NCBI GenBank assembly: GCA_947470515.1
Contig: CANITF010000010.1
Location: 1-64,000 of the forward strand
Reading direction: 5' to 3'
Source: Flavobacteriales bacterium
GTDB lineage: Bacteria > Bacteroidota > Bacteroidia > Flavobacteriales_D > Crocinitomicaceae
DNA length: 64,000 bases
Position numbers and translations under genes: made by a program. Below the pieces are notes generated by a model. The model was not told where the DNA came from. It saw nothing but the letters and a program-made list of their open reading frames with translations, and did no database searches. How positions within the stretch are numbered: the stretch's first letter is position 1; every line of letters begins with the position of its first letter. Below, piece after piece: positions 1 through 64,000 of this stretch.

Positions 1-89
1 AATTCTTCTCTTGCGGAGGCGCTCATATCTGTATATTGCAAATACCCAACTGCAGTTAATGCAGCACCACTATTATTCAAATCTTCCAT
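1..89 (-). CDS. partial ORF running off the left edge, unknown
   Basis: An open frame starts at an ATG (complement of 87-89) and runs out of the window without a stop, giving about 29 residues. It is codirectional with the transglutaminase-like gene that ends 82 bases upstream of it. I do not recognise the fragment. It could be the start of a gene, an internal piece of a decayed one, or chance, because the frame is also open for seven codons upstream of the ATG. Confidence 0.25.
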   Translation of the reverse strand, partial: MEDLNNSGAALTAVGYLQYTDMSASAREE

Positions 90-171
90 GTCGGTTAGTA
101 ATTCATCAAGTTAATCAGTTGTTCAGTCGCCATTCCTTAACTTAAAAACTTCCTTACCCTTTCCATTAAAA

Positions 172-1830
172 TCATTCTATGGAAGAAACAGAATATATTC
201 CATCCTTGTTATCCAAAATAAACCTTGGACCATCAGGGATTTCTATAAACATTGAAGATTTTGTCTCTGAACGATTAGAAGCAGAGTCATAAGAAAAAGA
301 ATTTAGGTTTGTCAAACTCGAAATTTCTCCTTCCCATTGATCGATTCGTAATAACATTTTTTTATCTAATTTAAGTTTGCCTTTAGGATCGAAAAAAACA
401 CTAAGGTTAATTCCAGCAAGTTCTTTTAGTTTTTTGTAGTCTTTAACTCGAATTGCTGCAACTACACCTTTTATATATGGGTCAGCATATCTATTGTCTG
501 CGTTTGCCATATAGTGTCTCATCATTCCTTGATAACCTCCTTTAGTCGCAATTAATTTTACATTCAAACAATTTTCAATATCAATACTGAACAAATTTAT
601 GTCCTCTCCTAGTGGAATAGTTAAATAAGTACTGTCATTATGGAAGTTTACTTTAACAGCTACTTTTTCATTACTCCCTTGTGTCTTATAAGTATAATTT
701 TCACCGTTGTAAATTACCTTTTGAAAATCAGATGGTAATTTTGTCACTTCTACAGAGTGTTGTCCTAAAAAAGAAATTGTTAACATTTTATCGCAAAAAA
801 TATAGGATGAAAATTTGAACCCAGGTAGTTTCGCTCCCTTACATAATGGTAAAATCAAGGGTGCTTTAATGAAATCTTCTTGAGACAATGAAACTTTTAA
901 GAGTTGGTCGTCTTTGCTCAGTGGATAATGCGAATAAATCATTACTTCAGGTTCAACATTAATCCATTTTTGATCAATATATGTTCCATTGTCAGCCCAG
1001 GTAACATCGTAAATCATCTCTTTTTCTCCTAAACCTACGATATTCCAAGCGTGAAACCCGGTTAAGCGTTTGAGATCATTATGTGATTGTCTAGTATGCC
1101 CTAAAACCGTTCTCGCTTTAATACCTGATTTCTCACATAATTCCATAAAAACATAAGAATATCCAGCACATACTGCCAATCTTTGTTTACCTACAAGTAT
1201 CCCTTTTAGATCATTTTGTTCATTAGCATAATGGTCTAATTTTAATCCTTCATAGTCATATTCAATACTTTGAACAATGAACTTGGTGATAACATCAATT
1301 TTTTCTTGATCAGATTTTATTGATTTCAATAAATAGCTTAACAATAAGTCAATATCTAGCTCATCTTCAGCTTCAAAATTATTGACTACAACATCGTTAT
1401 CCAAATGAATGAAAAAGGGCTTTCTATATTCCTTTTTAGAAGTAGTTTTGTACAAATAGTTTTTTTTGAATAGAAAATATGCCCAAAAATTTGGATAAAT
1501 CTTCCCGTTTTTATAAAAATAAGTACCTGATTGAAATTGACCTTTAAATTCTAATTGAGTAGGTTTTTCAAAAATAATCTTGTCCTTAACTATTTTATAT
1601 TTTCCTAGATTTCGCTCAACAAATTGTTCATTGTATCCCTTTGTTTCAAATAATAAATGCTCGTAAGTTCCTTTATCATAAAGCCTTAAAATTTCGGTCT
1701 TTTTACCTTTGGAGGAGCAATCAAAAACTTTATCAATTTTTTGATCAATAACAGACCAAGAATTTCTTTTTGATGCACGAATTCCAATAAATGGAATAAG
1801 CACAAATGATAGAACGATTACTTTTCTCAT
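172..1830 (-). CDS. secreted transglutaminase-like domain protein
   Basis: This 552-residue protein starts with a hydrophobic signal-like segment (residues 1-19), so it is probably exported. A transglutaminase-like (papain-fold) core lies at about residues 170-300. The candidate triad is Cys221 in the VCAGYS motif, His260 in FHAWN and Asp275 in YDVTWAD, in the order and spacing expected for this superfamily. In bacteria such domains usually act as peptidases or amidases rather than cross-linkers. The region after residue 300 looks beta-rich and is unassigned. The gene stands alone, with a tiny signal-peptide ORF about 95 bases upstream on the same strand. The substrate is unknown; the superfamily call is firm. 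Confidence 0.8.
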   Translation of the reverse strand: MRKVIVLSFVLIPFIGIRASKRNSWSVIDQKIDKVFDCSSKGKKTEILRLYDKGTYEHLLFETKGYNEQFVERNLGKYKIVKDKIIFEKPTQLEFKGQFQSGTYFYKNGKIYPNFWAYFLFKKNYLYKTTSKKEYRKPFFIHLDNDVVVNNFEAEDELDIDLLLSYLLKSIKSDQEKIDVITKFIVQSIEYDYEGLKLDHYANEQNDLKGILVGKQRLAVCAGYSYVFMELCEKSGIKARTVLGHTRQSHNDLKRLTGFHAWNIVGLGEKEMIYDVTWADNGTYIDQKWINVEPEVMIYSHYPLSKDDQLLKVSLSQEDFIKAPLILPLCKGAKLPGFKFSSYIFCDKMLTISFLGQHSVEVTKLPSDFQKVIYNGENYTYKTQGSNEKVAVKVNFHNDSTYLTIPLGEDINLFSIDIENCLNVKLIATKGGYQGMMRHYMANADNRYADPYIKGVVAAIRVKDYKKLKELAGINLSVFFDPKGKLKLDKKMLLRIDQWEGEISSLTNLNSFSYDSASNRSETKSSMFIEIPDGPRFILDNKDGIYSVSSIE

Positions 1831-1924
1831 AACTAGATAGATTGATGAAAGAATTAAAAAGTAATTGTTGTTTCATAGTTTATGATTTTTTACTTACAAC
1901 GCTTAAGATTAAAAACAATACAGT

Positions 1925-2074
1925 TTAGATCATATTTACACTATCAACTAACTGTTTTTGGTTAAGTTTAACGAACGATTGATTCGTCTTTAGTTTAATT
2001 GAATAGTCAGATTTTTGAGCAAAACAAGGCAATAGTACCAAGGTTATGTGAGCAATAATAAGTACGTTTTTCAT
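1925..2074 (-). CDS. 49-residue ORF with a Sec signal peptide
   Basis: An ATG at the complement of 2072-2074 opens a 49-codon frame ending in TAA. The first 19 residues form a textbook Bacteroidota signal peptide: MK start, hydrophobic core, and a CFAQ cleavage region. The mature part would be only about 30 polar residues. It lies in the 523-base gap between the transglutaminase-like gene and the 111-residue gene. It may be a small secreted peptide or the 5' stump of a deleted secreted-protein gene. The downstream sequence shows no obvious frame-shifted continuation. The rest of this gap holds nothing else I can support. Confidence 0.35.
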   Translation of the reverse strand: MKNVLIIAHITLVLLPCFAQKSDYSIKLKTNQSFVKLNQKQLVDSVNMI

Positions 2075-2353
2075 AGCCTTTTTTTAAGAAAACGAACTAA
2101 GTAGTAAAATATAACAGTTGATCGAAAATTATATTCAGTTAGTTTTTGAAAATCAATAAGTACTCTTGTGTTAAGAGCAAAAAGGGCTCTGAAACTAAAT
2201 CAGGTTTGATTTGATCATTTTCATATTCTGTTGTGCTCTTGAGCTAAGGACTAATATCGCTCATAAGCTAAGTGACGTTAGTTTGGAAATTCTAAGCAAA
2301 CTGATTTAGTTTGCTTTGATTAAGCTGAAAAATTCATATTCAGTTGCATATAA

Positions 2354-2689
2354 TCATTTCAATTCAATTTCAAATGTCATATTAGATTCATTTGACTTAA
2401 AGCTACCTTTGAATCTAACATCAATTTTTCTGAATGGACCATTAAAAGGCTCATCAAAATCTTTTGCTAATTTAATAGCATCAAATTTATCAATTTGATT
2501 TGAGTATGCCTTAGAAATTGGAATTGAGAAAATTGCCTCGGAAGGGCCATACATCCAATTAAGCAGCAAATTAGGACAATCTTTTGAATTTGAATATTTG
2601 ACATTAGATACTATCACTGATTTAAAATCACTTTCCGCGTCAAAGCATTTTCGAAAGTTTGTATTAGTAAGAGTAATTTTATGTTTCAT
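2354..2689 (-). CDS. hypothetical protein, 111 aa
   Basis: This is a soluble-looking protein without signal peptide or membrane segment, rich in Lys, Ser, Asn and Phe with alternating hydrophobic residues that suggest beta strands. I do not recognise a family. It lies downstream of the caspase-like gene on the same strand, separated from it by a 124-base gap almost filled by a palindromic element, so cotranscription is possible but not certain. Its size and position would suit a small partner of the caspase-like protein. That is only a contextual guess. Confidence 0.55.
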   Translation of the reverse strand: MKHKITLTNTNFRKCFDAESDFKSVIVSNVKYSNSKDCPNLLLNWMYGPSEAIFSIPISKAYSNQIDKFDAIKLAKDFDEPFNGPFRKIDVRFKGSFKSNESNMTFEIELK

Positions 2690-2732
2690 TGTTATTAAAT
2701 GGTTTTATTAAGCCCCAGTAAGATAACTTACC

Positions 2733-2817
2733 GATAACGGTTTGCGTTTAGGTGATGTTGCCTTGTGTTGTCCCGATGTTTCGGGACGGCAAGGCAATAT
2801 TGCTTACACGCTGTTAA
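2733..2817. repeat. nested palindromic intergenic element
   Basis: A 7-bp inner stem (2770-2776 with 2781-2787, loop TGTT) sits inside an 8-bp outer stem (2758-2765 with 2790-2797). Further out, GATAACGG..TGCGT on the left matches ACACGCTGTTAA on the right as an imperfect inverted repeat. Its end overlaps the stop codon of the caspase-like gene, so it could act as a terminator or mRNA-stabilising structure. The layout also suits a dispersed palindromic repeat, and a decayed relative is visible at 8871-8917. Confidence 0.7.
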
Positions 2818-3557
2818 AGGCTGTTTAATTTTATTGCAAATGGGAAATTCAAGTTTTCTTCTTTATCATTTATCGTTACAATTTGTGGATTCTGATCAAA
2901 ATTTGATTTGAATTTCAAATACTGATGAGCTAAATCATTCGCACCATTTATAGATAATATGCTTTCGTTATTTTGGTTCTCATACCATTCTCGAGATGTT
3001 TTTAGCAATGAATAAGTATAGTCGCCTCCTAATTCTGTATCATTACTTATTTCTCCAACAGAGCAAGCATAAGCTATAGAAATACCATCTGTACTTTCAG
3101 AAATTATTTGCATGTATTTTTCACTAGAATTTGGTTGATCTAAACTTGATTTAAAGGATAAATATTCAGGACCTGAAAAACTTGCGTATTCTTCAACTAA
3201 GGATTTTCTGCAAGTATCAATAATTATTAGTGCTTTAGGTGCTTTTATAATCGAAATTAGTTGAGAAACAGAAAGTGATTCGGAATCGTTTATTTCAATA
3301 TTCGTTTCATTTAAGTCATGATTACCGTGGCCGGAGAAATACACAAGTAAGAAGTCAGTATATGTACTTTGGAATAATTCGATCAAATTTTCAGATGGAC
3401 ATTTAAACAGTCCTGCAATTTCATTATCCTCCCAAGAACCACCAATAGGTGATTTTAAAAAACTTACAAAGTGATGTAAATCAGCATCGACACCCTTTAA
3501 ATAATTAACAGAATTCTTTGGTCCTGGGGAACCAATCATTATTGCTTTTCTAGTCAT
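2814..3557 (-). CDS. caspase-family (peptidase C14-like) protein
   Basis: The 247-residue protein has the caspase-fold hallmarks. His77 lies in YFSGHGNH after a hydrophobic strand, and Cys116 lies in IIIDTCR after a second strand; these are the expected catalytic dyad. The N-terminus contains the family's first strand and a DADLHHF stretch typical of metacaspase-like proteins. It has no signal peptide, so it should act in the cytoplasm. Bacterial caspase-fold proteases are often effectors of abortive-infection systems, where a sensor activates them. Here no TPR, NTPase or nucleotide-sensing domain is fused, so any sensor must be a separate protein. Neighbours are a palindromic element, a 111-residue unknown gene and, divergently, an integrase. 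Confidence 0.8.
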   Translation of the reverse strand: MTRKAIMIGSPGPKNSVNYLKGVDADLHHFVSFLKSPIGGSWEDNEIAGLFKCPSENLIELFQSTYTDFLLVYFSGHGNHDLNETNIEINDSESLSVSQLISIIKAPKALIIIDTCRKSLVEEYASFSGPEYLSFKSSLDQPNSSEKYMQIISESTDGISIAYACSVGEISNDTELGGDYTYSLLKTSREWYENQNNESILSINGANDLAHQYLKFKSNFDQNPQIVTINDKEENLNFPFAIKLNSL

Positions 3558-4056
3558 ATTTAAATTGCCTTTAACTTATTTATAGTTTATCAAAATGCAC
3601 CCAAAACAATTAGATTTTGATGTATATACGAACATAATGATCGTGTTTCTAAATTTACTTATTTTTTTACATTACATCTAACGAATCATGCATCTAATTG
3701 CAATATTGATTTCTCCTTTTTTTCTCTTCAATTAATTTCGAATTTGATCAAAATCGCGAAAATTGAGTGTCTTTTTTTATTTCAATGATCAAATTCTCTG
3801 AATTCGAATTGTTAATAACTATTTCCTCTTTCGATAAAATTCAAACAAAAAACACCAAAAAAATGCGAAAAATTATTCTTAATAATAATTAATTATCTTT
3901 TAGAATAATTTAAAATTATCTTTAAAGATAATTCTATAAATCATTGATTTGTTGATAAGTAGGTGTTTTTAATTTAATCTTTACATTAATATAATCATTA
4001 TCTTGTACCCAAGTAAAATGGATAACGAATCCATTAAATAATTAAAACAAGAAATC
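3558..4056. promoter_or_regulatory. AT-rich intergenic region with a 20-bp palindrome
   Basis: This 499-base stretch between the divergent caspase-like and integrase genes has no credible ORF and is very AT-rich. It contains a perfect 20-bp palindrome at 3914-3933 (arms of ten, AATTATCTTT). The half-site ATTATCTTT recurs just upstream around 3893-3902 as part of an imperfect copy. Such clustered dyads upstream of an integrase are typical operator or recombinase arm-site candidates. No assignment is proven. Confidence 0.45.
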
Positions 4057-5289
4057 ATGATACACGTAAATTTCTCAATAAGATTTTTGGTGAAAGCTTT
4101 AAAAAGTGATCCCAATAAATCATTTTTATACTTGAGACTTTCTTTGAAAAAAGAAAAAAAAGAAATCGCTTTAAAAATTCAAGTAAACCCAGAATTATGG
4201 AACCAACAACAGCAATGTATGGATGGCAAATCTGAAAGCTCTAAAGTCATCAATGATGAATTAGAAATGATTAAGACGCGACTGCGCAAAATCTACAATG
4301 ATTTGCGTTTTCAAAATGGTGATGTAAAAATGGATGAAGTTTTAAATGGTTATTTAGGCAAGAACCGTTTGCATGGTAAACATACTTTATTGGAAATTTT
4401 TGACATTCACAACAAACGTGCTGCAGCACTTGAAGGCAAAGGATACGCACATAACACTGTCGTTAGGTTTAATACAACACGTGATCATGTTGCCAATTTT
4501 CTAAAAGTCACGTATAAACAAAATGACATTGATTTAAGCAAACTTAACTTCCAATTTATAGAAGAGGTACATAATTATTTTGTGGTCTCTAAAAAATGTT
4601 GCCATAATACGTCGGTAAAATACATTCGGATCATTAAAAAAATCGTCAAATTGGCCATTCAATATGAATGGCTCGATAAAGATCCATTTATAAACTTCAA
4701 GCAATCATTGGATGAAGTGCATAGGGGACATCTTTTGGATGGAGAGCTTGATTTATTAGAAGAACTGATCCTAGTTAAATATAAGGATCAAAGAGTGAGG
4801 GATTTATTTATTTTTTGTTGTTACACGGGTTTATCTTATTGCGATGCAGCTTCACTTAAACAAGATCAAATAGTTGTCTATCCTGATGGGGAGTTATGGG
4901 TTAACTTAAACAGAAAGAAAACTGGCGGAAAAAGTAGTTTTCCACTTTTAGATAAAGCAAAAGCGATTTTGGATAAATATAAGAATGATCCAGAATGCGA
5001 TGTAAAAGGTACATTGTTGCCTTTTGTTTCGAATGCAAGAATGAATACTACTTTGAAGGTGTTAGCTAAAATGGCAGGAATTAATAAAAATATAACAACT
5101 CATCAAGGAAGGCACACGTTTGCGACGACGATAACCATGAGCAACGGTGTTCCAATAGAAACTATTTCAAAAATGTTATCGCATAAATCTATAAAAACGA
5201 CACAGCTGTATAGTAAAGTGTTAGATCTTAAGGTAGGACATGATATGCGAATATTAAAAGAGAAACTGAATAAAAAAAAGATTAATTAA
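4057..5289 (+). CDS. tyrosine recombinase / site-specific integrase (Bacteroidetes type)
   Basis: The 410-residue protein has the usual three parts: an N-terminal arm-binding domain (about 1-95), a SAM-like core-binding domain (about 105-215) and the catalytic domain (about 225-400). Visible active-site residues are Lys287/288 in the RKKTGG turn, His349 and Arg352 in HQGRH, His376 in LSHKS and the nucleophile Tyr385 in QLYSKV. The position usually holding the first catalytic Arg reads TGLSY with Ser260, as in the IntDOT branch of Bacteroides integrases. The two small genes downstream look like its accessory module. It probably mobilises, or once mobilised, an element in this island. The attachment sites were not identified. 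Confidence 0.93.
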   Translation: MIHVNFSIRFLVKALKSDPNKSFLYLRLSLKKEKKEIALKIQVNPELWNQQQQCMDGKSESSKVINDELEMIKTRLRKIYNDLRFQNGDVKMDEVLNGYLGKNRLHGKHTLLEIFDIHNKRAAALEGKGYAHNTVVRFNTTRDHVANFLKVTYKQNDIDLSKLNFQFIEEVHNYFVVSKKCCHNTSVKYIRIIKKIVKLAIQYEWLDKDPFINFKQSLDEVHRGHLLDGELDLLEELILVKYKDQRVRDLFIFCCYTGLSYCDAASLKQDQIVVYPDGELWVNLNRKKTGGKSSFPLLDKAKAILDKYKNDPECDVKGTLLPFVSNARMNTTLKVLAKMAGINKNITTHQGRHTFATTITMSNGVPIETISKMLSHKSIKTTQLYSKVLDLKVGHDMRILKEKLNKKKIN

Positions 5290-5305
5290 ATTTTAAAAAG
5301 TAGAC

Positions 5306-5626
5306 ATGGAAAATCAAAACAAAAAGAAATCCGAAAGGGAAAAAAGAAAACGCAAGGAACTAGCATATGTCCTCGAGCGTGTGTTTCAACAACAAAAAGG
5401 AAATATTAAAAGCATATTGCTTGTTGATTATCCTAATCGAAAATGGCTAAAGACGGGAGAATTATTAAAACTTCTTCAAGTGCCTATAGAAAGAATCACC
5501 CAGATGCGGAAATTTGGGTTTATAATAGGTCATCTTCAAAGTGGAGCTTATTATTATTCAGTTGAATCTATATCGAAATTGATCGAAGAGTATTTAATAA
5601 CTAAAAAAATAAATTATGAAATGTAA
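5306..5626 (+). CDS. small HTH protein, possible excisionase/recombination directionality factor
   Basis: The protein has 106 residues. A very basic N-terminus (about 1-40) is followed by a winged-helix-like segment (about 48-100) in which TGELLKLLQV reads as helix-turn-helix and GAYYYSVESI as the wing. This resembles the MerR/excisionase-type domains that accompany Bacteroidetes integrases. It starts 16 bases after the integrase stop and overlaps the next gene by 11 bases, so the three genes are probably one transcript. A role in excision control is inferred from fold and position. Confidence 0.6.
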   Translation: MENQNKKKSEREKRKRKELAYVLERVFQQQKGNIKSILLVDYPNRKWLKTGELLKLLQVPIERITQMRKFGFIIGHLQSGAYYYSVESISKLIEEYLITKKINYEM

Positions 5627-5987
5627 AAGTTTATTCTGTAACAGAGAGATTATTGATGAGCATGGATCTAGGGAATATTGTAACAATAATAACAGATGTA
5701 AAAACAAGCATCATGCTGCAATAAAGAAGGAAGAACTACTTAGGTATAGAGAAGAAGAATCCTTCAAATTAAGAAGTGAATTTGCTATTAAGTGTTTTAC
5801 CCAATTATTATTTAAAATAAAAAAAACCAGATTTATGATTTTTAAAGAATTCGAGTTATTGAATTTGAATTTGAATGACGATATCTTTTTTAAGAAAAGT
5901 TTAGGCCCAGGATTTTCTGAGTATAAAATTGATATTTATACTATTTTACATTCAGAAAAGGCTGGTAGAATTTATATTTATAGGTAA
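5616..5987 (+). CDS. hypothetical protein with N-terminal Cys-rich zinc-ribbon-like motif
   Basis: The first 35 residues carry four cysteines (positions 3, 8, 22 and 28) plus two His, in the pattern of short zinc-binding modules common in mobile elements (CxxxxC, then YC and C). The remaining 90 residues are charged and unassigned. The start overlaps the end of the preceding HTH gene, which suggests translational coupling. It probably belongs to the integrase module, perhaps as a DNA-binding accessory, but I recognise no family beyond the metal site. Confidence 0.5.
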   Translation: MKCKSLFCNREIIDEHGSREYCNNNNRCKNKHHAAIKKEELLRYREEESFKLRSEFAIKCFTQLLFKIKKTRFMIFKEFELLNLNLNDDIFFKKSLGPGFSEYKIDIYTILHSEKAGRIYIYR

Positions 5988-6122
5988 GGAATTAAAATTA
6001 TGTGAAGGAATGAAAATGTATCTGCAAATGAGTAGAAAAATCGTCTATTTCGAATTTGAAACTGTTTTTATGTGAATTTGTTTATTTTCTAAAATTGAAG
6101 GAAATAAATTCTTGCGTAATCT

Positions 6123-7454
6123 TTAGGAATTTTTCGTTTGTTTCCATTTCCTATTTATCTTTTTTGCTTTATCAGGAAACATAAAGATGAATAGGGGAAT
6201 TGCTGAAATTAGAATTACTAGAGTTAATAATAAAAAGAAAACAATCTGATTTAAACCAGACTTTTGCTGGAAGTTGTTTACTCCAGACAATATAGGCCCA
6301 ACGCTACTAATCGATGTAAACAAACCTACAACACCTAGTAATAAATTGGAACGGCTTTGTTTTTGTTCTTGAATTGCTTGACTAATTCTATTAATCCTGT
6401 CTTGAAATTTTTTCAATTCAGGTTCAATGTCGAGCGTTTTTCGGTGTTCTTGATAAATTAGATTTGGTAAAAAATTATAAGAAATATGGCTGACATTGTA
6501 TGCGTTTAAGAAAGCTTCAAATTGATCACGAACTTTGACGGAGTCATCAATCATTTCAGAGTTGAAACGGAATAAATTAAACTTTATAACCAAATTATGA
6601 ATGAAAATCCTAAAGTAAAGTTGAGACCAAGTAGTTGAGTGAAAAGATTGTTTGTCACCATCAAGTATTCCTTTTCCAAGAACTGTGAATGTATCGAATA
6701 ATGGAAGAATATCGTAGTTGTTAAAAACGGATATTTTATTTTTCATTAATTCATCAAAATAGTCGTTGCTAGGAGAATACGTTTCATTTCCGCCTGCAGT
6801 GCCTATTTTTGAAACACAACCAACATCATATAAAAGTTCTAATCTCTTTTTATGATCAATTTCTTCTTCTAAATCAATTACAGTAAATAGCTTAAATTTT
6901 GAGCCAGAATATTCGTCTACTTTTACTTTTTTTGTGGTTAAATCAGTACTTATTTTAATTCCTGCTAACACCTGGTTTTCTATCCAATTTACCCATTTAA
7001 AATCTTTACCATCTTCAATTATTTCGGTATTAAAGTTTCTTGAGAAAAACATTAAGTCCGAATAGCTAGATAATAGCTTGGAGTCTATTGTTAATTCAAT
7101 TGAAAAGAAATGAAGATTATTTGGAAATAAGAAAAGCTCAACATCTCCTACAATAGCATTTAACCATTCTTTTTCTTTTGTTTCATAATTAGTTCTAACT
7201 ACAAGAGAAATTTCTTTGTTTAGCGTTTTTTTAAGAATTGTAGAACTTGTTTCTTCCGATTTAAAAAAATAGATATCTCTAAATTCTGGATACCAGTAAT
7301 TTTTAATGAATGAATTGTTTGTATCGATTTCTTCTTCTTTGTAATTACTGTCCTTGAAATTTTTCACGGTAATTTGAAGCCTACCAGTTGTTTCAAAAAC
7401 ACCGATTATACGAATAATAGAATTACTTACTTTAAAATCTAAAATGTTATTCAT
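6123..7454 (-). CDS. unknown protein with C-terminal two-span membrane hairpin
   Basis: The first 330 residues of this 443-residue protein look soluble and mixed alpha/beta. A charged helix (about 345-368) follows, then two hydrophobic segments (about 370-391 and 403-426) and a short basic tail. This layout, a large cytoplasmic domain plus long helix plus two terminal spans, resembles CorA-type channels in topology. However, I see no GMN signature and no clear sequence match. In a defence-rich island such architectures are often membrane effectors. It is monocistronic and divergent from the next gene. Function unknown. Confidence 0.6.
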   Translation of the reverse strand: MNNILDFKVSNSIIRIIGVFETTGRLQITVKNFKDSNYKEEEIDTNNSFIKNYWYPEFRDIYFFKSEETSSTILKKTLNKEISLVVRTNYETKEKEWLNAIVGDVELFLFPNNLHFFSIELTIDSKLLSSYSDLMFFSRNFNTEIIEDGKDFKWVNWIENQVLAGIKISTDLTTKKVKVDEYSGSKFKLFTVIDLEEEIDHKKRLELLYDVGCVSKIGTAGGNETYSPSNDYFDELMKNKISVFNNYDILPLFDTFTVLGKGILDGDKQSFHSTTWSQLYFRIFIHNLVIKFNLFRFNSEMIDDSVKVRDQFEAFLNAYNVSHISYNFLPNLIYQEHRKTLDIEPELKKFQDRINRISQAIQEQKQSRSNLLLGVVGLFTSISSVGPILSGVNNFQQKSGLNQIVFFLLLTLVILISAIPLFIFMFPDKAKKINRKWKQTKNS

Positions 7455-7645
7455 GAATTGTTAAAATTTTGTAGCTCAAAAAAAAATGTAGCGTATTTAC
7501 TTTTGAATCGTGCTAATTGATTGTCAGATTTTTTTAATTCTTTAGACTATCAAACAGCGACGCAATGTAAAAAAATCATTTGACAATTTTGTGAAGTTAT
7601 TGAAAATTAATATATTATTAAATTGTACCCTATTAATCCAAAGTA

Positions 7646-8347
7646 ATGCAAAACATTTTAAGAAATCTCGATTTACAAAATCATCCATTTATAGTAAAAG
7701 AAATCGATTTTATTACTGCTGTTTTTAATCAAAATAAAGCTTTATTGAGTCATTCAAATGGATTAAATCTAGTTTTTTACGAGCAATCGGAATCCATTAA
7801 AAATGAATTTCCCGAAAAAGAATTTTATCCATTGAAGATTGAGAAGTTGAAAAAATCATTTTTTGAATTAGAAAAAATCCAACTGATTGAATCTTTATTA
7901 AACACAATTTCAAAAACAGATAATTTGACTAAAAATCTCTTATCAAAAAAAGAATTGAATGAGGCAGACATTACATTATATAAAAATAGAATAGGGGACT
8001 TGGAGTCTGTTATCGAATTTGAAGAACACTTAAAAGTTTTGAAATCCTATTTCACTGATTTAAAAAATCATTTTCCAAAATTTGACATAGGAAAAATGCA
8101 TGAAAGCTGGAAAATCCAAATGAATCAAAACGCACTTTGTAAAATGAAAAGTGAGGAAGGAGTGGAGCTCTTGAGAATTCCATTTGGGAACTATTTGTAT
8201 ATTCCAATGAATGAAAATTTAGAGATTAGAACAGTTTATACTGGTTTCAAACCATTTCCGTTGATTGGCAGTGGAAATAAAGAATATTGGCAAAAAGTAA
8301 ACGGTGGTTGGAAGGTTATTCATTCTGATCAAACATGGATCAGTTAG
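7646..8347 (+). CDS. hypothetical protein, 233 aa
   Basis: This is a soluble, Lys- and Glu-rich protein without signal peptide or membrane span. The middle (about 70-150) is likely helical, and the last 60 residues contain aromatic, beta-prone sequence. I do not recognise a family. It is transcribed divergently from the membrane-hairpin gene, sharing a 190-base intergenic region, so the two may be coregulated. No catalytic motif is visible. Confidence 0.55.
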   Translation: MQNILRNLDLQNHPFIVKEIDFITAVFNQNKALLSHSNGLNLVFYEQSESIKNEFPEKEFYPLKIEKLKKSFFELEKIQLIESLLNTISKTDNLTKNLLSKKELNEADITLYKNRIGDLESVIEFEEHLKVLKSYFTDLKNHFPKFDIGKMHESWKIQMNQNALCKMKSEEGVELLRIPFGNYLYIPMNENLEIRTVYTGFKPFPLIGSGNKEYWQKVNGGWKVIHSDQTWIS

Positions 8348-8497
8348 CATTTATTCGAAAATAAGACCAACTTCTGGTTTGAAGGGTACAATTCTGGCAG
8401 TATCATCTTCAAGGATAAATATTTAGTTGCTTGAATAAATATTTGATTTAAATTTATGAAATTCAATAACTTAAGTATTGGTAGTAATTTTTTTTCT

Positions 8498-8776
8498 TTA
8501 ATTAATTTCAGCATTTAATATTACCGCTTTTTTGAATTCATCCGATACATTATACTCTCTAAACGCTTCATTTACCGATTCAGTTTCTAAACCTTGCAAA
8601 GGTTGCAAAATTTCGATTTTTGCTAATTCTGCCATTTTTGGAAAATGATAAAACGATTCGTTACCATCATCTTCGCAACGGTAGGTGAATATCCATCGAA
8701 TATTTGACGAACTTCTCCATTCATCTTCTTGCTCTTCCTTTTCATTGTATTTGAAGAACCAATCTGAAATTCGCAA
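8498..8776 (-). CDS. hypothetical acidic protein, possibly 5'-truncated
   Basis: The frame yields 92 residues from a TTG start and is rich in Glu and Asp, with a composition typical of a real protein. No ATG exists upstream, although the frame stays open for about 35 further codons into the repeat-like sequence at 8871-8917. The gene may therefore have lost its original 5' end there. A second frame (8623-8838) overlaps it but has a less protein-like composition. It lies downstream of the large STAND gene on the same strand. Function unknown. Confidence 0.4.
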   Translation of the reverse strand: MRISDWFFKYNEKEEQEDEWRSSSNIRWIFTYRCEDDGNESFYHFPKMAELAKIEILQPLQGLETESVNEAFREYNVSDEFKKAVILNAEIN

Positions 8777-8870
8777 ATTTGAATAGGCGACATACTGTGT
8801 ACATTGTTTTTGAAGTATAAAGTGGTATACCTTAGCATGCAGTCTATGGCTTATTGGCTTATTAAGTTTG

Positions 8871-8917
8871 ATAACGATTTACGTTTGCCCGATAGAAACT
8901 TAAATTACGCTCGTTAA
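8871..8917. repeat. decayed copy of the palindromic element
   Basis: The sequence GATAACGATTTACGTTTGCC on the left and TTACGCTCGTTAA on the right match the outer arms of the element at 2733-2817 with a few changes. The central hairpin is missing. It sits immediately downstream of the STAND gene stop, the same position the first copy takes relative to the caspase-like gene. Confidence 0.45.
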
Positions 8918-8929
8918 GTGCTAGCAAAG

Positions 8930-11900
8930 TTAAACAACTATCGGAGCTACTGATATTGCTATTTCATTAAAAGTATCTTTCCTTATAGACTTCAATACTC
9001 CAATCATTTTTAATGTTTCTTTAGCAAGCACTTTAGCCATTTTATGTTCACCTATTTCATTTAATTTTTGAACTGATAAATAATATGCTTCGATAGGTAA
9101 GTCAGCTAATTCATTAAGTGTCGATTTTACTTTTTGTATTTTAACATATTTTATTTTTTCTTGAATAATTCTTTTTTCAACTTTTTTGTTTGATAAACAA
9201 TATTGCATTAAATCAAGATTAGCGAATTGACTCAGTTGATTAGGTTCTGATGATTCATTTAAAAGTGCTTTAGCTATTGTAAAAAAGTGCTTTCTTTCTG
9301 AATCATCAAATAATGAAAAAGCTCGGTGAATAGTACCAATGATACCAGGAGGTTCATTCAATTCACTTTCTAGCATCAATGCTTCCAAATAAAATGCTTT
9401 TGATTGAGCTAATTCACCAACTTCAAAATTTAAAATTCCAAGCCTATTTAAAGCATTACTAATTCCTTTTTTTTCACCTAATTCTATGCGTATATCCAAA
9501 CATTCTTTGTACAGTTGCTCAGCCTCTTCAGTTTTTCCTTGATTAAAATTTAATCGTGCAATATCTGTGAGACTTGTACATATTCCTTTTTTATCATCCA
9601 ATTTCCTTCTTATACTCAAAGATTCTAAAAATAGTTCTTTTGCTTCTTCAATTTTTCCTTCAATAACTTTGATGTCTCCAAGTGCAGTTAGTGGGAAAGC
9701 AATTCTTCTTTTATCACCTAGCGATCTAAGAATTTCTAGTGATTCAAAATACATTAATTTGGCTTCATTTAGGCGGTTATTTGCTTTAAGAATATTAGCT
9801 TTATTATGCAGTATTTTAGCTATACCAGTTCTGTCCCCGATTTTAGTTGATATTACAAAAGATTCATCATACAAGGAAATTGCATCTTCGATCATTTTCT
9901 TTCCCTTCTTACTTATGGCAATGTTATTCAATACTTCAGCCTGTAAAAGTAAAAACTCATTTGCTTTTGCTAATTCTAGAGCCATTATATTATTCTCATG
10001 GCTTGAAACTTTATTATTCAAATATTTTTCGAGTTTCGCAAGTTCTATGTAAGATTTTGTTAAACCAAAGTAATCTTTATGTTCAGTTTTGTTTTTTATT
10101 ACTTCGATTAGTTTTTCTTTTGCATTGGAATACCTTCCTTGCATCATATCTAATTGAGAATCAAACAACATTAAATCCGATAATACTTTGTTATTTTTTA
10201 AAAGATTTGCCTCTTGTTGTGCAATTTGCATAGTGCTAATAAAAGATTCGAAGTTCCCTGTTGTATAAAATTTATCAACTAAAGAAATCAATATATCTAA
10301 ATCTGTATTTCCGGGATTTTCTGGAAATCGTTGAATAACTGATTCAAAATGAATCTTATTCTCTATTGCGAGAGAGAATAAGATATTAGCGATAATTTCA
10401 GTAGCAAGCCTTTTAATTTCTTGCGTTTCCTGATCGACTAGGTCTGACAAATCAATCAACACATCAGATTGGTCATTATTACAAAATCTCAAGACAATCA
10501 TTTCAACGGCTCCTTGTAATATTTTAAATTCTGAAATTCGTTTAAATAAATTTAGAACATCCATTGCATCATTTACTTTTGAAAAATGCAATTCAGCAAG
10601 CATGAATTCTAGAAAACGATCAAAAGCGAAACGCACAAAACAATCATCTTTTTCCCACTCTTCCATCAGAACGCCCAGTTCTAATAATTGAATGTATGGA
10701 CTATCTTTCTGCGCGTTAATCAAATAAGTTTTAAACGCATCCATTTTTATTAAAGTATCTCGTTCAATACGTTCAGTATTTTGTTTGTCAAATTCACGAA
10801 CTAATAGATTTAATAGTTTTAATCGCTCAGGAAAACCTGCAGATTCATTAGTCTTTTCAACGACAATATTGTCCAAATATAGTCGCATAGCTTCATCATT
10901 TTTTAATTGCGATGGTAACTTTGATCGGTGAAAAGATTGTAAAATTAATCTAGTCATTAGCGGACTTCGCAATAATTCCAGAGTAGTTCCATTTGGCTCT
11001 AATTCAGAAAAAGTAGTTAGCGGTCTATATTTATAAAATCCTTCGTCCTCTGAAATTACAGAATCTTTCCATTTAAAATCGCGATAAGCATTATAAAGTT
11101 GTTCGGTGAATTTTTTAGCTAAAGGTTTAAGACGAACCACATTTGAAGAGATCTTTTCTCCATTTTTTTCTTCCTCAACTTTATAATAATTATTAGTTGC
11201 AATTTCACCGAATTTCGAAATAGTTCTGCTATAAGCACTATCTCGAATACTTACAATAACTTTAAACCATCTGTAATTAGAAGATTGAGCGACCATGTTT
11301 TCAATCGACTTTATCAAATCGTTTATGTTACCAGAGTATTCATTCAGAGCATCAATTATCAAATAACAATTTAGATTTGCTTTAGAAAATATGTTATCTG
11401 CCAAACTTAAAAAGTCTTCGAGGTAATTGAGTTTTAATGCACAATCTCGAAGAAATTTACTGGCTATATCTGTTTGATTCAATGCGCTACCTCTATAAAA
11501 CAAAACCATATGGCCATCATCCTGCCATAATTCTGTTTTTTGTGCAAGCAAAGTACTCTTTCCGATTCCACTTTCACCTCCTAATACAAATCCATTAAAG
11601 GCGCTCGAACAAAACGAATCTAAATATTCATTTAAATCCTGTCTTTCGACTGTTGCTTCACGAAGATATTTACCCGACGTAATTAATGCTTGAATGGCGT
11701 TGTAACTAATATGCTTACCTAAAGAATGTAGAATTTCTCTGGATAGATTTTTTTCATCAATTATTTCTACATCCATTTGCTTTTGGGCAAGTAAATCTTT
11801 CCAATGTTCAAAACGAGTAGTTTTTTCAAGATGTTCGCCTGATGAAGAAAGGTAAATAAGAGTGTTTTTAGTACTTCCTTCAAATACAAAAACATCTTTA

Positions 11901-12853
11901 CCCATCTCTGGCAATCCTATTTCATTCGTCTGTTCCACATCAAAAAACGCATATAGAGGGAGTATTTCGCCAGTAGAATCATTAATTATAAATAGTGGAG
12001 AAATTGAGGGATTTATACCATCTCGAGTGAAATCAACTTTGCTTTGTGATGGATTTGAGCCCATTAGTCGAATACCATTGACTCCATTTTTGCTAGATTC
12101 AACATGCCAAAGTGTGTATCTAGATACAAAACGCACCTCCTGTAAAATATCACATAACAGCGGATAATATTCATCGAACTCTTTTTGTGCTCTCTCTTTA
12201 CTTTGATTAAATCCATGTGCAAGCCCATTTCTATAATTTATAAGTGCTTGGATTTTACCGAGTTTTTTAGTTTTTGTTTTTATGTTTCCGTGCTCATCAC
12301 TGTAGGATTGACTCAACAAAAAAGGGTCTTTGCATTTACTTTCTAATTTTTCATATGCGCTCCTCATTTCTGGTGAAAACAATTGAATTCCTTTATCTCT
12401 AAATACAGGTAAAGACCTGGCAATTAAAAGATTCCAAGCCGAAATAAGTGGCCTAGAAAGATCCTTTGTAAGTGTTTGATGTATTTGCAAATCCTTAAGT
12501 TCCGGAACACGAATATATTCGCTAGCTAATTGGAGAGACAGGTATTTCAATATAGCTGTAAAAGTATCTACCATTAACTTACATTTCATTCTCGGATCTG
12601 TTTCTTTTAAAAGATCACTGAAGGGTCGCGCAATAAGATAAGGGTAAGCAGAAACAACTTCTTGTTCAAAAGGAGTAAAATCTTTTTTTTCGGAATTAAC
12701 AGTTGTTTGGGTTAAAGAGGAAATAATTGGATTATTTAATTCAGGTTTTGCCTCTACTATTCCTTCATGTGAAATAAACTTTACCTCACCACTAAATGTG
12801 TCTAACACATAAAGTCCATTTGATGCTAAAAATCCTTCGTATCTTTTTTCCAT
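8930..12853 (-). CDS. STAND-type NTPase with HEPN-like motif and C-terminal TPR repeats
   Basis: Counted from the ATG at 12853 the protein has about 1307 residues; a TTG 13 codons upstream is an alternative start. The N-terminal 250 residues are helical and contain an RNGLAH motif (R208-H213), which fits the Rx4-6H signature with Asn after Arg that marks HEPN domains. A P-loop NTPase follows, with Walker A GESGIGKST (about 426-434), a Walker B of the LIIDALNE kind (498-505) and a sensor-like VSIRDS. The last 450 residues hold tandem TPR units with repeated NALNRLG and KGxxxxL patterns. This is the domain logic of STAND immune sensors: TPR ligand recognition, NTPase oligomerisation, N-terminal effector. 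It lies 108 bases downstream of a GIY-YIG gene on the same strand. Toxicity of the HEPN-like part is inferred. Confidence 0.8.
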   Translation of the reverse strand: MEKRYEGFLASNGLYVLDTFSGEVKFISHEGIVEAKPELNNPIISSLTQTTVNSEKKDFTPFEQEVVSAYPYLIARPFSDLLKETDPRMKCKLMVDTFTAILKYLSLQLASEYIRVPELKDLQIHQTLTKDLSRPLISAWNLLIARSLPVFRDKGIQLFSPEMRSAYEKLESKCKDPFLLSQSYSDEHGNIKTKTKKLGKIQALINYRNGLAHGFNQSKERAQKEFDEYYPLLCDILQEVRFVSRYTLWHVESSKNGVNGIRLMGSNPSQSKVDFTRDGINPSISPLFIINDSTGEILPLYAFFDVEQTNEIGLPEMGKDVFVFEGSTKNTLIYLSSSGEHLEKTTRFEHWKDLLAQKQMDVEIIDEKNLSREILHSLGKHISYNAIQALITSGKYLREATVERQDLNEYLDSFCSSAFNGFVLGGESGIGKSTLLAQKTELWQDDGHMVLFYRGSALNQTDIASKFLRDCALKLNYLEDFLSLADNIFSKANLNCYLIIDALNEYSGNINDLIKSIENMVAQSSNYRWFKVIVSIRDSAYSRTISKFGEIATNNYYKVEEEKNGEKISSNVVRLKPLAKKFTEQLYNAYRDFKWKDSVISEDEGFYKYRPLTTFSELEPNGTTLELLRSPLMTRLILQSFHRSKLPSQLKNDEAMRLYLDNIVVEKTNESAGFPERLKLLNLLVREFDKQNTERIERDTLIKMDAFKTYLINAQKDSPYIQLLELGVLMEEWEKDDCFVRFAFDRFLEFMLAELHFSKVNDAMDVLNLFKRISEFKILQGAVEMIVLRFCNNDQSDVLIDLSDLVDQETQEIKRLATEIIANILFSLAIENKIHFESVIQRFPENPGNTDLDILISLVDKFYTTGNFESFISTMQIAQQEANLLKNNKVLSDLMLFDSQLDMMQGRYSNAKEKLIEVIKNKTEHKDYFGLTKSYIELAKLEKYLNNKVSSHENNIMALELAKANEFLLLQAEVLNNIAISKKGKKMIEDAISLYDESFVISTKIGDRTGIAKILHNKANILKANNRLNEAKLMYFESLEILRSLGDKRRIAFPLTALGDIKVIEGKIEEAKELFLESLSIRRKLDDKKGICTSLTDIARLNFNQGKTEEAEQLYKECLDIRIELGEKKGISNALNRLGILNFEVGELAQSKAFYLEALMLESELNEPPGIIGTIHRAFSLFDDSERKHFFTIAKALLNESSEPNQLSQFANLDLMQYCLSNKKVEKRIIQEKIKYVKIQKVKSTLNELADLPIEAYYLSVQKLNEIGEHKMAKVLAKETLKMIGVLKSIRKDTFNEIAISVAPIVV

Positions 12854-12961
12854 ATATTTAAATATTAAATGTTTGACTGCAGAGGAAGGCAACCATATAT
12901 TTTACATAACCCATATCATCAAAAAATGTAAACTGCTTGTTGTTCGGTATTATTTTCTGTT

Positions 12962-13552
12962 CTATGATCTTTGAATATTCCATTCGAATCTATTACATGT
13001 CAATATCAATTTTTCCATTTCTTTAATTTCATCCTTTGTTTTTTCAGACATAATATAAATACCAAACTCAACATTGACGGACGAGTTTATTAAAGAGTTT
13101 AAATGACAGTTTGTTGCTTGTCCATCAATAAAACAGTTTTTAGGATGAATTTTACCGTAACCTTGATTTATGCGTTTTTTAAAATTATCTGTGCAACGTC
13201 CGATATATTTTATTTCATTATTAATAGAGTAGAAATAAAGCCCCTTGTCGTTCAAATTGTCTTTAATTTTAAACTCGCAAAATTTATTATCTCCATATTT
13301 ATTTAAAAAACACAAATAATTAATATCGTTTGTTAGTTTTAAATGTTTTAAAAAGTCACCAAGTTTTGAGTGTAAATGATTTCTGTATTTGTCCGATAAC
13401 AAAATTTTTAAGCGTAAATATTTCTCATGTTCAAAGGTCTCTTTAAGTGTTTTATTATTTTTGTCAAAGAAAACGTTTTCATAATTCTTCCTTTCAAAAG
13501 TAAGTGGTATAATTTTAAATACTAGTTTTCTATCATTAATTCTTATCTCCAT
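12962..13552 (-). CDS. GIY-YIG domain protein
   Basis: The C-terminal half of this 196-residue protein carries the GIY-YIG hallmarks: GLY at 104-106, YIG at 117-119, then Arg127 in KKRINQGYG, and a C-terminal Glu-rich helix (about 174-182) that could supply the metal-binding Glu. The first 95 residues form an unassigned domain. GIY-YIG domains cut or nick DNA in homing endonucleases, repair enzymes and restriction systems. The gene directly precedes the HEPN/STAND/TPR gene on the same strand and may be its partner, either as a second effector or as a modifier. The family call is good; activity is not shown. Confidence 0.72.
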   Translation of the reverse strand: MEIRINDRKLVFKIIPLTFERKNYENVFFDKNNKTLKETFEHEKYLRLKILLSDKYRNHLHSKLGDFLKHLKLTNDINYLCFLNKYGDNKFCEFKIKDNLNDKGLYFYSINNEIKYIGRCTDNFKKRINQGYGKIHPKNCFIDGQATNCHLNSLINSSVNVEFGIYIMSEKTKDEIKEMEKLILTCNRFEWNIQRS

Positions 13553-13623
13553 TTATCCAAGTTCATAGATTAGTTACCAAAATAAGGTGCGTTTCAAAAA
13601 ATCAAACAATTTATCAGTCTCAC

Positions 13624-13725
13624 AGCGAATACAGCGGCATTTTCCGGATGGACGCTTCCTTTTACAAGGCCATCGCAGATGTAACAGAGGTAAGTTGGTT
13701 CGAGGTGGGACATGTTTATAATTGA
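13624..13725 (+). pseudogene. coding remnant, C-terminal fragment of an unknown protein
   Basis: A plus-strand frame reads as protein-like sequence (SGIFRMDASFYKAIADV, then SWFEVGH) and ends in TGA inside the 3' end of the convergent ATPase gene. No full gene surrounds it. A second, more decayed copy of the same sequence lies at 14941-14999, on the other side of the ATPase gene. The parent gene is not recognised. Confidence 0.4.
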
Positions 13726-14852
13726 GTATTTCTTACAAATTCACGGAAATTATCTTTGTCAATTACAGTGCCCGTTGCATCATATTCACGCAAGAAAGTG
13801 GAAGGAATTTTAACGGACCCTTTTTGTTTCCATTTAAATTCATAGGCAGTTAATTGACCATTTGATTCTTCCACAAAATCGATTTCTTGCTTTTGTACCG
13901 TGCGCCAGAAATAGTTGTTTGTATAGATAAGATTGTATTGTTGCATCTTCAAACGCTCTGATATTAAAAAATTCTCCCACAAAGCACCTTTATCTGTTCG
14001 CAAATCCAGTGGATTAAGATTATTGATGATCATATTACGAATTCCGTTATCGTAAAAGTAAATCTTCCGGTTATTTTTGATTTCATTGCGTTGGTTCCTG
14101 CTGAAACTATTTAATCTGAAAACAATGAATGCCTTTTCTAGTAGGTCAATGTATTTTGAAACAGTAGCTTTGTCAATCTGCAACATATTGGACAATTCAT
14201 TGTAGGAAACCTCACTTCCCAGCTGTAAGGCTAATGCTTTCAATAATTTATCCAATAAATCCGGCTTTTTAATGCCGGTTAATGACAATACATCTTTGTA
14301 TAAATAACTGGATGTAAGTTGCTTTAATACCTCACGTGCTTCAGATCGGTTATTAAGTATATCTGGATACATCCCGTAAATCAATCTTTCTTCCAGTTGC
14401 GCGTTTGCTTCTACATATCCAACATGGTCTTCAAATTCTTCCCAACTAATTGGAAATAACTGGTATTCAAACTTTCTTCCAGTTAATGGTTCCTGTGTTG
14501 AATTACTAATTTCCAATGCAGAAGATCCACTCAATACTAATTGCACATTTTTGATTTGATCCGTGATCATTTTGCCAATGAGTCCAATATCTTTGATCCG
14601 TTGTGCCTCATCGATGAAAATATAATGGTGATTTCCAATGATGGATTTCAATTTTGAAACACCGGCATTTTCTAATAAATCTCTAATTTCTGGGTCGTCT
14701 CCATTTAGAAATAGAAAATCTTTTCCATCAAGACATTCTTTTAACAAAGTAGTTTTTCCTACTTGTCTTGGCCCAAGTAGAACAATAGCTTTTCCTTTAT
14801 TAAGCTTAGAAATTAGTGTTTTATATAAGTCTCTTTTAATCATAATCACCAA
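13716..14852 (-). CDS. AAA-type ATP-binding protein, AAA_14/DUF4143 family
   Basis: The 378-residue length, a Walker A GPRQVGKTT near residue 32, a Walker B FIDEAQRI near residue 98 and a LSGSSALE sensor motif match the AAA_14 ATPases. The C-terminal half carries the DUF4143 domain, with a winged-helix-like region (NELSNMLQIDKATVSKYI) and a nuclease-like end (WENFLISERL, QEIDFVEE). Such proteins are widespread and of unclear role; some lie in mobile or defence regions. It is flanked on both sides by copies of one short decayed coding sequence, suggesting it was inserted between them or duplicated with its flanks. Confidence 0.85.
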   Translation of the reverse strand: MVIMIKRDLYKTLISKLNKGKAIVLLGPRQVGKTTLLKECLDGKDFLFLNGDDPEIRDLLENAGVSKLKSIIGNHHYIFIDEAQRIKDIGLIGKMITDQIKNVQLVLSGSSALEISNSTQEPLTGRKFEYQLFPISWEEFEDHVGYVEANAQLEERLIYGMYPDILNNRSEAREVLKQLTSSYLYKDVLSLTGIKKPDLLDKLLKALALQLGSEVSYNELSNMLQIDKATVSKYIDLLEKAFIVFRLNSFSRNQRNEIKNNRKIYFYDNGIRNMIINNLNPLDLRTDKGALWENFLISERLKMQQYNLIYTNNYFWRTVQKQEIDFVEESNGQLTAYEFKWKQKGSVKIPSTFLREYDATGTVIDKDNFREFVRNTQL

Positions 14853-14940
14853 ATATACTATATTTTTAGAGAATTAAATCTCCGAATAAGTATATTATTT
14901 GTAGTTTTAATTTCTTCTCGTAGCGTTTATTGTACATACA

Positions 14941-14999
14941 TTTCCTTTTAGAAAGCCATCTTATGTGCAGTGCAGTTAGGTTGGTTAGAGTTGGGACAT
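14941..14999 (+). repeat. decayed direct repeat of 13655-13713
   Basis: By eye I count 43 of 59 identical bases without gaps against 13655-13713. Read in the matching frame it shows the same residues (SF, KAI, W.E.GH) but with an internal stop after SF, so this copy is dead. The two copies bracket the DUF4143 ATPase gene in the same orientation. Confidence 0.55.
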
Positions 15000-15056
15000 T
15001 AAAAATCCTTTTTCATTTGATTCGCAGTTTATATTTGAGTTGTCAATATTGAATAA

Positions 15057-15245
15057 CTAAACTCTTTCAGTATCTCCAATATAAATAGCACCTTCGCAAC
15101 CTCGGCATCGCCCAACTTTTGTCATTAATGAACTTGGACAATCGCCCTTAGAATCACAACCAATGTGTCCACATTTTTTGTGTCTAATTTTGGCAGCATT
15201 GCATGTTTTTCCTGAGACATTTTTTCTTTCGTTACAAGATGGCAT
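15057..15245 (-). CDS. small Cys-rich protein, zinc-ribbon-like
   Basis: From the ATG at 15245 the product has 62 residues with seven cysteines (4, 15, 25, 30, 36, 47 and 50) and two nearby histidines, mostly in CGHIGC and CRGC pairs. That strongly suggests metal binding. The frame is open further upstream to 15377, but that part overlaps the end of the broken gene at 15268-15945 in another frame, so the shorter form is preferred. It would be the last gene of the minus-strand group beginning near 16.3 kb. Function unknown. Confidence 0.5.
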   Translation of the reverse strand: MPSCNERKNVSGKTCNAAKIRHKKCGHIGCDSKGDCPSSLMTKVGRCRGCEGAIYIGDTERV

Positions 15246-15267
15246 AATATTCTTTTTAAAATTGCTC

Positions 15268-15945
15268 CTACTCTTGACGATTTTCAGAATACTCGTTGTT
15301 TTTAATGGTTTTCTTGTCTCCACTTTTATAGTTACAATTGTTGTTAAGTCGATCTCTTTTATCCTTGAACATAACACTGTCTCTTGCTGCCATCCATATT
15401 GTCCCTAAAAGTGATTTATCAAAGTTCACTAATACATAACCTTACCAATGAGCAGAAAATGGCCAATACACATTATTTAAAAATTTTAATAATCTAATTG
15501 GAAATTTATTTGATACCATAAAATCATTACCAATCATTGGTTTTTCATTACTATAGAAATAATAACCTGAGGTTTCATTGTAATAAAGATTTTTATTAAT
15601 TGATTCTATAAACTCATTTTGAATCTGTTTATCAAATTGGTTCATTTCAGTTTCAATTTCAACAATATTTTGGTTTTTATATGATAATTGATAAAAAAAA
15701 TCACTGGCACTCCTTGAAATCCAAACAGTGCTTTTTTCTAAATTTGAACTATCGACTTTGAAAAAACATTCTTCTTGGCAGCCACCACCACTGTATCCTA
15801 TTACAATTAAATAGTGAACAAACGTTTTTGATTCACTGTTGAAAATAATCTTATGTAAAGCAAATATACTTAAGTGTCTAATCGAAGAACACTGAAGTGG
15901 ATCACTTCTGCGCTCTTTCGTTGATAACTGAATTAAGGTGTTCAT
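15268..15945 (-). pseudogene. hypothetical gene interrupted by an in-frame TAA
   Basis: The upstream part (15442-15945) reads as a 167-residue protein ending SAHW and TAA. The same frame continues immediately after that stop for 57 more protein-like codons (NFDKSLLGTIWMAARDS and on to SGDKKT, NEYSE) to a TAG at 15268-15270. The last part is matched by a remnant at 16314-16376, which supports it as a genuine protein tail. The gene therefore looks like a 224-residue protein with a nonsense mutation, or a truncated but still functional 167-residue one. The family is unknown. It starts 5 bases after the 113-residue gene. Confidence 0.5.
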
Positions 15946-15950
15946 TACTA

Positions 15951-16292
15951 TTATTTTGGATATAGATTACTAAAATCCCTTTCTTGTTCAATCCATTCTT
16001 CTTCCTCATCATACCAATAACCTTTTCTTTTTTTAGTATTGTGATCGTATACTACTACATATAAATCATTTTCTCTCGAAAAATCCATTAACTCATCATA
16101 AAAACTAAAATCATTTAATGTGTGATTGGAATAGTTTAGGAAGAGCGAATATGAACTTTCAGGATCATTTTCGTCCTCTTTTTTAATTGTTACTTTTTCT
16201 GAGTTGTCGAGAATATTTTGTGTAAATTCGATGCAAGACTCTTTCAAATCATCGTCTTCGGGGGAAAAACTATTAAAATCAATTGTTATCAT
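15951..16292 (-). CDS. hypothetical acidic protein, 113 aa
   Basis: The product is strongly acidic (many Asp and Glu, including an EEEEW run) and has no signal peptide or membrane span. The middle, with DLYVVVYDHN, looks like a beta strand and turn. I recognise no family. Small acidic proteins placed directly before or after an unknown gene in duplicated cassettes are often immunity proteins or antitoxins, and its partner here would be the broken gene 5 bases downstream. That reading is speculative. Confidence 0.5.
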   Translation of the reverse strand: MITIDFNSFSPEDDDLKESCIEFTQNILDNSEKVTIKKEDENDPESSYSLFLNYSNHTLNDFSFYDELMDFSRENDLYVVVYDHNTKKRKGYWYDEEEEWIEQERDFSNLYPK

Positions 16293-16313
16293 TGTGTTTG
16301 AATTTTATTTTTC

Positions 16314-16376
16314 CTACTCATAAGGCTTTTCGGAATACGCCTCGTTTTTTTGAGTGGTTTTCTTGTCTCCACTTTT
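16314..16376 (-). pseudogene. C-terminal remnant related to the gene at 15268-15945
   Basis: On the minus strand, 20 codons ending in TAG read KSGDKKT, then NEAYSEK, closely matching the tail of the interrupted gene. Upstream the similarity continues at DNA level to about 16400 but with stops and indels. It sits just upstream of the 113-residue gene, as the other tail sits just upstream of the Cys-rich gene. The rest of the 307-base gap up to 16599 shows nothing else coding. Confidence 0.45.
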
Positions 16377-16599
16377 TTAGTCACAATAGTTGATTAGCCT
16401 TTATCGTATTGCTACTTCTTTTAAACTTGGAATAATTCATTAATAGCTCTGGACATCATTTCACGATGTCTTCATTGTGAATACTTTTTTTGATTAAGCA
16501 ATCCTATCTGCAATTGTTTTTTGAATTACTTAGTATCTCATAAACCGGAATATATAAAAATGAATTGAATTTATACCTATCTTTTTTTTATAAACTCTA

Positions 16600-16827
16600 T
16601 TAATTAACTTTTCCATATTGTTGTTCCCATACCTCAGCACCAGTGCGGTTATCGTGAGGAAGATCACTTGGCTTTTTATGATTGACCATTATTATAATGA
16701 ATACAATAGTAAATAACCAAAAAAAAATAAAGTACTTTCCAAAATGGCCTTTAAAATACCATCGGATAAAAGCTACTGTTAGTGCGATTATAATTATTTT
16801 ATTGAGAAGTTCCCAAAATCCTTTCAT
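16600..16827 (-). CDS. small membrane protein, last gene of the envelope operon
   Basis: The 75-residue product has two hydrophobic segments (about 8-23 and 32-49) and a polar C-terminal tail of about 25 residues ending near EVWEQQYGK. It starts 10 bases after the DUF350-like gene, so it belongs to the same minus-strand operon. No family is recognised. A helper or assembly subunit of the neighbouring membrane proteins is a reasonable guess. Confidence 0.55.
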   Translation of the reverse strand: MKGFWELLNKIIIIALTVAFIRWYFKGHFGKYFIFFWLFTIVFIIIMVNHKKPSDLPHDNRTGAEVWEQQYGKVN

Positions 16828-16837
16828 ACTGCGTAGT

Positions 16838-17362
16838 TTACATTATATTAGGAACATCTGGATAGGGAATAAACGATTCTATGAAAATAATAAATGGATT
16901 TTTTGTAAACATTGCAGTCACGATAGTTAAAACACTGATCAAGATGGCAACACCAACGTTATTCTCCTTGATTTGAGTGTATTCATCAAGTTGTGTTGTA
17001 AGAAAAGCAAACATTTTGTAGGCAATAAATACAATTGCAGCACTAAAAACATAACCAAGAAATAAAAACATTCCAATGTATTGGGCATATTTCAAAATTA
17101 ATGTGCCGAGCGAATAATTACTTGTTTGAATGAGTTTAAAAGTTGCTGTAAGCGGTTCCATTATTCCAAAGGTAATGTATGAAACTGAAAAGATTGTTCC
17201 GCTTAAAAAGATGAGAAATGACAGGTTCTTGTATGGATCGATTTCCCCAGTTTTTTTAACGTAGAAATTCATTACTACCATTTTCGTTAAAAAAACGGTC
17301 ATTATTCCTATCAAAACGGATAATAATAACTCAAAGGCTGCAGAACTGAAAATTGTACTCAT
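16838..17362 (-). CDS. DUF350-like polytopic membrane protein
   Basis: I place the start at the ATG at 17362 (174 residues), 10 bases after the upstream stop; an in-frame ATG at 17479 would overlap the upstream gene by more than 100 bases. Five to six hydrophobic segments are visible, and the last one with its NNVGVAILI and ESFIPYPDVPN context resembles DUF350 (YjfL-like) proteins, whose second repeat ends in a similar IPFP/IPYP motif. DUF350 proteins are inner-membrane proteins of unknown function. Context puts it in the seven-gene envelope operon. Confidence 0.6.
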   Translation of the reverse strand: MSTIFSSAAFELLLSVLIGIMTVFLTKMVVMNFYVKKTGEIDPYKNLSFLIFLSGTIFSVSYITFGIMEPLTATFKLIQTSNYSLGTLILKYAQYIGMFLFLGYVFSAAIVFIAYKMFAFLTTQLDEYTQIKENNVGVAILISVLTIVTAMFTKNPFIIFIESFIPYPDVPNIM

Positions 17363-17372
17363 AGTTTTTATT

Positions 17373-19073
17373 TTATAAATTAGTATTCGGACCCATTGCA
17401 ATATACCAGTAGCGCATATTGCTGCATTCATCAGAAATACTACCAGGTGTAAAGCCCTTAGCAGTTGTTTCCCAAACATAATATTTTAAACCTTGATATT
17501 TTAGATAATCTCCACGATAATTTCCTGATACACCAATTATTGCGTGGGAATACTCATCAGATGCCAATACCACGACATTGAATCCAAGTTTTGAAAGCAC
17601 GTGATACAATAAAACACTTCTTGTATCGCAATCACCTTTAAAATTACCCATAAATTCAGTCGGTGATTGTACGCCAAATTTAATTTTATCCAAACAAGGT
17701 CCTCCAGTTCGGTGGTATTCAGAGATGAATCCTCCGTAAACTCGATCTGCTTCGCGATGACTCAAATCATGCACCAAGTAATAAGGAATACTTTGTATGG
17801 AAGAAACCACCATATCGGCAAAATCTGATTTATTCATATTTTTTGTCCTGCCAATTTTCTTGTATTCTTTTATTATTTCGGTGAGGTAATCATTATTTTG
17901 ATTAATTAGATTTCGATAGATAATAGCGTAATATGTTCTAGAATCATTCGCATTAACTTCAAGTTTATCCCGTTTTAAGCGAGAAATATTATAAAAATCA
18001 CTTCTCACTTTAAAAATCCCAGAATGAAAGTTATTGCTATTATCATTCCAATTGAGTTGATGTTTTAAGAATGAAATAGCGACAGTATCATCTGTTTCCG
18101 TTCGTATGGTGCTACTATCTATTTCTGGTGTATATTCCCAATCTGTATCGTCTTGATCAACATATTCAGGTGTATCGTCTTTGGTTTTTTTAATATGACT
18201 ATCCAAATTGATCATATTAAACAATAAATAAAAGGATAAAAGCAAAAGGCAAATTCCAATGAGTCTAATGAATTTACTAATTCTAGAAAATAGAATTAAA
18301 CCAATAGCAAGAACAAGAAAATAAGTTGTGTTTGCGGTAAATCCATGTTTAAAAAGTCCATCCAAAACATAGATTAAGAAAAGATATCCAATGAAGTTAA
18401 ATAAGTAATTATTGATACTCCAGTTTCTTTGAAACCAAGGAAAACGATCACTTAGGGCTTGTGATAATATAATAGAAAAGAAAATAGCAGGTATTACCAA
18501 ACTTAAAATTCCTAGACCATGTATTTGAGAAAGCAAATAAATTGAAAATAATCCAATAATAAGCCCTCCAATAATTGGTTGCCAAAATTTTCTTGATGGA
18601 GATAAAACTGAAATTGCAGGAGTGATTAATGTGTTATTCGTTTTAAATAAATTGAAATTAAAAAAACCAGATAACCCGGCCGGCTTAAGTGGTTTGTCTA
18701 CAACAACTGCAGGGGTAGGTAAAATAACCTTTTTAAGAATAAATAAGATCGTTCCACTAAATTCTTGCAATTCAGTTCCATTGTAGGAATTCTTTTCTCC
18801 TTTTATGATGTCCCTAATAACAAATTCAGAAACTTTTTCTTGGATAAATTCTGTCTTTGAAATAAATACTCTTATTTCTTTACTTCTTGTAGATTTATAA
18901 TATAAACCTACACAATGTTCATTTAAATCTATTTCGTCAATAACAAAGGTATCTCTAACATCAATTGTCTCAAATTGAATATCAGAAATCGATAAATTTC
19001 CCGTAGTTATAGATTTCCCTTTTAGGAAATAACCTTTAGCAGAACCTTGTATATATAGAATTTCCTCTTTCAA
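17373..19073 (-). CDS. membrane protein with C-terminal transglutaminase-like domain
   Basis: The 566-residue protein has three parts. Residues 1-120 form a beta-rich cytoplasmic-looking domain. About 165-290 contain five or six membrane segments. The C-terminal 250 residues, probably on the far side of the membrane, hold a transglutaminase-like fold with Cys482 in KGDCDTRS, His510 in YSHAIIG and an acidic residue Glu535 in WETTAKG as likely triad. Bacterial membrane-bound enzymes of this fold are often peptidases acting on envelope substrates. It lies in the middle of the operon, 8 bases after the OmpA-domain gene and 10 bases before the DUF350-like gene. Confidence 0.75.
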   Translation of the reverse strand: MKEEILYIQGSAKGYFLKGKSITTGNLSISDIQFETIDVRDTFVIDEIDLNEHCVGLYYKSTRSKEIRVFISKTEFIQEKVSEFVIRDIIKGEKNSYNGTELQEFSGTILFILKKVILPTPAVVVDKPLKPAGLSGFFNFNLFKTNNTLITPAISVLSPSRKFWQPIIGGLIIGLFSIYLLSQIHGLGILSLVIPAIFFSIILSQALSDRFPWFQRNWSINNYLFNFIGYLFLIYVLDGLFKHGFTANTTYFLVLAIGLILFSRISKFIRLIGICLLLLSFYLLFNMINLDSHIKKTKDDTPEYVDQDDTDWEYTPEIDSSTIRTETDDTVAISFLKHQLNWNDNSNNFHSGIFKVRSDFYNISRLKRDKLEVNANDSRTYYAIIYRNLINQNNDYLTEIIKEYKKIGRTKNMNKSDFADMVVSSIQSIPYYLVHDLSHREADRVYGGFISEYHRTGGPCLDKIKFGVQSPTEFMGNFKGDCDTRSVLLYHVLSKLGFNVVVLASDEYSHAIIGVSGNYRGDYLKYQGLKYYVWETTAKGFTPGSISDECSNMRYWYIAMGPNTNL

Positions 19074-19081
19074 ACTATACC

Positions 19082-20236
19082 TTATTTAGCTGTTGGTTTG
19101 CCATAGAGTTCAATTTCTACTCTTCTATTCATTGCTCGTCCTTCTGTATCATCATTCGGTGCTCTAGGATTCTTTTCTCCTTCACCAATCGCTTCTAGTC
19201 GTCTATTATCGACACCTTGAAAAATAATATACGTGCGAACGCATTCTGCTCTAGTCAATGATATTTTTTTGTTTACATTATCATCTCCTCTAGAATCTGT
19301 GTAGCCAATTATTCGGGCTTTAAGATGAATGTTTTCCAATAGATAAAGGCTCAATTTATCCAAATCTTTTTGAGAAGAAGGCATTAGTTTTGAGCTATTT
19401 GTATAGAATTGAACATTTGATAAAACTACGGTGCGGTATTCTATTGTTTTATCATCATCCGTAATTGATATAGAATCAGGTTCTTCAGGAACAAAGTCTA
19501 TTTTTCTTTGGTCTGTGTCGTCATCTTCAATTACTTGTTCTTGGTCATCATTTTTACGATTGTCATCTGAAAAGAATCCAGCACATCCTCTAAACAAGAA
19601 AGATAAAAAGCCCAAAAGCAAGATAATGCCAATTAGTCCACCACAACCTAATCTTAGAAAATTAAAGCAACCAGCTCCTCCAACAGGTCCATTAAGCATG
19701 GATCCAAATGGCATACATCCGTTTCTGTTCATTAACTGAGAAGTACTTGCTAAAGGAGCGCAACCTTTTCTACTCGAAAGGTCAGTTTCAAGAATAGAAT
19801 TATCAGTATTTATTGTTGGAATTACTTTTATTTCTTCTTTTAAGGGAATATCCTTGAGCTTTTTTAATTTGCAATATAATTCAGCTTTTAATTGTCCATG
19901 ACGCACCCCATTAACTAATCTGATTTCTGATGTTTGCGGGTTATGAATAATTATATCGCTCGCATTGAATTTTCTAGCCATATCCAATGGATAGATTCCA
20001 ACTTCTTTTGGAAAAACTTCTAAACCATGAATATAGTTATCTGAAAGAAATGATTTACTTTTTTTTTCAGGTGGATTTCCTGGAATAAATTCAGCATCAT
20101 TTAAAACTTTTCTCCCTTGCAGAACAATATCATTCAATGTGATATGTGTATGTTCATTATGGTTTAAAAATTCAGCAGAAAAACTACATTCCAATTTACC
20201 ATATAACCAAGATTGATCCAAAGTTGTCTCTTCCAT
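19082..20236 (-). CDS. single-span OmpA-domain protein with cytoplasmic N-terminal domain
   Basis: Residues 1-140 are a soluble beta-containing domain with no signal peptide. One strong membrane segment lies at about 199-222, flanked by Gly/Cys-rich sequence, followed by an acidic linker. The C-terminal domain (270-378) is OmpA-like: FYTNSS at the start, GYTDSRG with Asp314, LTRAECV with Arg330 as the usual diaminopimelate-binding pair, and RRVEIEL at the end. It should anchor an inner-membrane assembly to peptidoglycan, as MotB-type proteins do. Its ATG overlaps the upstream stop (TAATG), so translation is probably coupled to the upstream membrane protein. Confidence 0.85.
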   Translation of the reverse strand: MEETTLDQSWLYGKLECSFSAEFLNHNEHTHITLNDIVLQGRKVLNDAEFIPGNPPEKKSKSFLSDNYIHGLEVFPKEVGIYPLDMARKFNASDIIIHNPQTSEIRLVNGVRHGQLKAELYCKLKKLKDIPLKEEIKVIPTINTDNSILETDLSSRKGCAPLASTSQLMNRNGCMPFGSMLNGPVGGAGCFNFLRLGCGGLIGIILLLGFLSFLFRGCAGFFSDDNRKNDDQEQVIEDDDTDQRKIDFVPEEPDSISITDDDKTIEYRTVVLSNVQFYTNSSKLMPSSQKDLDKLSLYLLENIHLKARIIGYTDSRGDDNVNKKISLTRAECVRTYIIFQGVDNRRLEAIGEGEKNPRAPNDDTEGRAMNRRVEIELYGKPTAK

Positions 20237-21258
20237 TATACTTTTTTATCAAAATGAAGAAACAAATTCCGATCTATTATTTTTGTGTATCCTTTGAATA
20301 CTGGTATTCTATTGAATGGAGGATCTTCATAAAGATTTGATTTTTCAAACTGATATTTAAAGTTCTTTTTTAAAAAAGTTGAACAATCGTCAAAAGAAAT
20401 CTGATCGTTTTTCTTCACCAGTATTTCAATTTCGTTTTGATATATTTTTCCGTATTCAAAATTCTTTCCGCACAATAAAAAGAGGTAATAAGGAATAATA
20501 CTAAAAAAAGTAAAAAACAGTAGAAAAATAATAATAGGGGAGCCTGGAATGTTAAAAAGCATCTGAAAACGCTTAAATGGCATGTCAATTTCTTTTAGCT
20601 GTGCCTCATAACTTTTTATAGAATTAAGCGTTGTTTTTGTTAACTCATTCGCTTTAACAATTCTAATATTTTCAAGAATTACGATGGAATTACTGATTTT
20701 TTGGATTTTGAATTGTATAATCCTCTCATCAGACTTATCATTTTTTAATTGTGCAATTTCAATTCTTTTTTCTTCTATTCTTTCATCAATTGAGTTTAAT
20801 TGATGATCTGCTGAATTAGTTTTAAAGATTCGGTATTCTTTAACTAATTCAGATTTTATTTCATCTATTTTAGGATTAAGTTCTTTTCTGTAAACAAATG
20901 CTACCAATGGAACAGTAATGGTAAAAACGAACATTGAAAAGATAAGTGCCCTAAAAATATTTCCGGAATTTAAGATTACTCTTTTTATCGTGATAACTTC
21001 CGATAAAGGAATTCCTATAGTTATTATCGAAAAGCGTAATATTGAGTAGTATACAAAACCTAGTATCAAACTTAATAAAAAGGCTAAAACATGACTTTGA
21101 AGAAGTAAATAGAAAAAGTAATTAAATGCCAAAACACATGCAACTATTAGTGCAATGAATAGTATTGCAACAGCTCTGAAATGTTTTTTCTCAGATTCTT
21201 TACATCGCTGAAAAAAAAGCATATCCATACCGAAAAGTTTGGCTGTAATGTTTTCCAT
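20236..21258 (-). CDS. DUF4407-like membrane/coiled-coil protein
   Basis: The 340-residue protein has three N-terminal membrane segments (about 27-50, 54-77 and 103-126), a long charged helical region (about 130-235) and a fourth span (about 240-262). This repeats the layout of the neighbouring DUF4407 protein, so it looks like a divergent paralogue or partner subunit. Both ends overlap their neighbours as TAATG, indicating coupled synthesis with the DUF4407 and OmpA-domain proteins. I cannot name a function. The shape suggests a stator-like or scaffold subunit. Confidence 0.6.
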   Translation of the reverse strand: MENITAKLFGMDMLFFQRCKESEKKHFRAVAILFIALIVACVLAFNYFFYLLLQSHVLAFLLSLILGFVYYSILRFSIITIGIPLSEVITIKRVILNSGNIFRALIFSMFVFTITVPLVAFVYRKELNPKIDEIKSELVKEYRIFKTNSADHQLNSIDERIEEKRIEIAQLKNDKSDERIIQFKIQKISNSIVILENIRIVKANELTKTTLNSIKSYEAQLKEIDMPFKRFQMLFNIPGSPIIIFLLFFTFFSIIPYYLFLLCGKNFEYGKIYQNEIEILVKKNDQISFDDCSTFLKKNFKYQFEKSNLYEDPPFNRIPVFKGYTKIIDRNLFLHFDKKV

Positions 21259-22541
21259 TATTCTTCAGTGTAGAATCCTTCAGGATTTTCATCAATTTCT
21301 TTTCCTTTTTTAGTATGCCATTTTTCTATAACCTGGGTTGTTAGTTCTCCTTGTTTATCCAATTGTTTTTGTTTGGATTCCGTCTCATGGGTTACTTCTA
21401 AAAAGTCAACTTTTTCGGCATCTTTTGCTCCGTTAATCGTGTCTACAAGTTTGTCTGAGAAAACAATACCATTATATGCTTCGATTTTCTTTTTATTATT
21501 TTCAACCATGTATTCATAAGCACCTTTGGTCATCATCATCTTAAAAAAGATTGGACCTGCTTCGATTGAAAATAACACAAGGAAGATCATAGTTGGAACC
21601 CAAAAACTCAGTTCATGTGAAATTTGAATTCGTGCAAGTAATCCATCCAATTGATGGGCTACAATGACGTTTTTCTTATATTTTTTATCTCTTCCTTTAT
21701 CGAGTTCATCGACTTCTTTGGTAAGTCTTTTTTGTCTGTCTGTAAGTGCTAATATTTCAGGTTCTTTTGTTTTTCGTTTTTCTAAAAGTTCTGCTTCTTG
21801 TTTATTAAGATTTTCTCTTTGTGCCTTTGCAGCAGGACCTTCACCAGCTTTTCCTGATCCAATTCTGCCAGCTATTTCATCCTCAAGTCTTTTTCTACCA
21901 TCCAAGATTTCAATGCGTTGCTTTTCAAAAGTGCTTTCTATTTCTGTAATCTCAGTTTCTGCTTTTGAAAGATCTATTTTTTTGCTTTTCATTTGAAGAT
22001 TTGTAATAGAGTCTGTCTTCTGGTTCAAATCAATTAGAAAGTTATCTTGTTTCTTTTGCAGTTCTGCGTCAATCTCAGTTTTTAGAATACGAATTTCAAG
22101 TGGGGCAGAGATGGCAAAGCCAAGTACAATTGCAATTAATATTCTTGGAAGTGCTTGTAATAATTCGTTTCCAGTAATTCTATCTGTTCCATCACCTTTA
22201 CCTGTGCTAGAAACAATAAATCTATCCATATTTAAAATAATTGCACCCCAAACTAATCCGAAAGCTAAGGAAAGAAGTGACCAACCAATATTGATTGGGT
22301 CTTCACTAACAGCATCACCTTTTGGTGCAAAAATGGTATAAAAAGCATATGAACCAGAAACACATGCAAGTAGGCCTGTACAAAAAACAATTCCCCCTAT
22401 ACCTGCGTATTTTACACGATCAGCCATTGGTGATTGCATTAATATTTGCTCATCTGCTCCTGCACACCACCACATTTTTTTAGTGAATTTTGAAACAGGC
22501 TTTTCATTGTAGCCTTTTATATATTGTTTAATATCTTCCAT
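21258..22541 (-). CDS. DUF4407 domain protein
   Basis: The 427-residue sequence shows the DUF4407 pattern: an N-terminal WWCAGAD motif, membrane spans near 45-70, 87-106 and 133-150, a MDRFIVSS motif between them, a long coiled-coil loop (about 155-300) and a fourth span with FSIEAGPIFFKM. DUF4407 proteins are inner-membrane proteins of unknown function. The next gene downstream has the same topology and overlaps it as TAATG. The pair with a peptidoglycan-binding partner resembles stator-type arrangements in outline only. Confidence 0.85.
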   Translation of the reverse strand: MEDIKQYIKGYNEKPVSKFTKKMWWCAGADEQILMQSPMADRVKYAGIGGIVFCTGLLACVSGSYAFYTIFAPKGDAVSEDPINIGWSLLSLAFGLVWGAIILNMDRFIVSSTGKGDGTDRITGNELLQALPRILIAIVLGFAISAPLEIRILKTEIDAELQKKQDNFLIDLNQKTDSITNLQMKSKKIDLSKAETEITEIESTFEKQRIEILDGRKRLEDEIAGRIGSGKAGEGPAAKAQRENLNKQEAELLEKRKTKEPEILALTDRQKRLTKEVDELDKGRDKKYKKNVIVAHQLDGLLARIQISHELSFWVPTMIFLVLFSIEAGPIFFKMMMTKGAYEYMVENNKKKIEAYNGIVFSDKLVDTINGAKDAEKVDFLEVTHETESKQKQLDKQGELTTQVIEKWHTKKGKEIDENPEGFYTEE

Positions 22542-22555
22542 AATAAATTAAGTTT

Positions 22556-23026
22556 TCAGTTAGTATAGTTAAGTAGTTCGTTTTTATATTCCAGTTCCTT
22601 GATTTCACTGGGGTCAATTCCAATCACATTGATCTGTAGTGCGCTAATTTCTGAGTTAAGCTTTTCGTTTCTAATTATAATAGATGATTTTTTTGTTGTC
22701 CCAACATGAAATCGTTCGAGGGAAATTCCAAATCGAGCGATGATTTCAGTTTCCAAACCTTTTGTTTGTAGAGAATTGACTGGTAATTCTAATTTTGAAA
22801 TTGTCTTGAAACCTAAAATTGTCAATTTTCTTATTTCAACGATAAATGGATTTTGATTTACTCGAAAAGACATTTCGCCGCTTGCAGAAATCGATGTGTA
22901 ATTTCTCCAAAACCAAAAACTTTTTTTATGCCAAATAAAAATGGTGCCATTTTCTCTATTACCATAATTCCATGATACTTTAATAGTTGATCCGTGAAGT
23001 ATGAATTTATGGTTAGTTTTTAGCAT
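22556..23026 (-). CDS. small beta-rich protein, first gene of the envelope operon
   Basis: The first 90 of 156 residues read like one Ig-like beta sandwich, with VSWNYG, a central IFIWHKK, SASGEMSF and a terminal strand before LELPV. The rest is a mixed tail. There is no signal peptide, so it should be cytoplasmic. It starts the minus-strand operon and ends 15 bases before the DUF4407 gene. It might be a cytoplasmic regulator or adaptor for the membrane complex. No family is recognised. Confidence 0.55.
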   Translation of the reverse strand: MLKTNHKFILHGSTIKVSWNYGNRENGTIFIWHKKSFWFWRNYTSISASGEMSFRVNQNPFIVEIRKLTILGFKTISKLELPVNSLQTKGLETEIIARFGISLERFHVGTTKKSSIIIRNEKLNSEISALQINVIGIDPSEIKELEYKNELLNYTN

Positions 23027-23228
23027 TGGGCTAAATATATAAAATTAAAGTAGAAATGTCATAAAGATTGAAGTGTTACTTTTTTAAATGAATTGATTAT
23101 TATTTTAAATGATGAAATGAATAAAACAGTTTTCTTTGAAATGTATTTTATTTTTTATATATTAAAAAAGTTGCAGTAATTGTTTTTTACAAAACGAATT
23201 TTCAATTTTCATTTAAAAATTCATAGAC

Positions 23229-23744
23229 ATGGAAGAATCATATACAGATGCTATCAAATCAGAGATGTTAAAAGGAAGATTATTTGAAGAGATTTTAAAT
23301 GAAGATCCACCAGAAGATTGCACATCAGATGAACTGCATGCGTGGCTCGATGCCGGCGAAAGTGCAGGTCTTCATAAAAATATTGTTGATAATTTTAGTG
23401 TAACAAAGAGAAAAGTATTTTTCCTTGAGAAATCATTAATTATACTTATTCTGGTAATGATTTCATCTCCGTTTTTTATTCAGTATAACGTCTATTTATT
23501 ATTTAATATTCCAATAGGAATTATTGTGGCAATTTTGGGTCGTAAAAACGGAGAATTATATTCAACAATTGAAATGAAAGTAAATTTGAATGAATTGCAA
23601 AGGCACTTAACGATTAAAGGATATACGCGTAGGGCAAAAATCAGAGATTTCTTTAATGAATTATTTTTTAAACCACTAAATTATATTTGTCTTTTATGTG
23701 AATTTCTATTTCCTCCGATAAATTTAAAAAAAATAAAAATTTAA
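23229..23744 (+). CDS. hypothetical protein with two membrane segments
   Basis: An acidic, soluble N-terminus of about 60 residues precedes two hydrophobic segments (about 68-84 and 88-105) and a basic C-terminal part ending in another partly hydrophobic stretch. The total is 171 residues and the family is unknown. It is transcribed divergently from the envelope operon across a 200-base AT-rich gap and is followed 37 bases later by another unknown gene, so the two likely form an operon. A functional link to the divergent operon is possible but unsupported. Confidence 0.55.
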   Translation: MEESYTDAIKSEMLKGRLFEEILNEDPPEDCTSDELHAWLDAGESAGLHKNIVDNFSVTKRKVFFLEKSLIILILVMISSPFFIQYNVYLLFNIPIGIIVAILGRKNGELYSTIEMKVNLNELQRHLTIKGYTRRAKIRDFFNELFFKPLNYICLLCEFLFPPINLKKIKI

Positions 23745-23781
23745 TTATACGTAGATTTAATTTTAAAAAGAAATAGAAATT

Positions 23782-24492
23782 ATGCCAAAAGCAAGTATAA
23801 AAATGAATGATGATTTTATTTTTTTATTCTCTAAAAGAACAGTTGGGAATGAAAGTGAAACGAGGGTAATTCCGAATTACGTATTAGATCATTTTCTTAA
23901 GAATTATAAAAGATTTCAAATCTTAGATGAAAGCATTCAAAAAAAATATTCTGAATATTCTAATTATGTTATAGATTTAAATTCTGAGCCATTCTTTCTT
24001 TTAGAATTTGAGTTAACTTATAGTGGAAGTGCATTAGGAGGGATTTTACAAAGACTAAATGTTACGGAAGAATCTGAAGTTTCGGTAAATTATATAGAAA
24101 CAATTTTTGAAGATGATGAATTTTTTTACTTAAAATTTAATATTAGTGGTCAAGTATACTGGGACTTTAAGCCGACACATTTAAAAAAATTCCAAACCTA
24201 TGTTGAAAATCACAAAGGCACTTGGGATAATGCAAATATTTATTTAAGACTAAATTTTAGAGATAACTTTTTGTATAGTGATTCTTTAAAATATAATCAT
24301 GGTAGTTCAATTCCTGAAGAACCTGAAAGCGCAGATAATATCAGATTTATTTTAGAAATTTCGCCTAATATATTTTCTACTATTAAAAATTATAAACCTC
24401 AAAATAAATGGGAATTAGAATCTAAATTTTGGCAAATGTTCGATGAAAAAGACATAACATTAGTAGGGAAATATTTAGAACATTTTAATTAA
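23782..24492 (+). CDS. hypothetical soluble protein, 236 aa
   Basis: The protein has no signal peptide or membrane span and is rich in Asn, Phe, Glu and Lys, with alternating hydrophobic strands in the middle. I do not recognise it. It follows the two-span membrane protein by 37 bases and probably shares its transcript. An inverted repeat with a T run about 200 bases downstream could end that transcript. Confidence 0.55.
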   Translation: MPKASIKMNDDFIFLFSKRTVGNESETRVIPNYVLDHFLKNYKRFQILDESIQKKYSEYSNYVIDLNSEPFFLLEFELTYSGSALGGILQRLNVTEESEVSVNYIETIFEDDEFFYLKFNISGQVYWDFKPTHLKKFQTYVENHKGTWDNANIYLRLNFRDNFLYSDSLKYNHGSSIPEEPESADNIRFILEISPNIFSTIKNYKPQNKWELESKFWQMFDEKDITLVGKYLEHFN

Positions 24493-25263
24493 TTCAATTT
24501 TTTGATAGAGCGACGAGTTGGTTACTATTAAAATGTAAACCCGAATCCAATTTCATGTAATTTGAGTTGTCTGTTTTTCAAAATTCCAACAGATTTTTTT
24601 AGTAACATTTTTCATGTTTTAAAAATTACTTCAAATCTTCTTTTAGGACCTCAAAAGATTATTTTATTAAATAATTTAGATGCGCATTTCAGGTCTATTT
24701 CAAAGACCTATTTTTGCCTAAATTTCATCAAATTATTATTTTATTAAATAATAAAAGGGTAGTTAATTATTTAAAAAAATAATTTTTTTGACAATTTATG
24801 GTTCTCATTCCAACTTTTTTTCTATCTTCGTGTAAGAAAGTTATCAACACTTTTTCTTCAATTTTAGGTCCGTTTTCGGGAGGACTCAGTATTGAACACA
24901 TGCTTTAACTGACGCTTGTAACGAACTGAAAATCAGAATGCTTACATGTAAAAAATACTGCCTCCGGCTCCACTCCACAGGAAAGCACGCCAAAATCGGT
25001 GTACTTTTCTTTTTTGCTCCCTCCAGAAGTATTGCTAGCGCTAAGTATCAGAGAAACCACCCGATTCATTTCGAGGGTTCGAACTGAATTTTTCTCAAAT
25101 ACCATCTTCCGAGGAAACATCGAACTAATTATCCGTTGCTTTGTTGCTGTATCTCTTTGTGAATATAGGTTTTTAAATTTTTAAATTTTTAAATTGCATT
25201 TTGAGTATAATTCACTTTAGATGTCTCATTTTAACAAGATAATCCAAATGCACCTAAACTTGC
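24493..25263. other. 771-base gene-free region
   Basis: The left part is very AT-rich and contains a terminator-like stem-loop and a 9-bp AT hairpin at 24733-24754. The part from about 24850 to 25140 is clearly richer in G and C, with open frames on both strands (24905-25120 minus, 24999-25184 plus) that I do not trust as genes. A short 8-bp tandem run (TTTTTAAA type) sits near 25168-25195. The GC-richer block could be an RNA gene, a decayed gene or foreign DNA. Confidence 0.5.
24691..24715 (+). terminator. possible stem-loop terminator
   Basis: AGGTCT and AGACCT form a 6-bp stem with a 7-base loop, followed by ATTTTT. It lies about 200 bases after the 236-residue gene. The stem is short, so this is a weak call. 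Confidence 0.35.
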
Positions 25264-25746
25264 TTACCTATGCTGATCCAATAAAATAACGTTTCCATCA
25301 GGATCTGTCAACATTACACTTGCAGGACCTGAAGTTTTTTCATCTGCCTCCATCGTCAAGGGAATATTTTTGGATTTCAAGTGCTTTTGAATAATTCGAA
25401 TATCATCGAAGTTCTTAACGTTTTTGGCGTTAACGTCCCATCCAGGGTTGAAAGTCAGCATGTTTCCTTCAAACATTCCTTGGAATATTCCTATTATGGT
25501 GTTTTCATTTTTCAGGATTAAATAATTCGAAGCCTCGTCGCCACCCATCTGAGAAAATCCTAAATTCTCGTAAAACACTTTTGATGCTTTAAGGTCTTTA
25601 ACACTCAAGCTAAGAGAAAAAACACCTAATTTAATTGGCTTTTCATCCTGGTGTTTTTCTTTTTTAGTTGTGCCAATAAATGACATTGTTAATAGTCCTA
25701 ATCCAAACGCAAAAAGCAGCGCTATGGGTAAATATATTTTTTTCAT
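25264..25746 (-). CDS. secreted or membrane-anchored VOC (glyoxalase-like) protein
   Basis: A 24-residue hydrophobic N-terminus with a signal-like core precedes a single VOC domain (about 40-158). The domain starts with a GVFSLSLSVKDL strand, contains the AxxFYENLGF helix and ends in TDPDGNVILLDQ, all typical of glyoxalase/bleomycin-resistance folds. One domain contributes half of a metal-binding site, so it probably works as a dimer. An exported VOC protein is less common than a cytoplasmic one. It is divergent from the aminotransferase gene. Substrate unknown. Confidence 0.75.
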   Translation of the reverse strand: MKKIYLPIALLFAFGLGLLTMSFIGTTKKEKHQDEKPIKLGVFSLSLSVKDLKASKVFYENLGFSQMGGDEASNYLILKNENTIIGIFQGMFEGNMLTFNPGWDVNAKNVKNFDDIRIIQKHLKSKNIPLTMEADEKTSGPASVMLTDPDGNVILLDQHR

Positions 25747-25926
25747 AAATTTGAAATTATAATTTTTTTGACTAAATGGTTTTGAAAATAATTTGGAAAG
25801 TATAAAGATCTTATAATTAACGTTATATTAATGCTTGTTTTTTTTAGATTATTTATTTTCAACTCAGATACTTTTTATTTATCTTTAATGCCTGTACCAT
25901 TCATCTGTTAAAAATGCTTTCAATTT

Positions 25927-27090
25927 ATGTTTAAGAATAATTCAGTCAATTTAACACTCTTAAAACAGCGCGCTTTTAACCTAAGATGGGCAACTTTACC
26001 GGAAGGCGTAATACCCTTAACGGCTGCAGATCCTGATTTTCCCAGTGCACCTGAAATTTCAGAAGCAATTAGTTCATTTGCCAAGGATAAATATTATTGT
26101 TACGGTCCACCCGAAGGTTTACCTGATTTTAAAGAAAGTATTGCAACTTATTTTCAGGTGAAACGAAATGTACCAGTTTCTCCTGCTTTTTCTTTTCCTG
26201 TCGACAGTGCCGCTTTTGGAATATACTTGACTTGTAAAGCCTTTCTTTCTCCAGGAGATGAAGCAATAATTTTTGACCCAGTAGATTTTCTATTTCGCTA
26301 TTCAATTGAATCTGTTGATGCTAAAGCCATTCCTTTTGCAATTCCCCCGGGAACAATTAAAGTGGATTTTGAAGAACTTGAAATGCTGATAACAAAAAAC
26401 ACGAAGATGATTTGTCTTTGTAACCCACTGAATCCGACGGGTAAAGTTTTTACAAAAGAAGAGTTGACTCAACTTGGTGAAATTGCTTGCAAACATCAAC
26501 TTATTATATTGTCAGATGAAATCTGGAGTGATATTGTTTTTAAGCCAGCTGTATTTACGAGTATTGCTTCTATCAATGAGGAAATCAGAAATCAAACGGT
26601 CACAATAACGGGATTCAGCAAATCCTATGGTTTAGCAGGTCTAAGAATCGGAGCTGTTATGGCTCACAATCAGCAACATTTCGAAATTTTAATGGATGCT
26701 TCTATGCATTATTCGACAATTCACGGTGTCAATGTATTGTCTCAAATTGCTGCAACAACCGCCTTGAATTCATGCGGCTATTGGTTGGATAATTTTGTTG
26801 ATCATCTTTCTAATATGCGGAATTTAGTAGTCAACGAATTAAACACCATTCCGGGATTTAAGTGTATTGCTCCAGATGGATGTTATGTTGCATTTACAGA
26901 CATAACAGCTACGAATAAAACGAGTCAAGAAATTCATGATCTATTATTGAATGAGGCAAAAGTTGCTGTTGTTCCTGGATTGAAACAATGGTTCGGTGAT
27001 GGAGCTGAAGGGTATATTAGAATGAGTTTTGCAACATCTGAAGAAATTTTAACTGATGCACTTGGAAGAGTGAAAAAACACTTGAAATGA
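25927..27090 (+). CDS. class I/II PLP-dependent aminotransferase
   Basis: The length (387 residues) and motifs fit fold-type I aminotransferases: LTAADPDFP near the N-terminus, LCNPLNPTGKVF (about 160-171), SDEIWSDI (about 197-204), the Schiff-base lysine in TGFSKSYGLAGLRIG, and an Arg in EGYIRMSF near the C-terminus. The DEIW and NPTGK contexts are reminiscent of aspartate/PatB-like enzymes, but the substrate cannot be read from sequence. The end of the gene (26944-27090) is repeated at 27319-27465, just before the FAD/DsbA gene. It may act with that enzyme. Confidence 0.88.
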   Translation: MFKNNSVNLTLLKQRAFNLRWATLPEGVIPLTAADPDFPSAPEISEAISSFAKDKYYCYGPPEGLPDFKESIATYFQVKRNVPVSPAFSFPVDSAAFGIYLTCKAFLSPGDEAIIFDPVDFLFRYSIESVDAKAIPFAIPPGTIKVDFEELEMLITKNTKMICLCNPLNPTGKVFTKEELTQLGEIACKHQLIILSDEIWSDIVFKPAVFTSIASINEEIRNQTVTITGFSKSYGLAGLRIGAVMAHNQQHFEILMDASMHYSTIHGVNVLSQIAATTALNSCGYWLDNFVDHLSNMRNLVVNELNTIPGFKCIAPDGCYVAFTDITATNKTSQEIHDLLLNEAKVAVVPGLKQWFGDGAEGYIRMSFATSEEILTDALGRVKKHLK

Positions 27091-27318
27091 AATCCATTTA
27101 TATGTTTGGTCTTACTTTGGCTTATTGTCTTTAATAGGTGAAATTACTTAACCAAGAGTCTGTTTTTATACTTATTTTTTTAATGACTAATCCAAATAAT
27201 AATTTCAAATCTTCCAATAATTTTCATTTTTGAATCATATTATAATTTATAAAAAAACACAATGGTTTTTGTTACGTCTTTTAGAATTGCATTTGAATAT
27301 AAAAAAGCAGAAATCATC

Positions 27319-27465
27319 TTATTGAACGAGACAAAAGTTGCTGTTGTTCCTGGATTGAAACAATGGTTCGGTGATGGAGCTGAAGGGTATATTAGAATGA
27401 GTTTTGCAAGTTCAGAAGAAATTTTAACTGATGCTCTTGGAAGAGTCAAAAAATACTTAAAATGA
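27319..27465 (+). pseudogene. 3' remnant of a second aminotransferase copy
   Basis: These 147 bases match the end of the preceding aminotransferase gene (26944-27090) with nine differences that I can count and no gaps, including a fully identical run of about 80 bases. Most changes are silent, pointing to a paralogue kept under selection before most of it was lost rather than a recent copy. Its TGA overlaps the ATG of the next gene as ATGA. The sequence upstream (27091-27318) is not similar to the aminotransferase. Confidence 0.8.
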
Positions 27466-29402
27466 AGGCAGTTATAATAGGTGGAGGTATTGCAGGTCTT
27501 ACAATGGCACTGCATTTAAAACGCATAAACTGGGAGGTTGTGGTGTGTGAGAAATTAGCTTCCATTCCTAATAGAGGTCATGCTTTTCTCATGAATTATG
27601 AAGGGTTATCAGTTCTTTCAGAGTTTTTCGGTGAGACGAAAGCACACTTAATGAAGCAACATGTCAATCTTTTTAGTCTCAAAAGACCTGATGATGAAGA
27701 AAAAATCAAAATCCAGTTAAATGATTGGTATTGTTTGAAAAGAATTGATGTGATTTCCTTTCTTTATTCTTTTTTCACGCATGATGTACTTATTGAAGGA
27801 AGATCCTTTTCCCATTTTATTTATGAAAACAATAAAGCGATTGCTGCTGTGTTTGAAAATGGAGAAATCGAATATGGAGATGTGTTTATCGGTGCTGATG
27901 GCAGTAATTCTAAGGTAAGAAACGCAATTTTTGGTAAAACAAATTTTAGTTTGGTTGAAGTAAATGAAGTTGTTGGTATTTCTGGAAAAAGAATGAGCAG
28001 AAAAGGGGATGATGTAATTTTTCAAAAAATACAAAGTCAAAATAAAGGATTAGCTTTTGGCTACATTCCATCTTCTTCCGATGAAGTAGTCTGGTTTCTG
28101 CAGTATGACGTAAAACTTTCTCCAGGTATTGAAGAAAATAATCCAGAAAGTTTAAAAGCATTTTGTACAGAAATGATGAATGATTTTCCTGACGATGTAA
28201 AAACTGTTTTAGAAGCGACAGATTTCACAAATGCGTATATCTGGAGAACACGGGATTTTGATCTACTTCCAAGTTTTCATAAAGAAAATGTTGTGTTAAT
28301 TGGTGACGCGGCACATTTAGCACTTCCATTTACAAGCGCTGGAACAACCAACGCAATTATTGATGCTAAATGTGTGTCTGAATCATTAGTAGAATTTACA
28401 AGTTTTGAAGATGCATTTAATAAGTATTATGAAATTAGATCACCAAAAATTGAAAGTCATATTGAACAAGGTAGGATATTAAAAGAAACATTTTTAAATC
28501 CAAAGAAATATAGTGAACGCGGATTTATTTTACCATTAGTGTCTGATTCAACAAAACCGAAATCAATTTTCATTGATAAACCCTTGAAAATCATATATTA
28601 TACAGATCCTATTTGTTCTACCTGTTGGGTCATTCAACCAATTCTTCGAAAGTTAAAATTGGACTACGGTGATTATCTTGAAATTGATTATCACATGGGT
28701 GGTTTACTTCCATCATGGAAAGATTATAATAAAGGAATTATAAAAACGCCATTAGATGCTGCTAAACATTGGGAAGAAGTAAATGAATCTCAAAAAATGT
28801 TTTTAGATGGTGATATTTGGATTGAAGATCCATTATACTCTTCTTTCCCTCCTTCAATTGCGTTTAAAGCAGCTCAATTGCAAGATAGCGATAAGGCAAT
28901 AACATTTTTAAGAAGATTGAAAGAATTGGTTTTCTTAGAGAAAAAGAACATTACCAGATGGGATATTATTGAAAATGCTGCTCTTTCAAGTGGATTAGAT
29001 ACTGCTTTATTGAAAAAAGATTTTGCAGATAAAGGTCCTAAATTATTTGAAGCAGATTTAGAATTAGCCAAAGACCTTAAAATAAATATCTTTCCAACTT
29101 TATTCTTCTTAAAAGAAGGCATTGTAAATCATACAATCAAAGGATTTCAACCGTACGAAAAATTTGAAGAAATTATTCTTTCAATAATTCCAGATGCCGT
29201 AAAAAAGAAAATTAGTTACAGTGCAGAAACCTTATTTTCTATGTATAATAACATGACAGAAGATGAATTTTCGTTTCTCATGGATACAACAATTGCGGAA
29301 TCGAATATACTGCTTAATGACTTATACGATCTAGGGAAAATTGACAAATACATGAGTAAACATGGAATAGTTTGGATGTTGAATTTAAACGCTAAAATTT
29401 AA
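27462..29402 (+). CDS. fusion of FAD-dependent monooxygenase and DsbA/FrnE-like domain
   Basis: Residues 1-370 form a PHBH-type flavoprotein monooxygenase: GGGIAGL at 7-13, the GADGSNS fingerprint near 142 and GDAAH at 281-285. Residues 375-580 are a DsbA-family thioredoxin fold of the FrnE/YjbH kind, with CSTC at 385-388 in the DPICSTCW context and a cis-Pro motif FPT around Pro545. The C-terminal 60 residues form a helical tail. There is no signal peptide, so it is cytoplasmic. No stop or frameshift separates the halves. The gene overlaps the aminotransferase remnant as ATGA. The pairing suggests that oxidation and thiol chemistry act on one substrate or pathway, which is inference. Confidence 0.85.
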   Translation: MKAVIIGGGIAGLTMALHLKRINWEVVVCEKLASIPNRGHAFLMNYEGLSVLSEFFGETKAHLMKQHVNLFSLKRPDDEEKIKIQLNDWYCLKRIDVISFLYSFFTHDVLIEGRSFSHFIYENNKAIAAVFENGEIEYGDVFIGADGSNSKVRNAIFGKTNFSLVEVNEVVGISGKRMSRKGDDVIFQKIQSQNKGLAFGYIPSSSDEVVWFLQYDVKLSPGIEENNPESLKAFCTEMMNDFPDDVKTVLEATDFTNAYIWRTRDFDLLPSFHKENVVLIGDAAHLALPFTSAGTTNAIIDAKCVSESLVEFTSFEDAFNKYYEIRSPKIESHIEQGRILKETFLNPKKYSERGFILPLVSDSTKPKSIFIDKPLKIIYYTDPICSTCWVIQPILRKLKLDYGDYLEIDYHMGGLLPSWKDYNKGIIKTPLDAAKHWEEVNESQKMFLDGDIWIEDPLYSSFPPSIAFKAAQLQDSDKAITFLRRLKELVFLEKKNITRWDIIENAALSSGLDTALLKKDFADKGPKLFEADLELAKDLKINIFPTLFFLKEGIVNHTIKGFQPYEKFEEIILSIIPDAVKKKISYSAETLFSMYNNMTEDEFSFLMDTTIAESNILLNDLYDLGKIDKYMSKHGIVWMLNLNAKI

Positions 29403-29627
29403 ACGAGATAGTAAGAATTCTATCTGTTTGTCATTCTAAAAAAAGGATCTTCATAAATCGCCAATTCCAAGTTGCAATTCATGAAAAGGAGTATTAGTTG
29501 AATCAAGAATAAAAAAAACGAATAGTGTATCCTTTTTTTTATTCTTGAGTATAAGCACACTTAGGACAAAAATCTATTCTATAAGTTAAACTGATTTTCC
29601 TACATTTGTAGACTCAAAATATTAAAA

Positions 29628-30917
29628 TTGAAAGAAGACGACGAAAACACTGATCAGATTACATTTCATAAAACAAAAAATAAACGGTCGTGGTTTATAA
29701 GGATTTTCCGTGTCTCTTATTTTACCATTCTTCATTTATTAGCAGCTGGTGCGTTATTTGCAATTTTTACAGCTTTAGCTGTTCATTTCAAATGGACAAA
29801 TGATAATGGTTCTGTCGACTTAAATAGTCGCTACATGACTAAATCTGCGGATAAATACAACCAAGGATTCAAAACAGATAGTATGTCTGTTGTGAAAAAT
29901 GAATACCTCATGTTTAGGCAAATTGGTGTCTTAACAAAATATTCTCCAACCAACGCCAAAACAATTTTAGAAGGATACCACAAAACCGGAAATATTGAAG
30001 TTGCTTTGAGGATGTTGGATGCAGTAAATCTATGCATGATAAAAAATAAATCTTATCAAAAAGAAATTGCACAAATTAAATGGGATAAAAATGACAAAGC
30101 ATTGTCTGTTTTTGCGTGGTCAAATTACAATGAATGGAAACAGTTTTGTAAAGCAATAAAAGCAGACAAACATGCTATTGATTCTGTTTCTGCATTAACT
30201 GGTGTTGAATCTCGCATGATAGTTATGTGTTTGGTTGGTGAACAAGTGAGGATGTTTAATTCTGGGCGTGAAAAGTTTAAGAAATATGTAACGCCATTTA
30301 ATCGCTTAATTCTCCCTAAAAATAGAGGGTATGGTGTGACTGGAATCCTTCAAAACACTGCCGTTAAAATTGAACAGAATTTATACGATAAAAACAGTCA
30401 ATTTTATCCTGGAGACTATTTCCAAAAATGTTTGAATGTAAAAGATTCTTTTCCTGAATTGATCAACGATACAATTGAAGCGCATAAAAACATTATTATT
30501 CAGCGTTTGATAAAAGGGGGAGATCATTTTTATTCCTACTTGTATACAGCATTCTTTTTACGTCAGTTCGAAGCGCATTGGCAAAGAGCTGGTTTTACGC
30601 TTTCCAACCGACCTGAGATTTTAGGTACCTTATTCAACCTTGGTTATCAAAAAAGTAAACCTAAGAAAAATCCGAGTGTTGGAGGTTCCAACTTCGTAGT
30701 GGGCGACAAAGATTATACGTTTGGTGGATTGTGTTATGAATTCTATTACAGCGGTGAATTGCAAGATCTATTCCCTCTTACCGGACAAGGATTTATTCCT
30801 GTTAAAGAAGTAATGGAGAATAATAAAGACCTTGACGAAATTATTAAGAAACGGCTAGAAAAAGAGGAAAAGGACGAGGAAGAAAGACTGAAAAGAGAAG
30901 CTGCTGGATTGCTTTAA
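29628..30917 (+). CDS. membrane-anchored lysozyme-like protein (putative)
   Basis: The start is a TTG, required to include the single N-terminal membrane segment (about 27-52). A TACATTTG -7 promoter element lies at 29601-29608. The large C-terminal part contains GVESRM and VGEQVR followed by YGVTGI, FFLRQFEAHW and RPEILGTLFNLGY, which together resemble soluble lytic transglycosylase/DUF1402-like folds; a Glu in this region could be catalytic. The last 25 residues are a charged helix. It would act in the periplasm on peptidoglycan if the reading is right. Confidence 0.55.
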   Translation: MKEDDENTDQITFHKTKNKRSWFIRIFRVSYFTILHLLAAGALFAIFTALAVHFKWTNDNGSVDLNSRYMTKSADKYNQGFKTDSMSVVKNEYLMFRQIGVLTKYSPTNAKTILEGYHKTGNIEVALRMLDAVNLCMIKNKSYQKEIAQIKWDKNDKALSVFAWSNYNEWKQFCKAIKADKHAIDSVSALTGVESRMIVMCLVGEQVRMFNSGREKFKKYVTPFNRLILPKNRGYGVTGILQNTAVKIEQNLYDKNSQFYPGDYFQKCLNVKDSFPELINDTIEAHKNIIIQRLIKGGDHFYSYLYTAFFLRQFEAHWQRAGFTLSNRPEILGTLFNLGYQKSKPKKNPSVGGSNFVVGDKDYTFGGLCYEFYYSGELQDLFPLTGQGFIPVKEVMENNKDLDEIIKKRLEKEEKDEEERLKREAAGLL

Positions 30918-31013
30918 AATGATTAAAACGGGCTTCAATAGATGCATTTTTTTAATTCTAACATCACATATGAAAATCAATAGATAAATAGAAATATAAA
31001 TCGGTATTTTGAA

Positions 31014-31439
31014 CTAAACTCTGTTGTTATCAGGAAGCCAATTTGTGATTGCCTTTTTTATCTCCGTTGAAGTTAACTTTTCTGAAATTGCTTTTTCTAT
31101 TAAGATTGTTAACTCCTCATCGCAAGCAAAACGTAAAGCGATAACTTGTCCTAATTTCAAGTGCTTTTCCTTTTCTGCAAAAGACTTTCCTGTAAGTTCA
31201 AAATAACGGTAACGCATTTCAATTCGAATAAGTCTGTCTTGATTTTTCATTGCATACGTTCTAGAAATAAGTGCGATTAAAACAAGAATAAAGGAACTTA
31301 AAACAAAATAGAAATTCGGAAACGAAAAACCATTTTTAACAAAATTCTGTATTGCCCAAATTAGCAGGGTCAGTAAAAGAGGGATTAAAATGAAATGATG
31401 CGCAGGATATAAACGACGATGATTTTTGAAATTTTGCAT
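31014..31439 (-). CDS. DUF6526-like membrane protein
   Basis: I prefer the ATG at 31439 (141 residues, beginning MQNFKNHRR) over the one at 31547, because the family begins with this kind of QNFKNH motif. Two membrane segments (about 18-32 and 41-58) are followed by a cytoplasmic helical domain with IRIEMRYRYFELTGKSF and LIGQ-like surroundings. The family is common in Bacteroidota and has no known function. It stands alone between a lysozyme-like and a TPR gene. Confidence 0.65.
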   Translation of the reverse strand: MQNFKNHRRLYPAHHFILIPLLLTLLIWAIQNFVKNGFSFPNFYFVLSSFILVLIALISRTYAMKNQDRLIRIEMRYRYFELTGKSFAEKEKHLKLGQVIALRFACDEELTILIEKAISEKLTSTEIKKAITNWLPDNNRV

Positions 31440-31610
31440 TGAAAAGTGATTAAGTTTAAAGTTGAATAGTTCAAAGAAACGAATTGTTTGAAATATTCTG
31501 CGATTTTCAAAATAGAATTGACGTTTTTTAACATACCCTTTATCCAAACTAATTTATTTAATTTTGAAAATCACTCTCTTTTTAGTGTTCTTTAATTAAA
31601 TTATTCAATT

Positions 31611-32186
31611 GTGAAAATAGCACTCTTATTTACGAGCATAATTTCTGTTTTAAACGTTTTCTCTCAATCTTTAAGAGATGAATATTATAATCGAGCATTA
31701 GAGTTTGCATACAGCAATAATTATGATTCTGCTATTCACTATTTTTCATTAGTTGTAGCAATAAATCCTAAAGATTCGATTACCTATTTTGATCGAGGAA
31801 TGATGAAGGCATATTCTAAAGATTTTAATGGGGCAATTGATGATTATTCTTTTCAATTAAAAATAGATCCCAAATTCGTTGATGCCTATTTTTTAAGAGC
31901 AATTATGAAAGATTCAATTGGAAATCGCAGAAGTGCTATTAAAGATTACACTAAAACTATTCATCTAGAGGAGAGCAATGCAGATGCGCATTTTTTGAGA
32001 GGAATAGATAATATAAGTATCAAAAAGTATAAAAGTGCATTGAAAGATTATAACCAAGCAATTCTGTTGAATTCTAGCAATGCAGAATACTATTTAAGAC
32101 GGTCGGAATTAGAAGTTGTTCTAAATCAAAATATTAATGCGGAAAAGGATAAAAAAAAGTACCTTGAATTGAAGTCACATGAGTGA
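31611..32186 (+). CDS. secreted TPR protein
   Basis: A GTG start gives a signal peptide (about 1-19, ending VFSQS). Four tetratricopeptide repeats follow, each recognisable by A..Y...I..Y...I...P patterns (for example DSAIHYFSLVVAINP and SAIKDYTKTIHLE). TPR modules bind partner proteins; here in the periplasm or outer membrane. Nothing nearby identifies the partner. Confidence 0.8.
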   Translation: MKIALLFTSIISVLNVFSQSLRDEYYNRALEFAYSNNYDSAIHYFSLVVAINPKDSITYFDRGMMKAYSKDFNGAIDDYSFQLKIDPKFVDAYFLRAIMKDSIGNRRSAIKDYTKTIHLEESNADAHFLRGIDNISIKKYKSALKDYNQAILLNSSNAEYYLRRSELEVVLNQNINAEKDKKKYLELKSHE

Positions 32187-32272
32187 GAACCATAAAGTAA
32201 TAAAGAATCATTCTAATTAAAAATCGATTCTTATCTTATTTATCCTAATTATCTTTACAAAATAAATCTCTA

Positions 32273-33067
32273 ATGATTATGAAAATTTCAAGTACTATAT
32301 TTACTCTCTTACTTTCTTTTGTGACTTTTACTCAAACAACAGGAACTCTAACGTTTAAATATACTCCGACTTCACATTCAGGTTATTCTGGCACAAAAAA
32401 TGTCTTAGCCATTTGGATCCAAAATAGTGCAGGTGCTTTCGTAAAAACAAGAAGTCGAAATGCAGGTGGCGGAACAGCTGACCATTTGCCAACTTGGGCT
32501 GTTAATTCTGGAGGACTCTCTACGAATTGTTTGAGTTCTTCTTGCAATATGATAGGAGCAACTTCAGGAGCAACATTAAGCAGTTTTACAGCAAAAAACA
32601 TAACTTGGGATGGGACAGATGTAACTGGTGCGGTTGTAGCTGATGGAACATATAAGATTACTGTTCAATCAACTTGGAATCATGGAGGAACAGGCACAAC
32701 TACACGTTCTTTTACTTTTGTGAAAGGTCCAAATTCTGATGTTCAAGCTCCAGCAAATGATGGGAATTTCACCAATATCACATTATATTGGAACCCTGCT
32801 TCTGCAACTGGTGTTGAAGAAAATGAATTAGCAACAGCAATTATTTACCCTAATCCAACAACAGATGGTTTGTTCAATGTTGACTATGTGAATGCAAACT
32901 CAATAAAGGTTGTTAACCTTGTTGGAATGACGATTTTGGAAGATAAATTAGATGCTCAAAGTGGAACAAAAAATATTGACTTGAGTGGTTTTACGAATGG
33001 AATCTATATAGTTTCTCTAAGTAACGGCTTGAAAACTTCAGAATATAAAATTGTCTTAGATAAATAA
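32273..33067 (+). CDS. type IX-secreted DUF2271-like protein
   Basis: A signal peptide (about 1-21) precedes a beta-rich DUF2271-like domain (about 25-180, with LAIWIQNSAGAF, WDGTDVTG and ADGTYKI). The C-terminal 75 residues are a type IX sorting tail, with IIYPNPTTDGLF and ending in a lysine-rich strand, so it should be exported by the Por/type IX system. DUF2271 genes are often found near ApbE flavin transferases, and the convergent neighbour here is exactly that. Starts at 32273 or 32279 are both possible. Confidence 0.8.
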   Translation: MIMKISSTIFTLLLSFVTFTQTTGTLTFKYTPTSHSGYSGTKNVLAIWIQNSAGAFVKTRSRNAGGGTADHLPTWAVNSGGLSTNCLSSSCNMIGATSGATLSSFTAKNITWDGTDVTGAVVADGTYKITVQSTWNHGGTGTTTRSFTFVKGPNSDVQAPANDGNFTNITLYWNPASATGVEENELATAIIYPNPTTDGLFNVDYVNANSIKVVNLVGMTILEDKLDAQSGTKNIDLSGFTNGIYIVSLSNGLKTSEYKIVLDK

Positions 33068-33088
33068 GATTTCTATTTTCAATTTATT

Positions 33089-33115
33089 AAAGGCAACTTT
33101 CGAGTTGCCTTTTTT
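33089..33115. terminator. bidirectional stem-loop terminator
   Basis: A perfect 9-bp stem (AAGGCAACT with AGTTGCCTT) closes a TTCG loop and is flanked by A and T runs. It sits between the convergent DUF2271-like and ApbE genes and can serve both. Confidence 0.9.
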
Positions 33116-34121
33116 ATGGCTCTATAGCTACAAATAGACGTTTGATTCCTGCCGTTTGATAGGTTTGATAATTCCCTTTGTCGTCTGAATAAATTAAATA
33201 CACTTCTAATTCTTTGTGTTTCTCTAGGAATATTTTCGCTTTTTCCAATCCCATTACCAATATCCCTGTGGCATTAGCATCTGATGAAATACATTCTTCC
33301 GAAAATACAGTAGCACTTAATAAATTGTTTTTTGCTGGGTAGCCAGTTTTAGGATCTAAATGATGCGCGTATTTAATTCCATCTTCAAGAATGAAGCGGC
33401 GATAATTTCCAGATGTTGCAACTGCCAAGTCTTCAAGTCGTGCATATACTTGAATTGGATTTTGACCTTCCTTATTATCAACTGGTTTTTCAATTCCAAC
33501 AAGCCAATTTTCATTGTTAGGAAGTCTTCCTTTGGCATAAACTTCCCCGCCGATTTCAACAATAAATGAAGTAATATTTTTTAAAAGTAGAAAATCTGAA
33601 ACAACATCAACCGAGTAACCTTGAGCAAAAGCATTAAAGTCTAATGCTACTCTCGGATCTTTTTTAGTGATATAATTTCCTTTTAAACTGATTTTATTGA
33701 ATCCAACAAATTTCAAAATACTGTCGATTTTTGCTTTTTCAATTGTTTGTTTTTTACCTGGCCCAAACCCCCAAGCATTTACTAGTGGATAAACTGTTGG
33801 ATCAAATGCACCTTTTGTGTTTTTCCAAATTTCTTTTGCTTTGAGGAAACAAGCTCTGAAATAGTCATCCACAACTACCATAGGTTCATTTCTGTTAATT
33901 CTAGAAATGATTGAGTTGGAATCATAGGTAGAAACGGATTTGTCAAAATCTTGAAGAAGCTTAATTATTTCTGGCTGAAAATCCCTGTTCTGAGTATCGT
34001 AATAGGTAATATGATAGGTTGTTCCTTGCGCTTCACCTTCAATATAAACAGGTTCTAATTCAATATTTTGAGCGTAAATTGAGAAAGAAAAAAAAAGAAA
34101 TCCAGCTAAAAGTAATTTCAT
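33114..34121 (-). CDS. apbE: FAD:protein FMN transferase (ApbE family)
   Basis: The enzyme attaches FMN covalently to Thr/Ser of target proteins in the periplasm. The 335-residue product has a signal peptide (1-17), the family entry motif GEAQGTTYHITY, the central FIVEIGGEVYAKG, and the metal-binding HHLDPKTGYP and SSDANATGILVMG motifs near the C-terminus. Length and order fit ApbE. It converges on the DUF2271-like secreted protein, a frequent neighbour. Flavinylated targets are not visible in the window. Confidence 0.93.
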   Translation of the reverse strand: MKLLLAGFLFFSFSIYAQNIELEPVYIEGEAQGTTYHITYYDTQNRDFQPEIIKLLQDFDKSVSTYDSNSIISRINRNEPMVVVDDYFRACFLKAKEIWKNTKGAFDPTVYPLVNAWGFGPGKKQTIEKAKIDSILKFVGFNKISLKGNYITKKDPRVALDFNAFAQGYSVDVVSDFLLLKNITSFIVEIGGEVYAKGRLPNNENWLVGIEKPVDNKEGQNPIQVYARLEDLAVATSGNYRRFILEDGIKYAHHLDPKTGYPAKNNLLSATVFSEECISSDANATGILVMGLEKAKIFLEKHKELEVYLIYSDDKGNYQTYQTAGIKRLFVAIEP

Positions 34122-34321
34122 GCAAATTCAATAAATTGATAAATAAAAAGGAAATTCTAAAAAAAACAATCTTTATCAATGTTGTTTTGTAGAATAAATG
34201 TACTCAGATTCTTTTAAAGAATGAATAGAAAAAGTAATCAACATGTTGGTAAATTAGAAGTATTAAAGTTTCATTATCTTCTATCAAATTATATCTTCGT
34301 CACATTCTAATATTCAAAACA

Positions 34322-34612
34322 TTGACAACTACCCAACAGCAAAAAATTAAAAAATTAGTCAGTAAATACAACGATATATTACTGAATTCTATGCGTTTAG
34401 CAGTTGCAGAAGATTTTATTAATCTCATGTTATTAAATAGGGAAGACTCAGAATTTGAACTTAAGAATTTAATGGAGGATAAAAATGATTTTTACAATGC
34501 GATTTTGAAAGAATTCATGAAACAGAATAGTTCTTCTGTTTTGGAGGATTTAAAAAAGATGGAAGATCCTACTTTTGGGATTAAAATATTAAAAAAAAGA
34601 CCGCTGCGCTGA
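34322..34612 (+). CDS. hypothetical small protein, 96 aa
   Basis: A TTG start yields a charged, fully helical-looking protein with no signal peptide. A TATCTTCG sequence shortly upstream is compatible with a -7 element. No family is recognised. The next gene-like trace at 34690 is a remnant. Confidence 0.45.
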   Translation: MTTTQQQKIKKLVSKYNDILLNSMRLAVAEDFINLMLLNREDSEFELKNLMEDKNDFYNAILKEFMKQNSSSVLEDLKKMEDPTFGIKILKKRPLR

Positions 34613-34689
34613 TAGAGCATAGAACCTAGAGCATAGATTTGATTTTTTGAATTAAATTAATTTACAGTTTTGAATAAAATGGAACCAAT

Positions 34690-34860
34690 TTGGACAGGGA
34701 TAATTTTTGTTATGATACTGTTTCACCTTCTGTTTTACTAGCCGCTAGAGACTATTATGATAGTAAAGATATAGAAGATCCAAATTGTCAAGGGCATATT
34801 ATTGAATATGGTGAGTATGATTTGGTAGCTGAAAAGTATTCCTTTATTGCCTTTGAGTAG
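34690..34860 (+). pseudogene. short coding remnant
   Basis: A 56-codon frame from a TTG reads protein-like (DRDNFCYDTVSP, LLAARDYYDS, EYDLVAEKYSF) and ends in TAG. A stop lies eight codons upstream of that TTG and no ATG is available. It looks like the 3' part of a lost gene or a small unknown protein. The rest of the 34613-34928 gap holds nothing I can name. Confidence 0.3.
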
Positions 34861-34928
34861 ATGGGAATTGAATTTATAATCGTTATTTTTGATTGTTCAA
34901 TTCATACAGAAAAAGATAAAATAACCGA

Positions 34929-35459
34929 ATGAAATTTCGATATAAAATAGAAGCAGAAGATTTTTTAGAATTTCAATTATATACTGCTTCGAAAGACCCA
35001 ATTGTGCAAAAACGAAAATTACGAAGTTGGATTTTATTGCCTATTGCATTTTCAATTATGGCAGTGTTCTCATATATGAGCGAAACTTATTATTTAGCTG
35101 TGTACTTCGCAATTTTAGCGATTGTAATAGTTTTATTCTACCCAAAATATTTTTCTTGGAGGTATAAAAAACAATACGCAAGTTTCATTGGTCGCAATTA
35201 TGCCAAACGTTTTGGTCAACCAGCTGAATTAGAAATAACAAAAGATTTTATTTTGTCCAAAGACAAAGTGGCTGAAGGTAAAGTCAAATTGTCTGAAATT
35301 GAATATGTAAGTGAAACGCTGAATCATTTTTATATTAAAATTTCTTCAGGAATGTCTTTCATTATTCCAAAAAAAGAAGTTGATGTTTCAATTGATTTAA
35401 AAGCGGAATTTGCACGAATAGGATTGGTTGTGAAGGATGAATTAAATTGGAAGTGGTAA
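34929..35459 (+). CDS. YcxB-like membrane protein
   Basis: The 176-residue protein has two adjacent membrane segments (about 33-50 and 54-71) after an N-terminal amphipathic part, and a C-terminal PH-like beta domain with FILSKDKVAEGKVKLSEIEYV and FIIPKKEV. This is the layout of the YcxB family, whose function is unknown. It lies upstream of the tandem-repeat block and the hut genes but is probably not part of that operon. Confidence 0.6.
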   Translation: MKFRYKIEAEDFLEFQLYTASKDPIVQKRKLRSWILLPIAFSIMAVFSYMSETYYLAVYFAILAIVIVLFYPKYFSWRYKKQYASFIGRNYAKRFGQPAELEITKDFILSKDKVAEGKVKLSEIEYVSETLNHFYIKISSGMSFIIPKKEVDVSIDLKAEFARIGLVVKDELNWKW

Positions 35460-35463
35460 ATCT

Positions 35464-35596
35464 ATGAATTATGATTGCCATAAGCTGTACCGATCGAATG
35501 GGGAGGTAATTATGAATTATGAATTATGAATTATGAATTATGACTGCCGCAGGCGGCACCGACCGAATGGGGAGGTAATTATGAATTATGAATTAT
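35464..35596 (+). repeat. compound tandem repeat (ATGAATT units plus a longer duplicated unit)
   Basis: Two similar units of about 65-69 bases start at 35464 and 35533; each contains GAATGGGGAGGTAATTATG. They are separated and followed by perfect ATGAATT heptamers (four in a row from 35512 to 35539). The second unit has GCCGCAGGCGGC where the first has a changed version. It lies between the YcxB-like gene and hutG and does not encode protein. Confidence 0.85.
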
Positions 35597-35668
35597 CATT
35601 TTACCTATGTGACCTATGTTCCTATGTGTTTCAAAATGATTTATAACTTACAATACAAATATTGACTT

Positions 35669-36487
35669 ATGAATTCTCCTTTCATTATCATAGAACCAAA
35701 AGTAAAAAAGGTTCCAATAATAATAAGCGTTCCGCATTGTGGGACACAATTTCCTGAAGAATTAAAAGGAAGTTACATTGAATCAATGGCCCAACACCCA
35801 GACGATACAGATTGGTTTGTACATAATTTATACGATTTTGCTTCAGAATACGGAATAACGCTTATTCATGCGAGATACAGTCGTTGGGTAATTGATTTGA
35901 ACCGTGATCCTGAAAGTAAACCGTTGTACAACGATGGTAGAATCATAACCGGATTAACTCCTTCAACTGATTTTTTTGGAAATGATATTTATGTATCGGA
36001 AGATAAAATTCCTGATCAAAATGAAGTGAATCGCCGTCTTGAAACGTATTATTGGCCTTATTACAAGAAGGTAGAAGAGTTATTAGCAGAGAGAAAAGCG
36101 GAATTTGGAAAAGTACTTTTGTGGGATGCACATTCTATCCGAGAAAACGTTCCAACAATTCAAAAAGAGGCTTTCCCAGATATGATATTGGGCGACAATG
36201 ATGAGAAAACAGCTGATCCAAAAATAATTGAAACCGCTTTATCAAGTTTGAGAAAAGGCGAATACGAAATTAGTCATAACACACCTTTCAAAGGGGGACA
36301 TATTACGCGGTATTTAGGCAAACCTGAAAATAACGTCCATGCGCTTCAATTAGAAATGAACAAGATTTTATACATGAACGACAAAGAGATAGAATTGTCT
36401 TTTGATCGCATGTTGCATGTTCGAGCAATATTAAAACCTACATTTGAGGCGCTGATTAAGGTTTTGTCAGAATTGAAGAACAAGTAG
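35669..36487 (+). CDS. hutG: N-formylglutamate amidohydrolase
   Basis: This enzyme releases formate and glutamate from N-formylglutamate, the last step of the five-step histidine-degradation route. The 272-residue protein shows the family motifs SVPHCGTQFP, HPDDTDWFVH, HARYSRWVIDLNRDP, LWDAHSIRENVP and FKGGHITRYLG, with His and Asp residues that bind zinc. It is followed after one base by hutF, which makes its substrate, so the two form an operon with hutD. Confidence 0.93.
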   Translation: MNSPFIIIEPKVKKVPIIISVPHCGTQFPEELKGSYIESMAQHPDDTDWFVHNLYDFASEYGITLIHARYSRWVIDLNRDPESKPLYNDGRIITGLTPSTDFFGNDIYVSEDKIPDQNEVNRRLETYYWPYYKKVEELLAERKAEFGKVLLWDAHSIRENVPTIQKEAFPDMILGDNDEKTADPKIIETALSSLRKGEYEISHNTPFKGGHITRYLGKPENNVHALQLEMNKILYMNDKEIELSFDRMLHVRAILKPTFEALIKVLSELKNK

Positions 36488-36488
36488 A

Positions 36489-37865
36489 ATGAAAAAATAC
36501 GGTTTTAAATCTCTTTTACAGCGAAATGGCTGGCTTGAAAATGCAATTGTAAGTGTTAATGCGAATGGAATAATTACAGCTATTTCAAATGATTCTGTTG
36601 AGATTTCTGCAACAGAATTTAATGGCTATGCACTTCCTGGGTTTCAAAATGCACATTCACATGCTTTTCAATATGCGATGGCTGGTTTGGCTGAAGTGCA
36701 TCAAGTTTCAGCTGCATCTGATGATTTTTGGTCTTGGAGGGAAGCAATGTATAAACTGGCGTTAAGTGTAAATCCTGACCAAATGGAAGCGATTGCAACA
36801 ATGCTTTACAGCGAAATGGTGAGACATGGTTATACAAATGTGGCAGAGTTTCATTATGTTCACCACGATCAAAATGGTCAACCTTTTGCCAATCTAGCTG
36901 AAATGGGTTCACGGATTATTTCGGCAGCTAAAACAGCTGGAATTAACATAACACTTGTTCCAATTTTTTATCAAAAAGGTGGATTTGGACAAGCGCCAAA
37001 CGATCGTCAAAAACGGTTTATTTCACCTGACATTGACAGTTACTTGCGTTTGTTGGAAAGTAGTAAAGAAGCATGTAACTATTATGAAGGTGCAAACATT
37101 GGAATTGGAATTCATTCGCTGAGAGGCGTTGAACCAAATGATGTGGCTGAAATTGCGAAATCGGGTCCACAAAATATTCCTTTTCATATTCATGTTTCGG
37201 AGCAATTAAAAGAAATTGAAGATTCAATACGTTATTTGGGAAAAAGACCGGTTGAATGGATGTTAGAGAACATTGAAATGAATGACCGTTTTCATTTGGT
37301 TCATGCAACACATTTAACAGAATCAGAAACAGTAGGTATAGCAAAAAGCAAGGCCAATGTGGTTTTATGTCCCAGTACGGAAGGAAATTTGGGCGATGGA
37401 TTGTTTCCATTAGAAAAATTTCAAAAGGAGGGAGGTTCTTGGAGTATTGGTACCGATAGTCATATAGGCATCAATCCTTTAGAAGAACTTCGTGTTTTAG
37501 ATTATGGTCAACGGTTAATAACACACAAGAGAAATACATTTACTTCTGAGAACCAAGGAGATTCAGGAAGTTTTGCTATTGAAATGGCAATACTAGCTGG
37601 AAGAAAAGCGATGAATAATTATGCGTCTGCATATTTTGAAGTCGGACAAGCTTTTAATGCTTCAATAATTTCAGATCATTCACCTTTGTTAAGTCTGTCG
37701 TCTTCTGAAAATTTACTTTCGAGTATTTTATATACTGCAGATTCATCGAATCAATTAACAACTATTGTAAATGGTGTTGTTCAAATTGAAAACGGTCAAC
37801 ATATTAAAGGCGAACAAATCAAAGAAAACTTCATTCACGCGATGAAACAATTGAAAAACCGTTAA
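36489..37865 (+). CDS. hutF: formimidoylglutamate deiminase
   Basis: HutF converts N-formimidoyl-L-glutamate and water to N-formylglutamate and ammonia. The 458-residue amidohydrolase-superfamily protein has the metal-binding NAHSHAFQ motif (His56 and His58), the HVSEQ motif, a LVHATHL segment and the Asp of GTDSHIGINPLEELR. The deiminase branch, together with hutG next door, shows that the cell uses the two-step HutF/HutG ending rather than direct HutG-type hydrolysis of formimidoylglutamate. HutH, HutU and HutI are outside the window. Confidence 0.93.
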   Translation: MKKYGFKSLLQRNGWLENAIVSVNANGIITAISNDSVEISATEFNGYALPGFQNAHSHAFQYAMAGLAEVHQVSAASDDFWSWREAMYKLALSVNPDQMEAIATMLYSEMVRHGYTNVAEFHYVHHDQNGQPFANLAEMGSRIISAAKTAGINITLVPIFYQKGGFGQAPNDRQKRFISPDIDSYLRLLESSKEACNYYEGANIGIGIHSLRGVEPNDVAEIAKSGPQNIPFHIHVSEQLKEIEDSIRYLGKRPVEWMLENIEMNDRFHLVHATHLTESETVGIAKSKANVVLCPSTEGNLGDGLFPLEKFQKEGGSWSIGTDSHIGINPLEELRVLDYGQRLITHKRNTFTSENQGDSGSFAIEMAILAGRKAMNNYASAYFEVGQAFNASIISDHSPLLSLSSSENLLSSILYTADSSNQLTTIVNGVVQIENGQHIKGEQIKENFIHAMKQLKNR

Positions 37866-37869
37866 TGAT

Positions 37870-38430
37870 ATGAAAATTCAACATTTCAAAGCAGATCAAA
37901 CAAAAACTATAACTTGGGCAAGTGGTACAAGCACCGAATTGTTTATTTATCCATCGACTGGAGATTTTCAAAAACGTGATTTTCTCTTTAGATTAAGCAC
38001 TGCAACTGTTGAAGCAGAAGAATCGGTTTTTAGTGATTTTTCTGGAATTACGCGAACGTTAATGCTATTGAAAGGGAATCTTACGTTGATACATGAAGGA
38101 CGATATACGAAGGAACTGGAGCCTTTTGATCAAGATACGTTTGACGGAGGATGGGATACAAAGAGTAAAGGCAAGGTGAAGGATTTTAATTTAATGTGCA
38201 AAGAAGGAGCAACAGGATCCTTGGTACATTTTAATCTGCAAAACAATAATGAAAAAACCGTGCAATTAATGGGAAATAAAAATTACATTTATTGCGAAAA
38301 TGGTTCTTTTAAAATTGGAAATGATCTTGTTTCTTCAGGTGAATTAGTGGCTTTGGAAAATGAAAAAGTGATTACTCTTTTTAGTGAAGAAAACTCTGAT
38401 ATCATTCATGTTTCGTTAATTTGTTCTTGA
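37870..38430 (+). CDS. hutD: HutD family protein
   Basis: The 186-residue cupin-like protein begins with the HutD pattern: TWASGTSTELFIYP, then FLFRLSTATVEAE and FSGITRTLMLLKGNLTL, and later PFDQDTFDGGW. HutD is thought to be an accessory or governor of histidine catabolism, perhaps by binding a pathway intermediate. It follows hutF by 4 bases and completes the operon. The next gene starts one base after its stop but has an unrelated function. Confidence 0.88.
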   Translation: MKIQHFKADQTKTITWASGTSTELFIYPSTGDFQKRDFLFRLSTATVEAEESVFSDFSGITRTLMLLKGNLTLIHEGRYTKELEPFDQDTFDGGWDTKSKGKVKDFNLMCKEGATGSLVHFNLQNNNEKTVQLMGNKNYIYCENGSFKIGNDLVSSGELVALENEKVITLFSEENSDIIHVSLICS

Positions 38431-38431
38431 T

Positions 38432-39061
38432 TTGAAAACGCTTAAAATCTATTTCAGTATCTTATTTATATCCTACTCTTTTTTTAGCAAAGGACAGAAT
38501 GCCGATATAAATATTTTAAAGAACATTAATGGAAGTTATACTACAAATGGAGGTAAAACGATGTTGGTAGTTACGAATAGTGTCGATTTTATCTCATTGG
38601 GATTGCCAGTTGGATTATTTATTACTGGTCAGGCTACAAAGAACAAGAAAGTTGTTTGGGATAGTTATGAGTTACTTTCAGCAACAGCCATAAATGGAGT
38701 TTTAACAACGTCTATGAAACTTGGATTCAAGCGCGAACGACCATTTGTGACATATCCGAATGATATAATAAAATACACAAAAGGGGGATCTTATTCTTTT
38801 CCCTCCGGCCATACTTCAATGGCTTTTTCAACAGCGATGTCGATGAGTTTGATGTACCCTAAATGGTACGTGATTGTGCCTTCTTTTGTATGGGCATCGA
38901 GTATTGGTTATTCCAGAATGTATTTAGGAGTTCATTATCCATCGGATGTTTTTGCTGGAGCATTTTTAGGTTGTGCTTCAAGTGTTGGAACTCATTATTT
39001 ATTTAAATATTTAAGAAAGAAATACATGAAACCAATGCAAACGAAATTATCTTTATTGTAA
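38432..39061 (+). CDS. PAP2-family phosphatase
   Basis: A TTG start gives a signal peptide (about 1-22). The three phosphatase motifs are present: KLGFKRERPF, SFPSGHTS, and SRMYLGVHYPSDV, with the catalytic His in each of the last two. Hydrophobic segments between them suit a membrane-associated acid phosphatase. The likely substrates are lipid phosphates such as undecaprenyl pyrophosphate. It is tightly attached to the hut operon by position only. Confidence 0.88.
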   Translation: MKTLKIYFSILFISYSFFSKGQNADINILKNINGSYTTNGGKTMLVVTNSVDFISLGLPVGLFITGQATKNKKVVWDSYELLSATAINGVLTTSMKLGFKRERPFVTYPNDIIKYTKGGSYSFPSGHTSMAFSTAMSMSLMYPKWYVIVPSFVWASSIGYSRMYLGVHYPSDVFAGAFLGCASSVGTHYLFKYLRKKYMKPMQTKLSLL

Positions 39062-39167
39062 GTCGTGGCACAATTCATTTATGTGTCTTTAAAATTTCAA
39101 ATATTCGTTTCATACTTAATGCGTATCTTCGTGCTCATAAATTATAAGCCATTTAATATCCCCTCCA

Positions 39168-39734
39168 ATGAGTTTTAATAAAGAATTAATCGCAAGAAGT
39201 GCAGGTCAATGTGAAGTATGTGCATCAGCTGATACCCTAAGCGTATATATTGTTCCTCCAACAATGGGAGAAAAGTTAGACGATTGTGTTTATATCTGTA
39301 AAACGTGTAAAGACCAATTAGAAGGAAAAGCTGATGTTGCACCAAATCATTGGAGATGTCTAAACGACAGTATGTGGAGTGAAGTTGATGGAGTGAAAGT
39401 CATTGCATACCGCATGTTGAATTCCTTGAAAGATGAGGTTTGGCCAATGGATTTATTGGAAATGATTTATTTGGATGACGACACCTTAGAATTGGCAAAA
39501 TCGACAATGGAAGATGAATTCACAATTAAACATTTTGATTGTAATGGTACGCAATTGTTGCCGGGTGATACTGTAGTTTTAATCAAAGATTTAGAAGTCA
39601 AAGGGGCAAATTTCACAGCGAAAAGAGGAACTTCTGTACGAAATATTCGATTGGTAAAGGATAATTCAGAACATATTGAAGGAAAAGTGAATGGTCAAGG
39701 AATTGTCATTTTAACACAATTCGTCAAGAAATAA
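39168..39734 (+). CDS. PhnA family protein
   Basis: The protein starts with a four-cysteine zinc ribbon (CEVC near 14-17 and CKTC near 43-46) and ends in the PhnA beta domain, with DCNGTQLLPGDTVVLIKDL and IRLVKDNSEHIEG. Despite the name, PhnA proteins have no proven role in phosphonate breakdown. At 188 residues it is longer than the E. coli form because of the central WRCLNDSMWSE section, which is usual in Bacteroidota. Monocistronic. Confidence 0.88.
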   Translation: MSFNKELIARSAGQCEVCASADTLSVYIVPPTMGEKLDDCVYICKTCKDQLEGKADVAPNHWRCLNDSMWSEVDGVKVIAYRMLNSLKDEVWPMDLLEMIYLDDDTLELAKSTMEDEFTIKHFDCNGTQLLPGDTVVLIKDLEVKGANFTAKRGTSVRNIRLVKDNSEHIEGKVNGQGIVILTQFVKK

Positions 39735-39795
39735 GTCTCTTTTTGAGTTCGAATATCAAGCTGTTTTATAACCTTGTTTATTTTTTTTGAAATTT

Positions 39796-40182
39796 ATGTC
39801 AGATCAAACACTCATAAAACCAAAAGACCCTAAGACAGCAATCAAGTCCAAGGTCAAATTTATAGTTGACGAGGAGAAGCAGGTTATCGTTCATTGTTCT
39901 ATTCCATGCAGTCCTGGTGATGGAGTTCGAATTTGGCGAACAACCTATTTGATTACAGATGAAAAAATTAAAATCCCTTTAATCTATTGGGAAGGAATTA
40001 CATTAGCGCCCAATTGGACACCATTATATCACAAAGGTTCATACCAATTCACGTTGATCTTTGGTGGATTACCGAAAAGTTGTAAATCGTTTTCTTTGGT
40101 CGAAGAAATTGCGCAAGCTGGAGGTTTTGTAGTAAGAGAAATCAAAAGGAATGGGACAGATGTTTACCGCGTTACCGTTTGA
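39796..40182 (+). CDS. hypothetical protein, 128 aa
   Basis: I choose the ATG at 39796 over the TTG at 39787. The protein has no signal peptide and reads as beta-rich (IVHCSIPCSPGDGVRIWRTTYL, later YQFTLIFGGLP). Homologues seem plausible in related bacteria but I recognise no named family. It converges on the Nudix gene with only three bases between. Confidence 0.6.
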   Translation: MSDQTLIKPKDPKTAIKSKVKFIVDEEKQVIVHCSIPCSPGDGVRIWRTTYLITDEKIKIPLIYWEGITLAPNWTPLYHKGSYQFTLIFGGLPKSCKSFSLVEEIAQAGGFVVREIKRNGTDVYRVTV

Positions 40183-40185
40183 TTT

Positions 40186-40581
40186 CTATTTGTTAAGCAT
40201 TAATAATTCAACTATAGGTTTGTCTGCTTCTGCCCAATCTAATTGCTCTAATTCTTCTCTTAATAGCCATTTAAAATCTAAATGCTCTGTAAGCTTAAAC
40301 GCGGGGGTCTCACATTTACATAAATAGCTGTGCAATGTGATCGTGAAATCTGGGTAAGAATAATCGACTCTTAAAAATAAATCATCAACGATAATTTTCA
40401 TTTCCAATTCTTCAACTATTTCTCTTTTTAAAGCGAATTCATATTTCTCATCTAATTCAACCTTTCCACCCGGGAATTCCCATTTGTATGAAATATAAGG
40501 AAATCTACTTATTCCGCGTTGAACGCATAAAATTCTTTCGTTATGAAATATTATTGCTGCAACAACATGGTTGTGTGACAT
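40186..40581 (-). CDS. Nudix hydrolase, MutT-like
   Basis: The 131-residue protein carries the Nudix box GGKVELDE...REIVEELE (about 38-60), with the usual final Gly replaced by Glu. Start and size fit the small NTP pyrophosphohydrolases that clean up oxidised nucleotides. The next upstream gene on the same strand (a membrane protein) begins 32 bases before it. The exact nucleotide substrate cannot be deduced. Confidence 0.88.
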   Translation of the reverse strand: MSHNHVVAAIIFHNERILCVQRGISRFPYISYKWEFPGGKVELDEKYEFALKREIVEELEMKIIVDDLFLRVDYSYPDFTITLHSYLCKCETPAFKLTEHLDFKWLLREELEQLDWAEADKPIVELLMLNK

Positions 40582-40613
40582 AAAAATGAAATGTATTTGG
40601 TTTAAATATTCTT

Positions 40614-41120
40614 TTAGCGTGTGATTTTATTCATTCGATGAATCACATCACTCAATTCATCTGATTTAGTTGTACCAATTAGCAACTTTTTGCCATCCTT
40701 GAATTCCAATTGAAGACCTATATTACCAGAGACATTTAACGCTCTGTTTTTTCTGAATCCTCGAATTCCCCAGCCGCCATACTCAAGGATTGGTTTGTAT
40801 TCACGAACTTCATGTTTAGAAATTGATTCCCAAGTATAAAACCGAAAAGAAATATGAATCGGAAAAAATCGGACATAAATTCCATCTTCCTTAATTTGCG
40901 TTTCAAGTTTGAAAAGCAGAAAGACAATTGTAAGTAGCGAAATAAAAATTCCAGTTACAATTAATCCAACATCGCTCAATGGATTGTTACCGAATTGTTG
41001 ATCAAGAAATAATTGTTGGTAAATTCCAAATAGTATAGTTCCATTAATACCTATTAAAATCATCCAAATCCACCATTGTTTGAATTTTTGGGTTTCTGCG
41101 AAAAGTAGTGACTGGTTCAT
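40614..41120 (-). CDS. DUF6141-like membrane protein
   Basis: Two hydrophobic segments (about 17-36 and 50-70) precede a PH-like beta domain with GIYVRFFPIHISFRFY, YGGWGIRG and LQLEFKDGKKLLIGT. This matches small two-span DUF6141-type proteins of unknown role. It probably shares a transcript with the Nudix gene and is divergent from the SNF2 helicase gene. Confidence 0.6.
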   Translation of the reverse strand: MNQSLLFAETQKFKQWWIWMILIGINGTILFGIYQQLFLDQQFGNNPLSDVGLIVTGIFISLLTIVFLLFKLETQIKEDGIYVRFFPIHISFRFYTWESISKHEVREYKPILEYGGWGIRGFRKNRALNVSGNIGLQLEFKDGKKLLIGTTKSDELSDVIHRMNKITR

Positions 41121-41260
41121 AAAAACTAAGATAATGTTTTTTTTGAATTCTATTTGAAGTTCGATCTCAATTTCTCTTCAAAAACAAGAGATAAATAGTC
41201 TTTTATCTTCCGCGTCTTCGTATTTTTGCGGATTCTCAAAAAAAAGAGAATAATAAGAGA

Positions 41261-44200
41261 ATGTTTAAAAATGAATTGTTTAAGAATTACGTTGAATCAA
41301 ATGCTTCTTTAAGTGTTCGAAACAGTTCATGGGATGTAGAAATTAATGGACTTGTAATTGGTAAACTTGGGATTACAGCGAATGTTGTTGGAGTTAACCA
41401 GTATAAAGTAAACATTGTTTTACATGATGGAAAAATTCATTCAGCATATTGTTCTTGCCCAACCCATGTAACTATAGTCTGTGAACATATTGTTGCCGTT
41501 TTGAAAGAAGCCGATGACTTACTTTACAGTAATCCAGAAAAATTTAATGGGCAAACTGTTTTATTGGAAGATGGTACATCGGCTCACCGAACAATTTTTG
41601 CTTTTCATAATTTTTCTTTTGAACAACTCACTAATACATTTATTTTTAAGCATTTATCAAGTATCGCTTCGACAAGTTTTCGAGCACATTACATTCAAAA
41701 AATTGAATATGGTTATGCTGAAATAGTAATTTCAAAGACCTATTTCGACAGAGAAACGGTCTCAATTACCTATCATAATGAGGATTTAACGCTTATTTGC
41801 AATTGTCCAAAGCCAAAAAATGTATTATGTGAACATCAAGAACAAGCGATGTTCTTATTGAAAGACGATGCAGCAATTCGCGTTTTCTTTGATGGTGATT
41901 ATAGATTGAAGTATTTGCAAAAAAAATCAGTTGAATTTGGATTGGAAAATGAAACCAATTTAGATGATTTTTTCACGCTTAAATTGGATCAAAATTCAAT
42001 TGTTGTAAAACCTATTTTAAAAGGGTTAATTTCCCTCGGAGATTCAAGTAAACTAAGACTTGAGAAAGAATTATGTGTTGTTTCTGCTGTTCCAGAGGAA
42101 TTAAAAGTACAAACAAGTTCAGCCAGTTTAACTTTTGTCGTTATTGGTGAAGAACAATATGGAGATGAGTTTTTTATCAATTTAATGGCATCGAATTCCA
42201 CAAAGGAAGGGAAAATCAAAAATCCTATTCGACCATTAGACGCAAAAAACTTTCTTTTTCAAAGCGAAGACACCGAAGAAATGAAGTTTTACATCGGTTT
42301 GAATCAGTTTCAAAGTTTGGATTATAGGCATTCCGTTAAACAAAAAGAGGAACAAGAATTGACAAGTTTAAGAGCAATTGTAAAAAATCCTTTGAGTTAT
42401 GATATTTATTACTTGAATTCAAAATTGTCAGACAATATTACGTCAAGTTCAATTGTAGCTGTTACACTTCGGAAAGTTGAAATTGATTTGCATTTAAAAG
42501 TGGCACAAAAAGATCATTTCTATGAAATAACACCTAAAGCATTTATTGATGGATCTTTAGTCTCTTATACAAAGCTCAAATTACTGTTTAAATACTTTTT
42601 GAAGTTGGACAATGAATTGTTGTTTGTTCCAGATTTAGATGTCATTCGTGTAATTAACTACTTTAAAAAGCACAACAATAAGTTATTGATTCATCAAACA
42701 AAATTTGAAGAATTTAGAGCAATTGTATTAGCCAATTTAGAATCTAAAATCAGCATTGAATACACTTTTTTAAAGCCAGCTAATACACAACAATTAATCG
42801 AACAAGGTTTTGATGAAGAATTGAAACAAATTCTCTATTTATCAGAATCGGAGGATTTTGTTCTATTGACACCTGTTATAAAATATGGTTCTGTTGAAAT
42901 TCCAGTGCGCAGTAAAAAACGAATTTATGCTTTAGATGTTTTAGGTGAACCATTTGAAGTTGAGCGAGATGAGTCAGCTGAGATAAATTTATTATTAATG
43001 ATTCAGCGCCAGCATCAAACGTTTGAAGATCAAGAAGGTTTTGATTATTTTTACTTGCACAAGAAACATTTTTTAAATGAAGGTTGGTTCTTAAATGTTT
43101 TTGAAGAATGGAAAGAAGCAGGAATTGAAGTTCTTGGGTTTAATGACTTGAAAGATAATAATTTAAGTTCTTCAAAAATGAGCGTTTCAATCCAAGTTTC
43201 CAGTGGAATAGATTGGTTTGATACAGCCGTAAAAGTTTCTTTTGGTAATCAAGAAGTGCGATTAAGAGACATTCAACGATCAATTCATAATGAATCCCGC
43301 TTTGTGAAATTGGGAGATGGAAAGTTGGGAATGATGCCGCAAGAATGGATCGATAAATTTTCAAAATTCTTTCGAACGGGAGAAGTTCACGATAATCAAA
43401 TTCGAACGGCAAAAGCACATTTTTCGGTCATAGATGATTTGTTTGAATCAGAAGTATTAACGCAAGATGTTGCCAATGAAATAGCTTTTTACCGCAAAAG
43501 AATGGATGCTTTTAATCGCATTGAAGAAGTTGAAATTCCTAAAAAGTTGAAAGCTGAATTAAGGGATTATCAAAAACATGGATTGAATTGGCTTCATTTT
43601 TTAGATGAATTCAATTTTGGTGGCTGTCTTGCAGACGATATGGGTTTAGGGAAAACGATTCAAATCATTGCTTTTATTTTATCCTTAAAAGAAAAAAACG
43701 GACTCAAAACACATTTAATTGTGTTACCAACTTCACTTCTTTTTAATTGGAGAGCTGAATTAAAGAAATTTGCTCCTTCATTGAAATACCATACAATTTA
43801 TGGAGTTGACCGTCAAAAAGACCATGAAGGCTTGAATAAATTTGATATTGTTTTCACAACGTATGGGACATTATTAAGCGATATTTCATTCCTAAAAAAT
43901 TTCCATTTTGATTATGTATTTCTGGACGAATCACAAGCTGTTAAAAATCCTGAATCGAAGAGATATAAGTCCGTGCGGCTTTTACAAGCGAGAAATAGAG
44001 TTGTTTTAACGGGTACGCCTATTGAAAATAATACGTTTGATTTATACGCACAGTTTTCATTTGTAAGTCCAGGTTTATTAGGAAATCAGCAACGTTTTAG
44101 AGATAACTATTCTATTCCAATAGATAAGTTCAAAGATTTATCGAGAGCGCAAGAATTGCAGCAAAAATTAAATCCTTTTCTGCTTAGAAGAACAAAAAAA

Positions 44201-44938
44201 CAAGTTGCAACAGAGTTGCCTGAGAAAACTGAAATGGTTATTTTTTGTGAAATGGGCAAAGAACAACGTAAAGTTTACGATTCTTATAAAAATGAATTTA
44301 AATTGTATTTGCAAGGAAACGACAAAGAAGATTTGATGAATAAAAATATGCACATTTTAGCAGGTTTAACAAAATTGAGACAAATCTGTAATTCACCAGC
44401 CTTGTTGAGTGATCAAGAATATTATGGCAATGAATCCGCTAAAATGGATGAGTTGTTAGAGCAAATTGAGATGAAGTCAGGCCAACATAAAATATTGGTT
44501 TTTTCACAATTTGTCACCATGCTTGATATGATCAAGAAACAATTGGATGAACGTGAAATTAAATATGAATACCTGACTGGAAAGACAAAAGATAGAGCAG
44601 GACGTGTTCAGAATTTCCAAGAAGATACTGAAACGCGTGTTTTTCTGATCAGCATGAAAGCAGGTGGAACTGGTTTAAATTTAACTGAAGCTGATTATGT
44701 TTTCATCGTCGATCCTTGGTGGAATCCAGCCGTCGAAAATCAAGCAATTGATAGGTGCTACAGAATAGGTCAAAAGAAAAATGTAATGGCAATTCGACTT
44801 ATTTGTCCGGATACAATTGAAGAGAAAATTATGCTTTTACAAGCTAGCAAAAAAGAATTGATCGACGATTTGATCAAAGTTGATGGTCAAGCTGCAAAAT
44901 CCTTGTCAAAAGAAGATTTGTTGAGCTTGTTAGATTGA
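41261..44938 (+). CDS. SNF2-family helicase with two N-terminal SWIM zinc fingers
   Basis: The 1225-residue protein has a SWIM finger at C64, C66, C74 and H76 and a second one at C180, C182, C190 and H192. The SNF2 ATPase occupies the last 450 residues: Walker A DDMGLGKT (about 792-799), DESQ box (889-892), LTGTPIEN, and in the C-terminal lobe VFSQF, AGGTGLNL and YRIGQ. SNF2 proteins translocate on double-stranded DNA and remodel protein-DNA complexes; bacterial members are linked to transcription recycling. A TATTTTTG -7 element lies about 33 bases upstream. It is monocistronic. Confidence 0.93.
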   Translation: MFKNELFKNYVESNASLSVRNSSWDVEINGLVIGKLGITANVVGVNQYKVNIVLHDGKIHSAYCSCPTHVTIVCEHIVAVLKEADDLLYSNPEKFNGQTVLLEDGTSAHRTIFAFHNFSFEQLTNTFIFKHLSSIASTSFRAHYIQKIEYGYAEIVISKTYFDRETVSITYHNEDLTLICNCPKPKNVLCEHQEQAMFLLKDDAAIRVFFDGDYRLKYLQKKSVEFGLENETNLDDFFTLKLDQNSIVVKPILKGLISLGDSSKLRLEKELCVVSAVPEELKVQTSSASLTFVVIGEEQYGDEFFINLMASNSTKEGKIKNPIRPLDAKNFLFQSEDTEEMKFYIGLNQFQSLDYRHSVKQKEEQELTSLRAIVKNPLSYDIYYLNSKLSDNITSSSIVAVTLRKVEIDLHLKVAQKDHFYEITPKAFIDGSLVSYTKLKLLFKYFLKLDNELLFVPDLDVIRVINYFKKHNNKLLIHQTKFEEFRAIVLANLESKISIEYTFLKPANTQQLIEQGFDEELKQILYLSESEDFVLLTPVIKYGSVEIPVRSKKRIYALDVLGEPFEVERDESAEINLLLMIQRQHQTFEDQEGFDYFYLHKKHFLNEGWFLNVFEEWKEAGIEVLGFNDLKDNNLSSSKMSVSIQVSSGIDWFDTAVKVSFGNQEVRLRDIQRSIHNESRFVKLGDGKLGMMPQEWIDKFSKFFRTGEVHDNQIRTAKAHFSVIDDLFESEVLTQDVANEIAFYRKRMDAFNRIEEVEIPKKLKAELRDYQKHGLNWLHFLDEFNFGGCLADDMGLGKTIQIIAFILSLKEKNGLKTHLIVLPTSLLFNWRAELKKFAPSLKYHTIYGVDRQKDHEGLNKFDIVFTTYGTLLSDISFLKNFHFDYVFLDESQAVKNPESKRYKSVRLLQARNRVVLTGTPIENNTFDLYAQFSFVSPGLLGNQQRFRDNYSIPIDKFKDLSRAQELQQKLNPFLLRRTKKQVATELPEKTEMVIFCEMGKEQRKVYDSYKNEFKLYLQGNDKEDLMNKNMHILAGLTKLRQICNSPALLSDQEYYGNESAKMDELLEQIEMKSGQHKILVFSQFVTMLDMIKKQLDEREIKYEYLTGKTKDRAGRVQNFQEDTETRVFLISMKAGGTGLNLTEADYVFIVDPWWNPAVENQAIDRCYRIGQKKNVMAIRLICPDTIEEKIMLLQASKKELIDDLIKVDGQAAKSLSKEDLLSLLD

Positions 44939-44945
44939 TGCAAGT

Positions 44946-45518
44946 TCATTGAATTTCAATTCCATATTTATTTAATAATCCTGGAACACCGACAATTGAA
45001 AATTTAGCTTTTTTTAGTTGGTTGATTTCAGGATCAATTCCATAGTTGAAAGCACTAAGAAAATTCACTTCTCGAAGATTCGTTTTAAAGAAAACGGTAT
45101 CCGTTAAATCTGTGTTTTTAAAAGTAGATTTCATTAAATCAGTTTCCGTGAAATCACAATTTTTCATCGAGCAATTTTCAAAATTGGATTTAATCATTTT
45201 CTTTTGGAAAAAGGAACAATAATCTAAAATACAGGACTCAAAGTCACAAGAAAATAAAAAATCCAGGCACTCGTGGAAATTGATACCAACCAATTTGCAT
45301 TCTTTAAATAAAGCGTTATTTAATTGACAATTCGAAAGTTTAGTGAGTGACATGTTGCAATTAGTAAATGTACAATCAATAAACTTGCTGGATGAAAATG
45401 AACTATTTGAGAAATCACAATCGATAAAAGTGCAATTCACAAATTCAGTTGGCTCAGTAACTTTTCCTTGACGAGATAAATTCCGAAATGTTTTGTCTTC
45501 TTTTATAATTGAGCTCAT
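44946..45518 (-). CDS. pentapeptide-repeat protein
   Basis: I place the start at the ATG at 45518 (190 residues), since the in-frame extension to 45632 overlaps the promoter region and start of the divergent CDGSH gene. From about residue 25 the sequence is a run of A(D/N)LXX-like pentapeptides with central Cys, Phe and Leu, for example FVNCTFIDCDFSNSSF, forming a right-handed quadrilateral beta helix. Some members protect gyrase from quinolones; this cannot be deduced here. It converges on the SNF2 gene. Confidence 0.82.
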   Translation of the reverse strand: MSSIIKEDKTFRNLSRQGKVTEPTEFVNCTFIDCDFSNSSFSSSKFIDCTFTNCNMSLTKLSNCQLNNALFKECKLVGINFHECLDFLFSCDFESCILDYCSFFQKKMIKSNFENCSMKNCDFTETDLMKSTFKNTDLTDTVFFKTNLREVNFLSAFNYGIDPEINQLKKAKFSIVGVPGLLNKYGIEIQ

Positions 45519-45600
45519 TTGAATTACATTAAATGACTTTTTATTTTTAATTGAAAGACAAATGCTTTTGTTTACTTTCGGTAAAAAAATAAAACGAAAC

Positions 45601-45822
45601 ATGTCAAAAACAAAAATAACAATAAACAGCAACGGTTCAATGCGAGTTGAAGGAGATTTCGAAATTGTCGATAAAAGTGGCAGTATTTATGATTTGGGTG
45701 GACGAGAAATTATCGGAATTTGCCGATGTGGTTTGTCGAGTAATAAACCTTTTTGTGACGGTTCTCATAATGGAAACTTCGATCATGAAGCAATTGCTTT
45801 TGCGCTTCCTCCAAAAAAATAA
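45601..45822 (+). CDS. CDGSH iron-sulfur protein
   Basis: From the ATG at 45601 the product has 73 residues and a single CDGSH motif, CRCGLSSNKPFCDGSH, whose three Cys and one His bind a 2Fe-2S cluster. The N-terminal strands fit the small bacterial form. Such proteins handle iron-sulfur or redox transfer. It is divergent from the pentapeptide-repeat gene and ends at a terminator. Confidence 0.92.
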   Translation: MSKTKITINSNGSMRVEGDFEIVDKSGSIYDLGGREIIGICRCGLSSNKPFCDGSHNGNFDHEAIAFALPPKK

Positions 45823-45834
45823 TTCAAATCAAAT

Positions 45835-45863
45835 AAAAAAGGATGTCAAATGACATCCTTTTT
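45835..45863. terminator. bidirectional stem-loop terminator
   Basis: GGATGTC and GACATCC form a 7-bp stem around AAAT, flanked by six A residues and five T residues. It lies between the convergent CDGSH and Cys-rich membrane genes. Confidence 0.88.
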
Positions 45864-45885
45864 CAATAGTTGTTATTAAAATAAA

Positions 45886-46248
45886 TTAATTTGTTTTAAT
45901 AATTTTTACGTGTTTAATAATTTTTTCACCGTCATTCGATTCAATTACGATTTCTGAGCATTCTTCTTCTTTATCACAAGAAGATCCTTTAGAACATTCT
46001 CCTTTCATTCCACCTCTAGAACATTCCATTTTATCTTTATTGCATTTTCCTTTGTGACAAGTACTGCACATAGTTGCACAAATTATTCCACCAACAAAAA
46101 CAACAGTACCGAATAAAATGGCAACATAAGAAGCGATTTTAGTCATTTTCCCAAGGCTCTCTTTTTTCGCGTAAGCAAGTAAGAATAAACCTCCCAGAAG
46201 CACGATTAATGCTAGTGATAAAGCAATGATAATAATAGGACACAACAT
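45886..46248 (-). CDS. hypothetical two-span membrane protein with Cys-rich loop
   Basis: Two membrane segments (about 4-26 and 38-60) are followed by a segment with nine cysteines between about 61 and 97, in spaced CxxC and CxxxxxC patterns, then an acidic tail with a strand-like end. The Cys cluster suggests metal binding. No family is recognised. It is monocistronic and converges on the CDGSH gene. Confidence 0.6.
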   Translation of the reverse strand: MLCPIIIIALSLALIVLLGGLFLLAYAKKESLGKMTKIASYVAILFGTVVFVGGIICATMCSTCHKGKCNKDKMECSRGGMKGECSKGSSCDKEEECSEIVIESNDGEKIIKHVKIIKTN

Positions 46249-46465
46249 AATAAATAGTTTTTAGGTTATAATTAATTCAAATATAAGCAGTTAAAGCAAT
46301 AAATTGATATAAAACGTATGATTGTTGATGATAAATATAAATCAGTTACCATCATCAACCATTTCTCTTTCCCATAAATCACATAAGCATACAAGAATGT
46401 TGAATAGTTTAGGTAAGAAAACCTAAGATTATTCTATCTCTAACCTCTATCTCTAATTTTTTATT

Positions 46466-49400
46466 TTAATTAACAACAATCTTCTTATTCCAAATTGTCT
46501 TAACAGTTTCAACATTAATCCAATAAACTCCAGAATTTAATTGATTTGGAAGAGTGATTTTTTCATCAGTAATAGATGAGCTTTTAAAAACTACTTTCCC
46601 TTGATTATCAAGTATCTTTATGTTAGATCCATTTTCAATTCCTTTTAAATGAAGTATAAAACCAGAAGAAATTGGATTCGGGTACATTTCAAAATTATTT
46701 GCGTTTGATTCATCTATTTTTAGATCATTCAAAATATTGATATTATCAATATAAATGTTATTACCAAAATGTCCCCAATTTCTAAATGCAATAATCACTT
46801 TGTCAAAATTTACATAACTCGACAAATCAATTGATTCTGTTCTCCATTCTGTTGCTGTTGGATAAAAATTAGATCCAATTGTCGGAGCTGTTGCTAGTGT
46901 GGTTCCACCTTTTGAATAAACTTGACTGAAAGTCGCTCCACAATCTGTTGAAACCATTACATCTAAGGTGTCTGAATATTGACCGCCATATGGCGCATAT
47001 GCAACTTCAAATGACAACTGTAAATCTGACATTGCTAATGTGTTTAGTGCAATATTCATGTCGTCATAGCTACCTTGCGAGTCGATGCCATAATTGTCAA
47101 AAATTGCGCTTTGAGAGGAATTTCCGTAGCCTCCGTAACTGCTATTGAGTGACCATTGACCTCCATTATCTGGATTTGTTAAAAACCATCCATTTGGTAA
47201 AAAGGTACTTTCAAAATCCTCATCAACAAAAGTAGGAGCGAGGTAGTTTGTAACGGTCACATAAAGAGAATCTTGATCGGTGTTTCCAAATTGATCTGTA
47301 ATTGTTAGAACTGCTAAATGCACACCTGGGTTTGAAAAAAGTACAGATGGGTTTCGTGAAGATGAATTAGCCGGCGATCCTGTTGGAAATACCCAATCCC
47401 ATGACGCATTCGTGTGATTCAAGAAGGAGTAATCTTCAAAGTAAAAAGAATCTAATTCACAGAACACAGTTTGTTCTAATTTATCAACTGTGATACGACA
47501 AATTGGCAAAGCTGGTTGTTCGTTTAGGTTACTTTCCCAAATTCCCTTTCCATAAGATGCCATTCTAACTTTTCCATCGCGGTAAAATGGACGTAGACTT
47601 GTTGTGCTAATATAAGTTGGCAATCCGCTATTATCAATCACCCATGGAGAAGTGTTGTTCGCGTAAAAAACACCTCTTCCGGTTCCAGCATAAATCCCTC
47701 CATTTGTTCCAGCAATATGAATCAACGATTGAATACTTTCATTGTTTAAAATAGTCGTTGTTATATTTGTCCATGAAGAACCACCATTAATAGAATGGTA
47801 CACTTTATTTCCATTTGAACCACTGGTGTAAGCTATCCAAATTTCATTTTCATTTAAGGGGTTTATGGTTAGTTGCATAATTCGACTATTTCCAGCAGGA
47901 ATCGTTAATTGATTCCACAAAACTCCACCATTTGTCGTTTTCCAAAGTAAACCAGTCGAACCAGATGAAGGACGCTGATTAAGATAAATCACATCAGGAT
48001 TAGAGGATGAAATTTCAATATAATTCACAACATCATTGGCTGAAGAACCAAAAGTATGCACCAGATTATATGATCCACCGCCGTCTGAAGTTTTCCAAAG
48101 TTTATTATCCTTGCCTAAATAGGCGATATTGTAACAGTTTGGATGGAATTCCATTTCACTTGATTCTGAAGCATAATAACTTTCGTTTGGACTCATTCCC
48201 ATTGAAAAATAAACCAAGGGATCAGTAATATTGACTGGAATTACATAACCACCAATATCTGAAAAGTATGTTTTGCGGTTATTTCCTGGATTAACATATC
48301 CCGTTGGAGCTTCACCACCTCCTAGTGACAAAAAGTTACCAGCGCCATAGCTTTCATTGTATGCAATATTGCCATTATGGTACAAGCCACCAACTAAAAC
48401 ATCCTCGTTCCATCCACTTCCAAATCCCCAATAATCAGAGCCATGCACTCCATCCATTTTGAATGTTGGTTGCGTAGTGTAAAAATCTGTAGATAAATAA
48501 ACGCCTCCATCTGTGGTAATCCAAGTATTGCCATTGATGGACCTAAAATCTTGATTATCGACATGCATATCTAATGGTCCACCAACATACCCCCCTAATG
48601 CGGTAAAAGTTGAGCCACCATCTAATGATTTATAGAGATTCAAACCGCCTACAATAATTTCATCTGCATTTGTGGGAGAGGCAACAATGGCACAATTATA
48701 AAATCCTTGGTGATAGGTCCAAGTTGGACCGCCATAAGCTAAATTTAAATGCGTAGCGGTATATGGGCCTCCAGTAGGAGTGTTAGGTAAAGACCAAGAA
48801 GTACCTCCGTTATTGCTTTTAAAAACACCAATAAACCCATAATCATTTAATTTAGCTTCACCAATAAGGTAGGCATAAACGCGATTTGGATCGTCATTTG
48901 AAACAGCAATACGACCACCACCATCAGTTCGTGCAGCATCAGTTGAAGAATACCAACCTGTACTTTGAATGTTCCAAGTTTCCCCCATATCTGAAGAGCT
49001 ATAAAATTCGCAAATAATTAAAGCTGGATTATTCTTTAACATGTATACGATGTTGTTATTTCCGGTATTCAATTTTACGTCGTATGCTTTTTGGGTGTAT
49101 AATTGTGTAAACGTTGTTCCACCATTTACAGACCGATATAAACCTTTATCCGTTGCTGCCAATATAATTTGGTCGTTTGCTGGATTGATTAATATCTCAT
49201 TGACATTCAAATTCGTTTGTGGTAAAACATTTGTCCAACTGGACCCTCCATCGATACTTCTAAAAACACCATAATTCCCGCCAGCAAAAACAATATCGCC
49301 ATTAGTTGGGTGTACTTCAATAGCTGTAACACCGCTTCCAAAATCCATGGTCATTGAAACAGTTGACCAATTTATACCTGCATCAAGACTTTTGTATACT

Positions 49401-49882
49401 TCACCTGGTTCTGTGCCTAAATACATAATATTAGTATTTCCTAAACACTGGTCAATTGAATATACATTTGTCTGACGTTTCCCAATTCCACCCAAATCCT
49501 GTTGAGTATGATAAGGGCCCACAGATGACCAATCCGAAGATTTTTCATGCGATTGTTTAGCGATATAATTTTCTCGAATTGCTTTTAACTCATAATCAGA
49601 ATATACGATAGGGAAACCATTTTCATCAATTCTATTATTGACAGATTTTCTCCAACGCTTGTAATATTGTGTATGATAACTTTTTTCAAATAAATTGGAT
49701 GAATAATAATTTCTGTATAATTCATCTACTTCAAAAACATTTGGATTATTTTCATACATGGTTTGTGCCCATAATGGAAGTTGTGCAATTTCCAAAAAAG
49801 AGGGTTTGTTCATTTGCTGAGCAGAAATTTGCGAGGAGATTAAGCAGAAAATACCAATTAGAATTGTAACTATTTTTTTCAT
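46466..49882 (-). CDS. type IX-secreted protein with BNR/sialidase-like repeats
   Basis: The preferred start at 49882 gives 1138 residues with a clear signal peptide (1-21, ending ISAQQ). The middle 750 residues contain many Asp-box repeats of the S.DGG.SW type (SLDAGINW, SIDGGSSW, SINGGSSW and others), which build beta-propellers as in sialidases and VPS10 proteins. A PKD-like domain (SNPGVHLAVLTI) and a jelly-roll-like module follow, then a type IX sorting tail (MYPNPISSGF onward). It should be an outer-surface or secreted glycan- or protein-binding factor. Catalytic sialidase residues were not traced. Confidence 0.88.
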   Translation of the reverse strand: MKKIVTILIGIFCLISSQISAQQMNKPSFLEIAQLPLWAQTMYENNPNVFEVDELYRNYYSSNLFEKSYHTQYYKRWRKSVNNRIDENGFPIVYSDYELKAIRENYIAKQSHEKSSDWSSVGPYHTQQDLGGIGKRQTNVYSIDQCLGNTNIMYLGTEPGEVYKSLDAGINWSTVSMTMDFGSGVTAIEVHPTNGDIVFAGGNYGVFRSIDGGSSWTNVLPQTNLNVNEILINPANDQIILAATDKGLYRSVNGGTTFTQLYTQKAYDVKLNTGNNNIVYMLKNNPALIICEFYSSSDMGETWNIQSTGWYSSTDAARTDGGGRIAVSNDDPNRVYAYLIGEAKLNDYGFIGVFKSNNGGTSWSLPNTPTGGPYTATHLNLAYGGPTWTYHQGFYNCAIVASPTNADEIIVGGLNLYKSLDGGSTFTALGGYVGGPLDMHVDNQDFRSINGNTWITTDGGVYLSTDFYTTQPTFKMDGVHGSDYWGFGSGWNEDVLVGGLYHNGNIAYNESYGAGNFLSLGGGEAPTGYVNPGNNRKTYFSDIGGYVIPVNITDPLVYFSMGMSPNESYYASESSEMEFHPNCYNIAYLGKDNKLWKTSDGGGSYNLVHTFGSSANDVVNYIEISSSNPDVIYLNQRPSSGSTGLLWKTTNGGVLWNQLTIPAGNSRIMQLTINPLNENEIWIAYTSGSNGNKVYHSINGGSSWTNITTTILNNESIQSLIHIAGTNGGIYAGTGRGVFYANNTSPWVIDNSGLPTYISTTSLRPFYRDGKVRMASYGKGIWESNLNEQPALPICRITVDKLEQTVFCELDSFYFEDYSFLNHTNASWDWVFPTGSPANSSSRNPSVLFSNPGVHLAVLTITDQFGNTDQDSLYVTVTNYLAPTFVDEDFESTFLPNGWFLTNPDNGGQWSLNSSYGGYGNSSQSAIFDNYGIDSQGSYDDMNIALNTLAMSDLQLSFEVAYAPYGGQYSDTLDVMVSTDCGATFSQVYSKGGTTLATAPTIGSNFYPTATEWRTESIDLSSYVNFDKVIIAFRNWGHFGNNIYIDNINILNDLKIDESNANNFEMYPNPISSGFILHLKGIENGSNIKILDNQGKVVFKSSSITDEKITLPNQLNSGVYWINVETVKTIWNKKIVVN

Positions 49883-50053
49883 TTCATTCGTTTTAGTACT
49901 ATAAAAATATGAAACAAATTTGGATTGAATTGAGGCACTCGGGAATATCTTAACGATTAGTTTCATAAAAGTTTTTAGTTAAAAGGTTTTGTAAGATTGG
50001 GATTTTAGGAATTTGTAAGTTTTTTGAGTATTTATGCATTAAATTACCCGTCT

Positions 50054-51640
50054 ATGAAACTTTTCTTGATACCGCTGTTTTTTTCAATTTGTTTTGTTAT
50101 TTCTGCTCAAGTCACCAATAATCAGCTTTCAATTATTGATATAAAACATTATGCAATTGAATTAAAAGTCAATGATTCAACCAATCGAATTGAGGCAAAA
50201 GAGTCGATTTTATTGGAAAGATTGGATGAAACAAAAAATATTAGTTTGGATTTAACCTCTCTTAATTCTGAAGGAAAAGGAATGGTTGTAGAAAGTATTT
50301 TTGAAGGGAATTTCCCGATTAAATTTAAACATGAAAACGATAAGTTGATCATCGAGAACTTAAGACCAAATGCCCAAAAGGAAATTGAATTGAACATTGT
50401 TTTCAGTGGAGTTCCGATTGATGGATTAGTGATTGGTGAAAACAAATATGGAAATCGAACTTTTTTCGGAGATAATTGGCCAAATAGGGCACACAATTGG
50501 TTTGCTTGTGTGGATCACCCTTCTGATAAGGCAACAGTACAATTTTCTGTTCAAGCTCCAAACCATTATCAAGTCATAGCGAATGGTGAATTTATGGGAA
50601 AAAGTGATGCGAACAATTCAGATGTAATTTACGAATATAGTTCAACAGTCCCATTGCCAACAAAAGTCATGGTGGTTGGAATTGCTGATTTTAAAATACA
50701 AAATTCAGCTTCTTCGGCTGGTGTAAGTTTGAGCTCTTGGGTGTATCCTGAAAATGAACAAAAAGGATTTTATGATTTTGAAATGGCAACGACAATTATG
50801 CCCTTCTTTGTGTTTTATCTTGGTCAATATGAATATGAAAAACTAGCAAATGTGCAATCAACTACTCGTTTTGGAGGAATGGAAAATGCCGGTTGTATTT
50901 TTTACGATGAAAATGCAATTAATGGAAAGCGAACGTGCGAAACATTGTTAGTTCATGAAATAGCACACCAATGGTTTGGCAATTCAGCAACTGAAAAAGA
51001 ATGGGAAGATATTTGGCTCAGTGAAGGATTTGCGACTTATTTCACCAATTTATATATTGAAGAAGTTAAGGGGGAAGATGCTTTTAGATTTCAATTACAG
51101 CAGGATAGATCTAAAGTCATCCAATTTAAAAAGAATTATAATCATCCAATAGTTGATACGAGTTATACTGATTTAATGGATTTATTGAACCCTAATTCTT
51201 ATCAAAAAGGAGCATGGGTAGTGCACATGCTTCGTCGAAAATTAGGAGATGAGCTTTTTAAAAATGGTGTAATGGCCTATTACAGAAAATATCGATTATC
51301 CAATGCCTCAACGAACGATTTTAAAAATGTTATGGAAGAGGTAAGTGGGTTAGATTTGAATCAGTTTTTTAAACAATGGTTATACTCTTCAGGTCATCCA
51401 GTTCTTTCTGTTCAAGGAAAAGCGACGAAAAAAAATATACGTTTGGAAATTCAGCAAACACAATTTGAAAGTGTTTTCATTTTTCCATTAACAGTAGAGT
51501 TTACGATGAAAAATGGTGATAAGTTTACCAAGGTAATTCAAATAAATGGGAGGAGTGAAATTGTAAATCTTGACACTCCTAAAAAAGTGAAATCTTGGAA
51601 ATTAGATCCTAATATTGATTTATTATTTGAACTTAAATAG
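50054..51640 (+). CDS. secreted M1-family aminopeptidase
   Basis: From the ATG at 50054 the 528-residue protein has a signal peptide (1-18, FVISAQ). The M1 signature is complete: GGMENAG (about 273-279) for the N-terminus of the substrate, the zinc site HEIAHQW (His301, Glu302, His305) and Glu324 in WLSEGFAT. M1 enzymes remove residues from peptide N-termini. This form lacks the long C-terminal domains of PepN and is probably periplasmic or surface-bound. It is monocistronic and divergent from the large BNR protein. Confidence 0.92.
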   Translation: MKLFLIPLFFSICFVISAQVTNNQLSIIDIKHYAIELKVNDSTNRIEAKESILLERLDETKNISLDLTSLNSEGKGMVVESIFEGNFPIKFKHENDKLIIENLRPNAQKEIELNIVFSGVPIDGLVIGENKYGNRTFFGDNWPNRAHNWFACVDHPSDKATVQFSVQAPNHYQVIANGEFMGKSDANNSDVIYEYSSTVPLPTKVMVVGIADFKIQNSASSAGVSLSSWVYPENEQKGFYDFEMATTIMPFFVFYLGQYEYEKLANVQSTTRFGGMENAGCIFYDENAINGKRTCETLLVHEIAHQWFGNSATEKEWEDIWLSEGFATYFTNLYIEEVKGEDAFRFQLQQDRSKVIQFKKNYNHPIVDTSYTDLMDLLNPNSYQKGAWVVHMLRRKLGDELFKNGVMAYYRKYRLSNASTNDFKNVMEEVSGLDLNQFFKQWLYSSGHPVLSVQGKATKKNIRLEIQQTQFESVFIFPLTVEFTMKNGDKFTKVIQINGRSEIVNLDTPKKVKSWKLDPNIDLLFELK

Positions 51641-51644
51641 CGTG

Positions 51645-52787
51645 TTAAAAAGTAAAAATTATCTCTGTTCCTTTATTTGAAGTAGAAATCTCAAAATCAC
51701 TATCAATTTGTTCAACTAAACCATCAATTAAATCAAATCCAGTACCTATTGTTTTGTAATCTTCCTCAAGTCCTGGTCCATTGTCTTTAATGATAATTTG
51801 AATCTTGTCTAAATCAGTTATCGATAAATTTACGGACAAACTATTTTCTTTATCTTTTTTGAAAGCATATTTATATGCATTTGTAAAAATTTCGTTTAAT
51901 ATCAAAGAACAAGGAATTGCTTTTGAAATGTTAATACTGACTTCAGATAAATTGAGGTTTAATTTTACATTTAAAGTATATCCATAAGTGTCGTTAATAT
52001 TTCCAATTAATGTCGTAACAAATTCACTGAAATTAACATCTTTGTAATTATTTGATTGGTACATTGCACTTTGTAGCGCAGATAAAGAGAATGATTTCGA
52101 TAAAATATTTTCAAACAGATCCTTATGGTAAGCGTCTTTAGTGCGATTTGATTCTGAACGAATCAACGCAGTCATAACAGCCAAATTATTTTTCACACGG
52201 TGATTGATTTCCGCTATTAAAATGGTTTTTTCTTTGACAATTTTTTCTAATTCGTCTCGGTATTTATTTTTTTCTTTTGTTTCTAACGTAAGCGCCAATA
52301 ATTGTGTTAATGCCAAAGAAAAATGTTGTTCGTCATTGGTCCAATCTTTTAACTCTTCTGTGTTTTCAAAACAAACAATTCCTCTAAGCTTTCCGCCAGA
52401 TAAAATTGGCACTTCCATCATAGAACAAATGTTTAATGGAATCAAATAAGCATCCAATAATTCTTGATTAAAGCTTTCATTTCTTGCATCAAAACTGATG
52501 ATAATATCATTTCTATTAATATGGCTGAACCAAAATGGAAAATCAACTTCCATCATTTCTGCACCACTTTCGTATGTATCACTTCTTAAATCATAAGCCA
52601 ACATACAATCAATTCCACTGGAGTCAGGTTTCATAATCCAAAAGTTTGCTCTAGAAATTTTTAAGAAATTCGTCGCATTGTAGAGGATTTCCTTTGCCAT
52701 ACCAACTTCATTGCCCTCATTGATATGAGGGTTTTTAGACAAGCTTTCAATAACTTCTAAAAAAATGGATGAACGATTGTTGGGCAT
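51645..52787 (-). CDS. GAF-domain histidine kinase (HisKA_2/HWE-like)
   Basis: Residues 25-165 form a GAF sensor domain, with no membrane span. The kinase part starts with EINHRVKNNLAV, where His196 is the phosphorylation site, in the form typical of HisKA_2 kinases. The ATP-binding domain shows NEIFTNAYKYAF, DNGPGL and GTGFDLIDGL. A response regulator is not adjacent, so its partner must be elsewhere. It is the last gene of a minus-strand group following a BNR protein and a small peptide gene. Confidence 0.88.
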   Translation of the reverse strand: MPNNRSSIFLEVIESLSKNPHINEGNEVGMAKEILYNATNFLKISRANFWIMKPDSSGIDCMLAYDLRSDTYESGAEMMEVDFPFWFSHINRNDIIISFDARNESFNQELLDAYLIPLNICSMMEVPILSGGKLRGIVCFENTEELKDWTNDEQHFSLALTQLLALTLETKEKNKYRDELEKIVKEKTILIAEINHRVKNNLAVMTALIRSESNRTKDAYHKDLFENILSKSFSLSALQSAMYQSNNYKDVNFSEFVTTLIGNINDTYGYTLNVKLNLNLSEVSINISKAIPCSLILNEIFTNAYKYAFKKDKENSLSVNLSITDLDKIQIIIKDNGPGLEEDYKTIGTGFDLIDGLVEQIDSDFEISTSNKGTEIIFTF

Positions 52788-52884
52788 TTTCAGTGAATAG
52801 TTAGATTCAATTGGAAATTTACAAAAAAAAAATGGTTATCATAATTAAAGTATGAATTCATTAATTGTGGTTTCCTTTCAAGCG

Positions 52885-53079
52885 TCATAAAAAGTGCACT
52901 TTCATCTTTGCAAGTATGAACGAATTTATAGGATCTATTCCAACTGCCTTTGTATTGAAATGAGTCATGCAATTTATTTCATATTGCGGAATAGGAAATG
53001 AAAATTTTGATGTTGTGTCATTTTGAGAAAAAACAACAATCCAAGAGAATAAAGACAGGAAATCTAAGGTTGCTTTCAA
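52885..53079 (-). CDS. small secreted peptide or frameshifted remnant
   Basis: A TTG one base after the upstream stop opens a 64-codon frame with a signal peptide (1-18, IVVFSQ). The polar remainder is short. A second minus-strand frame (52790-52972) takes over protein-like composition after it, so a frameshift in a slightly longer gene is possible. It lies between the type IX protein gene and the histidine kinase gene. Confidence 0.35.
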   Translation of the reverse strand: MKATLDFLSLFSWIVVFSQNDTTSKFSFPIPQYEINCMTHFNTKAVGIDPINSFILAKMKVHFL

Positions 53080-53080
53080 C

Positions 53081-54661
53081 TTATTCTTTTATAAATAGTG
53101 TCATTTTGACTTCTTTACCGCTATAAAGAAATAGTTGATAAGTTCCGCTTGTTAGCTCTGAAACTGATAATCCAGCTTCAGGGAATTGAACGCCATTCAT
53201 GATTTCTTGACCATTTTCGTTAAATACTTTATACGAATCAACAATCATTTTTTCTTTCATGTATAATTTATCCGAACTTGGATTTGGATAGACATTAAAA
53301 GAAGAAAGCGATTCGCGACTTATTATTTGTATCGAATTTGTACCTGAGATCACACCAATTTTATTCAAATAGATACTTAAAACACCCGTTCTAACATCTC
53401 CCCAAACGGCATAAATAGTATCATTTAAAAAATTCACATTCATGAAATCATTTCCTTTTCCATCTAAAACTACATCATGGGCAACTTGTGTATCAGAAAT
53501 AGCAAAATCTGGCGAGAAATTTATTGAATCCTTCCAACGAACGACCCCATAAATTTCTGTTCCAGTTTGGTATGTATTCGCTATCCCATTTCTACGGTCT
53601 CTCCAACAAACAGTTAAATCTCCATCTGAATCAAAATCAGCCCAAACTAAATCTTGTAAATTATTATTTCCCAATGGATCTTGATTGATTCGTATTTGTG
53701 CTGTCCATACTGTTCCACCATCAAATGACTCCATAAAATAAACATCAACATCACCACTTGTCTCTTTTAAAAAGAAATAAGCAATGTGATTTGCGTCAGA
53801 TGGGTCACTTTTGAATAATGAACCCTTTTTTAAATAGGCATTACTAATAGGAGATCCAACTCCACTATAAGCGTCCAATTGGTCAATATCTATACCCGCG
53901 GATGTGCTTTTTGCTATATATAAATGAGCGAATGGACCTTGATTTAATGGTTCATATGCTGGGTAAATTGCCATGAATACGCCATTTGATGTTACGATTG
54001 GTGAAGGCATTGGTTGCTTTATAATACTTCCAGAATAAAAGTTCAACGTGTCTAAATATCTTGGGTTTGAAAAACTCATTCCATTATCTGTGCTCACTGA
54101 TAAATAGGGGTGATATGGAGGAAATACTAAAGTTGGTTGATCAGCATTCATCGAAGTCACGTAAATTACACCATCATTAATTCCTCCAGATTTATCAACT
54201 GCAATCCAAGGCCGATCTATGCAAGCTTGATTTGGGCAGTCACTTATTGAAGTGGCTTCTACAGCAGGTCCCCAAGTTGCTCCTCCATCAATGGATTTAC
54301 GAACATAAATTGCACCATTTGAGAAATTAACATCATCATAATCAATATATGAAATATAGAGATTACCATTTAAATCGTAACCCATTGAAACATCTGCCGA
54401 ACCATTTCCTGTAATTTGGTGTGGTTGCCAAATTGGAGTAGACCAAGATAATCCTCCATTATTTGAATATGACGTTTTAATAGTTATTTTATTACCAATT
54501 TGAAATCCCATCCATGCCGCAACTAAATGCTGAGAATTTGATGGGTCAATAACTAAATAGGGTTCTCCATCAAAATATGCACCGTTTGAAATGTTTTGAT
54601 TTTGAGAAAATGAAATATCGTGTAAAAGGAGAAAACCAATGATTGAAAGTAGAATTTTCAT
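53081..54661 (-). CDS. type IX-secreted sialidase-like (BNR-repeat) protein
   Basis: A signal peptide (1-19, ending ISFSQ) leads into about 430 residues with Asp-box-like repeats (SNNGGLSW, SIDGGATW, STDNGMSF, SFDGGTVW), indicating a beta-propeller as in exo-sialidases. The C-terminal 80 residues are a type IX sorting tail (FNVYPNPSSDKLY). It resembles the larger protein at 46466-49882 in plan but is shorter. No catalytic assignment is possible from sequence alone. The next gene on this strand starts one base after the stop. Confidence 0.85.
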   Translation of the reverse strand: MKILLSIIGFLLLHDISFSQNQNISNGAYFDGEPYLVIDPSNSQHLVAAWMGFQIGNKITIKTSYSNNGGLSWSTPIWQPHQITGNGSADVSMGYDLNGNLYISYIDYDDVNFSNGAIYVRKSIDGGATWGPAVEATSISDCPNQACIDRPWIAVDKSGGINDGVIYVTSMNADQPTLVFPPYHPYLSVSTDNGMSFSNPRYLDTLNFYSGSIIKQPMPSPIVTSNGVFMAIYPAYEPLNQGPFAHLYIAKSTSAGIDIDQLDAYSGVGSPISNAYLKKGSLFKSDPSDANHIAYFFLKETSGDVDVYFMESFDGGTVWTAQIRINQDPLGNNNLQDLVWADFDSDGDLTVCWRDRRNGIANTYQTGTEIYGVVRWKDSINFSPDFAISDTQVAHDVVLDGKGNDFMNVNFLNDTIYAVWGDVRTGVLSIYLNKIGVISGTNSIQIISRESLSSFNVYPNPSSDKLYMKEKMIVDSYKVFNENGQEIMNGVQFPEAGLSVSELTSGTYQLFLYSGKEVKMTLFIKE

Positions 54662-54711
54662 GTATAGTAATTTTTAAACTATACAAAAGTAAAGTATTAT
54701 ATAATGAGTTT

Positions 54712-55512
54712 TTAATTTAGTGTGAAAATCACATCAACTCTTCGGTTTTTTTGTCTGTCTTCATCTGTTAACTCTGGAGTAACGACAGGAATGTAATTAC
54801 TAAACCCATCGTGCCTCAATCGTTTAGCATCGATTCCTTTTTGAATTAATATCAGAAAAACTGCGTGAGCCCTAGCAGTTGAAAGTGAAAAATCATCCGC
54901 GCAACAAACATGACCTCGCAGGAATGCATAAACTTTTGGATTATCGTTTAGGAATGTATATAATTTATTTATCTCATCAAGTGAATTTCCAATCAATATA
55001 TCTTCTCCAGGAACAAATTCTATATTTAATACAATTGAACGCTCATCAGAAGTTGTAATTCTTTCAATATTGAAATCTGAATCAGTTTGACTTTGTGGCT
55101 CATCTAGTGTAACCATAGTCGGTTGAACAGTTAAATACTGAATTTCAACCCTTCTCCAATATTTGTAATCATTTATATTTTCTGCATTTTTTGGGTAGTT
55201 TACGCCTGCTGCATTTTTTTCTAAGATTTCAAAATCATAGGATTTAATCATTTTTTCAACTGATTGAATTCTTTTTTCTGCTAATTGTTTGTTGTATTGA
55301 AAATCACCATTTAAATCTGTATAGGACGTAACACGTTCAATAAAAAATGAACCTTTTTGGGCTGATTCCATTAAATTATTAAGTTCGTATTTCGCAGAAG
55401 ATGATAATTCATATTGATCAAATCCGAAATAAATTAAAAGTGTATTTCGGTTTTCTTGATTGAACGCAGATGAAACTGAAAATAAAAAAAAGAAAGTTAT
55501 AGAATTTTTCAT
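54712..55512 (-). CDS. secreted protein with two tandem OmpA-like domains
   Basis: After a signal peptide (about 1-18) two OmpA-type domains follow. The first (about 25-130) has IYFGFDQYELS, VTSYTDLNG and RRVEIQY. The second (about 155-265) has VEFVPGEDIL, RGHVCC, STARAHAV and NRRVDVIFTL. Both have changes in the canonical GhTDxxG loop, the second reading GHVCC, so peptidoglycan binding may be altered. It would localise to the periplasm or outer membrane. It is separated from the M16 genes by a terminator. Confidence 0.8.
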   Translation of the reverse strand: MKNSITFFFLFSVSSAFNQENRNTLLIYFGFDQYELSSSAKYELNNLMESAQKGSFFIERVTSYTDLNGDFQYNKQLAEKRIQSVEKMIKSYDFEILEKNAAGVNYPKNAENINDYKYWRRVEIQYLTVQPTMVTLDEPQSQTDSDFNIERITTSDERSIVLNIEFVPGEDILIGNSLDEINKLYTFLNDNPKVYAFLRGHVCCADDFSLSTARAHAVFLILIQKGIDAKRLRHDGFSNYIPVVTPELTDEDRQKNRRVDVIFTLN

Positions 55513-55550
55513 TGATTTAAAGTGGTATATTTTTTAAAGTTTTTGTTACA

Positions 55551-55587
55551 AAAAAAGCGTTCATTTTTTGTAAAATGAACGCTTTTG
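55551..55587. terminator. strong stem-loop terminator
   Basis: A 15-bp perfect stem (55553-55567 with 55572-55586) around a TTGT loop, with a run of A on the left side that reads as T on the minus strand. It ends the M16 operon at 55607. Confidence 0.93.
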
Positions 55588-55606
55588 CAATTTATTTAAG
55601 TTCTTA

Positions 55607-57688
55607 TTATTTGTAAATACTCAAATCTATTTTACCATTTACTACAATAGAAGTAATAACACCTGAAAAGGCCATTTCTCCCATAGAAATTGTCACCGTA
55701 TGCGGGAATAATAAACCGTTCACATCTTTATATTCACTGAATAACGAAGTTGATTCTGTAACTTCTTCACCATCTTTATTGATAGATAGTGATTTCAATT
55801 TCATAAAAGTCTTCGTGTCATAATAATCAAAAGATTCTGCTGATCCATCGTTTAATTTTAAAACATAAACATCTGTTCCATTTAACGTTTCAATTCCAAC
55901 TATTTCATAAGTCATTCCTGATGTTGCATAATTCATTTCAGGAAAAAGTCCAAATGCTTTTTTCTTTGAAGCTATTTCTTCAGCAGTAAGATCTTTTTTT
56001 CCAGTTTGCATATTGGTTGATGAACCAGCTGTTCCATCAAAAAATGACTTTTGAAAAACCATTCCTTGACCTTCTAATTTTTGTGCTTCGGTACTTGGAG
56101 AAACCCAAACTTTAGTCGATTTTAAAGGGAAAGGAACTTGAGACATTGATAAATCTGTCTTTTCCTCATACGATTTTATTTTCTTCATTTTCTTTTGAGC
56201 AGCTTTCATTGAAGTTGTTTGCGTAACAGCTAAAACATATTTAGTGATTAACTCTTCCTTAGTTATATCAGCTTTCTTAACGTCTTTCAATACTTCTCCA
56301 TACGCATCTAAAAATTCAATCTTTCCGTCAGCATCAAATTGTTTTAATCTCTCAACGATTTCTTCATTTCCAACAACAACGATATTACAGTTCTTTGCTG
56401 AAAAATATTTTTGTGCCATTGTAAGTACATCTTCCTTGTTGATTGCTTCCAATCGTTTTAAATAAGTCTGATAATAATCTTTTGCTAAGTTGTTTTTGAT
56501 AATATTCAACGCAAAACGTGCAATTGTTTGTGGATTCTCTAATGATCTTGCAAAATCACCTGCCATTGAAGACTTCGTTAAATTTAATTCATCATCTTTC
56601 ACATATCCATTACCGATATTATCCAATTCAAATAATATTTGAGTAATTGCTGAATCTGTAATGTCATTTCTGAAATTTCCACCAATTGACATCCAAGAAC
56701 CATCTTCTGTAACATTTAAAGATGAATAACAACCATATGTATAAGCCTTGTCTTCACGCAAATTTTGCATCAAGCGTGTTCCAAAACCTCCGCCACCAAA
56801 TATTTCATTTAAAACGTTCAATGGAAGTTGATTAGGTTCGCCAGTTCTAATTTTCATTGGGAATGAAATCTTAATAACTGATTGAACTGCTCCTGGCTTC
56901 TTTATAAAAATTACACGATTTCCTTTGTTAAATTGACCGTCACCACTTTCCATTTTATACGGTTCAACTCCTGTCCATTTTAAAAAATACTGCTCCACAA
57001 GTTTTGTTGCTTCCGCTTTTGTAATATCTCCAACAATTACTAAATAACTTCCTTTTGGCGTAAACGTTGATTGGTAGTAGTTAAGAACATCATCTCTCGT
57101 GATATTTGCTAAAGTAGCTTCTGTCATTACTTCACCATAAGGGTGATTCGGGAAGTTTACTTGCGATTCAGCATTTTGAGCCATTGCTCCAGCGTCTGAC
57201 TTTGCAGATAATAATTCAGATTCACTTTGTTTTTTTATACGTTCAAATTCAGATTCAGGAAAGTTAGCATTCATCAAAACATCAGACATCAGTGTTAATC
57301 CTTTGTCCATGTGTTTTGTTAAGCAAGAAAGTGAAATATAAGATCTCCCTGCATCTAAAGAAGCACCGATATAATCTTTCTCATTGTCTAGTTGATCTTT
57401 GGTTCTATTTGTTGTCCCCGATAAGATTAAAGATCCAGCAATACCAGACATACCAGCTTTTGCACCTTCAATTTTAGGATCTGAACCCATTGATAAGGCA
57501 AAAGATACGCGCGGAAGTTTATGGTTCTCAGAAAGTATTACAGTAATTCCATTTGCGGTTGTAAAAACTTCTGAATCTTTGATATTGATTGTTGGAGCCT
57601 TTGCAGGTGTAGGCCTAATCGAACGATCTAATTGACCAAACAATAATGTTGGTAATATAAATCCTGCTATTATAATTAACTTTTTCAT
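55607..57688 (-). CDS. non-catalytic M16 peptidase subunit with LolA-like C-terminal extension
   Basis: The preferred start at 57688 gives 693 residues with a signal peptide (about 1-18, LLFGQ). Two M16 halves span about 35-460, but the zinc site HxxEH is absent; the equivalent region reads GMSGIAGSLILSGTTN. It lies directly downstream of the catalytic M16 gene (45 bases), as expected for the inactive partner of a heterodimeric M16 protease. The last 220 residues form an additional beta domain with TYEIVGIETLNGTDVY and YYDTKTFMKLKS, resembling LolA-type lipoprotein-carrier folds. Confidence 0.82.
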   Translation of the reverse strand: MKKLIIIAGFILPTLLFGQLDRSIRPTPAKAPTINIKDSEVFTTANGITVILSENHKLPRVSFALSMGSDPKIEGAKAGMSGIAGSLILSGTTNRTKDQLDNEKDYIGASLDAGRSYISLSCLTKHMDKGLTLMSDVLMNANFPESEFERIKKQSESELLSAKSDAGAMAQNAESQVNFPNHPYGEVMTEATLANITRDDVLNYYQSTFTPKGSYLVIVGDITKAEATKLVEQYFLKWTGVEPYKMESGDGQFNKGNRVIFIKKPGAVQSVIKISFPMKIRTGEPNQLPLNVLNEIFGGGGFGTRLMQNLREDKAYTYGCYSSLNVTEDGSWMSIGGNFRNDITDSAITQILFELDNIGNGYVKDDELNLTKSSMAGDFARSLENPQTIARFALNIIKNNLAKDYYQTYLKRLEAINKEDVLTMAQKYFSAKNCNIVVVGNEEIVERLKQFDADGKIEFLDAYGEVLKDVKKADITKEELITKYVLAVTQTTSMKAAQKKMKKIKSYEEKTDLSMSQVPFPLKSTKVWVSPSTEAQKLEGQGMVFQKSFFDGTAGSSTNMQTGKKDLTAEEIASKKKAFGLFPEMNYATSGMTYEIVGIETLNGTDVYVLKLNDGSAESFDYYDTKTFMKLKSLSINKDGEEVTESTSLFSEYKDVNGLLFPHTVTISMGEMAFSGVITSIVVNGKIDLSIYK

Positions 57689-57733
57689 ATTTCTTAATTT
57701 ATTAACTTTCAAATTGAATTTTTGAAGTCACGT

Positions 57734-59200
57734 TTATTTATCTTTTGGTAAATAATGTAAAATTACTCGTGCATCTTGCGTGAAATATAATTTCGCAACA
57801 CGTTGAATGTCTTCACGGGTCACTTTCATATAATTCTCTAATTGATTATTTACACGACTTGCTGAACCATAATAAACATGACTGTCAGCAAGGTTCTCGG
57901 CAACTCCTTCAATAGATGAATTGGAAGAAACTAAATTATTTTCAAATTGATTGCGTACTTTTTCAAACTCTTCTTGAGAAATTAATTCCTTCTTCATCAT
58001 CTCAATTTGTAAATCAAATTCAGTTTGAATATCATCTAAATTGATTCCCTGAGCTGCAATTGCCGCCATTATTCCAACGCCCGCATCTTCAAGACCATAA
58101 TTAAATGAAAAGGCAAATGTCGCCATCTCTTTTTTCTCAACTATAGTTTTATTAATTCTAGAACTTGTTCCGCCAGACAAAACTTCATTCATCATTTCCA
58201 ACGCATACATATCAGGATGAGTTTGAGCTGGAAATTTGTACCCCATGAAAAGAGCAGGAAGCTGAATATTGTCGTAAACAACATCCTTAATAATACCTGT
58301 TAATTTTTCTGTGTCTTTTTGTGGTCGAGGAATTTCAATTGCCTTGTTAGAATACATTCCAATTAAACGTTTTGCTTCTGGACTTTTAGAATTCATGAAG
58401 TCTTTCGCGTCAAACTTTGATTTCGCAACACTGTAGCGTTGGAAGAAATCATCATCTGATAAATTTTCAAAATCTCTAAATAAATTGATTGCTTGACCTT
58501 TAGGCATTGAAGCAAAATACTTTTCAATCCATTTTTTTGTTTCTTCGACATTTAAATCTCCTGCAATTGAAAGTGTAGCATTACTTGGGACATAAAAAGT
58601 CTTATAGAAATTTACATAATCCTCTTCTTGCGCAGCATCTAAATGCTCCATACTTCCGATTGGCACCCAATTGTATGGGTGAACTGTAAACATTCTTTTA
58701 AACATTTCAGTAATAAATGAAGCGTAAGGTTGGTTGTCAACACGTTGACGCTTTTCTTCTTTTACAACACTTCTCTGAGTTTCAATTCCTGTGTTGTCAA
58801 CTTTCGCATGCAATAATCTTTCACTTTCCAACCAAAGGCCTAATTCCAATTGATTTGAAGGCAAAATTTCATAATAATACGTTCTGTCTTGAGATGTATT
58901 GGCATTTAAAGTTCCACCATTTTTCTCAACAAGTTCACTGTATTCTCCTCTTCCAATATTAGCAGAACCTTCAAATAATAAATGTTCAAAAAAGTGAGCA
59001 AATCCAGTTCTTTCTGTAATCTCATTTTTAGATCCAACATGGTAAAGTATCGAAACAGCAACAATTGGTGTAGCATGTTCTTCATGTATAATTACATGGA
59101 TTCCGTTTGGAAGATCGTATTCAATATATTCGATCTTTTTTTGTGCTTGGGTAGCAAGGGCCACAAAAGCCAATATCCCAGTAACGATGATTTTTTTCAT
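57734..59200 (-). CDS. catalytic M16 (insulinase-family) peptidase
   Basis: From the ATG at 59200 the product has 488 residues with a signal peptide (1-19, ATQAQ). The M16 zinc site HFFEH (His69, Glu72, His73) and the downstream Glu region with VVKEEKRQR are intact, followed by the second, non-catalytic M16 half. Such periplasmic peptidases degrade small peptides or process surface proteins. It forms an operon with the inactive partner downstream. Confidence 0.93.
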   Translation of the reverse strand: MKKIIVTGILAFVALATQAQKKIEYIEYDLPNGIHVIIHEEHATPIVAVSILYHVGSKNEITERTGFAHFFEHLLFEGSANIGRGEYSELVEKNGGTLNANTSQDRTYYYEILPSNQLELGLWLESERLLHAKVDNTGIETQRSVVKEEKRQRVDNQPYASFITEMFKRMFTVHPYNWVPIGSMEHLDAAQEEDYVNFYKTFYVPSNATLSIAGDLNVEETKKWIEKYFASMPKGQAINLFRDFENLSDDDFFQRYSVAKSKFDAKDFMNSKSPEAKRLIGMYSNKAIEIPRPQKDTEKLTGIIKDVVYDNIQLPALFMGYKFPAQTHPDMYALEMMNEVLSGGTSSRINKTIVEKKEMATFAFSFNYGLEDAGVGIMAAIAAQGINLDDIQTEFDLQIEMMKKELISQEEFEKVRNQFENNLVSSNSSIEGVAENLADSHVYYGSASRVNNQLENYMKVTREDIQRVAKLYFTQDARVILHYLPKDK

Positions 59201-59314
59201 TGTTGATTTCAGTTTATATCGAATACAAAGTAAATCAGATTTCTTGAATATCAAAATCTTAAATGATGTACGGATTAATAATCGTACTAGGGGTAGATTT
59301 ATAAGTACATCGGT

Positions 59315-59339
59315 TTGGCTTGAAAATTGTCTATATTTG
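59315..59339 (+). promoter_or_regulatory. promoter with minimal leader
   Basis: A TATATTTG -7 element (59332-59339) matches the Bacteroidota consensus TAnnTTTG; a TTG at 59315-59317 could be the -33 part, at a shorter than usual spacing. The gene's ATG follows the -7 element after four bases, so the transcript would be nearly leaderless. Confidence 0.5.
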
Positions 59340-59343
59340 AATA

Positions 59344-60423
59344 ATGAAAAACGCGATACTTTTCTTTTCTCTTTTTATTTCAACCTTTTTCTTTGGGCAG
59401 AATGTTGTTCCTTTTATCGATTTTAATTATTATTTCAAATCATTTGAAAATGATAATTTTCGTCAAATTGAATTTCAGCGTATCAAAGAATATAAAGCTG
59501 GTGACGAACTTGTGGGTTATATCGATACGAAAGGAAATCTCCGAATATATGACGGCAAAGAGAGAAAAGATATTTCCAATATGAATTTGCAATACCAGGT
59601 TTCAGATCATTTATTAGGTTATAATATTGGGAGTACCCTAAATATGTGGGATGCTGGAAAATTACAAACCTTAACCTATTATTCTCAGAATTATGAGGTA
59701 AAAGATAGTATTATTGTTTATGAAGATACCCGGTTTAATTCATTAAATGTTTATTGGAATAAAACGACATATCCACTTTATACAATTATAGAAGGTATTT
59801 ATATGCCCGTTGCTATTGGGGAAAATATACTAGCATTTAAAGATAATGGGAATTTTTACAAGGTTTTTTGGAATGGTGATACCTATGATTTAGGGGTTTG
59901 GAATGGCGCTATAGAATTCCAAGCAGGTACGGATATTTTATGTTTAAATGATCCGACAACAAGAACTTTTGCTGTTTTTGAAAATGGTCAATTTTTCGAT
60001 GTAGAACAATTCTACATTAAAAAATACAAAGCAGGACGAGGATTTGTTGTCTACGAAGATTTGAATGGTAACTTAATGATGTATAAAAATGGATCAAAAA
60101 CACAACTTTCAAATTTTTCAGCTAATTTTTGGGAAGTGAAAGATGATATCGTTATTTGGGGAGAAAACTCATATGTTTATGCCTATCAGAATGATGCTAA
60201 AATTCAGGTTTGTAATTTTACACCAAAGGATTATTTACTAAAAAACAATGTATTCGCCTTTCGCAATATTATGGGCGGAGTTAGCGCTTTGATTGATGGT
60301 AAGGTTCATGAAATAACAAATCAAATGGACTCTGAATATGAAATATATGGGAATCTTGTTTTGGTAAAACTCTTTAATAGTTCATATATCGTTTTTAAAA
60401 ATGGACGAAAATTCGAGAACTAA
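59344..60423 (+). CDS. hypothetical secreted beta-propeller-like protein
   Basis: The signal peptide (1-19, FFFGQ) precedes a chain of short repeats with V..YxD..GNL..Y.NG patterns (for example VGYIDTKGNLRIYDG, VVYEDLNGNLMMYKNG), about seven in total, suggesting a beta-propeller. The family is not recognised. It is monocistronic, with a promoter very close to its start. Confidence 0.65.
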   Translation: MKNAILFFSLFISTFFFGQNVVPFIDFNYYFKSFENDNFRQIEFQRIKEYKAGDELVGYIDTKGNLRIYDGKERKDISNMNLQYQVSDHLLGYNIGSTLNMWDAGKLQTLTYYSQNYEVKDSIIVYEDTRFNSLNVYWNKTTYPLYTIIEGIYMPVAIGENILAFKDNGNFYKVFWNGDTYDLGVWNGAIEFQAGTDILCLNDPTTRTFAVFENGQFFDVEQFYIKKYKAGRGFVVYEDLNGNLMMYKNGSKTQLSNFSANFWEVKDDIVIWGENSYVYAYQNDAKIQVCNFTPKDYLLKNNVFAFRNIMGGVSALIDGKVHEITNQMDSEYEIYGNLVLVKLFNSSYIVFKNGRKFEN

Positions 60424-60552
60424 ATTTTCTTCCATCTAATTTCTTTTGAAAAACTGTTGAAAAATAGCTACTCAATCACAGTATTCTCAATTTAAATTTC
60501 ATTATTCATGCTTATATTTGTTTCCTATTTTGAATCAACAAACAATTGAATT

Positions 60553-61173
60553 ATGAATAACTGGTTTACAGTAAAAGTTAAATACACAAAGCAATTAGAC
60601 AACGGTCAATTTAAACGAGTGTCTGAACCATATTTATTAGCAGCAATGACTTTTACAGATGCAGAAGCACGCATCTATGAAGAACTTGGTAGTATTATCA
60701 AAGGAGAATTTAATGTTATTGGAATTACAAGGACAGAAATTCACGATATTTTTGCTTACGACGATGCGGATGTTTGGTACAAGGTGAAAATTACTTATGA
60801 TAGTGAGGCAGCAGATGATGAAAAAGCAAAAAAAGTAGCTCAAAATTTCCTTGTTTCTGCTCATTCTGTTAAAGATGCATTTGATCGAATCAAAGAAAGT
60901 TTATCAACATTAATGGTTGATTTTCAAATTCCTTCGATTATCGTTTCTCCAATTGTTGAAATATTCCCTTACACAGAGAATTTGGATAGAGAAATTGAAA
61001 GACGACCTATTGAAAATGTTACAGCTTTTAACGATGATGTTACTCCAAAAGGAAAAGTTTTTTCAGCTCCAGGATCAGATTTAGATGATGACTTCGAGGA
61101 TGAAGACGAAGTTGAAGAGGAATTAGAAGAAGCTGATTCTGAATTGGAAGATGATTTTTCAGACGAAGATTAA
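60553..61173 (+). CDS. DUF4494 domain protein with acidic tail
   Basis: The first 140 residues match DUF4494: NNWFTVKVKYTKQL at the start, PYLLAAMTFTDAEARI, then a second similar half with WYKVKITYDS and AHSVKDAFDRI. The last 30 residues are almost all Asp and Glu. The family is common in Bacteroidota with unknown function. A TATATTTG -7 element lies at 60513-60520. It precedes pdxH by 9 bases and may be cotranscribed with it. Confidence 0.88.
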   Translation: MNNWFTVKVKYTKQLDNGQFKRVSEPYLLAAMTFTDAEARIYEELGSIIKGEFNVIGITRTEIHDIFAYDDADVWYKVKITYDSEAADDEKAKKVAQNFLVSAHSVKDAFDRIKESLSTLMVDFQIPSIIVSPIVEIFPYTENLDREIERRPIENVTAFNDDVTPKGKVFSAPGSDLDDDFEDEDEVEEELEEADSELEDDFSDED

Positions 61174-61182
61174 GTTGTAGGA

Positions 61183-61827
61183 ATGGATAATTTTCTTGAT
61201 CTTCTTAGAAATGATCACCATCAATTTGACCAAGGGAAGCTTGAAGATCACATTGGACATGAGCCTTTTACCTTGTTTTCTAAATGGCTGCGTGAGGCTA
61301 TAGAACAAGGTGTATCTGAGCCTAATGCGATGTCAGTCTCAACAATTGGTTTGGACGGTTATCCTCATTCTAGAATTGTTTATTTAAAGGAATTATTAGA
61401 AGAAGGAATTGTTTTCTACACGAATTATTCTAGCTCAAAAGGGCAAGACATTGAGGCAAATTTTAAAGTTCAAGCGTTGATTTTCTGGCCAGGAATTGAG
61501 CGACAAATTCGAGTTATTGGTAACGTTGAAAAAGTTCCGGAAGAAATGAGTGATACTTATTTTCAATCACGACCATGGGGAAGTAAAATTGGTGCTTGGG
61601 CATCTCATCAAAGTGAAGAATTGGCTTCTAGACAAGAATTGGAAGACCGTGTTCATGAGTTAGCTTTGAAATATCCAATTGATGTTCCACGTCCACCACA
61701 TTGGGGTGGATATTTGATTAGGCCTGTTGAAATTGAATTTTGGCAAGGAAGAGCTTCTCGCTTGCATGATAGAATTGTTTTTGAACTAAGTGGTTCAAAT
61801 TGGAAAATCTACAGAAAGAATCCTTAA
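61183..61827 (+). CDS. pdxH: pyridoxamine 5'-phosphate oxidase
   Basis: PdxH oxidises pyridoxine or pyridoxamine 5'-phosphate to pyridoxal 5'-phosphate with FMN. The length (214) and motifs fit well: PNAMSVSTIGLDGYPHSRIVYLKE, FYTNYSSSKGQDIE, the SRPWGSKIGAWAS segment and the C-terminal PHWGGYLI and EFWQGRASRLHDRI. It lies 9 bases after the DUF4494 gene and 3 bases before an M16 peptidase gene, so the three probably share a transcript. Confidence 0.95.
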   Translation: MDNFLDLLRNDHHQFDQGKLEDHIGHEPFTLFSKWLREAIEQGVSEPNAMSVSTIGLDGYPHSRIVYLKELLEEGIVFYTNYSSSKGQDIEANFKVQALIFWPGIERQIRVIGNVEKVPEEMSDTYFQSRPWGSKIGAWASHQSEELASRQELEDRVHELALKYPIDVPRPPHWGGYLIRPVEIEFWQGRASRLHDRIVFELSGSNWKIYRKNP

Positions 61828-61830
61828 TCC

Positions 61831-63072
61831 ATGTATGAAATAAAACCAGTTATTTTCAATCTTTCAAACGGAATTCGTGTGGTGTATTTGCATGCGCCAT
61901 CTCAAGTTGCGCATTTAGGAATAACGGTTTTAGGTGGTGCTCGTTTTGAAAAAGACAAAGAGGATGGATTAGCTCATTTTTTAGAACATTGCATTTTTAA
62001 AGGAACAAAGAAACGCAAGGCATTCCATGTTTTATCACGATTAGATTCTGTAGGGGGCGAATTAAATGCGTATACAGCAAAAGAAGAGATTTGTGTTTAT
62101 GCGTCTTTTACAAAGGAGCACATTCGAAGAGCTTCGGAATTATTGGCAGATATTACCTTGAGTTCAACTTTTCCGCAAAAAGAGATTCAAAAAGAAAAAG
62201 ATATTATTATCGATGAAATAAATTCCTATTTGGATAGCACCAGCGACAAAATATTTGATGATTTCGAAGCACATTTGTTTAAAGGACACGCGTTAGGCAA
62301 TAATATTCTCGGAACCAAGAAGAATGTTCAAGGATTTACAAGGGAAAATTTGATTGATTATGTGAACCGTTTTTTTACGGCAGATAACATGGTGATTTCA
62401 TTTGTTGGAGACATATCTAAAAACAAATTGGAAAAAATACTGGAAGAAGATTTTAAGAATTGTCCGAAGGGAAATCATCAACCATTATTAGAGAAATACC
62501 AAAAATTACCGGCATTTAAAATCAGGTCAAAAGAAGCGAATTATCAAGTTCATGCAATTGTTGGGGGAATTGCACCTAATCATAAAGATGAACATCGAAA
62601 AGGAATGGTGCTTTTAGCAAATATTCTTGGTGGACCAGCATTAAATTCAAGGTTAACGCTTTCCATTAGAGAAAAGTACGGCTATTCCTATAATGTAGAA
62701 GCAAATTATACTTCTTATGCTGATACGGGCTTTTGGAGTGTTTATTTAGGAACGGATCAAAAATATATCAATAGATCAATTGCGCTTATACATAAGGAAT
62801 TGAAAATCCTTCGCACAAAGAAATTAGGTGTTTTACAATTGAATAGGGCAAAGGAACAATTGAAAGGGCAATTTGCCTTAGGATTAGATAGTAATTCTGG
62901 TTTGATGTTAGGGTTAGGGAAAAGCTTGCTTTTATTCAATCAAATTGATACGATTCAAGAAATTTTTGATGGGATAGATAAATTGACAGCAGAGAATTTG
63001 TTAGAAATTGCAAACATTTATTTTGCTCCAGAAAACTGTTCAGAATTGATTTTTGATTTAATTGAAAATTAA
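61831..63072 (+). CDS. cytoplasmic M16 family peptidase
   Basis: The 413-residue protein has the zinc site HFLEHCIFKGT (His49, Glu52, His53), the LNAYTAKEE segment and, in the second half, GGPALNSRL and EKYGYSYNV. There is no signal peptide, so it resembles the mitochondrial-processing-peptidase-like bacterial group (PqqL/YmxG type) rather than the secreted pair upstream. Substrates are unknown. It follows pdxH by 3 bases and is the last gene of that unit. Confidence 0.92.
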   Translation: MYEIKPVIFNLSNGIRVVYLHAPSQVAHLGITVLGGARFEKDKEDGLAHFLEHCIFKGTKKRKAFHVLSRLDSVGGELNAYTAKEEICVYASFTKEHIRRASELLADITLSSTFPQKEIQKEKDIIIDEINSYLDSTSDKIFDDFEAHLFKGHALGNNILGTKKNVQGFTRENLIDYVNRFFTADNMVISFVGDISKNKLEKILEEDFKNCPKGNHQPLLEKYQKLPAFKIRSKEANYQVHAIVGGIAPNHKDEHRKGMVLLANILGGPALNSRLTLSIREKYGYSYNVEANYTSYADTGFWSVYLGTDQKYINRSIALIHKELKILRTKKLGVLQLNRAKEQLKGQFALGLDSNSGLMLGLGKSLLLFNQIDTIQEIFDGIDKLTAENLLEIANIYFAPENCSELIFDLIEN

Positions 63073-63281
63073 TCTTTAATTCCAAAAAAGTGTTCGCTCA
63101 TCTCCATTTATCATTGCCCACTTTTATTCTTTACAATTGACTTCATAAAGAATGATTTGTATAATGATAAATTAATTTTTCTATCGGTCAATTTTAATGT
63201 TTTGACTAAAATAGTTAACAATATTATGAATTTAATGATTTAAATAGGGGGTTGTTAATAAAAAAGTATGTTTTTTCGAGC

Positions 63282-63309
63282 TTGACCCCTTAAAAAAGTG
63301 CTAGATTTG
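63282..63309 (+). promoter_or_regulatory. Bacteroidota-type promoter of glutamine synthetase
   Basis: TTG at 63282-63284 and TAGATTTG at 63302-63309 with a 17-base spacer match the TTG / TAnnTTTG pattern. The start codon lies 17 bases further on. The rest of the 253-base gap is AT-rich without genes. Confidence 0.65.
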
Positions 63310-63325
63310 TCAAAAAAATAATTTT

Positions 63326-64000
63326 ATGGCAACAAAAAGACAGCAAGCGTATCAAGATGTATTGAATAGAACGCCAAAACACATCGATTATGATGGGCGA
63401 ATTTCTGATTTATTTGGTAAAAATGTTTTTCACATGGAAGTAATGCGCGAGTATTTGCCATCTGAAGCATTTAAATCTATGACTGAATCTATTCAAAATG
63501 GAACACGTCTAGATCGTAAAATGGCTGATCAAGTTGCCTCAGCAATGAAAGATTGGGCACTGACAAAAGGTGCAACACATTATACACACTGGTTTCAACC
63601 ATTAACAGGTTCTACTGCTGAAAAGCATGATTCATTTTTTAAACCAGTTGGACCAGGAAAAGCAATTGAAAGATTTGAAGGAGAATTATTAGTTCAACAA
63701 GAACCAGACGCATCTTCTTTTCCAAATGGCGGAATTAGAAACACGTTTGAAGCAAGAGGATATACTGCTTGGGATCCTTCTTCTCCAGCATTTGTGATAG
63801 GTAAAACATTATGTATTCCAACAATTTTCATCTCTTATACAGGTGAATCATTGGATTATAAAATGCCATTATTAAAAGCGTTAAATGCTGTTGATCAAGC
63901 TGCAACTGAAGTATGCCAATATTTTGATAAAAACGTTACAAAAGTAATCGCAACATTAGGTTGGGAACAAGAATATTTTTTAGTTGATCAAGCGTTATTT
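63326..64000 (+). CDS. glnN: glutamine synthetase type III, 5' part
   Basis: The frame starts at the ATG at 63326 and runs off the right edge after 225 codons. It matches type III glutamine synthetases: [13 protein letters not shown] near the start, [22 protein letters not shown], then [20 protein letters not shown] and the metal-binding [10 protein letters not shown]. The enzyme makes glutamine from glutamate, ammonia and ATP; this large form (about 700 residues in full) is the usual one in Bacteroidota. The preceding gene is unrelated. Confidence 0.95.

Follow-up and report, generated by a model that had tools for sequence, protein, structure and literature searches.

Several described bacterial systems have components resembling those examined here. 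In the LapD-LapG adhesin-release switch of Pseudomonas and Legionella, a periplasmic cysteine protease with a transglutaminase (TG) fold, LapG, is controlled from inside by an inner-membrane protein, the c-di-GMP receptor LapD, so that inside-out control of a periplasmic TG-like protease is a proven principle (PMC3032545). Zorya ZorAB and flagellar MotAB combine a multi-helix membrane protein with a single-span protein carrying an OmpA-type domain, and an aspartate in the membrane helix is described as critical in ZorB (PMC11890865). YjfL (DUF350)-DUF4178 operons linked to PspA place a DUF350 membrane protein beside an intracellular beta-rich protein and envelope proteins (PMC11237479). TerY-P triads (VWA, PP2C, kinase) have been tied to restriction and stand-alone defence by CoCoNuT work (PMC11090510), and HvyA, a TG homologue of Caulobacter, controls capsule and phage susceptibility (PMC4241560), although it is not described in the abstract as part of a DUF4407/DUF350 set.

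Here, we analysed an operon in a 64,000-nucleotide stretch of DNA (the window; contig CANITF010000010.1, assembly GCA_947470515.1) from a Flavobacteriales bacterium. The first-pass annotation had described seven minus-strand genes at 16600-23026, and this observation is confirmed: all seven ORFs lie where they were placed, and the junctions, from G to A, are 14 bases, TAATG, TAATG, 8, 10 and 10 bases, matching the gaps of 8-15 bases and two TAATG overlaps that had been reported. The genes (A to G) and their features are as follows.

22556..23026 (-): G, 156-aa cytoplasmic beta protein, divergent member of an Ig-like family found upstream of DUF4407 proteins
21258..22541 (-): F, 427-aa DUF4407 protein, four membrane helices and a long coiled-coil hairpin between helices 3 and 4 (AlphaFold2 model, mean pLDDT 77)
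22185..22205 (-): F, TGKGDGT loop between helices 2 and 3 (residues 113-119)
20236..21258 (-): E, 340-aa second DUF4407-type protein, paralogue of F
19082..20236 (-): D, 384-aa protein with an N-terminal domain read as cytoplasmic, one membrane helix and an OmpA domain; optional part
19124..19408 (-): D, OmpA (peptidoglycan-binding type) domain, residues 277-371
17373..19073 (-): C, 566-aa membrane-bound protein with a predicted transglutaminase fold, TTG start (AlphaFold2 model, mean pLDDT 80)
18723..19073 (-): C, N-terminal beta domain (residues 1-117), read as cytoplasmic
18207..18587 (-): C, five predicted membrane helices (residues 163-289)
17388..18104 (-): C, transglutaminase/LapG-like domain (residues 324-562) in the model, pLDDT mostly above 90, read as periplasmic
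17628..17630 (-): C, candidate catalytic Cys482, with partners His510 at 17544-17546 and Glu535 at 17469-17471
16838..17362 (-): B, 174-aa DUF350 membrane protein, constant neighbour of C
16600..16827 (-): A, 75-aa small membrane protein, co-directional but not conserved in the set

Pfam places F (PF14362, 1e-57; 196.2 bits against a curated cut-off of 31.3), E (PF14362, 1.9e-8; 34.4 bits against the same cut-off), D (OmpA, 2.6e-17) and B (DUF350, PF03994, 1.1e-6; 29.1 bits against 26) over their cut-offs, whereas C, G and A have no family over a cut-off. Among 73 family members of B, 46 match DUF350 at E 0.001. The F and E families align by hhalign with a probability of 99.4 (E 9e-22).

To examine conservation, we performed a scan anchored on C, which gave 75 Bacteroidota loci (numbered with the prefix L; genomes are numbered with the prefix G). 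Of these, 57 keep partners in the order G-F-E-(D)-C-B, including loci L059 and L089, which hold G-F-E-C-B, 13 are LuxE-C-B, four are C-B alone and one is cut. B follows C in 72 loci, and the other three are cut. A same-strand gene of the G kind precedes F in 48 of the 49 F-bearing loci of this set. When the scan was anchored on F, 12 of 12 genomes keep F-E and 11 of 12 a C-type protein; the remaining genome (G618) has F-E without C or B. Routine scattering of homologues, which the first-pass annotation had named as a refuting observation, was looked for and not found. The order G-F-E-(D)-C-B recurs with junctions of 30 bases or less in nearly all loci that hold these genes, which excludes chance for six of the seven genes. 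Gene A is the exception, as its only relative among the 75 loci lies upstream of the operon in L071 (L071:4273-4509), and we reject it as a part of the system. D is optional, being present in 21 of 75 loci, and the F tree splits into 17 rows with D and 32 without; the F of the window lies on a long branch. The motif TGKGDG is found in 49 of 49 operon F proteins of the C-anchored set and in none of nine solo DUF4407 loci (L140-L148), although it is also present in L139, outside a TG operon, and absent from L136, which has F-E.

The earlier label of C as a transglutaminase is right at the level of fold. C has no Pfam hit at E 1, and Transglut_core (PF01841) reaches E 0.01 in only 1 of 65 relatives (3.9e-4). 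A Foldseek search with the C model gave no E at or below 0.001, though PNGase appeared at a probability of 0.96, and a subsequent structural alignment of the output domain gave LapG (4fgo) as the best solved match (Z 9.1, rmsd 3.7 over 140 residues), tied within 1 with TglA, human TGase 3 and PNGase. LapG, TGases, PNGase and NAT share the fold at similar Z, and fold similarity does not prove activity. The candidate triad is near-invariant, with Cys in 65 of 65 and His and Glu each in 64 of 65 aligned relatives (one gap each), although the third residue is Glu and not the usual Asp. Cys439 and Cys460 occur together in 62 of 65 relatives, fitting a disulphide outside the cytoplasm; however, Cys439 is His in the window protein. 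Of the 65 relatives, 11 also carry a DnaJ domain, and DnaJ at the N-terminus of some C proteins, with an odd number of predicted membrane helices, puts the TG domain outside. Hydropathy gave two further peaks in C, at residues 107-125 and 486-504, which fall in the folded domains of the model. PDB sequence profiles gave nothing credible for F or C, the best rows being a designed or coiled-coil chain at 0.019 for F and Piezo at 0.0071 over the membrane part of C. A fold search of F returned ABC-exporter and coiled-coil rows, with no Foldseek E at or below 0.001 in the PDB.

We also found that G is related to Ig-like domains encoded upstream of other DUF4407 genes. In 36 other DUF4407 loci, HMM profiles of this Ig-like family mark the gene directly upstream in 20, and in three of these the Ig-like domains lie at the end of kinase-like proteins; the link is also supported by hhalign. 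In genomes G503 and G526, a TerY-P triad lies directly upstream of a DUF4407 gene, and the kinase-like protein carries Ig-like domains akin to G. The window operon has no VWA, PP2C or kinase hit, and its G is a bare domain. The Ig model rests on 28 segments from 11 loci (L138 gave no segment), one of the segments (L150_0) being misplaced. Against this family link, the window G itself scores only E 1.8 with this model, and the operon G genes of L131 and L132 score only E 0.16-0.63 with the G model.

Compared with LapD-LapG, C is a membrane fusion rather than a separate protein, its partners are DUF4407, DUF350, an Ig-like protein and, where present, an OmpA-domain protein, and no c-di-GMP-type domain is among the Pfam hits of the operon. 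In contrast to the YjfL operons, no PspA, DUF4178 or polyamine enzyme is found among the Pfam and NCBIfam hits of the seven proteins. Against PADLOC 2.0.0, F and E hit no model at E 1, D matches ZorB models through its OmpA domain (best 4e-10), and C gave only a chance-level Vsr match at 0.05. No named system with this set was found in PADLOC, Pfam, NCBIfam or open-licence PMC papers, preprint servers not included. No paper in that literature was found to combine DUF4407 with DUF350, DUF4407 appears as mere table rows in two of the three papers that name it, and DUF350, named in 35 papers, occurs together with transglutaminase in a single paper.

The interpretation given in the first-pass annotation is partly supported. 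One linked multi-gene envelope system, an enzyme as its likely output and the absence of a named system with this set in the searches made all held up, whereas the proposed analogy to MotA/MotB or Zorya-type stators did not. We tentatively favour a model in which a conserved gene system that appears to move between lineages, with a core of G-F-E-C-B and D added in one clade, builds an inner-membrane complex reaching from cytoplasm to periplasm. In this view, a cytoplasmic cue would be read by the Ig-like adapter G and by the N-terminal domains of C and D, C sometimes carrying a J domain; a shared N-terminal domain of C and D rests on a weak match (probability 27, E 7e-4). The cue would pass through the paired four-helix proteins F and E, whose coiled coils we place in the periplasm, and would switch or position the periplasmic TG/LapG-fold cysteine enzyme of C, which, beside its constant membrane partner B, would probably cut a surface or envelope protein or a peptide cross-link, while D, where present, would pin the complex to peptidoglycan. 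Consistent with the pairing of C and B, the one F-E locus whose C-type protein has TPR/DUF3761 in place of TG (L133) also lacks B. The gene set, its order, the domains, the conserved triad and the family links are shown by our analysis, whereas membrane sidedness, a physical complex, the direction of signalling, enzymatic activity and its nature as protease rather than cross-linker, and the substrate are inferred from sequence and structural models alone.

Among the alternatives, an anti-phage or other conflict system, in which the complex would sense infection or damage inside the cell and fire the periplasmic enzyme to alter the envelope, release surface receptors or kill the cell, survives best but appears unlikely on present evidence. 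The distribution is patchy and the tree mixes families. The window operon lies near caspase, Avs2-like NTPase-TPR, CorA-like and AAA/DUF4143 genes and a recombinase identified by eye, and relatives of the Avs2-like gene recur in six loci and those of the CorA-like gene in six, the window being included in both. The association of two DUF4407 genes with TerY-P triads and the role of HvyA point in the same direction. However, no operon protein matches a defence model beyond the OmpA domain of D and the chance-level match of C. A survey of neighbours gave scattered single hits, with 73 families in 150 proteins (the first 150 of 159 picked) against 16 in 148 controls from 11 loci around other DUF4407 genes. 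The listed families are mostly overlapping models of the same few proteins, and 11 proteins, among them five DUF4407 proteins, were left out by hand from the shuffled control list of 159 whereas five other DUF4407 proteins stayed in. The result is suggestive only, so defence stays an alternative. Additionally, 11 of the 13 LuxE-C-B loci share a gene that we read as tyrosyl-tRNA synthetase and other housekeeping-type neighbours. Searches for mobile carriage gave no plasmid match and no confirmed viral-contig relative (18 pattern matches, none confirmed), and the only phage matches of F were 15 Lak megaphage records at 29-32% identity.

Somewhat less likely still, TG-DUF350 may be a constitutive envelope hydrolase or cross-linking pair that G-F-E merely localises. 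TG-DUF350 is the most constant pair and stands without G-F-E in 17 of 75 loci (the 13 LuxE loci and the four with C-B alone) and in two genomes outside the class (G140 and G294). Nevertheless, the patchy accessory distribution, with operon-type F in 12 of 395 class genomes, and partner swapping suggest a conditional role. An ion-driven stator-like motor, with F/E as the channel ring, D as the anchor and C as the output, is very unlikely: although F has four membrane helices with invariant charged residues in or at the membrane (D106, R107, E149, E327 and K334) and D matches ZorB models, the membrane helix of D lacks any acidic residue in 22 of 22 sequences, D is missing from most loci, the coil of F lies between helices 3 and 4, and F and E match no PADLOC model, which, like the lack of a significant fold match for F, does not exclude kinship to MotA/ZorA.

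A broader possibility, somewhat less likely than the favoured model, which our data do not rule out, is that DUF4407 proteins with an Ig-like adapter form a general transmembrane signalling chassis of Bacteroidota. Inputs would be swappable (TerY-P kinase, zinc-ribbon Ig array, PLD-like-Ig or bare protein G), and so would outputs, which in this operon would be a LapG-like periplasmic enzyme with DUF350 and in L133 TPR plus a DUF3761-like end. That would be a new class of inside-out envelope effector system, plausibly used in conflict or stress.

In summary, our analysis gives DUF4407 and DUF350, two Pfam families named as of unknown function, a defined gene neighbourhood, a probable membrane layout and a predicted catalytic partner with a testable triad. 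If the mechanism holds, bacteria have a way beside LapD-LapG, built from unrelated parts, to control a periplasmic transglutaminase-fold enzyme from the cytoplasm, and the Ig-like adapter would tie it to TerY-P phospho-signalling.

We confirmed the seven minus-strand ORFs described in the first-pass annotation, with the spacing it had given (gaps of 8-15 bases and two TAATG overlaps), and its observation held. They occupy the following stretch of the window:

16600-23026, minus strand: seven ORFs, named in transcription order G (156 aa), F (427), E (340), D (384), C (566), B (174) and A (75)

Pfam assigned DUF4407 to F and E, OmpA to D and DUF350 to B, each above the curated cut-off, whereas no family exceeded a cut-off for C, G or A. 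A DUF4407 search of the source genome gave two matches, F and E.

To examine conservation, we approached the operon from two sides (genomes are denoted G and loci L, each followed by a three-digit number). With C, the transglutaminase-like (TG) protein, as query, 11 of 395 phylum genomes were hit, the source genome included. The operon is present in four of these (the source genome, G041, G253 and G068), only the TG-DUF350 pair was seen in two others (G140 and G294), and no partner was recognised beside the hit in the remaining five. A pattern-based scan of named genomes with a four-row C alignment gave 75 confirmed loci of 120 stretches, all with Bacteroidota titles. Of these, 57 hold F, E or D upstream of C (55 from the overall count, plus L059 and L089 on re-inspection), some only partly because the contig ends. 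A further 13 have a LuxE-like acyl-protein synthetase gene directly before C and B (L025, L026, L036, L038, L041, L042, L053, L054, L064, L066, L070, L074 and L076; Pfam LuxE 1.1e-13 for the one tested), and 11 of the 13 lie near a gene that we read as tyrosyl-tRNA synthetase. Four are C-B without recognised partners (L087, L094, L095 and L098), although L094 shows only about 1 kb upstream, and L050 is cut. B follows C in 72 of 75 loci, the three others stopping at the contig edge, and D occurs in 21. Adjacent genes overlap or lie at most 30 bases apart in 47 of 48 G-F, 48 of 49 F-E, 19 of 19 E-D, 20 of 21 D-C, 34 of 34 E-C and 70 of 72 C-B junctions, with G named by position.

From the other side, an F profile matched 62 of 395 class genomes, of which 12 had E below 1e-120. 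In these 12, E follows F in 12 of 12, a C-type protein is present in 11 of 12, and B is seen in 9 of 12. A TG domain is seen in 9, cut off by a contig edge in G624, replaced in G492 and absent in G618, which also lacks B. The two samples were judged to overlap in at least four genomes (G041, G253, G068 and G725). In G492, the C-type protein (L133:11273-12658; 55 bits) is a membrane chassis whose TG domain is replaced by TPR and a cysteine-rich, DUF3761-like end (7.5e-5, below its curated cut-off), and B is missing together with the TG domain. L137 is a very divergent variant with two TG-like genes, an Ig-like protein, F, E, DUF350 and nearby genes that we read by eye as AAA (MoxR-like) and VWA-like.

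The AlphaFold2 model of F (49 sequences, pLDDT 77) shows helices at 39-71, 85-112, 124-152 and 314-336, with two long coiled-coil helices (154-227 and 236-297) between the third and fourth membrane helix. If the N-terminus is inside, which the basic residues of the loops favour only weakly, the coil would be periplasmic. A TGKGDG loop occurs in 49 of 49 F proteins of the C-anchored operons and in none of the nine solo DUF4407 loci L140-L148; however, it is also found in L139, which has no TG operon, and is missing from L136, which has F-E. E is a paralogue of F (hhalign E 9e-22). D has one membrane helix, without acidic residues in 22 of 22 sequences. C is predicted to have an N-terminal beta domain, about five membrane helices (by hydropathy) and a TG-fold domain. 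In structural comparison of C, LapG 4fgo leads at Z 9.1, followed by TglA at 8.4, TGase 3 at 8.3 and PNGase at 8.3, which count as tied. Cys482 is invariant in 65 of 65 aligned C proteins, and His510 and Glu535 are found in 64 of 65, with one gap each. Cys439 (62 of 65) and Cys460 (63 of 65) form a co-conserved pair, of which the window protein keeps only Cys460. DnaJ is fused to 11 of 65 C proteins.

We next asked how G relates to the wider DUF4407 family by reading 36 further DUF4407 loci from 35 of the 62 genomes matched by the F profile, which were picked by score and protein length rather than at random. A profile of Ig-like segments (28 segments from 11 of these loci, none with a TG gene) and the profile of operon G proteins were run over all 2267 ORFs of the 36 loci. 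Of 21 ORFs hit at E up to 1, 20 are the same-strand gene directly upstream of F, so that 20 of 36 loci have one, although L131 and L132 rest on E 0.63 and 0.16 alone. Nine of the 20 were not used to build the Ig profile; among these, the Ig profile finds L138 (4e-33), L137 (5e-6), L135 (1.5e-4), L134 (4e-4) and L133 (0.006), four of the five in C-type operons. None of the nine solo loci L140-L148 has a hit, nor have L136, L153, L154, L158, L160, L161 and L163.

The carriers of these Ig-like segments are zinc-ribbon proteins with several Ig-like repeats immediately upstream of DUF4407 genes (clear in L149-L152; L164 similar), kinase-like proteins (L138, L155 and L157; L156 is cut) and proteins whose N-terminus we read by eye as PLD-like (L139, L159 and L162). 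The kinase-like proteins of L138, L157 and L155 (genomes G526, G503 and G509) belong to TerY-P type VWA-PP2C-kinase triads directly upstream of a DUF4407 gene. In G503 and G526, Pfam VWA, PP2C and kinase matches lie in this order, although the G526 kinase match is below the cut-off. In G509 the kinase passed its cut-off, but no VWA or PP2C match was listed at that place, and these two are our reading by eye. Against 5068 ORFs of the C-anchored loci plus the window, the Ig profile gave 27 hits at E up to 10, of which 12 are operon G proteins (49 of the 5068; hypergeometric P 2.4e-18). The top hit is an operon G protein (E 2.9e-8), the second is not (E 2e-6, in L031), and the window G is at E 1.8. 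hhalign of the G family against the Ig family gives E 1.1e-4, probability 57.

The tree of F, with 49 rows, splits into 17 D-bearing and 32 D-less rows (100/100) and mixes families, for example Lacihabitans with Flavobacterium ammonificans, and Paludibacter among Flavobacterium; 17 of the 22 D-bearing operons had an F long enough to place. The window row has a long branch, and such joins may be false; additionally, some of the MAG titles (Chryseobacterium gleum and Chitinophaga pinensis) appear unreliable. Fifteen Lak megaphage records (MK250015-MK250029) encode a protein 29-32% identical to F. Near the operons, a TPR-histidine kinase gene (Pfam for one) recurs at 15 D-less loci and a response regulator, read by eye, at 12. 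Small cysteine-rich proteins of about 70 aa, secreted as judged by eye, recur near D-less operons (L034, L037, L046, L047, L061, L062, L067, L080, L083 and L088). The neighbour survey gave a suggestive result only. The window itself holds the following:

172-1830: a separate Transglut_core protein (1.3e-9)
2814-3557, 4057-5289, 6123-7454, 8930-12892, 13716-14852: a conflict-type island near the operon, with caspase-like, tyrosine recombinase (by eye), CorA-like C-terminus, Avs2-like NTPase with TPR, and AAA/DUF4143 (PADLOC PDC-S01, 1.1e-165)

The interpretation offered in the first-pass annotation, an envelope-spanning device by analogy to MotA/MotB or Zorya-type stators with the transglutaminase fold as its output enzyme, is partly supported. 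Membership among the stators is not supported on two features, as the membrane helix of D lacks acidic residues and D is found in only 21 of 75 loci. On a third feature, kinship of the four-helix subunit to MotA/ZorA, F and E gave no PADLOC hit at E 1 and F gave no significant fold match, which does not exclude kinship. With the Lap system, the operon agrees in fold but not in composition, and membership in the PspA/YjfL operons is not supported (PMC11237479). We regard the gene system as new in kind because none of the libraries or papers searched, which did not extend to subscription papers or preprint servers, names it, whereas its separate parts are known folds or families.

Our analysis establishes the gene and domain evidence, while every step beyond it, including signalling and enzymatic activity, is inferred. 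Use in defence is a serious rival explanation, because TerY-P modules are tied to restriction and defence (PMC11090510) and a TG homologue alters phage susceptibility in Caulobacter (PMC4241560). The best-supported reading is a cytoplasm-to-periplasm device in which G and the N-terminal domains of C (and D) would receive a cue, F/E would transmit it, and the putative C enzyme, together with B, would act in the periplasm; LapD-LapG shows that such control exists (PMC3032545).
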